From: an uncultured Verrucomicrobiota bacterium
Lineage (GTDB): Bacteria; Verrucomicrobiota; Verrucomicrobiia; Methylacidiphilales; Verrucolacustridaceae
Assembly: GCA_903956835.1 (NCBI GenBank)
Contig: CAJBOM010000158.1
Coordinates: forward strand, 1 to 38,244
Length of the DNA stretch: 38,244 nucleotides
Direction: 5' to 3'
Below are positions 1-38,244 of the stretch, piece by piece; the first letter of the stretch is position 1, and every line of letters starts with the position of its first letter. Made by a program: the position numbers and the translations under genes. The notes beneath the pieces are model-generated. The model made no database searches, had not been told where the DNA came from, and saw only the letters and a list, made by a program, of their open reading frames with translations.

Positions 1-5
1 CTGGG

Positions 6-377
6 GTGGGGTGTGGGGCGGATCCGAGGGGGAGGTTTGAGGCGGAGGTGCGGGGGATGATTGGAGAGGTAAAGGCGGGAAGGTATGGGGAGTTGGAGGG
101 GGTGATGTCGGAGGGGTTGAAGGGGAGGATTCGGGCGGAGGGGTGGGAACCGAAGGCGGTGCTTGGGGTGGTGGCGAGACGGGATCGGGAGGAGAGGGCG
201 GAGTACTGCTTGAGGGATGTGCCGAAGTTTGAGGGGAAGTATGCGGAGGCGGAGATTGGGAGGGTGGTAGGGGAGCGGGAAAAGAGGGGGGTGATTCCTT
301 TTGTGTGGGAGGAGGGGAGGTGGAAAGTGGGGGCGGCGTATCGGGATGGTCGGAGTTGGGATGGGGAGGATTTTTAA
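6..377 (+). CDS. Hypothetical protein, probably 5'-truncated by window edge; possible lipoprotein (GVGC upstream of the mature-like part)
   Basis: Open frame from the window edge to 377; purine-rich coding pattern; no family recognised. Confidence 0.45.
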   Translation: MGCGADPRGRFEAEVRGMIGEVKAGRYGELEGVMSEGLKGRIRAEGWEPKAVLGVVARRDREERAEYCLRDVPKFEGKYAEAEIGRVVGEREKRGVIPFVWEEGRWKVGAAYRDGRSWDGEDF

Positions 378-417
378 TTTTGGCTGATGAAAGGCTGGTT
401 CTGGCTTAGCGTGGTAT

Positions 418-1356
418 ATGGCAATCTGGAAATTTGAGCCTTTGGCGCAAGAGAGGATTTGGGGAGGGAGAAATCTGGAGGAAAAATTTGGGCGGATCTT
501 GCCTGAGGGGAAAAAGATTGGGGAGACGTGGGAGTTAGTCGATCGACCTGAGGCGCAGTCGGTGGTCGAGGGCACGGGGCAGACGCTGGGTTCTTTTTGG
601 TCGGGGACGGATCGCAAAAAGATATTTGGGAGTCGGGCACCCGACGGGTTGCACTTTCCCATTTTAATTAAGCTGCTGGATGCGCAGGACAAACTTTCTT
701 TGCAGGTCCACCCCCCTGCGGGGAAGGCGAAGGAGTTGGGTGGGGAACCGAAGACAGAGATGTGGTTCTTTTTAGAAACAAAACCGGGCGCGGAAATATT
801 CGCGGGTTTAAAAAACGGAGTTGGCAGAGTGGAGTTTGAGAAAGCCTTGAGCGCGGGGAAAGTGTCGGAATGTTTTCACCGCTTGGGGACGGAGGCGGGG
901 CATGCGATGTTTTTGCCTTCGGGACGGGTGCACGCAATTGGGGCGGGGAACGTGATTTTAGAAATTCAGCAGAACTCGGACACGACCTATCGGGTGGATG
1001 ATTGGGGTCGGAAGGATGAGCGGGGTAAATCGCGGGAATTGCATGTGAAGCAGGCTTTGGAGTCGATCCAGTGGAAGGATCACGAGCCGGCGATGGTTCA
1101 ACCGAGGGGAGAAAGGCTGTTGGTTTGTGATTTTTTTAAGGTGAAGCGTTGGTGGGTAGCGCCAGGAGAGATTCGAGAGATCATTTCCGATGGAAAAACC
1201 TTTCGGTATTTATTTGTGGCGGATGGGCGCGTGAAGGAGGAGGAGAGTGGGGAGGAGTGGAGCAAGGGGGCGGCGCGCTTTGTCACGGCGGATCATGCGT
1301 CGGTTATTTTGCAGGGTGTGGAAGAGAGCACGGTGGTAGAGGTGGGGTTTCCCTGA
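418..1356 (+). CDS. manA: Mannose-6-phosphate isomerase, class I
   Basis: N-terminal PxxxERIWGGxxL, SLQVHPPAGKAKE metal-site motif, TEMWFFLE, GRVHAIGAGNVILEIQQNSDTTYRVDDWGR. Confidence 0.93.
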   Translation: MAIWKFEPLAQERIWGGRNLEEKFGRILPEGKKIGETWELVDRPEAQSVVEGTGQTLGSFWSGTDRKKIFGSRAPDGLHFPILIKLLDAQDKLSLQVHPPAGKAKELGGEPKTEMWFFLETKPGAEIFAGLKNGVGRVEFEKALSAGKVSECFHRLGTEAGHAMFLPSGRVHAIGAGNVILEIQQNSDTTYRVDDWGRKDERGKSRELHVKQALESIQWKDHEPAMVQPRGERLLVCDFFKVKRWWVAPGEIREIISDGKTFRYLFVADGRVKEEESGEEWSKGAARFVTADHASVILQGVEESTVVEVGFP

Positions 1357-1378
1357 GGAGTCGGACCCTGCTTGGGAA

Positions 1379-1786
1379 CTAGGAAGCTAACGTCCAATGT
1401 TTCCGCCGAGCGAGGGCGAGTTGTTCTTGGTCGAAGGTCACGAGTTGAAGAGATGGGCGAATGGATGCGAGGCGAGTGAAGGCGTAGAGGTGGGCAGCAT
1501 CGGCGGCACGGAGGTGCCAGCTGCGGTTCTGTTTTCGGATTTCCACCCACTCTGGGCTGGGAATATGGATCCACTGAAAAAGGGGGCGAATCTGCTCCCA
1601 CGCTTGCCAGTTCTTGGTCTGCGCCTGCCTGCGGGCGAGAGCGGCCTCGACTTCCACCTGTAGCCAGTCCCAAGCGAAAAAAGATTCAGCCTGATCGTAG
1701 GTTGCTTGAGCTCTTGGGGTATGGATTTCCCGAAAGATAAGCGGGACGACGGCGCTGGTGTCCCAGAATCCCTGCAGAAGAGTCAC
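1379..1786 (-). CDS. PIN-domain toxin (VapC-like)
   Basis: WDTSAVVPL start, conserved acidic residues (EVEAALARR, LRAADAAHLYAF, VTFDQEQ); ATGA overlap with upstream antitoxin ORF. Confidence 0.82.
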   Translation of the reverse strand: MTLLQGFWDTSAVVPLIFREIHTPRAQATYDQAESFFAWDWLQVEVEAALARRQAQTKNWQAWEQIRPLFQWIHIPSPEWVEIRKQNRSWHLRAADAAHLYAFTRLASIRPSLQLVTFDQEQLALARRKHWTLAS

Positions 1787-2091
1787 CAGTTCCGCCCGCG
1801 GCGCATCGCTTCCACCGAGGGTGCTGCTTTAGAGCGGGAGGAGATTTGGGGATCTAGCTTAGGGCGAACAGGTGAGCGAGTAGGGATGGTGAGTTGAATT
1901 CCCGCGGCACGGGCTTGGGCGAGAAGGGCGAGGCGCTGCCTGGACCAGTTATTATCAGGAACCTGATCGAGCGGGGTGAGAAGGGCGATAGGACGGTTTC
2001 GGTCACAAACGACATAGGTGGCACCCTCCTCGCGGACGCGATGAAGATAAGCGCTGAGCTTGGCCTTCAGCTCGCCAGTCTTTACGTTCAC
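1783..2091 (-). CDS. Phd/YefM-type antitoxin (GTG start)
   Basis: MNVKTGELKAKLSAYLHRVREEGATYVVCDRNRPIALLTPL matches the Phd/YefM N-terminal fold pattern; paired with PIN toxin. Confidence 0.82.
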   Translation of the reverse strand: MNVKTGELKAKLSAYLHRVREEGATYVVCDRNRPIALLTPLDQVPDNNWSRQRLALLAQARAAGIQLTIPTRSPVRPKLDPQISSRSKAAPSVEAMRRGRNW

Positions 2092-2093
2092 AA

Positions 2094-2126
2094 GACTAAC
2101 TTAGACAATATAGTTAGTCGCGTCAA
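2094..2126 (-). promoter_or_regulatory. Candidate autoregulated TA promoter/operator: inverted repeat GACTAACT-N10-AGTTAGTC (2094-2119) with TTGACG -35 (2121-2126) and TAAGTT -10 (2098-2103), minus strand
   Basis: Perfect 8-bp arms; 17-bp spacer; lies directly before the antitoxin GTG at 2091. Confidence 0.55.
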
Positions 2127-3037
2127 GTAAGGGGCGTAGGAGGCTGGGTCGCCTTGGTGTTGCCACGACCTTGGGGTTTACCGTGGAAGCAGTGGTGGCA
2201 GGATTTCTCGTAGGTGTAGTGGGGGTGGGTGAGGTCGGAGGCGAGGAGGGGCATTTGGCAGTTGTAGCAAAGGACGGATTCGGTTTCTTGGAGCTGGGAG
2301 TCGACGCCGACGCGTTCATCGAAGACAAAGCATTCGCCTTGGTAGTGGGCGCCGCCGGCTTCCTCGAAGTATTTTAAAATTCCACCATCGAGTTGGAAGA
2401 TGTTTTTGAACCCCTGCATTTCCATGAAGGGGCCAGCCTTTTCGCAGCGGATGCCACCCGTGCAGAACATGACAAGAGGTTGGGTTTTTAGCGAGGGGTT
2501 CAGTTTTTGGACGGCTTGCGGAAAGTCGCGAAAATTAGAGATATTTGGATCGATGGCGCCTTGGAAGGTGCCCATGCGGATCTCGTACTGATTACGGACA
2601 TCGAGAAGGGTGATGGGGCGCTTGTCATCAAGCCACTGTTTGAGTTGGGTTGGGGAGATTTTAGGGGCGGGGTGGCGAGCGGGATCTACCCCAGGAACAC
2701 CGAAGCTGACGATTTCTTTTTTAATTTTTACGAGCAACCTTTGGAAGGGTTGAGTGGAGCCAGGGCTTTCTTTGGGGCGGATTTCGGAAAGGGCTGGGAT
2801 CGAGCGGATTAGTTGGAGGATAGGGTCGAGTTGGGGGCGAGTGCCTGAGAGAAAAAAATTAATACCTTCGGAGGCGAGTAAGATGGTTCCTTTGATTCCG
2901 AGCTCGAGACAGCGGCTCTTCAGTGTGGTTTTCAGTTCCTCGAGGTGATCGAGAGGGGTAAAGCGGTAGCAGGAGAGATTGATAATTTGGAGCACGATTG
3001 GGGAATAGTTTCGCAGGGGAAGGAAGAGGCTGACCAT
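2123..3037 (-). CDS. trhO: Rhodanese-domain tRNA uridine hydroxylase TrhO/YceA family (start uncertain)
   Basis: LLASEGINFFLSG, LLDVRNQYEIRMGTFQGAIDPNISNFRDFP, MFCTGGIRCEKA active site, C-terminal CxxC pairs. Confidence 0.9.
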   Translation of the reverse strand: MVSLFLPLRNYSPIVLQIINLSCYRFTPLDHLEELKTTLKSRCLELGIKGTILLASEGINFFLSGTRPQLDPILQLIRSIPALSEIRPKESPGSTQPFQRLLVKIKKEIVSFGVPGVDPARHPAPKISPTQLKQWLDDKRPITLLDVRNQYEIRMGTFQGAIDPNISNFRDFPQAVQKLNPSLKTQPLVMFCTGGIRCEKAGPFMEMQGFKNIFQLDGGILKYFEEAGGAHYQGECFVFDERVGVDSQLQETESVLCYNCQMPLLASDLTHPHYTYEKSCHHCFHGKPQGRGNTKATQPPTPLT

Positions 3038-3064
3038 AAAAATAAGAGGAGGAGTGAGGAGGGA

Positions 3065-3095
3065 GGGACGCGAAGCCCCGACGCGGGACGCGAAG
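3065..3095. repeat. Direct repeat: two copies of GGGACGCGAAG with 20-bp period
   Basis: GGGACGCGAAG at 3065-3075 and 3085-3095. Confidence 0.6.
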
Positions 3096-3164
3096 GGATT
3101 CCAGATGTGAGAAGGTGGGAGTGTTAGAAACCCCGACCGGTTCGGGGCAGGGTGCGAATGTGGT

Positions 3165-3190
3165 GGTAGGGCCGATGGTCTCCATTGGCC
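3165..3190 (+). repeat. REP-like hairpin element, copy A
   Basis: GGTAG-GGCC-G-ATGG-TCT-CCAT-T-GGCC. Confidence 0.6.
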
Positions 3191-3230
3191 GATAGAGCGA
3201 TTTAGGTTTGAGCGGTTGAGTGATTCAATC

Positions 3231-3257
3231 GGCGTATCACGGATGATGCGCCCTACC
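3231..3257 (-). repeat. REP-like hairpin element, copy B
   Basis: Minus strand: GGTAG-GGCG-C-ATCA-TCCG-TGAT-A-CGCC. Confidence 0.6.
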
Positions 3258-3284
3258 GGTGGACGGGTTTAAGTGTTGAGCGCA

Positions 3285-3310
3285 GGCGTTCTCGGAGAGA
3301 CCGCCCTACC
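3285..3310 (-). repeat. REP-like hairpin element, copy C
   Basis: Minus strand: GGTAG-GGCG-G-TCTC-TCC-GAGA-A-CGCC. Confidence 0.6.
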
Positions 3311-3348
3311 TCGGTGTTGAACCCGTGGTTGAGGTGAATTGAACTATT

Positions 3349-5472
3349 TTAAGCGGGACGAAAATCGACTTGGCGTTTTGGGAGGTCGATTTTCAGAACG
3401 GCGACTTGGAGTTGGACGCCGGCTCGGTAGATCTTGCCGGTGCGACGACCGAGGAGGGAGCGACGGGCGGGATCGAAGGAAAAAAAATCACCGGTGAGGG
3501 CGGAGACATGGATAAGGCCTGAGAGAAGAAAGTCGGGTAGTTCGACAAACATACCGAAGTTGGTTACTTCAGTGACCATGGCGGGGAAGGTTTGGGATGG
3601 ATTGGGGCCAGTCTGCATTTCGAGGTATTCGAGGAGTTTTAATTTTTTAGATTCCTGCTCGGCTTCGGCGGCGGTGCGTTCGGTACGAGAGAGGTGCTGG
3701 GCGAGGCCTTCCAGTCCTGAGGCATCCATCTTGGGGGAACCTTTGGTTGGGAAAAGGGCACGGTGGACAAGAAGATCGGCGTAGCGACGAATCGGGGAGG
3801 TGAAGTGGGTGTAGTGGGATTTGGCCAAGCCGAAGTGGCCGAGGCTTTTTGGGGAGTAGACGGCGCGTTTGAGAGAGCGGAGGAGGCCGATCTTGAGGGC
3901 ATGGCCGTCGGGTCGACTGGGAAGAATTTTGAGAATCTTTTGAATTTCGCCTCGTTGGGTGAGGTCGCCTGCTTTGACGCCGTGGGCGATGAGCAGCTCT
4001 CGATATTCTTGGAGGCGAGATTCCTCGGGAGTTTCATGGATACGGTAGACGGCGGGACGGTTTTCTTGGTTGAGGTAACGGGCGACTGATTCGTTGGCGA
4101 GAAGCATAAACTCTTCGATGAGCTGGTGGGATTCGTCGGTGGATTCTTTCTCGATACGGTTGGGTCGGCCTTGGGCATCGAGAAGAATGCGCAGTTCAGG
4201 AAAATCGAGGTCGAGAGCGCCGGCCTCGAAGCGGCGCCGACGGAGGGCGGAGGCGAAGTGCCAAGTGCGTTGGAGAAACCGATCGAGATCGTCTTGGGCG
4301 GGGCGGCGGAGGCGGGTGAGGGCTTCGGCGTAGGTGAGGCGGTGGCGGGAAAGAATGACGGAGCGGGCGAAGCGAGTAGCGCCGGGTTTGCCATCCGGGC
4401 TGAGGTGAATGAAAGCGGAGCAGGTAAGGCGCTGTTCGTTGGGGCGCAGAGAGCAGAGTCCGTCGGAGAGGCGTGGGGGAAGCATAGGAATGACGCCGTT
4501 GACCAGGTAGACGCTATTGGCTCGTTTGCGGGCTTCTTGATCGAGGGCGGAGCCGGGGATGACGTAATGGGAAACATCGGCGATATGAACACCGAGTTCG
4601 ACGTGACCTCCGGGAAGTTCGCGAAGGGAGATGGCGTCGTCGAAATCGCGGGCGGTATCGGGGTCGATGGTGATGACAAGTTCGGAGCGGAGATCTTCGC
4701 GGCCGACGGGGTGGTCGGGCAGTTCGACGGGAGGGAAGGAGGCGGATTCGGAGAGGGCATCGGGCGGGAAAGTGGAGGGGAGATCGAATTTTCGGATAAT
4801 GGAAAGAATGTCGATGCCGGGGTCGGTGGCTCGGCCGAGCCGTTCGATGATGACTCCCTCGGGGTTGGTATGGCGGTCTTTCCAATCGATGAGTTTGGCG
4901 ACGACTTTATCGCCGGGTTCGGCGGCGGGGGCACCGGCGGTGCCTGGGGCGGGGACGTAGAGATTATGGAGGAAGCGAGGGTCGTCGGGGATGACGATAA
5001 AGAATCGGGCGGTTTTTTGAAGAGTGCCGACGATTTGGGAGGTCTTGCGTTCGAGGATGCGGACGACGGTGCCGCGAAGGCGATCGGGGGCAGTGGGGCG
5101 ACGACCGCGGGCGGGGGCGGATTTTGCGCGGCGGTCGATGCGGGCGACGACGAGATCACCGTGAAGGGCGGTGCCGGTTTCTTCGGAAGGAATATGGAGG
5201 TCGGGCGAGCCGTCGGGGGGGATGACAAAGGCGAAGCCTTTGGCGTGAAATTGGATGGTGCCGGTGACGAGATCAGCGGAGTTGGAGGCAATCCATTGAT
5301 CCCCGCGGACGCGAGAGATTCGGTTGGCTTTTTCGAGTTGTTCTAGGGTGAGGGAGAGGGTGCGGAGGGGGACGCGGAGGCGGCGGCTGAGGGTAGCCGC
5401 GTTGAGGGGGGTAGCTTTTTTGCCTTGGAGAAGGGAGAGAACGCGGTCAGGTAACTGGCTGGCGGTAGACAT
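3349..5472 (-). CDS. rnr: Ribonuclease R (RNB family, S1 domain); start placed at MSTASQL because the track start overlaps glgA
   Basis: VITIDPDTARDFDDAISL RNB signature, HIADVSHYV, HFTSPIRRYADLLVHR, C-terminal S1 region. Confidence 0.94.
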   Translation of the reverse strand: MSTASQLPDRVLSLLQGKKATPLNAATLSRRLRVPLRTLSLTLEQLEKANRISRVRGDQWIASNSADLVTGTIQFHAKGFAFVIPPDGSPDLHIPSEETGTALHGDLVVARIDRRAKSAPARGRRPTAPDRLRGTVVRILERKTSQIVGTLQKTARFFIVIPDDPRFLHNLYVPAPGTAGAPAAEPGDKVVAKLIDWKDRHTNPEGVIIERLGRATDPGIDILSIIRKFDLPSTFPPDALSESASFPPVELPDHPVGREDLRSELVITIDPDTARDFDDAISLRELPGGHVELGVHIADVSHYVIPGSALDQEARKRANSVYLVNGVIPMLPPRLSDGLCSLRPNEQRLTCSAFIHLSPDGKPGATRFARSVILSRHRLTYAEALTRLRRPAQDDLDRFLQRTWHFASALRRRRFEAGALDLDFPELRILLDAQGRPNRIEKESTDESHQLIEEFMLLANESVARYLNQENRPAVYRIHETPEESRLQEYRELLIAHGVKAGDLTQRGEIQKILKILPSRPDGHALKIGLLRSLKRAVYSPKSLGHFGLAKSHYTHFTSPIRRYADLLVHRALFPTKGSPKMDASGLEGLAQHLSRTERTAAEAEQESKKLKLLEYLEMQTGPNPSQTFPAMVTEVTNFGMFVELPDFLLSGLIHVSALTGDFFSFDPARRSLLGRRTGKIYRAGVQLQVAVLKIDLPKRQVDFRPA

Positions 5473-5503
5473 GGGTCTTAGGGCATAGTGTAAGGCTCGA
5501 GCA

Positions 5504-6925
5504 ATGAACATCCTATTCGTGGCAACTGAACTCGCGCCTCACGCCAAAGTGGGGGGTTTGGCGGATGTGATGGCGGCATTACCCATGGCTTTGGCGAGGG
5601 CGGGGCACGGGGTGAGTTTGGTGGTGCCACTGCATCGCGGGTTGCGACTTTCGGGGGAGTTTCGGCGCACAAAGCGGGAGTTGAACGTACCTTCGGCGGG
5701 TCGTTTGCGGGGGACGCGAATCTGGGAGGGCAACCGCGGTGGGGTTTCGTTGTTTGGCATTGAACGGGACGAGTATTTCGACCGAGCCCATCCTTATGGA
5801 GAGGGGGGAGTGGATTACCCTGATAGTTTAGCGCGCTTTAATTTTTTGGCGCGGGCTTCAGTGGAGTTAGCGCGTTATATCGAACCGGTCCCCGATGTGA
5901 TTCAAGCGAATGACTGGCACGCGGCTTTGGTTCCGGCGCATGTTTTGGCAATGGGGCTACCGATTCGAACTGTTTTCACAATTCACAACTTGCGGTATCA
6001 GGGGGAGTTTGGGGCGGAGGAATTTGGGGAACTGGGGTTGCCTCTAGGAATGTTCCGAATGGAGGCGTTGGAGTTTTATGGAAAGTTAAATTTAATGAAG
6101 GGGGCGGTGAAAATGGCGGATGCGGTGACGACGGTGAGTCCGACTTATGCGCAGGAGATTCAGGATGAGGCGCAGGGCGCGGGGTTGCACGAGGTGTTGC
6201 GGTCGCGTGCGGAAAATCTCACGGGGATTCTCAATGGGATTGATGAGGAGGGGTGGAATCCGGCAACGGATACGGAATTAAAGATGAACTTTGAAGTGGG
6301 TTCGATGAAGGGGCGGGAGGGGTGCCGTTTGGCGTTGGAGCAGGAGATGGGGCTGGAGTCGGCGAATGGGCGACCTATTTTTGGAATGGTGACGCGGTTG
6401 GCCTTTGAGAAAGGGGTGGATCTGGCTCTGGCGGTTGCGGGAAAGATCGTGGAGAAGGGGGGGAGGTTGGTGATATTGGGAACAGGGGAAGCGGGTTTAG
6501 AAAAAGAGGCGCAGAGGATTGCGGGTAAATATCCCAAGCAGGTGGCGGTGAGATTGGAGCATAACGAGGGTTTGGCCCGGAGGATCTTTGCGGGATCCGA
6601 TTTTTTCTTGATGCCATCGCGGAGTGAGCCGTGTGGGCTGACGCAGATGTATGCAATGCGTTATGGGGCAATCCCGGTGGTGTCGGATACGGGGGGGTTG
6701 CGGGACACGGTGGAGGAGTGGGACTCGGTGAAAAAAACTGGGACAGGATTTCGTGGACAGGCTTCTTCGGAGCCGGGCTTGTTGGAGGCGGTAGATCGAG
6801 GCTTGGCGCTATGGAATGAGCCAGCGATGATGAGTGTGGTTCGTCGAAACGGGATGAGCCGAGATTGGGGTTGGGGCGCGGCCGTGCCTGCCTATGAAAA
6901 GGTGTACCGTTCCGTGCTACCTTAA
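5504..6925 (+). CDS. glgA: Glycogen synthase (GT5)
   Basis: MNILFVATELAPHAKVGGLADV (KVGGL), FTIHNLRYQG, NGIDEEGWNPATD, SRSEPCGLTQMYAMRYGAIPVV. Confidence 0.95.
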   Translation: MNILFVATELAPHAKVGGLADVMAALPMALARAGHGVSLVVPLHRGLRLSGEFRRTKRELNVPSAGRLRGTRIWEGNRGGVSLFGIERDEYFDRAHPYGEGGVDYPDSLARFNFLARASVELARYIEPVPDVIQANDWHAALVPAHVLAMGLPIRTVFTIHNLRYQGEFGAEEFGELGLPLGMFRMEALEFYGKLNLMKGAVKMADAVTTVSPTYAQEIQDEAQGAGLHEVLRSRAENLTGILNGIDEEGWNPATDTELKMNFEVGSMKGREGCRLALEQEMGLESANGRPIFGMVTRLAFEKGVDLALAVAGKIVEKGGRLVILGTGEAGLEKEAQRIAGKYPKQVAVRLEHNEGLARRIFAGSDFFLMPSRSEPCGLTQMYAMRYGAIPVVSDTGGLRDTVEEWDSVKKTGTGFRGQASSEPGLLEAVDRGLALWNEPAMMSVVRRNGMSRDWGWGAAVPAYEKVYRSVLP

Positions 6926-6942
6926 ACGAGAAGGAGAAAAAT

Positions 6943-7974
6943 ATGCCTGAATTAAGAAAAGATCCGGTAGTGGGACGTTGGGTGGTCTTCAGTCCAGAGC
7001 GACAGATTCGACCTGAGCGATATGTCTGTGAAGAGCTGCCGCCGACAAAACCTGAGGACAACCCATTTTTGGAGGGGCATGAGGCGTATACGCCACCTGA
7101 GATTTACGCGATTCGGCCGAACGGTTCGGCGCCCAATGGGCCGGGTTGGCAGTTGCGGGTGATCCCGAATCGGTATCCGGCTCTGCGGGTGGAGGGAAAT
7201 CTGGATAAAGAGGCGGTTGGCTTTTATGACCGAATGAACGGAGTGGGGGCGCATGAGGTGATTGTGGAGACCCCGCATCCCCAGTTAGTGTTGGAGCAAC
7301 AAACGCTTCCTGGGGTGGTGCGAGTTCTGCAGGCATGGCGGGCACGGATGATCGATCTTTCGCGGGATATCCGATTGCACTACGCGCTGGTTTTTAAAAA
7401 TCACGGGGCGAGAGCGGGGGCTACGATGCCTCATCCACACTCTCAGTTGATTGCTATGCCGGTGACCCCGATTGTGGTGAAGGAGAAGTTAGCGGCGGCG
7501 CGAGCCTACTATATCGAGAAAGATCGAAATCTTTTCGAGGACATTCTTAAGTCGGAGCGGACGTCTGGAGAGCGGGTGGTCTTTGAAAACGATGGATTCA
7601 CGGCGTTCTGTCCCTTTGCTAGTCGATTTCCCTTTGAAACATGTTTGATGCCACGGAGGCAGTCGCCTGATTTTCAGACGGCGAGCGACGGAGAGTTGCT
7701 CCTTTTGGCTGAAGGGATCCAGCGTGTTTTGTCGACCTATGCGAGTGTGTTGGATCAGCCTAGCTACAATTTAATTCTCCAGACGGCCCCTTTTCGTCGA
7801 GGTCGACATCCCGACGCATGGTCGACCATCGACTTGGATTACCGATGGCACATCGAGATTCTGCCGAGTTTGACGGGGGTGGCGGGTTTTGAGTTCGGCA
7901 CGGGGGTCTACATTAATCCCACGTTGCCCGAGGAAGCGGCCAATATTTTGCGAGAGGGAATGACGCATGGGTGA
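6943..7974 (+). CDS. galT: Galactose-1-phosphate uridylyltransferase family (GalT-like; substrate uncertain)
   Basis: LRKDPVVGRWVVFSPERQ-RP, NRYPAL, HEVIVETP, HPHSQLIAMP active-site motif; AAGGAG SD upstream. Confidence 0.88.
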   Translation: MPELRKDPVVGRWVVFSPERQIRPERYVCEELPPTKPEDNPFLEGHEAYTPPEIYAIRPNGSAPNGPGWQLRVIPNRYPALRVEGNLDKEAVGFYDRMNGVGAHEVIVETPHPQLVLEQQTLPGVVRVLQAWRARMIDLSRDIRLHYALVFKNHGARAGATMPHPHSQLIAMPVTPIVVKEKLAAARAYYIEKDRNLFEDILKSERTSGERVVFENDGFTAFCPFASRFPFETCLMPRRQSPDFQTASDGELLLLAEGIQRVLSTYASVLDQPSYNLILQTAPFRRGRHPDAWSTIDLDYRWHIEILPSLTGVAGFEFGTGVYINPTLPEEAANILREGMTHG

Positions 7975-10108
7975 CGTGGCGCTGCTTTGGCATTTGCACC
8001 AACCTTCTTACGTGGACGCGGCGACTGGGGAGGTGCTGATGTCGTGGGTGCGGCTCCACACCGTGCGTGGGTATGCGGATATGGCGGAGATGGCCCGGCG
8101 GCACCCCCAGGTGAAGCTAAACTTTAACTTAACCCCAGTCCTGGTGCAGCAGATCGAACAGTTGGCGGAGGGGAAGGTGCGGGATCGGTGGGGAGAGTTG
8201 GCGAAGAAGCCAGCGAACAAGTTGACCGAAGCAGATCGGCAGGAGTTGTTGGAAAACTTTTTCAAAGTGAACTGGGTTACGAGTGTGGATCCTTTTCCGA
8301 GGTATCGGCAGTTACTCGACTTGCGGGGGCGGCGGGCGGGGGCGGCCCAGTCTCCGCAGAACGCGAAACGCTTTAAGGAAGGAGATCTGCGTGATTTGCA
8401 GGTCTGGTTTAATTTGGGTTGGTGTGGTTTCGCGGTACGAAAGAGATATCCCGAGTTGGAGGCTTTGATTGTCAAAGACAGGGATTTCACGGAGGAAGAT
8501 AAGTTGCGGGTTTTGCAGATTCATCAGGAGATGCTCAAAGGAATTTTGCAAGAGTACCGAGAATTGGCGGAGTCGGGACAAGTGGAGTTAACCACGACGC
8601 CATTTTATCATCCGATTCTTCCTTTGCTGGTGGATACGGATAGCGCGAAGAGGGCGATGCCAGGAGCGAGATTGCCAAGTCGGATGGAGGCGCCGGAGGA
8701 TGCCTTGGCCCAGTTGCAAAAAGCGCAGGTGCTGCACACGCGGGTTTTCGGGCGGAAGGCGCGGGGTTTGTGGCCGGCGGAGGGGTCGGTAAGTCCAGAG
8801 GTGGTGCCTTTGATGGTGCAGGCAGGCTTTGAGTATTTTTGTACGGACGAGCTGGTTCTTTTCCGAGGTCTCGAGGCCCAAGGAAAAAAGGTGGATCACG
8901 TGGAGCTTTTTCAAGCGTGGCGAGTGGAGGAGGGCGGAGTGACGATGAAGGCGCTTTTCCGAGAGAGGCCCTTGTCTGATTATATTGGATTTACCGCTTC
9001 GCGGACTGACCCAAAGGTTGCGGCGGACTATTTAAAAGTTCATCTCGAGCATATTACTCAAGTGATGGCGAAGGATGGGATTGTCTTGCTGGCCTTGGAT
9101 GGAGAGAACGCGTGGGAATCTTTTCCTGATAGTGGGGAGGCTTTTTTGGATGCTTTTTATGGCGGACTGGAGAAGGCGGTTGGATTGCGAACCCAGAGGT
9201 TGGGGGACTATCTCGATGGTAAAGAAGGAAAGCCCGCAGGGCGTTTGCATTCAGGATCGTGGATCAGTGCAAATTTTGATATCTGGATTGGGGATCCCGA
9301 GGAGAACCTGGGTTGGAGTTGGATCAAGCGGACTCGTGAATTCTTAAAGCAGGCGGAGGCGAAAGGGAAATTGACGCCAGAAGTTAAAGCGGCGGCGTGG
9401 GAGGATATTTATGTGGCGGAGGGGAGTGATTGGTTTTGGTGGTACGGGCCTGATTTCCAGACGGATAGCGACCTGATTTTTGACGCGCTTTTTCGAGGAC
9501 GATTGCAAAGTGTCTATCGAAGGTGTGGATCGACCCCTCCGCCAGCGTTGAGTCTGCCCATCTGTGCGGCGGACTTACATTTGGGGGTACCGCCGCTGGG
9601 GGTGATTGAGCCAAGATTGAGTACGACGCCGAGTTTTTTGGACTGGGTTCGGGCGGGACGGTATGAGGCCTGGCGGGATGCGGGGGCGATGGCGCAGGGG
9701 GATCGGCGGGTGAGGACGATTCAGTATGGGGTAGGTCGTGATGACTTTTTCTTCAGGCTGGATGCAAAGGGAAGTCCTGGGGAGGAGGTGGTAGTTGATT
9801 TCAATCAGCCAGTGGCGATTCGGGTGCGAGCTAAGGCTGGGGAGAAGGGTTGGCAGACGACGGTGGAGCGGGCGGAGGACGGGATGGTCTATGTGCCGGT
9901 GCAGTGTCAGAGTGAATCGGTGAATGGTCAGGGCCTTCAGCTTAAAGTTCCGTTGGGGGTGTTCGGCTGGGACGATGACGGTAAGGAGATTAGTTTTCTG
10001 GTGCGGGTGATGCGGGGAGGGGTGGAGGCGGAGCGTTATCCGGATCATGGGCTGATAGAATTTACTGGACCCGTGCGTGCCACCGACCTCAAAAACTGGT
10101 ATATCTAA
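7967..10108 (+). CDS. Glycoside hydrolase family 57 (amylopullulanase/glucodextranase-like)
   Basis: HLHQPSY (motif 1), LWPAEGSVSPEV (nucleophile region), LDGENAWESFP (catalytic Asp region), SGSWISANFDIWIG, AEGSDWFWWYG. Confidence 0.92.
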   Translation: MGDVALLWHLHQPSYVDAATGEVLMSWVRLHTVRGYADMAEMARRHPQVKLNFNLTPVLVQQIEQLAEGKVRDRWGELAKKPANKLTEADRQELLENFFKVNWVTSVDPFPRYRQLLDLRGRRAGAAQSPQNAKRFKEGDLRDLQVWFNLGWCGFAVRKRYPELEALIVKDRDFTEEDKLRVLQIHQEMLKGILQEYRELAESGQVELTTTPFYHPILPLLVDTDSAKRAMPGARLPSRMEAPEDALAQLQKAQVLHTRVFGRKARGLWPAEGSVSPEVVPLMVQAGFEYFCTDELVLFRGLEAQGKKVDHVELFQAWRVEEGGVTMKALFRERPLSDYIGFTASRTDPKVAADYLKVHLEHITQVMAKDGIVLLALDGENAWESFPDSGEAFLDAFYGGLEKAVGLRTQRLGDYLDGKEGKPAGRLHSGSWISANFDIWIGDPEENLGWSWIKRTREFLKQAEAKGKLTPEVKAAAWEDIYVAEGSDWFWWYGPDFQTDSDLIFDALFRGRLQSVYRRCGSTPPPALSLPICAADLHLGVPPLGVIEPRLSTTPSFLDWVRAGRYEAWRDAGAMAQGDRRVRTIQYGVGRDDFFFRLDAKGSPGEEVVVDFNQPVAIRVRAKAGEKGWQTTVERAEDGMVYVPVQCQSESVNGQGLQLKVPLGVFGWDDDGKEISFLVRVMRGGVEAERYPDHGLIEFTGPVRATDLKNWYI

Positions 10109-10117
10109 TGCGCTATT

Positions 10118-12133
10118 ATGAAAAATGTTAACCTAGTACTTTGTCTGCATATGCACCAGCCGGTGGGCAATTTGCCTGAGGTGGTCGATCAGATTACGGC
10201 AGAGGTTTATCGGCCGATGATTGAGGTTTTAGAAAAGCATCCAGGGGTGGCGGTGAATTTGCACTGCAGTGGGTCGTTGTTGGAAGTGTTGGCGGAGAGA
10301 GATCCTGAATTGATTCAGAAGCTGAAGGGTTTGGTGGCGACGGGGCGAGTGGAGATGTTGTCGGGTGGTTTTTATGAGCCGGTGCTGGTCGACTGGCCTG
10401 AGGAGGATCGGGATGGGCAAGTGAGTAAGATGGGCGGATGGCTGAAGGAGCGATTGGGCGCGCAGTTGGCGGGTGCTTGGCTGGCGGAGGGGGTGTGGGG
10501 TCCCTCGCTTTGTGGCGTACTGGGCAGGGCGGGGTTGCAGTATGCGCCAGTGCAGGGATCTTTCTTTCTGCAGGCGGGCGTGATTCCGGCGAAGCTCAAT
10601 GGGCACTATGTGACGGATCAAGCAGGGCAGATGCTTTTCGTATTGCCGACGTGCCCAGATTTAACGCGTTTGATCCCGCACGCACCCTTGGATGAGTTAT
10701 TTGCTCACTTACGGCGGATCGCCAACCGTTCTGAGGACATCACGCTGACCTTGGCGGCGAATCTGGAGACATGGCCCAAACTTCCTGCGGGGGCAATGGG
10801 GTACTTGGAGCAGCTCTGTCGTAAATTAGAGGAGTCCTCGAATTGGGTGAACACCTTAACAGGGCAAGCTCAGTTGAAGCGGCAAGCTCCACGAGGGAGG
10901 GTTTCTCTGCCACCGGGAACGCCTGCGGAATTAGGAGGATGGTCTTTACCTGGGGTGGCTCGAAAAGAGTTTTTTAAAGAGCGGGGTCAACTGGCGCAAC
11001 GCTACGACGCGAAAAAGTGGCTGCCTTTCTTTCGGGGTGGGTCATGGGCCTCGTTTCGAGTGCGCTACGAAGAGTTGAATTTGATGTATCGGAAGAATTT
11101 GTTTTTGGGTCGCAAAGTGAAAGCCAAAATAAAGTCTGGGGCTGGGCGTGCGGTCGTGGAGAGATTGTGGCGGGCGCAGTGCTCGACGGCTTTGTGGCAC
11201 GGGACACGGGGTGGATTGCATTCGCCTCATTTGCGGGCGGCGATTTGGCGTGAGCTACTGGCGGCGGAGGCGGAGTTGCGTTCTGGTCAAGGGGAGACGG
11301 AATTGACGCGGGAAGACGTCAATGCGGACGGGGAGGTAGAAGTGCTGGCGAGTCATCCCCAGTTGAGCCTCCTTTTCGCGCCTCATTTGGGCGGAGCCTG
11401 TTTGGAAGTGGGCTTACCTGAGTTTGGCAGAAATCTGGCGGATGTGCTGACACGGAGAGATGAAGGGGTCAATGGGGCGGAGGCGACCCTTACGGACTGG
11501 TATGAGCGGCGAATTTTTCAGGAGCATTTCTTTGCGCGAGGGACAACCGTGGGGCAACTCGCTACGAATACTTATCCCGAGTTGGGAGATTTTATTCTGC
11601 AGCCTTTCGCGATTAGCCAGATGAGGCAGACGGGGAGTCGAGTAACCTTAGGACTGCAGCGGGATGGGGGCTTGTATCGGATGGGAACGCGCCAACCCTG
11701 CTTGCTCGAAAAGACCTTCGCAATTGATGCCTCCAGCGGGTTGATGGAAGTTGCTTATCAAATAACGAACACGGGAACTTTACCGTTGGAGACGATGTTT
11801 GCGGTCGAGCTGAACTTAAACCTAGGGCCGGATCAGTCAGGTCGTGGATTATGGAAGTGCGGGGACCAGAAAAAGAGTGATCGGGAGAGCTGGCAAAAGG
11901 AGGGGGTATCTTTGGTTTCTGCTCGTTCGGTGGATGGGTTGGAAGTTCGCATGGCTTCAGAGAATCTGCCTTCCGTTTGGTGTTACCCTTTGCTCGATGT
12001 GGAAAAAGGTCCAGATGGACCGATACGCCAAGGGAACTGCATCCTCTTTGGCCAGCATATTGATTTAAAGCCAGGGAAAAAGGCGGAAGCTCGTTTGAAG
12101 GTGACTTTCCGCAAGATTGCCGAACCCGCCTAA
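10118..12133 (+). CDS. GH57-type alpha-amylase/4-alpha-glucanotransferase-like protein with DUF1925/DUF1926-like C-terminus; motif 4 degenerate
   Basis: [65 protein letters not shown]; expected DDGEKFGxWP replaced by AANLETWP. Confidence 0.85.
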
Positions 12134-12156
12134 ATCTGATAGTATCTTGTTCTATG
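12117..12156 (+). promoter_or_regulatory. Candidate leaderless promoter for lipoprotein gene: TTGCCG-N17-TAGTAT-N8-ATG
   Basis: -35 at 12117-12122, -10 at 12140-12145, ATG at 12154. Confidence 0.4.
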
Positions 12157-12546
12157 AAAATCTCTTCTGGTTTTGCTTGTCTTGCTCTAATTGGGGGGAC
12201 TTTTCTGGCGGGTTGTACGATTCCTGGTGACGCAGAGAATGTGACGACGACTTACGGGGATACGACGACACCGACTTCGACTGAGGCAAAGCCTGGGGCA
12301 GAAGCAGATGCGAAGACTTCACCGACGGCTGCGGCGGATGAGAAAAAGCCGTGGACTCCTCCGCAAGGAACGGAAAAGAGTGCGCCAGGAAAAGCAAGTT
12401 ACCCCAAGGGCGAAAAAGTTTCGGGCAAGGCGGGGATGGTGCGAAGTCCTTATGCGCCCTATGCGGGGTTGGTGGACGTAAAAGGTTTTGCTCCTGGGAC
12501 AGAAGTGAAGTGCCCTTACACGGGTAAAATATTCCTAGTTCCGTAG
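12154..12546 (+). CDS. Small lipoprotein, function unknown
   Basis: Signal peptide with lipobox GGTFLAGC; Thr/Ala/Lys-rich linker; C-terminal [33 protein letters not shown]. Confidence 0.8.
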
Positions 12547-12575
12547 GTTTGGGTTTTTCTACTTCTTGTCCAGTT

Positions 12576-13055
12576 ATGGACCCCCTTTTACAGGTTCTGA
12601 AAGAGCGTGGGCGATGCTCGGTGGGGGAGCTGGCGCAATTGATAGGGAAGACAGAAAAGGAAGTTGCGGCGGCCCTGCAAAAATACGAGAAGGAGCGCGT
12701 GATTCTTGGCTATCAGGCGATTTTGGATTCGGACAAAACTGGGCATGGGGGAGTTCGGGCGGTAATTGAGGTAAAGATTACCCCTGAGAGGGAGGGTGGG
12801 TTTGATCGGATTGCGGCGAGGGTGGCGCGGTATCCAGAGGTGGTCTCCTGCCAGTTGATGAGTGGTGGGTATGACCTTTTGATTGTGGTGGAGGGGCCGG
12901 ATTTACGGCAGGTGGCTAGTTTTGTTTCGGAGAAACTTTCCACCTTGCAAGGGGTCATTTCCACTGCGACCCATTTTCAGTTAAAAACCTACAAGGAGGC
13001 GGGGGTTCTTTTTTTGGAGGATGAGAAGATCGAAAGATTGGCGGTCTCGCCGTGA
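12576..13055 (+). CDS. Lrp/AsnC-family transcriptional regulator
   Basis: N-terminal wHTH followed by RAM-like domain (GYQAILDSDKTG..., VVSCQLMSGGYDLLIVVEG); ATG at 12576 preferred over the track start. Confidence 0.88.
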   Translation: MDPLLQVLKERGRCSVGELAQLIGKTEKEVAAALQKYEKERVILGYQAILDSDKTGHGGVRAVIEVKITPEREGGFDRIAARVARYPEVVSCQLMSGGYDLLIVVEGPDLRQVASFVSEKLSTLQGVISTATHFQLKTYKEAGVLFLEDEKIERLAVSP

Positions 13056-14257
13056 AAAAGACGAGTGAGTTTCTGGCAACGCACGTCCAGGCGATTCCGA
13101 GGTCGGGAATTCGTGATTTCTTTGAGTTGGTGCAAAAACGTGGGGATGTGATTTCCTTAGGAATTGGGGAGCCGGATATTTCGGCTCCTTGGGCGGTACG
13201 GGAGGCAGCAATTTTCGCCTTAGAAAATGGGCGGACAGGATATACGTCGAATCTGGGGAGCCTGAAGTTGCGTGGGGAAATATCTAAGTACATCGAGAAA
13301 ATCTGCGGACCGAGTTACGACCCCGAGTCTGAAATTCTGGTAACGGTGGGGGTGAGTGAGGGGATTGATCTAGCGCTGCGGGCGGTGATGAATCCAGGGG
13401 AGACGGTGTTGTATCATGAGCCTTGCTATGTTTCCTACGCGCCTTCGATTAGTTTGGCGCATGGGAAGGGTCGAGGGATTCCCACTCGAGCGGAGGACGG
13501 CTTTCGGTTGGAGCCTGAGGCGGTGGCAAAGGCGGCGACGGCGGGGGCGAAGGTGCTCTTGCTGAACTTTCCGACCAATCCGACGGGTGCGGTGATGAGG
13601 GGCAAAGATTTGGATGCGCTGGCGAAAGTTTGTGTCGAAAAAAATCTGCTGGTGATTAGTGATGAGATTTACGCAGAGCTGAGTTATGAGGGTGCGCACG
13701 AATCGATCGTCACTCGACCAGGGATGAGGGAGAGGACGATCCTGTTGCATGGTTTGAGCAAAGCGTTTGCCATGACAGGATTTCGTATTGGCTACGCTTG
13801 TGCGCCGGCCCCGTTGATCGAAGCGATGATGAAGATTCATCAATATGCGATTCTTTGTGCGGCGACTCCGAGTCAGGAGGCGGCGGTGGAGGCGTTGCGC
13901 GGGGCTGAGGCGACGACGAGCGAAGCCCGGGCGAAGTACCAGATCCGCCGAGATTATTTGCGGAATAAGCTAGAGGAGGCGGGGTTGAGGCCGACGAATC
14001 CTGCGGGAGCTTTTTATCTTTTTGTGGATGTGCGGAGTACGGGGCTGTCTTCGAGGGAGTTTGCCTTGCGTTTGCTTGACGAGGAGAAGGTGGCGGTGGT
14101 GCCAGGTGAAGCTTTTGGTCCTGGGGGGGAAGGATTCGTACGGTGCAGTTATGCGACAGGATTGGACCGGATTGAGGTGGCGGCGGAGAGGATTGTACGT
14201 TTTGTTAAAAAAATAAAAAGCGGCCATGGGGCTCCTGCTTTGGTAGGGACGAGGTAG
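13052..14257 (+). CDS. PLP-dependent aminotransferase class I/II (AlaT/PatA-like)
   Basis: LGIGEPDISAPW, NFPTNPTGAV, SDEIYAELSY, HGLSKAFAMTGFRIGY (PLP Lys); GTGA overlap with regulator. Confidence 0.93.
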   Translation: MKKTSEFLATHVQAIPRSGIRDFFELVQKRGDVISLGIGEPDISAPWAVREAAIFALENGRTGYTSNLGSLKLRGEISKYIEKICGPSYDPESEILVTVGVSEGIDLALRAVMNPGETVLYHEPCYVSYAPSISLAHGKGRGIPTRAEDGFRLEPEAVAKAATAGAKVLLLNFPTNPTGAVMRGKDLDALAKVCVEKNLLVISDEIYAELSYEGAHESIVTRPGMRERTILLHGLSKAFAMTGFRIGYACAPAPLIEAMMKIHQYAILCAATPSQEAAVEALRGAEATTSEARAKYQIRRDYLRNKLEEAGLRPTNPAGAFYLFVDVRSTGLSSREFALRLLDEEKVAVVPGEAFGPGGEGFVRCSYATGLDRIEVAAERIVRFVKKIKSGHGAPALVGTR

Positions 14258-14264
14258 GATCGCT

Positions 14265-15830
14265 TTGCAAGCGGATGTGGTGGTGGTGGGGGCAGGGCAC
14301 AATGGGTTAATTTGTGCCTGTTACCTAGCCAAAACCGGACTGAAGGTGGTGGTGGTAGAGAAGAGGGATCTTCCTGGAGGGGCGGTCTGCACGCGGGATG
14401 ATTTGATTGCGGGGTTTCGGTTCGATGTGGGTTCTTCGGTGCACATTATGATTCATCTGACGCCGATCTTGGCGGAGTTAAATCTAGCGAGAGAAGGGCT
14501 GGAGTATATTGAGATGGATCCGTGGGCCTACTATCCAGTTGAGGGAACGGGGCGGGGGATTTCCTTTCATCGTTCGGTGGAGAAGACTTGTGAAAGTATT
14601 GCTCAATTTAGTTTGCGGGATGCGGAGGCCTATCGACGGTATGTGGAGCGGTGGACGGAGTTGAATGAGGGGATATTTGAAACCTTCTTGGCACCGCCTT
14701 CTCCGGGGAGGCTTTTTGGGACGATTCTGAAGCGGAATCTTTTTCGGCCGAAGTCGAGGAAGCTTTGGTCGAGTTTGGATACGGCGCGGCAGTTGATGGC
14801 TCCGTATGGGTCAGTGATTCAGGAGACTTTTGAGAATGAGCATTTGCGAACGGCGATGCTTTGGCTCTCAGCGCAAAGTGGACCGGCGCCGGCGGAGGTG
14901 GCCAGCGGGGATATGTTTGGTTGGAATGCGATGATTCACCGGTGTGGGGCAAAACGGGCGAAGGGTGGCAGTGGGGCTTTGGCGACGGCTCTGGTGAAGT
15001 GTCTGCAGAGGCATGGGGGAGAAGTTGTTTTGGGGCAGGCGGTGAAGGAAGTGAGGAAGGTGGGAAAGGGGTGGGAAGTGGAGACGGGGGATCAGGTTTT
15101 TTCGGCGAGCAAAGTGGTGGCGGCGTGCCATTTAAAAACATTCTTTTGTGATTTACTGAAGGAGGGCCCGAAAGATCTGACGGAGCGGATGGGAAAAGCG
15201 CGAATTGGAAATGGGTTTGGGATGGTGGTGCGGCATGCGGTGGAGGAGTTGCCGGTGTATGGACGGGAGAATGAGAATGGGAGTAAGCCGAGGGAGTACC
15301 ATGCAGCGATGCAGCTACTGTGTCGGAATCAGGATATGCTGGAGAGTAGTTACCGGGACTATCTGGCTTTTCAGCCGCCCGCGAAGCCGAGTGTGGTAGC
15401 GATGACCTTTTCGGCGATTGATCCCACCTTGGCTCCTGAGGGGAAGCATACGCTTTTTACTTGGGCCCAGTACCATAGCTACGAACTGCGGAACGGGGAG
15501 AGCTGGGATGGGATTCGGGAGAGGGAAGCGGATAAGTTGTATGATCTGGTTTGCGAGTATGCACCGAACATGAAAGGGAAGATGATCGGACGATACATTC
15601 AGACTCCGCTGGATATCGAAAGGGACTTGGGGCTGTTGCGAGGAAACGTCATGCATTTCGAGATGAGTCTTGATCAGATGTTTATGTTTCGGCCTTTGCC
15701 GGAAATCTCCTGTTACCGGGCGCCGATGAAGGGTTTGTATTTAACAGGAGCGAGCACCCACCCTGGGGGCGGGGTGTTTGGGGCAAGTGGGAGGAACACA
15801 GCCAAAGTGATCCTGGGTTGGCGGGGATAG
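14265..15830 (+). CDS. Phytoene-dehydrogenase-related NAD(P)/FAD-dependent oxidoreductase (COG1233-like; TTG start)
   Basis: N-terminal VVVVGAGHNGLICACYLAKTGLKVVVVEKRDLPGGAV dinucleotide fold; C-terminal GLYLTGASTHPGGGVFGASGRN. Confidence 0.9.
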   Translation: MQADVVVVGAGHNGLICACYLAKTGLKVVVVEKRDLPGGAVCTRDDLIAGFRFDVGSSVHIMIHLTPILAELNLAREGLEYIEMDPWAYYPVEGTGRGISFHRSVEKTCESIAQFSLRDAEAYRRYVERWTELNEGIFETFLAPPSPGRLFGTILKRNLFRPKSRKLWSSLDTARQLMAPYGSVIQETFENEHLRTAMLWLSAQSGPAPAEVASGDMFGWNAMIHRCGAKRAKGGSGALATALVKCLQRHGGEVVLGQAVKEVRKVGKGWEVETGDQVFSASKVVAACHLKTFFCDLLKEGPKDLTERMGKARIGNGFGMVVRHAVEELPVYGRENENGSKPREYHAAMQLLCRNQDMLESSYRDYLAFQPPAKPSVVAMTFSAIDPTLAPEGKHTLFTWAQYHSYELRNGESWDGIREREADKLYDLVCEYAPNMKGKMIGRYIQTPLDIERDLGLLRGNVMHFEMSLDQMFMFRPLPEISCYRAPMKGLYLTGASTHPGGGVFGASGRNTAKVILGWRG

Positions 15831-15852
15831 GAGAAGGGAGTAGGGTTTAGTT

Positions 15853-16314
15853 ATGGCCACAGCAATCTCTACAAAAAGGAAGCATGTGGATCCGGTTCGC
15901 CAGTTCTCGATTTTTCTAGCGAATAAAGCAGGTCGGTTGCTGGAGTTGATTCGGATTCTGCATAGTCGGCAGGTGCACGTGGTGGCGTTGACGATTTTGG
16001 ATACGACGGACAGTTCGATTGTGCGAATGGTGGTGGATGATCCGGATCAGGCGCGGGCGATTTTTCATGAGCAAGCGGTTGCGCATACCGAGTCTACCGT
16101 GGTGGCGGTGGAGTTGGGGGCGGCGACGGAGCTACCGAAGGTATTTTCTTCTTTGTTGGAAGCGGAGATTAATATTCTGACAACCTACGCATTTTTGGTG
16201 AGACCCGAGGCGAAGCCCGCCCTTTGTCTGAATTTAGATGACAATGAGTTGGGGGGGCAGGTGTTGAGTCGGGGTGGCTTTAAACTATTGGGGCAGGGCG
16301 ACATTTCCCGTTGA
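15853..16314 (+). CDS. ACT-domain protein
   Basis: QFSIFLANKAGRLLELIRILHSRQVHVVALTILDTTDSSIVRMVVDDPDQA; second ACT-like half follows. Confidence 0.8.
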   Translation: MATAISTKRKHVDPVRQFSIFLANKAGRLLELIRILHSRQVHVVALTILDTTDSSIVRMVVDDPDQARAIFHEQAVAHTESTVVAVELGAATELPKVFSSLLEAEINILTTYAFLVRPEAKPALCLNLDDNELGGQVLSRGGFKLLGQGDISR

Positions 16315-17432
16315 GGCAGAAGTTAGGGATGAGTCGGTTGGAAGCTACGATTCGAGACGGGAAAAGAGTAACGGCTGAGGAAGCCTTGGAAATTTACGAT
16401 TGGCCCTTAGCGCGGTTGGGAAAATTAGCGGATGAGCGAAGGAACCAGGCGAAGGGGGCGGATTATGGGGGGCGGGGTAAGGAGTTGGTGACCTATATGG
16501 TTGATCGAAATATCAACTACACGAACGTCTGTGATGTGTACTGCAAGTTTTGCGCTTTTTATCGAACGGAGAAGGATGCGGATCACTATGTTCTCTCGCA
16601 GGAGCAGATCGACGGAAAGATTGATGAGTTGCTTGCGGTGGGAGGGAATCAGATTCTGTTGCAGGGAGGACACCACCCAAAGCTGAGTCTGGGGTGGTAT
16701 TTAAATCTGTTGCGGCATCTTCGGGCAAAGTATCCCCAAGTAAACATTCATGGATTTTCTCCCCCAGAATTTAATCATTTTGCGGAGGTGTTTGGCCTGC
16801 CATTAAAAGAAGTGGTTGGGTTATTCCGAGAGGCTGGGTTGGGGAGTATTCCAGGGGGGGGTGCGGAAATATTGGTGGATAGGGTCAGGCAGAAGATTGC
16901 CCCGCGGAAATGCGACACGGAGGGGTGGTTAAAGGTGATGGAGATTGCCCATGGGATGGGGATGCGTTCGAGTGCGACGATGATGTTCGGGCACGTGGAG
17001 ACTCCGGCGGAGCGGATCGAGCATCTTGGACGATTACGAGATTTGCAGGATCGGACGGGTGGATTTACTGCCTTCATCTGCTGGACGTTTCAGCCTGAGA
17101 ACACGGTATTGAAGGTGGCGAAGATGGGGTCGCATGAGTATTTGCGGATGCAGGCGCTTTCGAGAATTTTTCTGGATAATATTCCGAATGTGCAGTCGAG
17201 CTGGGTGACGCAGGGTCCTGCGATGGGTCAGGTGGCTTTAAAGTTTGGGGCGAACGATTTCGGGAGTTTGATGATGGAGGAGAACGTGGTTTCGAGTGCG
17301 GGAACGAGCTTCCGGCTCAGTTTGGATGAGATGCGGAGATTGATTCGTGAAGCGGGGTACGAGCCGTGGCAGAGAAACAACGAGTACGAGCTCTTGGGCG
17401 GGGCGGGGGAGAGCCCAACCCTGATGGCGTAA
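16311..17432 (+). CDS. mqnC: Cyclic dehypoxanthinyl futalosine synthase, radical SAM (futalosine menaquinone pathway); start uncertain (TTG 16311 or ATG 16329)
   Basis: NYTNVCDVYCKFCAFYR (CxxxCxxC), ILLQGGHHPKL, IHGFSPPEF, GLGSIPGGGAEIL, ATMMFGHVET. Confidence 0.92.
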   Translation: MRQKLGMSRLEATIRDGKRVTAEEALEIYDWPLARLGKLADERRNQAKGADYGGRGKELVTYMVDRNINYTNVCDVYCKFCAFYRTEKDADHYVLSQEQIDGKIDELLAVGGNQILLQGGHHPKLSLGWYLNLLRHLRAKYPQVNIHGFSPPEFNHFAEVFGLPLKEVVGLFREAGLGSIPGGGAEILVDRVRQKIAPRKCDTEGWLKVMEIAHGMGMRSSATMMFGHVETPAERIEHLGRLRDLQDRTGGFTAFICWTFQPENTVLKVAKMGSHEYLRMQALSRIFLDNIPNVQSSWVTQGPAMGQVALKFGANDFGSLMMEENVVSSAGTSFRLSLDEMRRLIREAGYEPWQRNNEYELLGGAGESPTLMA

Positions 17433-17540
17433 GGAGTTGGTTGGTCAGTTGGCGGATGGATTTACTGGGAGTGGTTCGGAAAAAAAAGAGCGAGAGAGAT
17501 GAGAACTGGTCAAGAGCCACCTGTTGGCTAAAAAAATACG

Positions 17541-19541
17541 ATGAAAAAACTAAGTGGGGTTGCGCGGGTGGGATGGCTGGGAGTGGCGCTGGGTGGGGCG
17601 GTAGCGCTGGCGGTGGTGGGTTTGCAGCGTGGGGAACCAGTGAATGCTCTTTGGTTGGTTGTGGCGACGGGTTGTGTCTACGCGATTGGGTATCGTTTTC
17701 ACAGTGCTTGGCTGATGGCCACGGTACTGATGATTGACGAGAGTCGAGAGACTCCGGCGATACGGCATGCGGACGGGCGAGATTTCGTGAAGACGAATCG
17801 GTGGGTGGTCTTTGGACACCATTTTGCGGCGATTGCGGGTCCAGGGCCTTTGGTGGGGCCAGTGTTAGCGGCGCAGTTTGGCTATTTACCTGGGCTGCTT
17901 TGGATTCTGATCGGTGCGGTATTGGGGGGGGCGGTGCACGACAGTATTATTCTGTGGTTGAGCGTTCGGCGTGGGGGGAAGTCGGTTGGGCAGATGTTGC
18001 GAGATGAGGTAGGGCCGACAGCGGGGACGATTGCGGTAATCGGGCTGCTAGGAATTTTGACGATGTTGATGGCGGTACTGGCCTTGGTGGTGGTGCGAGC
18101 GTTAGCGGAAAGTCCGTGGGGATTGTCGACGATTGTTTTGACGATGCCTTTGGCCTTGGTCATGGGGCTGGGGTTGCGGGGTGCGGGTGGAGTGAGAACG
18201 GGGTGGGTGACGGGGTTGGGGGTGTTGGCACTGGTGGGGTGTGTTTGGGCGGGGAAGTGGGTATCGGACGTTCCAACCCTCGCGAGAATGTTTACTTGGG
18301 ATGGGCTGACGTTGGCTTGGTCGGTCATGGGGTATGGGCTGACGGCGAGTATTCTTCCGGTTTGGCTTTTGTTGGCGCCGAGGGACTACCTGAGTTCGTT
18401 TTTAAAGATTGGGACGGTGGCGGTATTGGGGGTGTTGGTAGCGATTTTGGCGCCACAGTTGCAGATGCCTGGATTGACTAAATTTATTGATGGAAGCGGT
18501 CCAGTTTTTGCGGGGCCGGTTTTCCCTTTTTGTTTTATCACGATCGCTTGTGGAGCGGTGAGTGGTTTCCACTGTTTGGTGGCGTCGGGGACGACGCCAA
18601 AACTGTTGGCTAGCGAGGCGGACATACGGGTGGTTGGGTATGGAGCGATGATTACGGAGATGTGTGTTGGGGTGCTCGCTTTAGTGGCGGCGTGTGCCAT
18701 GCCGCCGGGAGAGTATTTTGCGATTAATCTAAGGGGTGAGCCGGCGGCGGTGGTGCAACAGATCACGGCGTTGGGCTTTCCCGTAAGTGAAAAGCAGATG
18801 GCGGACTTGGCGAGGTCGGTGGGGGAGAGCACCTTAATTGGGAGGACGGGTGGGGCCCCGACTTTTGCGGTTGGTATGGCGCAGATCTTCGCCCAGGGGT
18901 TGGGGATGGTGAGCGGTGCGGCGATGGCGTTTTGGTATCACTTTGCGATTATGTTTGAGGCTCTTTTCATTTTAACGACGATTGATGCGGGGACGCGGAT
19001 TGGGAGATTTCTGGTTCAAGAGGTGTTGGGTTGGCTTTGGAGACCGCTGGGTCAAGTGAACTCCTGGTTGGGAAGTGGGCTGGGGAGTTTGCTTTTTGTG
19101 GGGGGGTGGGGTTGGTTTCTTTATCAGGGGGTAATTGATCCGCAGGGTGGAATTAATAGTCTTTGGCCTATTTTTGGGGTGGCGAATCAGCTTTTGGCGG
19201 TAATGGCGCTGAGTTTAGCGACGACGGTGCTGTTGAAGATGGGGAAGGGGAAGTTGGTTTGGGTAACTTTAGCTCCGTTGGGCTGGTTGGTAGTGGTGAC
19301 GTTCTCGGCGGGGTGGATGAAGATATTCAGTCCTGATCCGCGCTTGGGATTTCTGGCGGGGTACGATCAAGCATTGGTGGCGGGCCAGGGGAAGCTGGCA
19401 ATCGCGCAGGCGACGAATGCTGGAATTACGGGATTTTTTCTAGTGCTGGTGGTGCTGGTCTTGGGAGCGTGCGGTAGGATTGCTTGGCGGCGGTGGCGGG
19501 GATTGAGTATTCCGCCCGTGACGGAGGAGGGGGTGGCCTAA
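17541..19541 (+). CDS. cstA: Carbon starvation protein CstA family (peptide/pyruvate transporter)
   Basis: [46 protein letters not shown], polytopic membrane profile. Confidence 0.93.
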
Positions 19542-21622
19542 AAAAAGATTGGGATGATGAGGATGGCGACGATGTTGACGACTTTGATCATGGGATTAAT
19601 CGCGGGGCCGGCGGTGTCTTTGTAGGGATCGCCGACGGTATCACCAGTGACGGCGGCGGCATGGGCGAGGGATCCTTTGCCTCCGTGATTTCCTTCTTCG
19701 ATATATTTTTTGGCGTTGTCCCAGGCTCCGCCGGAGGAGGTCATAGCGATGGCGACAAAGAGGCCGGTGACGATGGTACCGACAAGGACTCCACCGAGGA
19801 CGACGGGACCGAGGCCTGGGGTGGCGGCGACGGCAACAACGAAGACGATGGGGAGGAGTGCGGGAACGACCATTTGGCGAAGGGCGGCTTTGGTAACGAT
19901 ATCGACGCAGGTTCCGTAGTCAGGTTTTTGGGTGCCTTTAAGGATTCCTGGTTTTTCGGCGAGTTGGCGTCGGACTTCTCGGACGACAGCGCCAGCGGCG
20001 ATGCCGACGGCATCCATGGAGCGAGCGGTGAAGACGAAGGGAAGGAGGCCGCCGATGAAGAGGCCGATGATGACTTTGGGTTCAGTGAGGGAGAACTCGA
20101 GGCTGGGCATGGCGGAGCCCAAGGAGATGAAGTGCACTTTAAGTTCTTGGACGTAGGAGCCGAAGAGGACGAGAGAGGCGAGGCCGGCGGAGGCGATGGC
20201 ATAGCCTTTGGTGACGGCTTTCATGGTATTGCCGACGGCGTCAAGTTCGTCGGTGCGTTCGCGGACTGATTTGGGCATGCCGGACATGACTGCGATCCCG
20301 CCGGCGTTGTCGGTGATGGGGCCGAAGGCGTCGAGGGAGATGATGATGCCTGCCATGGAGAGCATGGCCATGACGGCGATGGCGATGCCGTAAAGTCCTG
20401 CGAAGTGGTAGCTAAGGAAGATGGCGATGCCGATAAAGCCGACGGGCAGGGCGGTGGCGTGGGAGCCGATGGCAAGGCCAGCGATAATGTTGGTGGCGTG
20501 GCCGGTTTCAGAGGCTTTTGCGATATGGCGAACGGGGGCGCAATGGGTGGAGGTGTAGTAGTTGGTGATGAGGAGAACGACGAAGGTCATGAGAAGACCG
20601 ACGAGGGAGGCTAAGTAAATACCGTTGGTTGATGCGATTTGCCCGTCGTGACGAAGACCTTCTGGAAAAAAGACATGAGTGAGAGGCCAGAGAACTGCGG
20701 CGGAGGCAAGGGCACTGACGAGAACTCCGAGGCTGAGAAGGCGGGTGGGGTTTCCCTTGCCGAAGTTGACAGTGAGAATGCCGAGAATAGCGGAGAGTAT
20801 GGAGACGCCGCCGACGACGAAGGGGTAGGCGAGGGCAGCGGGATCAGGCTGGCCATCGCCCCCGAAGACGGTGAGGTAGGCTACGAGAATACAGCCGATG
20901 AGGCTGACGGCGTAGGTTTCAAAGACATCGGCGGCCATCCCAGCGCAATCGCCGACGTTATCGCCGACGTTGTCGGCAATGGTGGCGGGGTTACGAGGGT
21001 CATCTTCTTCGAGTTGGGATTCGAGTTTGCCAACGAGGTCTGCGCCGACATCGGCGGCTTTGGTGTAAATGCCTCCGCCCAAACGAGCGAAGACGCTGAC
21101 GAGAGAGGCTCCGAGGGCGAGGCCGGTTAAGCTATCGATGGCGGCACGGAGGCCGAGCCAGCGGGAGGCGACGAGATAGAAGGTGCCGATGGATAGTAGG
21201 GCGAGGGCAACGACGAGCAGGCCGGTGACGGCGCCACCGTTGAAGGCATTACGCAAGGCGGCGGTACGGCTAATGGTGGCGGCTTGGGCGGTGCGAACGT
21301 TGGCCATGACGGCGATTCGCATACCTGCGAAGCCAGCGACAAGGCTACAAGCGGCGCCGACGACAAAGCCGATGCCAGTGGGAATATTCTTTAGGTAACA
21401 GATGGCGGCAAGAAGAACTAGGGCAATGATGGAGACGGCTTGAAGTTGGCGATGGAGGTAGGCGGCGGCGCCTTCTTGAATTGCAGTGGCGACTTCGCAC
21501 ATGCGCTCGTTGCCAGCAGGTTGGCGTTTAATCCAGAGGATAAGTGCGACGGCGGCGGCAAGACCGACGGCAGCGGAGATTAAGCTGAAAAAGACGGCAT
21601 TATTTAAAATGAAATTACTCAT
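19538..21622 (-). CDS. hppA: Membrane-bound proton-translocating pyrophosphatase (K+-independent type predicted)
   Basis: [83 protein letters not shown]. Confidence 0.96.
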
Positions 21623-21710
21623 GGGATATTGCCAGAAAGTAGGGTTTGCGATGAGGCAAGCAACGTTATTCGGATCGATTTATGATATTTTAAGTACTTG
21701 TATGAGTTGG

Positions 21711-21730
21711 ATATTCCATATATTGTATAT
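21711..21730. promoter_or_regulatory. Candidate MarR operator: imperfect 20-bp palindrome ATATTCCATATATTGTATAT
   Basis: 16 of 20 positions symmetric; AT-rich island 5 bp before the marR start. Confidence 0.5.
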
Positions 21731-21735
21731 TTCAC

Positions 21736-22209
21736 ATGACGAAGTATTTGAAAAACGGTTTCACGGGTGGGCTGGACGCTCGGGTTTTTGAGTTAGAGAG
21801 GATTGCCACTCTGTTGCAGCGGCGGTTTCTTTTGGACTTATTTAGGCAAACATCGGCCAAGCGACTTTCAGTGCCGCAGTTTACACTTTTGGGTTTTCTT
21901 GCGGGGACATCGGGTGTGGCGATGGGGGTATTGGCCAAACGAATGAGTCATGCTACTTCGGCGACGACGGGGTTAGTGGATCGGTTGGAGGCGGTGGGAT
22001 TGGTTAAGCGGCACGCGGTAGCTGGAGATCGGAGGCAAAAGTTGGTGGGAATCACTACAAAAGGGAAAGAGTTGATGGGTCGATTACAAGGCGAGTTACG
22101 GCATCATTTGAATGAAATTCTTGGTCAGGTCGAAGAGAGGGATCAGGACGCTTGGGTAAGGATTTATCGGGTAATGGAGAAATACTGTGATGAACTCCCG
22201 CGCAGTTAA
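21736..22209 (+). CDS. MarR-family transcriptional regulator
   Basis: wHTH with LAKRMSHATSATTGLVDRLEAVGLVKRHAVAGDRRQKLVGITTKGKEL. Confidence 0.9.
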   Translation: MTKYLKNGFTGGLDARVFELERIATLLQRRFLLDLFRQTSAKRLSVPQFTLLGFLAGTSGVAMGVLAKRMSHATSATTGLVDRLEAVGLVKRHAVAGDRRQKLVGITTKGKELMGRLQGELRHHLNEILGQVEERDQDAWVRIYRVMEKYCDELPRS

Positions 22210-23668
22210 AATCGCAGGACTATTCTTGGTGGCCTGGGGATCGGGGCTACTCGGTCAAGAGAAAGACGTTGCCAAGGGGGCTTCCGCATCGGCGGTGCCC
22301 GAGTTTGCGAGTAAGAAGCTGGATTTGGCAGAGTGTGTGGCTTTGGCGCTAGCCCAGAACACAGAAATTCTGCAGGCGAAGGAGGAGGTGCGACGAAAGG
22401 AGGGAATTTCGGTGGTGGTGAGGAGTGAGTTGCTTCCCAAGATAACTGGGCAGGGCACTTTTCAATATCAGAACAATTCGCTAAGTGGGTTGCTGGTACA
22501 GAACGGGATTCTTTCAGCGGATGAGTTGAACTGGAATGCGGGGGTACGGGTGACCCAACTTCTCTTTGACGGAGGGGCGGCGTTCTCGCGGACTCGGGCG
22601 GCGCGAATTGCCCAGGGGCAGTCGATGCTTCTTTTGCAAGACACGATCGATCGGGTGATGCTGGATGTGCGTCGGACGGTCTATACGGTTTTGCTGAACC
22701 GATCGCTGATCGATGTGCAGACGGAGGCGGTGAGTTTGAAGCAGGAGCAGCTTTCCAGTCAAAAAAAGCGTTTTAACGCTGGGACGGTGACAAAATTTAA
22801 TGTGCTGACGGCGGATGTGGAGTTAGCGAATAATTTGCCACAACTGATTCGGGCTCGAAACAACAAGAGGACGGCTGAGGTGCAGTTGGCCCGAATTCTG
22901 GCCTTGGACTATCCCTTGGATGTGCCGGATGACTGGATGCCGCCGGTGATGGTCCAGGGAGAATTGCCGTATCAACCGATCCAAGTTGATTTACCCAGTT
23001 CCTTGGTGAATGCGGTGCATAACCGGCATGATTTGCGGGCGAACCAGCAGGAGATTGAAGTGCAGAAGAAGCTCTTTGACGCGGCGAAGGAGGATGCTTT
23101 TGTGCCGAAGATCGTGGGGTCGGGCGGGTATGATGTGATTCAGAATCCCACGAGCTCCAGTTTGGGTAGTACCCAGCAAGGTGCGCTCGCCAATATTAAT
23201 GGGACATGGACGATTTTTGACGGGCTAGCGAATACGGGGCGCTTTGAGCAGTTGAGAGCGCAGATTGCCAAGGCGACGGTAGCGTATGAGGAGAAGCGGC
23301 GATCGGTGGAAAGTGATGTGCGGGACGCGGTAGTGAAGCTGGAGGAGGCCCAGGAGCTGGTCATTTCGCAGCAGAAAAATGTGCAACAGGCACGGGAGAG
23401 CTTGCGTTTAGCGGAGGCTCGTTTTAATGCGGGTGCGGGAATTCAGTTGGACATTATTAATGCGCAATCGAATTTAACTCAGGCGCAGTTTAATGAACTG
23501 CAGGGTAGGTATGACTACAATGTTGCGTTAGCTCTTTTGGAAAGGGCAACTTGCACGCCTTTTGGCCCGAAAAATCCGCCGGCGCTTCCAAGGACGGTAT
23601 CTCTTCCTCCCAAGCCGAAAGTGAGCATGCAAGCTTCGAGTTCGGTAGGACTTCAGCCTGGGCAGTGA
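22190..23668 (+). CDS. TolC-family outer membrane efflux protein
   Basis: Signal peptide; two OEP repeats with LDLAECVALALAQNTEILQAKEEV, heptad-rich coiled-coil segments; C-terminal LNAGAGIQLDIINAQSNLTQAQ-type motif. Confidence 0.9.
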   Translation: MNSRAVKIAGLFLVAWGSGLLGQEKDVAKGASASAVPEFASKKLDLAECVALALAQNTEILQAKEEVRRKEGISVVVRSELLPKITGQGTFQYQNNSLSGLLVQNGILSADELNWNAGVRVTQLLFDGGAAFSRTRAARIAQGQSMLLLQDTIDRVMLDVRRTVYTVLLNRSLIDVQTEAVSLKQEQLSSQKKRFNAGTVTKFNVLTADVELANNLPQLIRARNNKRTAEVQLARILALDYPLDVPDDWMPPVMVQGELPYQPIQVDLPSSLVNAVHNRHDLRANQQEIEVQKKLFDAAKEDAFVPKIVGSGGYDVIQNPTSSSLGSTQQGALANINGTWTIFDGLANTGRFEQLRAQIAKATVAYEEKRRSVESDVRDAVVKLEEAQELVISQQKNVQQARESLRLAEARFNAGAGIQLDIINAQSNLTQAQFNELQGRYDYNVALALLERATCTPFGPKNPPALPRTVSLPPKPKVSMQASSSVGLQPGQ

Positions 23669-24273
23669 ATTTTTTACGCTTCTCGGAGTTGGAGAGGCAA
23701 GGGTGCCTGCACGGATTTACTCTTCGGTCGGATCCAACGCTGGGGACGGCAGATATTTCTCAAATTTTAAAAGAGGCGGGATTACCGCAGAACTATGTGA
23801 TGGGGGAGCAGACCCATGGAGCGGGGGTGGCAGTGGTAGGGTTGGGGGGAGGTGGGAGAGTGATCCCAGAGGTGGATGGGTTGGTGACCATAGAGAAAAA
23901 TGTATCGCTGGTGATTCGAGTGGCAGATTGCGGGCCAGTATGGATTCGGTGCGGGAAAACGGGTGCGGTAGGGTTGGTGCATAGCGGGAGGAAAGGGACG
24001 GAGATGGGAGTAGTGGAGGTTGCGGTCCGCAAAATGAGGGCTGAATTTGGGGCGGAGGCGAGGGATATGGTGGCACTTCTGGGGCCTTGTATTCGGCCTC
24101 CGCACTACGAGGTAGATTTTGCGGGTGAGATTTTGCGTCAGTTGGCAAGGGAGGGAGTGGGGGAGATTGTGGATACAAAAATTTGCACGGCGGATGATCT
24201 TGGAAGATTTTATTCTTATCGGTCCGAAAAAGGTAAAACGGGTAGGCACTATGCGGTGATGGCGATGAGTTAG
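23665..24273 (+). CDS. pgeF: Purine nucleoside phosphorylase / laccase-domain protein (PgeF/YfiH/DUF152 family); GTG start overlapping tolC stop
   Basis: HGFTLRSDP, MGEQTHGAGVAVV, VDGLVT, VADCGPVWI, LVHSGRKGTEMG, LGPCIRPPHYEVDF. Confidence 0.87.
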   Translation: MNFLRFSELERQGCLHGFTLRSDPTLGTADISQILKEAGLPQNYVMGEQTHGAGVAVVGLGGGGRVIPEVDGLVTIEKNVSLVIRVADCGPVWIRCGKTGAVGLVHSGRKGTEMGVVEVAVRKMRAEFGAEARDMVALLGPCIRPPHYEVDFAGEILRQLAREGVGEIVDTKICTADDLGRFYSYRSEKGKTGRHYAVMAMS

Positions 24274-24373
24274 TTGGGGAGGAAGAAGGAGCAATCAAAA
24301 AGGAAAGGCAAAGAGGGGCGTGGTATGGCCTTTGACTTGGCCTGTGTTGGAGAGAATATGGGGCATGGCGGGA

Positions 24374-25456
24374 ATGACAAAGGAGTCGGTTTGGTTGGCG
24401 ACAGCTGGAGTAGGGTTAGCGCTAGGGTTTGGGTTGGGCCGAGTGACAGCACCTGGAGGTCCCTTGGGAGGTGAGATGAAGGTGAGGGGTTCTGCTAAGC
24501 AGATAGGGCAGGGTGAAAAGGAGGTTGAGGAAAGAGAAAAGGTTGATGGGGGAAGGGAGGGGCAAGCGCAGGTCTCGGTTGAGGAGAAGTTTGCCAGGGC
24601 GCTGGTGATGAGTGATCCCAAGACGAGGGATCGGGAGTTAGAGAATAGCTTGAGCCAAGCATCTTTGGCTGAAGTGAAGAAGGCGTTGGACATGGCCTTG
24701 GGCCTACCCGAAGGCGCGGCCAAAAGGGCGGCGATGGCGAAGGTGATGGAAAGGTGGGGGCAGTTGGAGGGGCCGAAGGCGGTGGCCTATGCAGAAAAAC
24801 TTTTTGCGGAGAGCGGAAATCCTGATCTTTTGAAAGATGCCATGCGGGGATGGGGGCAGACTGATCCGCAGGCTTCGATTGCCTACACCCAAGCGATGGA
24901 GGTGGGGGATGGAATTCGTCGGGACATCACCAGAGATCTTTTTCGGGATTGGACGGATCGCAATCCTCAGGGAGCGGCGTCCTACGCAGCGAGCAATCCG
25001 ATGGATGTGGGTCGTGGTGGAGTGACTTCCTTGCTTGCGGATCGGTGGTCGAAGCAGGATCCGCAGTCGGCGGCGAACTGGGCGATGAGTTTGCCCGCGG
25101 GAAAAGAGCAACTGAAGGCTTTGGATGAGTTGGTGCAAAACTGGTCGGATTTGAATTTGCAGGCGGCGGCTGATTTTGTGAGTCGGCAATCTGCGGGGGA
25201 GAAAAAGGACGCCATGGTGAGTACCTTAGCGAAGGAGGTGGCCAAGCTGGATCCCTCGGCGGGGCTGAAATGGGTTTCGACTTTGAGTGACCCTGTGCTG
25301 CAGGAGCGAACGGCTATGGGGGTGTTGTGGCGAACCGCACGAAGTGACCCGGTGGCGGCCCAGCAGATTCTGAAAAACTCTTCTCTTTCCGCGACGGTAC
25401 AAACGGCGGTTTTAACGAAAATGATGAAGAACAGTAGCCGCTGGAATGATCCGTAA
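24374..25456 (+). CDS. Membrane-anchored protein with about seven tandem ~32-aa helical repeats (W..DPxxAaxxa type), function unknown
   Basis: N-terminal TM helix; repeat units RGWGQTDPQASIAYTQAM / RDWTDRNPQGAASYAAS / DRWSKQDPQSAANWAMSL / QNWSDLNLQAAADFVSRQ / KEVAKLDPSAGLKWVSTL. Confidence 0.8.
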   Translation: MTKESVWLATAGVGLALGFGLGRVTAPGGPLGGEMKVRGSAKQIGQGEKEVEEREKVDGGREGQAQVSVEEKFARALVMSDPKTRDRELENSLSQASLAEVKKALDMALGLPEGAAKRAAMAKVMERWGQLEGPKAVAYAEKLFAESGNPDLLKDAMRGWGQTDPQASIAYTQAMEVGDGIRRDITRDLFRDWTDRNPQGAASYAASNPMDVGRGGVTSLLADRWSKQDPQSAANWAMSLPAGKEQLKALDELVQNWSDLNLQAAADFVSRQSAGEKKDAMVSTLAKEVAKLDPSAGLKWVSTLSDPVLQERTAMGVLWRTARSDPVAAQQILKNSSLSATVQTAVLTKMMKNSSRWNDP

Positions 25457-25515
25457 GGGAAGGAGAGTGGGTGATTCTTTCCAAGGACCGATCCTCTTGC
25501 GGTTGGGTGGCTTTG

Positions 25516-27495
25516 TTAACTATCGGTGTCTTGGGAAGCGAGAAGAAGGCCTTCGGCAATGCACTGATCGAGGGATGCGCTGACATCGGCTGATTCCCGA
25601 CTGAGATTCATGGCGGCACTATTGGCTTGATAGGTTTCCGGCTTTTCTAGTTCAGTGGTGATTTCAGCGAGGCGAGTCTGCAAGTGGAGGACGCGTCGCT
25701 CGAGGTCGGCGGCCTTGGTTTCGTTCGTCTTTTTGGCCTGGCTTTGGGCTTTTCTCTCCTCGGCTTCGGCCCGCTTCTGTTCTTTGGTTTTTCGCGGGGT
25801 AGGAGCGCGTTCGGGAGATTCGGAGTTTGTAATCTTTTCGGGGGCGACGGGCTGGGAGTTGCTTAGCTGTTCGCCAGCGGTGAGGGCGGCGCGTTCGGAT
25901 GTGGCGCACGATTTATCGAGGTAGTACTGGTAATCGCCTGAGTAGGGTGTGAGGTGGCCCGCACTGATGTGAAGGACGGTGGTAGCCATGGCGCGGATGA
26001 AATGAACATCATGGCTAATAAAGATGAGGGTGCCCTCGTACTGGCGAAGGGCACCGATGAGGGCATCGATCGAGCCAATATCTAAATGGGTGGTGGGCTC
26101 GTCCATCAAAAGGAGATTAGGTGGATCGAGGAGGATTTTAACCAAGGCGAGACGAGATTTTTCTCCTCCGCTGAGGATGCCAACGGTTTTAAAAACATCG
26201 TCACCACGGAAAAGAAAGGAACCGAGGACAGTTCGGGCGGTTTGTTCGCTCACGGGATTGGGGGAATCGAGGACGGATTCGAGCACTTCGTGTTCCATAT
26301 TAAGAGTGTCACCGCGGTGCTGGGAAAAGTAGCCGACGCGCACGTTATGTCCGGTGGTGCGTTCTCCGCTTTGGATGGGAATGGCCCCGCCGAGGAGTTT
26401 GAGAAGAGTGGATTTTCCTGCACCGTTGGGACCGACAAGAACGGTGCGTTGACCGCGTTCGGCTTCAAAGTTGAGCCCTCGGTAGACGACGAGATCACCT
26501 TGGCCTTCGACATTGCGGTAGGCGTGATCGACATTTTTCAGGGTGATGGCGCGGAGCCCGCTACGAAGGGGTTGAGGGAAAGAGAACTTGATGGAACGAG
26601 CTGCGGAGACGGGGGCTTCAATCTTATCCATACGATCGATCTGCTTGAGTTTGCTTTGGGCTTGGGAGGCCTTGCTCGCCTTCGCACGAAAGCGGTCGGC
26701 AAACTGTTGGAGGGAGGCGATTTCTTTCCGTTGATTTTTGTAGGCGGCAAGGTGTTGCTCTTCGCGGGCGGCCTTTTCGATAACGTACTTGTCGTAGTTA
26801 CCACGGTAGCGGTGGAGTTTGGCTTGAGAAATTTCGATAATGGAGCTGACCAGCTGATTGAGAAATTCGCGGTCGTGGGAGATCATGAGAATGGCGCCGG
26901 GGTAGTTTCGCAGATATTCCTGAAACCAGACGAGGGATTCGAGGTCCAAATGGTTGGTGGGTTCGTCGAGGAGAAGAAGATCGGGTTCTTGGACGAGGAG
27001 GCGAGCGAGATGGGCGCGCATAATCCAGCCCCCGCTGAGGGTGCGGGCTTTGCGATCGAAATCGGCATCACGAAAAGCAAGGCCGCTGAGAATCTGTTTG
27101 GCGCGGGGTTCGAGTTGCCATCCTCCAAGCTCGGTGAAGGTGTCGATGGCTTCGTGGTATTCTGGATCTTCTAGGGTGCCTGCAAGTTCGTGGCGTTTGA
27201 TGGCTTGTTGGACGCGAGACATTTCCGGTGAAGTGGCACAGGCCAGTTCGAGGATGGTTTCTTCTCCCGCGGGGGCAGATTCTTGAGGAAGAAAGCCGAG
27301 GGTAATATTTTTTTCAATGGTGACGCGACCGTCATCGGGGGTGGCCTCGCCAAGGATCAGGGAAAAGAGGGTAGATTTTCCTGCGCCGTTGGGGCCGACC
27401 AAGCCGAGGCGGTCCTCCCGATTGATCTGAAGGGAGACATCGCTAAAAAGAGTGCGACCTCCGAAGGCTTTGCTGAGTTTGGAAAGAGTGAGCAT
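25516..27495 (-). CDS. ABC-F family ATPase (Uup/EttA-like, C-terminal coiled coil)
   Basis: Two ABC cassettes: GLVGPNGAGKST/TLSGGW/LLLLDEPTNHLD and VLVGPNGAGKST/LSGGEKSRLALVK/LLLMDEPTTHLD; C-terminal coiled coil. Confidence 0.94.
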   Translation of the reverse strand: MLTLSKLSKAFGGRTLFSDVSLQINREDRLGLVGPNGAGKSTLFSLILGEATPDDGRVTIEKNITLGFLPQESAPAGEETILELACATSPEMSRVQQAIKRHELAGTLEDPEYHEAIDTFTELGGWQLEPRAKQILSGLAFRDADFDRKARTLSGGWIMRAHLARLLVQEPDLLLLDEPTNHLDLESLVWFQEYLRNYPGAILMISHDREFLNQLVSSIIEISQAKLHRYRGNYDKYVIEKAAREEQHLAAYKNQRKEIASLQQFADRFRAKASKASQAQSKLKQIDRMDKIEAPVSAARSIKFSFPQPLRSGLRAITLKNVDHAYRNVEGQGDLVVYRGLNFEAERGQRTVLVGPNGAGKSTLLKLLGGAIPIQSGERTTGHNVRVGYFSQHRGDTLNMEHEVLESVLDSPNPVSEQTARTVLGSFLFRGDDVFKTVGILSGGEKSRLALVKILLDPPNLLLMDEPTTHLDIGSIDALIGALRQYEGTLIFISHDVHFIRAMATTVLHISAGHLTPYSGDYQYYLDKSCATSERAALTAGEQLSNSQPVAPEKITNSESPERAPTPRKTKEQKRAEAEERKAQSQAKKTNETKAADLERRVLHLQTRLAEITTELEKPETYQANSAAMNLSRESADVSASLDQCIAEGLLLASQDTDS

Positions 27496-27512
27496 GGATA
27501 GAGGGGAAAAGA

Positions 27513-27535
27513 GCACGGGGGGCGGGCGCCCGTGC
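27513..27535 (-). terminator. GC-rich hairpin followed by TCTTTT on minus strand, between tyrS and the ABC-F gene; terminator or attenuator-like
   Basis: GCACGGG-N9-CCCGTGC 7-bp perfect stem, then TCTTTTCCCC. Confidence 0.45.
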
Positions 27536-27694
27536 GGAGGAACTTATCTGAGCAGAGGAAACCGCGTGGCGGCGATGGCGAGCAAGAGCCCGATTTTTTG
27601 ATCTGCGTGCACGAATTGCATCGGGAAACCGTAGCGGAAGACTTTGGAAAAGTCCAGTTGAGGGGTAGGCGGCGAGTGTGCTTGGGGGACGAGT

Positions 27695-28852
27695 TTAGAG
27701 GAGGATACGGAAGAAGGTTTTTTTGCCGACTTGGAGGACTTGGCCCGAGGTGAGGGAGATTTCGGATTGGGGATCAGCCAGTTTGGTGCCATCGAGTTTG
27801 ACGCCCCCTTGGGTGATGAGGCGGCGGGCTTCGGAATTGCTGGCGATGACTTTCGTTTCCTGGACGAGTTTGGCGACGGAGAGGGTGGGGGCGGAGGGGC
27901 GAAAGGATTCCATTTCAGCCGAGGAGAGATCTTTTTTGGAGAACTTCGCTTCGAAATCGGTTCGAGCGGAGGTGGCGGCGATTTCTCCGTGGAAGCGGCG
28001 CACGGAAGCGGCGGCGAGCTCCTTTTTTGCCTCCATTGGGTGGGCGGGAGATTCCTTGGGTAATCCGAGGAAGGGGCCGAGGAGATCGCGCCAAGAGGTG
28101 CAGGTTTCGTCGGGGATCGACATGATTTTACCAAAAATCTCTTGGGCGGATTCGGTAATGCCGATGTGGTTGCCGAGGGATTTGCTCATCTTCTGTTTTC
28201 CGTCGGTGCCGGTGAGCAAGGGAGTTACGAGGACGACCTGAGGTTCTTGGCCTGCTTGGCGTTGAAAGTCGCGCCCGACGAGGTTGTTGAAGAGTTGATC
28301 GTTTCCGCCGAGTTCCACATCGGAGTGAACGGCGACGGAATCGTAGCCTTGGAGAACGGGATACTGAAATTCGGCGAGGCTGATGGGGATGCCCTCTTTG
28401 TGGCGTTTGGAGAAATCGTCGCGCTCGAGCATGCGGGCGACATTGACTTGGCTGTTGAGGCGAAGGAGATCGAGGCAGGTGAGTTGGGCGAGCCATTCTC
28501 CGTTGCGGCGGACTTCGGTTTTCTTGGGATCGAGGATTTTGAAGACTTGGTCGGTGTAGGTTTTGGCGTTTTGCTCGATGGTTTCGGGATCGAGGGCTGG
28601 GCGGGTTTTGGAGCGTCCGGTGGGATCGCCGACGCGAGCAGTGTAATCTCCGATGATGATGACGGCGAGATGGCCAGCGTCTTGGAATTGGCGGACTTTG
28701 GCGAGGACGAGAGCGTGGCCGAGGTGAAGGTCGGGGGCGGAGGGGTCGAAACCGAGTTTGACGCGGAGGGGGCGGCCGGTGGCGAGTTTTTTGGCGAACT
28801 CTTCCCGGGTGTGGACGTGGGTGAGGCCAGAGAGAAGGGCATCTGCGGACAT
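27695..28852 (-). CDS. tyrS: Tyrosyl-tRNA synthetase
   Basis: KLGFDPSAPDLHLGHALVLAKVRQFQ (HIGH), GDYTARVGDPTGRS, KMSKSLGNHIGI (KMSKS), C-terminal S4-like domain. Confidence 0.96.
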   Translation of the reverse strand: MSADALLSGLTHVHTREEFAKKLATGRPLRVKLGFDPSAPDLHLGHALVLAKVRQFQDAGHLAVIIIGDYTARVGDPTGRSKTRPALDPETIEQNAKTYTDQVFKILDPKKTEVRRNGEWLAQLTCLDLLRLNSQVNVARMLERDDFSKRHKEGIPISLAEFQYPVLQGYDSVAVHSDVELGGNDQLFNNLVGRDFQRQAGQEPQVVLVTPLLTGTDGKQKMSKSLGNHIGITESAQEIFGKIMSIPDETCTSWRDLLGPFLGLPKESPAHPMEAKKELAAASVRRFHGEIAATSARTDFEAKFSKKDLSSAEMESFRPSAPTLSVAKLVQETKVIASNSEARRLITQGGVKLDGTKLADPQSEISLTSGQVLQVGKKTFFRILL

Positions 28853-28924
28853 GGGGTGAGCCTAATCAGCATGAGGGCGGAGGTGAAGGCGATTAGGTGA
28901 ATTTTTCACACCTAGGTGGGGCTG

Positions 28925-28964
28925 TTGATAAATGAAAGAGGGGCGACTAGAATAAATATTGGTG
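28925..28964 (+). promoter_or_regulatory. Candidate sigma70-type promoter, leaderless: TTGATA-N17-TAGAAT-N8-GTG
   Basis: -35 at 28925-28930, -10 at 28948-28953, GTG at 28962. Confidence 0.6.
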
Positions 28965-29939
28965 AGGATTCCTCTTATTTACACAGGGGTGGTTTGTTTT
29001 TTGAGTGGCACTCTGCAGGTGAGCCAGGCGGGGACGATTCGAAATGATGTGGCGGATTCTCTTTACACTTCGCTGGCCCAGCAAAGTGTCTACGACAGCG
29101 TGGGTTTTTTGACCTGGAGTATTGGCTCGAGTGGGTACATCGCTTCGGGGACTTTGATTGCGCCTGATTGGGTGCTGACGGCGGGTCATGTGGTGGGGGG
29201 AACTGATGATTACGGGGCGGGGGTAAGTGGAATGATCTTTGGGATGGGACCGACGTACAGTGGGATTGGAATTTCTGCGACGGAGTGGATTCCGTATGGA
29301 GGTTGGAGTAGTAGTGGGGGGGATTTGTGGGCGGGGGTGGATTTGGGGCTGGTGCATTTGAGTCAGCCGATTACCAATGTGACGCCTGCGCAGATGGATT
29401 TTAGCACTTCGTTGTTAGAACGACTGGGAACGAGTGTGGGTTATGGAAGGAGTGGAACAGGTTTGACGGGGATGAACACTAATCCTGGGACGAAGCGAGC
29501 AGGGCAAAATGTAATTGATGCCCAAGGAGGAATGCTGATGAGGATGGGGGATGGTAGCTCGCTCGATCTGGATGGAATTTCTCCCACGGTGCTCTTTTAC
29601 GATTTTGATAAGCCCGCGGAATCGGTTTTGAGTTCTATGGGCTCGACAGCGCCGGTGGCCCTGGAATATCTGATTGGAAATGGGGATAGCGGGGGTGGGC
29701 TTTTTATTGATGTAGGGGGAGTGACCAAATTAGTGGGAGTGCACTCGTTTTTGGCCTCGTTGCCTGATCCCCTGGACACAACGGGGCCGAATGGGGATTA
29801 CGGAGATTTGGCGGGGGTGGTATCGGTACAAAGTTTTGGAAACTGGATTTATGAGGTGACGGGAGTGCCAGAGCCTTCCGGACTTTCGCTTTTGTTGCTA
29901 GGGCTTTCTGGGTTGGCCATCGTTCGGCGAAGGAAGTAG
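28962..29939 (+). CDS. Secreted trypsin-like serine protease with PEP-CTERM sorting signal
   Basis: Signal peptide; SGTLIAPDWVLTAGHVV (His), GVDLGLVHL (Asp), GNGDSGGGLFIDV (Ser); C-terminal VPEPSGLSLLLLGLSGLAIVRRRK. Confidence 0.9.
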   Translation: MRIPLIYTGVVCFLSGTLQVSQAGTIRNDVADSLYTSLAQQSVYDSVGFLTWSIGSSGYIASGTLIAPDWVLTAGHVVGGTDDYGAGVSGMIFGMGPTYSGIGISATEWIPYGGWSSSGGDLWAGVDLGLVHLSQPITNVTPAQMDFSTSLLERLGTSVGYGRSGTGLTGMNTNPGTKRAGQNVIDAQGGMLMRMGDGSSLDLDGISPTVLFYDFDKPAESVLSSMGSTAPVALEYLIGNGDSGGGLFIDVGGVTKLVGVHSFLASLPDPLDTTGPNGDYGDLAGVVSVQSFGNWIYEVTGVPEPSGLSLLLLGLSGLAIVRRRK

Positions 29940-29952
29940 GATTCGAGGAAGA

Positions 29953-31089
29953 GTGAACAAAGAGGTGCGTGCTCTTTTGCTAAAGAAACTGGATCTAGTT
30001 CTGCTGTTTTGTGGAGCATTGATTTTTGCGGTGAGTTCGGAGGTGCGAGCTCATCCTGGGCATGAGGAAGATATAGAGACTGCGGCGGGAAGTGCCTCGG
30101 GTTTGCCTGCTCCGCAGGTATCGATAACGGAGGAGGGCGGATATCGGGTGATCAAGGCGAATGGGGTGCCGAACCACGAGATAGGCCAATTCCCAGGGCC
30201 TGGGTGTCCGAATGCGGCTTCGGCGCAGAGTTATAGTTTAAGGATGCCACTCCATCCTAAAACCAATGCCACTTTTACGCAGTTGAAGCAGCAGTCGATT
30301 GGGGTGGCGGTGAACGGGGTCCCTTTTGATCCTGGGACGGCGGAGTATTGGAAAAACGATCACAGTTCGATTTGGCATATTGAGGCGCTGGGGGGAAGTA
30401 AGAGTCTGGGGCTGGATCAAAACCATGCGCACGTCCAACCGAACGGGGCTTACCATTACCACGGCATACCGACGGGGCTGGTATCGGCGTTGGGCGAGAC
30501 GGGTGGAAAGTCGAGTTTGCTAGGCTATGCAGCGGACGGCTTTCCAATTTATCTTCAGACTTCGGGCAACCGATCTAGCTACCAGCTGAAAGGGGGAACG
30601 CGTCCCAGTGGTACGGAGGGTCCAGGTGGAAAATATGATGGAACCTACACAGTGGATTATGAGTTTGTGGAGAGATCGGGGGATCTGGATGAGGCGAATG
30701 GGAAAACGGGTGTGACCTCTGAATATCCTGAAGGAACTTACTACTACGTGGCCACGGCGGAGTTCCCTTTTTATCCGCGAATGTTGAAAGGAACTCCCGA
30801 TGCGAGTTTTCGGCGGGGGCCGCCTGGGGGTGGGCCTGGAGGGGGAGGAAAGACAGCGGGCTCAGGGGGGCAAGGCGGGGTGGGCAAGCAGGGTGGCGAT
30901 CCGATAAAGAAGTTCGACAAGGATGGGGACGGAAAAATATCGATGGAGGAGGCTCCCGGGCCGATGAAGACGAACTTTGCTAAGCATGACACCAACGGAG
31001 ATGGGTTTATCGATGCGGATGAAGCAAAACTTTTACCCTCACCGAGAAATCAGGGTGGTCCAGGTGGCGGAGCTCCGCCACCGCAGTGA
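29953..31089 (+). CDS. YHYH-domain protein with two C-terminal EF-hands, secreted
   Basis: Signal peptide ending SSEVRA-HPGHEED; NHAHVQPNGAYHYHGIP; Gly-rich linker; DKDGDGKISMEE and DTNGDGFIDADE. Confidence 0.88.
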   Translation: MNKEVRALLLKKLDLVLLFCGALIFAVSSEVRAHPGHEEDIETAAGSASGLPAPQVSITEEGGYRVIKANGVPNHEIGQFPGPGCPNAASAQSYSLRMPLHPKTNATFTQLKQQSIGVAVNGVPFDPGTAEYWKNDHSSIWHIEALGGSKSLGLDQNHAHVQPNGAYHYHGIPTGLVSALGETGGKSSLLGYAADGFPIYLQTSGNRSSYQLKGGTRPSGTEGPGGKYDGTYTVDYEFVERSGDLDEANGKTGVTSEYPEGTYYYVATAEFPFYPRMLKGTPDASFRRGPPGGGPGGGGKTAGSGGQGGVGKQGGDPIKKFDKDGDGKISMEEAPGPMKTNFAKHDTNGDGFIDADEAKLLPSPRNQGGPGGGAPPPQ

Positions 31090-32465
31090 AGCACCGACTG
31101 GTTTTCGGTTTGTGGCTCCTCGGTGCGGGATTCGCGTCGGCTCACATGATTGAGGAGGCGGATTATCAGGCGATGAAAAAGAAGTCGGCGGCGCAAACTG
31201 TCCCCGCTCCCAAAATGGCAGAACCCTTTCAAAAATTTCCAGAAGCGGTTCTTTTGGATTGGGATGAGAAGTATCTCTATGTGGGGTCGGACGGGTTGCC
31301 TGACCATCCGATGATGGTGGGAATTACGGCGTGGCAACAGCAAGTGCCACTTCCCCATTCCTATTATTTGGGAAATGCTTGGTCGATTCCACTGCATCCT
31401 GTGCCAGCGGCGAATGGAATGTCGGCCAAGACGAACTTTTTCCGTGGGGCGATCGCAGTGGCGGCGAACGGAATTCCGATTTTCAATCCGATTAAGAATG
31501 ATGGGCGGACGGACACTTTTCTGGCGGGGGAGTTGGATGAGTATGGGGGACACTGTGGGCGGGCGGACGACTACCATTACCATGTGGCTCCTTGGCATTT
31601 AGCGGAGCGGTTGGGTCCGAGCTTGCCCTTGGGTTATGCCTTGGATGGGTATCCGATTTATGGGTTGGCGGAACCGGATGGCAGTACGGTGAGCGGACTT
31701 GATTCATTTCACGGTCACGCGAGCGCGGCAGGAGAGTATCACTACCACGCGAGCAAAAGTTATCCCTACATCAACGGCGGGTTTCATGGGGAGGTAGCGA
31801 TCGGTGGTGGGCAAGTGGAACCGCAACCCAGTGCTAATCCTGTGCGACAGGCAGGTGAGCCTTTGCCCGGAGCAAAGATCACGGGGTTTGTTATTTCGGC
31901 CGATAAGAAAAAGTATCAGTTGGATTACAGCCAAAATGGGAGAAAGGGTTCGGTGAACTATGAGATACTTTCTAACGGAAACGTACATTTCACTTTCAAG
32001 AAACCAGATGGGACGACTTCTGAATCAACGAGTGAGAAAGGGAAGCAGAGGAAGAGTGGGGATCGTCCGCCGCCTCCACCTGATCGAAAAGCGGCGGGAG
32101 GTTCACCCCAGATGGAGGCGAATGGGCAACCCCGCAAGCCATGGATCGAGAATCATCTAACGGAAATGGATGGGGATCAGGACGGCAAACTGAGTCAGGA
32201 GGAGATGATGACGGAGGTGAACAAGACTTTCAGTGGCTACGACGCGGATGGAGACGGGAAGATTAGTCAGGGGGAGGCGAATGGACCGGGGGTGCGGTCG
32301 TCGATGGCTGGGTTTGTGAAGCAGCACTTTACGGAGGTGGATGCGGACGGGAGTGGATCGATTTCATTGGAGGAGTTGAAGGCGGTGGCGATGAAGATGT
32401 GGGAAAAGTATTCTCGAGGAGAGGGGTTTTCATTTCCGCGTTCTCCAACTTTAAAAACACCGTGA
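31086..32465 (+). CDS. YHYH-domain protein with three EF-hands, secreted
   Basis: Signal peptide ending GFASA-HMIEE; DDYHYHVAP and GEYHYHASKSYPY; EF loops DGDQDGKLSQEE, DADGDGKISQGE, DADGSGSISLEE; GTGA overlap with previous gene. Confidence 0.88.
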   Translation: MKHRLVFGLWLLGAGFASAHMIEEADYQAMKKKSAAQTVPAPKMAEPFQKFPEAVLLDWDEKYLYVGSDGLPDHPMMVGITAWQQQVPLPHSYYLGNAWSIPLHPVPAANGMSAKTNFFRGAIAVAANGIPIFNPIKNDGRTDTFLAGELDEYGGHCGRADDYHYHVAPWHLAERLGPSLPLGYALDGYPIYGLAEPDGSTVSGLDSFHGHASAAGEYHYHASKSYPYINGGFHGEVAIGGGQVEPQPSANPVRQAGEPLPGAKITGFVISADKKKYQLDYSQNGRKGSVNYEILSNGNVHFTFKKPDGTTSESTSEKGKQRKSGDRPPPPPDRKAAGGSPQMEANGQPRKPWIENHLTEMDGDQDGKLSQEEMMTEVNKTFSGYDADGDGKISQGEANGPGVRSSMAGFVKQHFTEVDADGSGSISLEELKAVAMKMWEKYSRGEGFSFPRSPTLKTP

Positions 32466-33790
32466 TCAGAAGTACGTTTTTCGCAGCCATGCTTTCGGCG
32501 GGTTGGGTTTTGGGGGCAACGGAAAAACCGAATGTGGTAATCTTGGTGGCGGACGACGAGGGGTGGGGAGATATCGGGTGGAATAATCCTGAGGTGAAGA
32601 CGCCGAACCTAGATCGATTGGCAGGGGAGGGAGTGCGGTTAGACCATTTCTATGTGAACCCGATTTGCAGTGTCACTCGGGCGGCGTTGATGACAGGGAT
32701 GCACACCCTGAGGACGGGGGTGGAAAACTTTTCAGGGTTGGATTTAAAATACCAGACGCTTCCGCAGGCTTTGCGTGAAGGGGGATACCAGACTTGGATG
32801 TGCGGGAAGTGGCATTTGGGTGGGGCGAAGGAGAATCGTTTGTCAGGACCTGAGTATTTGCCGACGGCTCGCGGTTTTGACCATCACTACGGTCAGTTGG
32901 GTGGGGCAGTAGATTATAACACCCACATGAAGCCAAGAACTCAGGAGTTGGACTGGTGGCGGAATGGTCAACCTGTTGAGGAGGTGGGGTATTCCACCGA
33001 TCTTTTAGCGAATGAGGCGATCGAGTTGATGCAGAAGCGGGACAAGAGCAGGCCCTTTCTTTTGTATCTGGCCTTCAATGCGATTCACGGTCCAATCGCG
33101 GCTCCTCCTGCGGAAGTGGGTGACGGGAGAATGCGCGGCCGTCCGGTTCTTTTGGCGGCGATGACAGGATTAGATGCTGCGGTCGGGCGAGTGGTGGCGG
33201 AGTTGGAGAAGCAGGGGGTACGAAAAAATACCCTGATCATTTTCTTTTCTGACAATGGCGGGGACATAACCAAGGGCTCGACCAACCTGACTTTGCGGGA
33301 GGGGAAGGGAACGGTTTTCGAAGGGGGTATTCATGTGCCGGCAGCGATGAACTGGCCCGGTGTCCTGCCGACTGGACAAAAGAGCGAGCAGTTCATTTGT
33401 GTCGCGGATCTTTTTCCGACGATTCTGGATCTAACGGGGGTGAAGATGGCGTCCGCGCCGAAATTTGATGGAAAGGATGTCTGGCCCTCTTTGCAAGGAG
33501 GGCTAGCCACCGAGCGGCCGATCTTTTTCATGGGAAACAAAGAGGTAGCGGTTTTCCGGCCACCTTGGAAGTTGATCACTTCTCGGCAGGGGCAGGGAAC
33601 GGCCCCGATGCTGTTTGATGTGCTGGCTGATCCCTCTGAAAAGAGTGATCAAGCAAGCCAGCATCCTGAGATCGTAGAGGAACTATCTCTGGCCTTGCAG
33701 GAGTATGCGAAGGATATTCCGCAAAAGGCACGTCGTGGACCCGGCGGAGGGGGCGGGGGAAAGAAGGGGCCGGAAAAAATATCGAACTGA
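32462..33790 (+). CDS. Sulfatase (alkaline-phosphatase superfamily), secreted; GTG start overlapping previous stop
   Basis: KPNVVILVADDEGWGDIGWNNPEVKTPNLDRLAGEGVRLDHFYVNPICSVTRAALMTGMHTLRTG; CGKWHLGG; FFSDNGGD. Confidence 0.92.
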   Translation: MIRSTFFAAMLSAGWVLGATEKPNVVILVADDEGWGDIGWNNPEVKTPNLDRLAGEGVRLDHFYVNPICSVTRAALMTGMHTLRTGVENFSGLDLKYQTLPQALREGGYQTWMCGKWHLGGAKENRLSGPEYLPTARGFDHHYGQLGGAVDYNTHMKPRTQELDWWRNGQPVEEVGYSTDLLANEAIELMQKRDKSRPFLLYLAFNAIHGPIAAPPAEVGDGRMRGRPVLLAAMTGLDAAVGRVVAELEKQGVRKNTLIIFFSDNGGDITKGSTNLTLREGKGTVFEGGIHVPAAMNWPGVLPTGQKSEQFICVADLFPTILDLTGVKMASAPKFDGKDVWPSLQGGLATERPIFFMGNKEVAVFRPPWKLITSRQGQGTAPMLFDVLADPSEKSDQASQHPEIVEELSLALQEYAKDIPQKARRGPGGGGGGKKGPEKISN

Positions 33791-33803
33791 GGAGTGGGGT
33801 TGA

Positions 33804-34244
33804 CTACGAGTTGGGCTCAAGAATTTCGAGGCGAAGACCCCAGCGTGTAAATTCTTGAAAATCGGGATCACGGGTGACCCAAGTGCATCCGTTTTCGATA
33901 GCGAGGGCGGCGTGCTGGGCATCGGCGACGCGTTTTCCTGTGGCCGAGGTTTTTTCGCAGAGGAGTTTTGTGAGGTCCCAATGGTGAGGGCCTGGTCCTG
34001 GCGAGCGGTGATGGGGAGAGGATCGAAGAGAATCGATGACGCTGAGGGCTTGGGGCAGGGGGGTAGGGCTGGAAGAAAAGGATGGATGAGTGACGATGCG
34101 GACAAAGGCAACGGCCACGAGAGGAGAGAGCGCGAAAGGTTCGGGGCCGTTGATTAAATCCTCGAGCCAGTTCTGGTAGAAAGGGTGATCTGGGTCCTCT
34201 TCGCGGTGAGCGTAGATCAGGACGTTAACGTCCGGCATCCGCAT
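33804..34244 (-). CDS. vapC: PIN-domain toxin (VapC family)
   Basis: MPDVNVLIYAHREED, SPLVAVAFVRIVTHPSF, VADAQHAALAIENGCTWVTRDPDFQEF. Confidence 0.9.
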   Translation of the reverse strand: MRMPDVNVLIYAHREEDPDHPFYQNWLEDLINGPEPFALSPLVAVAFVRIVTHPSFSSSPTPLPQALSVIDSLRSSPHHRSPGPGPHHWDLTKLLCEKTSATGKRVADAQHAALAIENGCTWVTRDPDFQEFTRWGLRLEILEPNS

Positions 34245-34247
34245 CGC

Positions 34248-34481
34248 TTAGCGCCCCTCGTCTCGCAGTCTGGCTAATTCGGAAAGAGGATGACTTTGTG
34301 GGGTTACGGAACCGCGAAATAATGGAATTTGGATCCGAGTAGGAGAGGGCTGGATTTTGTGCTGTAAAAAATTTCCGCGGAGAGTTTTGGAGATGAAATT
34401 GCTGAGCGAAGTGCCTGACTCAAGGGCAGCAGTTTTGGCTTTCACAAAAACATCATCATCGAGGATAAGGGTTGTTCTCAC
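34248..34481 (-). CDS. vapB: Ribbon-helix-helix/VapB-type antitoxin (GTG start)
   Basis: MRTTLILDDDVFVKAKTAALESGTSLSNFISKTLRG; directly upstream of vapC. Confidence 0.82.
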   Translation of the reverse strand: MRTTLILDDDVFVKAKTAALESGTSLSNFISKTLRGNFLQHKIQPSPTRIQIPLFRGSVTPQSHPLSELARLRDEGR

Positions 34482-34516
34482 TACTTAAAGCATATGTATG
34501 TATGATAATATGTCAA
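34481..34516 (-). promoter_or_regulatory. Candidate leaderless promoter for the antitoxin: TTGACA-N16-TATGCT-N7-GTG (minus strand)
   Basis: TTGACA = complement of 34511-34516; TATGCT = complement of 34489-34494; GTG at 34481. Confidence 0.6.
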
Positions 34517-34557
34517 GCTTTGAAGATAAAGAATAGGCCTGATGTTCGACTATGAAA

Positions 34558-35010
34558 TTAGGGAAGAAGTTTGCCCACAAGGGCGCTGAGGGCACGGTTG
34601 TCGGCACGACCAGCGGCTTTTGTCTGGCAGGCTTTCATGACGGCACCCATGGCTTTTTTATCGGTGGCGCCGAGTTCGGCGATGACTGCTTTGACAAGTG
34701 ATTCCAGCTCGGCTTCGGGCATAGCGGCAGGAAGGTAGGATTCGAGGATCTTCATTTCGGCTTTTTCTTTGGCGGCTTGTTCGGGCCTGCCCCCTTTTTC
34801 GAAAGCTTCAATGGAGTCCTGCCGTTTCTTGATTTCTTTACGAACGCTGGCCAAGACATCCTCATCCTTGGCCACCCCCTCGGCCCCGTATTTTTCGATG
34901 ACCGCATATTTCATGGCAGATTTCAGCATGCGGAGGACGCTGAGTTTATCGGCGTCTTTGGCTTTCATGGCTTCTTTGATCTGGTCGTCGATTTTGAGGG
35001 CTAAGGACAT
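34558..35010 (-). CDS. GatB/YqeY domain-containing protein
   Basis: MSLALKIDDQIKEAMKAKDADKLSVLRMLKSAMKYAVIEK; QAAKEKAEMKILESYLPAAMPEAELESLV; GAVMKACQTKAAGRADNRALSALV. Confidence 0.92.
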   Translation of the reverse strand: MSLALKIDDQIKEAMKAKDADKLSVLRMLKSAMKYAVIEKYGAEGVAKDEDVLASVRKEIKKRQDSIEAFEKGGRPEQAAKEKAEMKILESYLPAAMPEAELESLVKAVIAELGATDKKAMGAVMKACQTKAAGRADNRALSALVGKLLP

Positions 35011-35098
35011 ATCCTTACTCAACCAGCGAAAAGGCTGGGGTCAAATGGTAAGCACGCAGGCTTTGCGATGGACGGGTGAACTCGGCTAGAGTCGATCG

Positions 35099-36616
35099 AT
35101 GGGATCGATTCTGAAAAGCAGAGAAGCCCGTTGGGCTCTGGGATGGATTGGGTTGGTGACTCTCTTTCGGCTTTGGTTTGTTCCGCATCTTGATCTGGTG
35201 GGAGACGAGGCGCACTACTGGGAGTGCGGGCGATCGTTGGATTGGAATCACTATGGAAAGGGGCCTGGGGCGGCCTTTGTTATTCGGGTTTTCACCCTTC
35301 TTCTGGGGGATCATGTCTGGGCGGTGCGTCTACCCGCAGTGTTACTTTCGGCGGGCACTGGCTGGTTGATCTTTCTTCTTGGGCGAACGTTCTACAGTGA
35401 GCGGGTGGGGTTGGTGGCAGTGGTGGCGGCTTCGGTGATGCCACTTTTTGCGATTGGCAGTATTTTAATGACGATCGACCCGCTCAGCGTGTTTTTCTGG
35501 GCGGCGGCGGCTCTCTCGTTCTGGGAAGCGGTGCAGGGCAGAAAAAAGCGTTATTGGATCCTGACCGGGCTGTGGATTGGACTCGGCTTCCAGGCGAAAT
35601 ACACCAATGCAGCGGAGTTAATCTCCTTTGCCCTCTTTCTTCTGCTGGTGCCCGGGAGGCGAAAACTTCTTTTCTCAGGCAGAATGCTGCTTTTGGTGGG
35701 AACCTTCGTGATTTTGGCTCTGCCGATTGTTTTCTGGAATGCTTTTTATGGCTGGATTACGGCGATGCACTTATTTGAGGGTGGGGATTTGGACCGAGGC
35801 TTTCGGGTGAACTGGGGAAAGTTTGCTGGTTTCTGGCTTTTGCAGGCGATCGTGGTTTCTCCGATTCTCTTTTTCTTGATGTTGATGGGCGCCATTCGTC
35901 CCGCGACCACCCGACAAGCGGGGGAGGGAGAGAAATATCTGCTGAGCCTTTTTTGGCCACTCTTTGTGGCTTATGGCTGGATCAGTCTAAATAAAACAGC
36001 CAATGGAAATTGGACGGCGCCAGCTTTGTTGGCGGGATTAGTTTTGGGGGCGGGTTGGGCGGTGCGAAAGTGGAATGAGGGAAAGAGTGTCTGGCGCGGC
36101 GTAATGGTCGCTGGGTTGTTGATAGGATTTGTGGAGACGGCGCTACTCCACGATTTTCTCCCGCTCCATTTTAAGAATAATCCGCTTGATCGGGCGAAGG
36201 GGTGGAATGACTTGGCGGTGGAGGCGGAAAAAGTTCGTCAGGAGATTGGCGCCGATTTCGTCGTAGCGGATGAGTATCAAACGGCCAGTCTGCTTTCGTT
36301 CTATCTTCCCGATCGACCGCGGGCCTTTACTCCCGATTGGCCTCGAATCATGACTCAGTATTCGATTTGGCCCAGTTATCGGGAGACTTTTCCATCTGGC
36401 AGTACGGGGCTGTACGTAGCGGAGCAACCTAATCCATTGCCACCGATTGCACGGGATTTCGAATCGGTCAAGGTGGTGAAAACTTATCGTCGTTCGACGT
36501 GGGGAGAGCCGACGGGGCCGACCTTTCATTTCTACGATTGTCGTGGTCTGAAGAGTGGACAACCTACCACTTGGCAGGACAGGGTGGAGTTGAGCCGAAA
36601 GTCAAAAACCCCTTGA
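35099..36616 (+). CDS. Glycosyltransferase family 39/ArnT-like membrane protein
   Basis: DLVGDEAHYWECGRSLDWNHYGKGP near N-terminus, multiple TM helices, PPxxxHYxxP-like architecture. Confidence 0.85.
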   Translation: MGSILKSREARWALGWIGLVTLFRLWFVPHLDLVGDEAHYWECGRSLDWNHYGKGPGAAFVIRVFTLLLGDHVWAVRLPAVLLSAGTGWLIFLLGRTFYSERVGLVAVVAASVMPLFAIGSILMTIDPLSVFFWAAAALSFWEAVQGRKKRYWILTGLWIGLGFQAKYTNAAELISFALFLLLVPGRRKLLFSGRMLLLVGTFVILALPIVFWNAFYGWITAMHLFEGGDLDRGFRVNWGKFAGFWLLQAIVVSPILFFLMLMGAIRPATTRQAGEGEKYLLSLFWPLFVAYGWISLNKTANGNWTAPALLAGLVLGAGWAVRKWNEGKSVWRGVMVAGLLIGFVETALLHDFLPLHFKNNPLDRAKGWNDLAVEAEKVRQEIGADFVVADEYQTASLLSFYLPDRPRAFTPDWPRIMTQYSIWPSYRETFPSGSTGLYVAEQPNPLPPIARDFESVKVVKTYRRSTWGEPTGPTFHFYDCRGLKSGQPTTWQDRVELSRKSKTP

Positions 36617-37734
36617 GTATTCTTTATCGTTACCTTACCGGACAGATGATGGCCGCGACCGCTGGGGCGGTGGCGGTGCTTTCGGCGATCATCGTTTTAG
36701 GAAATGCATTTAAGCAGATCTTCGAGTTACTGGTGAACGATGAGCTACCGATCAGCCTAATCTTTAAAATGGTGGCTTTGCTAATTCCGCAGGCGTTGAC
36801 CTTTACGATGCCGTGGGGGATTTTGGTGGCGGCGTTGATTGTCTTCGGTCGGATGTCGCAGGATCTGGAGTTGCAGGCGATTCGGGCGGCAGGGATTGGG
36901 CTGATCCCGTTGGTGGCGCCAGTGATCCTTTTTGGGCTTTTTATCTCGGGAATATGTTTTTATAACAATGCGGTTTTGGTTCCGCTGACCCTGCAGAAAT
37001 TTAAGTCAGTTCTCTTGGATATTGGCCGCGACAATCCTGCCTTTCTGATTCGAGCAGGGGAGGCGATGGACCGATTTCCTGGCTATCGAATTTACATTGG
37101 AAAGAAAAACGGAACCGATCTGACTGATATTAATATTTGGGAGCTGGATCCTAGGGGTATCCCGCGCCGAAATATTCGAGCGGAGAAGGGTAGTCTATCG
37201 GCCGATTTGGATGACCTGAGTTTGACGATCACCTTGCAGAAAGCGCGTCAGGAGGAGCGAGGGGAGAATCCGGCTGATTTAAACGGGATTCGGGCGGGGT
37301 TGAGTGCGGATCAGTTGCCTTTAAAAATTTCCTTACGAAGTTTCCTGAATCCAGATGATATGAAAGATATTCGGATTGCGGCGATGGGGGATTTAGCCAA
37401 GCGAATTCTAAGTCCGGTGGAGGGGTTTGTTGATCCGAAGCAGATTTATCCGATGTTAACCGAGATGCAGAAGCGGATCAGTTTTGCCTTGGCTCCATTT
37501 ACGCTTTTATTGGTGGGGATTCCACTGGGAATTCGAGTGCAGCGGAAAGAGACCTCGGTGGGTGTGGTGATCAGTTTCTTTTTGGTCATGGCCTACTACG
37601 CCTTGATTTTATTGGCGGAGGGATTGAAGAATCGGGGTGGGGCGTATCCTGAATTGATTGTTTGGATGCCGAACCTGATTTTGCAGGGGTACGGCTTCTT
37701 TCTTCTTTGGCGGGCGAATTTCCAGCAAAGCTGA
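36613..37734 (+). CDS. LptF/LptG (YjgP/YjgQ) family permease; TTG start overlapping previous stop inferred
   Basis: LSILYRYLTGQMMAATAGAVAVLSAIIVLGN, TFTMPWGILVAALIVFGRMSQDLELQAIRAAGIG, C-terminal TM helices. Confidence 0.87.
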   Translation: MSILYRYLTGQMMAATAGAVAVLSAIIVLGNAFKQIFELLVNDELPISLIFKMVALLIPQALTFTMPWGILVAALIVFGRMSQDLELQAIRAAGIGLIPLVAPVILFGLFISGICFYNNAVLVPLTLQKFKSVLLDIGRDNPAFLIRAGEAMDRFPGYRIYIGKKNGTDLTDINIWELDPRGIPRRNIRAEKGSLSADLDDLSLTITLQKARQEERGENPADLNGIRAGLSADQLPLKISLRSFLNPDDMKDIRIAAMGDLAKRILSPVEGFVDPKQIYPMLTEMQKRISFALAPFTLLLVGIPLGIRVQRKETSVGVVISFFLVMAYYALILLAEGLKNRGGAYPELIVWMPNLILQGYGFFLLWRANFQQS

Positions 37735-37752
37735 GATTCACCGGTTGTATTT

Positions 37753-38226
37753 GTGAAGAAGGGCAGGAGGGAGAGGCCTACGCCGGGGGATTACCGGCGG
37801 ATGATTTTATGGGCTCACGACTGTGCTCATAGCGTGCTCCCAATCTTTGAAACCGTTTGTCCAAAAGACAAGAGGCCAAGAAAAGCTCTAAGGCTGGCCA
37901 GAGCTATGGCCAAGGACCGATCCTGCTTTCGAATGAAGGATGTGCGTGAGGCAGCATTGGGAGCACATGCGGCGGCGAGAGAAACGCAGGACGGAGCGGC
38001 TCGGGCGGCGGCGAGATCCGCTGGGCACGCGGTTGCCACGGCACATGTAACGGCGCACGCGCGTGGGGCGGTGATCTACGCGACAAAGGCAATCACAGAG
38101 TCTGGGTCCTTGGTGGATTTAAAAAGAATCCGAAGACTCCACCGGTTGCCCCGACGTTTTCATCAGGCTGCTTACCCGCCTTGGTGGGTGGCAAAACAGA
38201 AGTGGGAGAAGAGGCTCGAGAATTAG
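37753..38226 (+). CDS. Putative immunity protein, Imm5-like family
   Basis: ILWAHDCAHSVLPIFETVCPKDKRPRKALRLARAMAK...AALGAHAAARE...AARSAGHAVATAHVTAHARGAVIYATKAI. Confidence 0.68.
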   Translation: MKKGRRERPTPGDYRRMILWAHDCAHSVLPIFETVCPKDKRPRKALRLARAMAKDRSCFRMKDVREAALGAHAAARETQDGAARAAARSAGHAVATAHVTAHARGAVIYATKAITESGSLVDLKRIRRLHRLPRRFHQAAYPPWWVAKQKWEKRLEN

Positions 38227-38244
38227 GGATGTCTGGGATTCCCC

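Follow-up and report, generated by a model that had tools for sequence, protein, structure and literature searches.

Why do three short hairpins with the same GGTAG head lie side by side between two genes of an uncultured Verrucomicrobiota bacterium? The window, which is the whole stretch of 38,244 nucleotides analysed here (contig CAJBOM010000158.1), contains them between the genes for ribonuclease R and tRNA uridine(34) hydroxylase. The features of the locus are as follows.

2123-3037, minus strand: trhO, tRNA uridine(34) hydroxylase, the downstream neighbour (NF001133, 247.4 bits against a cut-off of 170)
3165-3190, plus strand: REP copy A, GGTAG GGCCGATGG TCT CCATTGGCC (covariance model, 28.8 bits)
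3231-3257, minus strand: REP copy B, GGTAG GGCGCATCA TCCG TGATACGCC (covariance model, 38.5 bits)
3165-3257: REPIN of A and B, an inverted doublet with GTAG at both outer ends and a 40-bp spacer (3191-3230)
3285-3310, minus strand: REP copy C, GGTAG GGCGGTCTC TCC GAGAACGCC (covariance model, 31.4 bits)
3349-5511, minus strand: rnr, ribonuclease R, the upstream neighbour (TIGR02063, 639 bits against a cut-off of 597.85)

The sequences of the three hairpins are exactly as given in a preliminary description of this DNA. Each consists of GGTAG followed by a hairpin of 21-22 nt, the form of a GTAG-type REP. The description ascribed an identical architecture to them, which is overstated. The GGTAG head and the hairpin are present in all three, and a stem position called unpaired or mismatched exists in each copy, but it is three different things rather than one common feature. 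In copy A it is a G-T wobble. In copy B it is C.A, a point change at what is a C-G pair in other copies, including the orthologous copies in the related genomes G016 and G020. In copy C it is G.A, fixed throughout the C subfamily. The trio was also said to fill the trhO-rnr intergenic region, of which it covers only 146 bp out of 311 bp (3038-3348). When folded as single-stranded DNA and compared with dinucleotide shuffles, the copies have z-scores of -3.6 (A), -1.5 (B), and -2.8 (C). Copy B by itself has an unexceptional fold; the case rests on recurrence.

Recurrence was examined by pattern searches and covariance-model searches of the host genome, a 90.5% complete assembly of 2.17 Mb in 218 contigs. 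There were 38 matches of the pattern GGTAGGGCG-N(7..24)-CGCC, compared with 12 of the same pattern reversed. Among exact types, the 26-mer of copy C is the most abundant, with 16 occurrences. The covariance model was built from 17 hand-framed copies, and its E-values are rough, as the calibration was short. In the window it detected exactly A, B, and C (E 8e-6 to 6e-4), with the next best match at E 1.4. In the host genome it detected about 55 copies at E<=1, dispersed over the assembly; this number may be low, because scoring covered 150 of the 701 first-look candidates. The search for further genomic copies above control, which the preliminary description had proposed, thus gave a positive answer.

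The stems differ among copies and remain paired. In the 17-copy set, 93.5% of cells are paired, and changes on both sides of a pair number 35, against 8.9 in shuffled sets. In framing these copies, N was used as a placeholder for the absent loop base in copies with a 3-nt loop, which is not a genomic base, and the single base after GGTAG was removed in one mate copy. Because of these placeholder letters, pairing was analyzed again on unmodified sequences, chosen by their outer arms and a length of 26-27 nt. In this genus-wide sample of 70 distinct copies, pairing extends to 4.34 of the 5 inner positions, against 2.56 (sd 0.12) when the right arms are dealt anew. Neither shuffle gives a strict probability, as the copies share descent. 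The proposal that the divergent stems keep their pairing is therefore upheld. Of 26 host-genome copies, two lie inside an ORF of 150 aa or longer and 24 do not, although ORFs of that size make up 67% of the DNA at these loci. The REP copies are dispersed and mostly extragenic, and their stems vary yet stay paired.

Most copies are arranged in inverted doublets whose outer ends carry GTAG. Among the listed matches from the same genus, 16 of 20 close neighbour pairs are in plus/minus orientation with a gap of 31-34 bp. The A/B doublet has a sister copy with a homologous spacer elsewhere in the host genome (G000:C30:10014-10106), where copy A recurs at 10081-10106 in partnership with a B-type REP. 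G016 and G020 likewise have the doublet with homologous spacer, located 3' of rnr. In the DNA fold of the doublet, GGTAGGGC/GCCCTACC closes around both hairpins, with a z-score of -1.6 that is not significant alone. Copy C represents a second main subfamily, whose usual partner, GGTAGNGGCGGCATCTCCGAGGCCGCC, lies ~34 bp further on at many sites and is missing in the window. The trio is thus composed of one REPIN (A and B) and one solo REP of the second subfamily (C).

Another dispersed palindrome was observed in the same genome. The sequence CCCCGACNNGNNTCGGGG (mostly CCCCGACCCGCGTCGGGG or CCCCGACCGGCGTCGGGG) gave 54 strand-matches at ~40 places, against 0 for the reversed control. A version of it one base shorter, CCCCGACCGGTTCGGGG, is present in the window at 3131-3147.

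The search with PF01797 detected three RAYT-like genes in the host genome (L031, L032, and L033, on contigs C1, C174, and C111 of G000), and no GGTAG hairpins adjoin them. L031 and L033 are flanked on both sides, by GCTCGCAGCATGCTGCGAGC and TTGGATTTTGACCTCTGACCCCAAAA respectively, and L032 has GGTGTCAGACACGTGTCTGACACC on one side. As different short repeats adjoin them, they were rejected as the partner of the REPs. They resemble the TIRYT genes with terminal inverted repeats (PMC3733652), in being flanked by other repeats.

The partner clade of RAYT was found through relatives, as it scores low with PF01797 (24-25 bits). REPs adjoin the weak PF01797 matches L093, L101, and L102 in relatives, and none of 21 other scanned loci. 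The two intact clade proteins that were scored with NF047646 (REP-associated tyrosine transposase), L101 and L102, reached 97.5 and 86.3 bits against a cut-off of 80. The MPDHxH motif and the tyrosine before NPVR, as expected of a HuH tyrosine transposase, are present, and the best match in PDB is TnpAREP (4er8, E 2e-10). A search with the clade gave 12 strong matches across the genus (E<1e-50), including a locus in the window's own genome. This copy (C131:3-311) consists of the last 103 aa at the start of a contig, and is 93% identical to the G012 protein L102. It is cut by the contig end; its N-terminus and far flank lie beyond that end, and REPs are visible on one side. Two RAYT copies, L105 and L106, contain a stop. 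The clade RAYT was not found in the REP-carrying drafts G014, G018, and G020, which are 80-91% complete.

REPs that match the model adjoin 10 of the 12 clade loci and none of 17 other RAYT-like loci. The remaining two clade loci, L107 and L108, have GGTAGGCC hairpins of another stem type next to the gene. GTAG hairpins therefore stand beside RAYT in all 12 clade loci, the host genome included, although L109 and L119 show identical REP matches and are seemingly near-identical, so that the 12 are not all independent. L112 is accompanied by hairpins of the GGTAGGGTCGGGTC and GGTAGGGCCCGATC types. In the host genome, a REP (L111:285-311) lies inside the RAYT ORF, which ends at 314. In G012, a REP (L102:1315-1341) lies inside the RAYT ORF (1312-1812), at its 3' end. 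The overlap encodes the C-terminal residues of RAYT (L111:285-314 and L102:1312-1341); in the host genome these are GDVAPT followed by the stop.

The presence of an NF047646-family RAYT with REPs at its loci, the window's own genome included, together with the many genomic copies, bears out the REP/RAYT-type reading of the preliminary description and its suggestion to look for a RAYT gene. Very probably, the trio is a REPIN and a solo REP of a GTAG-type family that is spread by a RAYT encoded elsewhere in the genome. REPINs have been described as non-autonomous elements that RAYTs duplicate (PMC8049555, PMC3116915). Other RAYTs have been shown to bind and cut GTAG hairpins as single strands, in a strand-specific manner (PMC8266576; also cited in PMC3733652). 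By analogy with those RAYTs, the RAYT of this genus would bind the GTAG-tagged hairpin folded from a single strand, cut the DNA, and mobilise the REP doublet in trans.

Instead, recombination, duplication in place, or a different transposase might have spread the copies, with RAYT loci collecting them like any other intergenic DNA. Some copies do stand in tandem-like arrays with flanks in common, and the genome has three other RAYT-like genes. The presence of REPs beside 12 of 12 clade loci, against 0 of 17 other RAYT-like loci, and the different repeats next to those three genes speak against such a spread, which is improbable.

The rnr 3' flank was compared among relatives. The rnr protein is 98% identical in G014, G016, G018, and G020. 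In G018 there is no such hairpin, and the intergenic DNA differs as a whole, so that it is not a clean empty site. In G014 there are two C-type copies and no A or B. In G016 and G020 there are the A/B doublet, a C-type sequence, and a further mate (three to four REPs), and additional DNA then separates them from trhO. To judge by its sequence, this DNA contains a putative Phd/YefM-like antitoxin frame ~0.4-1.3 kb past rnr in both genomes (L133 and L153). More distant relatives have either no hairpins or other GTAG hairpins at this flank. REP occupancy of one orthologous site thus varies among close relatives. The evidence for mobility of the REPIN consists of the doublet at a second site and this variable occupancy; no clean empty site or intermediate was seen.

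The hairpins are present in many genomes of the same genus; in other families of the order, the genomes showed no clear excess of hairpins over control. In a species-level genome collection, the exact 26-mer of C is found in five other MAGs, assigned to Verrucomicrobia subdivision 6 or uncultured Verrucomicrobia, and in no further record among the matches listed.

Alternatively, the hairpins could be a cis-regulatory RNA of an rnr-trhO operon, acting at the mRNA 3' end, in processing, or in attenuation, and kept by selection at the locus. The two genes flanking the hairpins are on the same strand, and roles in terminating transcription and stabilising mRNA have been suggested for REPs (PMC3733652). 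However, the same hairpins recur at dozens of unrelated loci; in close relatives, whose rnr is 98% identical, the gap lacks them, holds different sets, or contains additional DNA; and Rfam gave 0 family matches in the window. An operon-specific RNA element is rejected because the hairpins are dispersed and site occupancy is variable; its probability is very low, marginally below that of a spread without RAYT. Chance palindromes in G+C-rich DNA, for which only the fold of B alone, little better than shuffles, could be cited, are refuted by copy number (the exact 26-mer 16 times in 2.17 Mb) and by covariation far above shuffles, and their probability is negligible.

With the trio read as a REPIN and a solo REP, there is no need to assume a special role at rnr-trhO, and the site of insertion is probably just intergenic DNA where the elements are tolerated. 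An effect on the rnr-trhO transcript, on the mRNA end or its stability, is possible.

GTAG REPs, their dimers, their association with RAYT, and a case in Verrucomicrobia (Opitutus terrae) have already been published (PMC3733652). The O. terrae families described there (GTAG-17, -19, and -20 among them) are GTAG-tagged short hairpins from the same phylum. Several REP families per genome and inverted dimers are found both there and here; this likeness is by description and not letter by letter. The REPINs and RAYTs of Pseudomonas fluorescens SBW25 (PMC3116915) are similar in their inverted doublets with a spacer, extragenic location, compensatory changes, solo REPs as probable remnants, and REP clusters beside RAYT genes, but differ in sequence and in host phylum. 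REPSm of Stenotrophomonas maltophilia, belonging to the perfect-palindrome REPtrons of group 3 (PMC8266576), shares GTAG directly before a near-perfect short palindrome, the loop of 3-4 nt, and the HuH transposase beside the repeats. The RAYT here could belong to group 3 or group 2. The TIRYT-like genes of the host lack GGTAG hairpins; the partner of these REPs is not among them.

A brief literature search found no published description of the REP family of this genus. The GTAG hairpins here are a well-supported new case of a bacterial repeat already known in kind. Their identity as REPs accounts for a feature that could be mistaken for regulatory RNA. Stem types differ between RAYT loci inside the one genus. 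It is conceivable, as a tentative proposal, that RAYT and REPs diversify together quickly within the genus, each lineage with its own stem type (GGCG-, GGCC-, or GGTCGGGTC-type), and that in one lineage the REP overlapping the RAYT 3' end could couple RAYT expression or the protein tail to REP sequence. With this finding, a REPIN/RAYT system is described for freshwater Verrucomicrobia subdivision 6, represented here by MAGs, and the roughly one dozen related RAYTs of the genus, with differing REP stems, are a natural series for studying RAYT-REP recognition and possible co-evolution.
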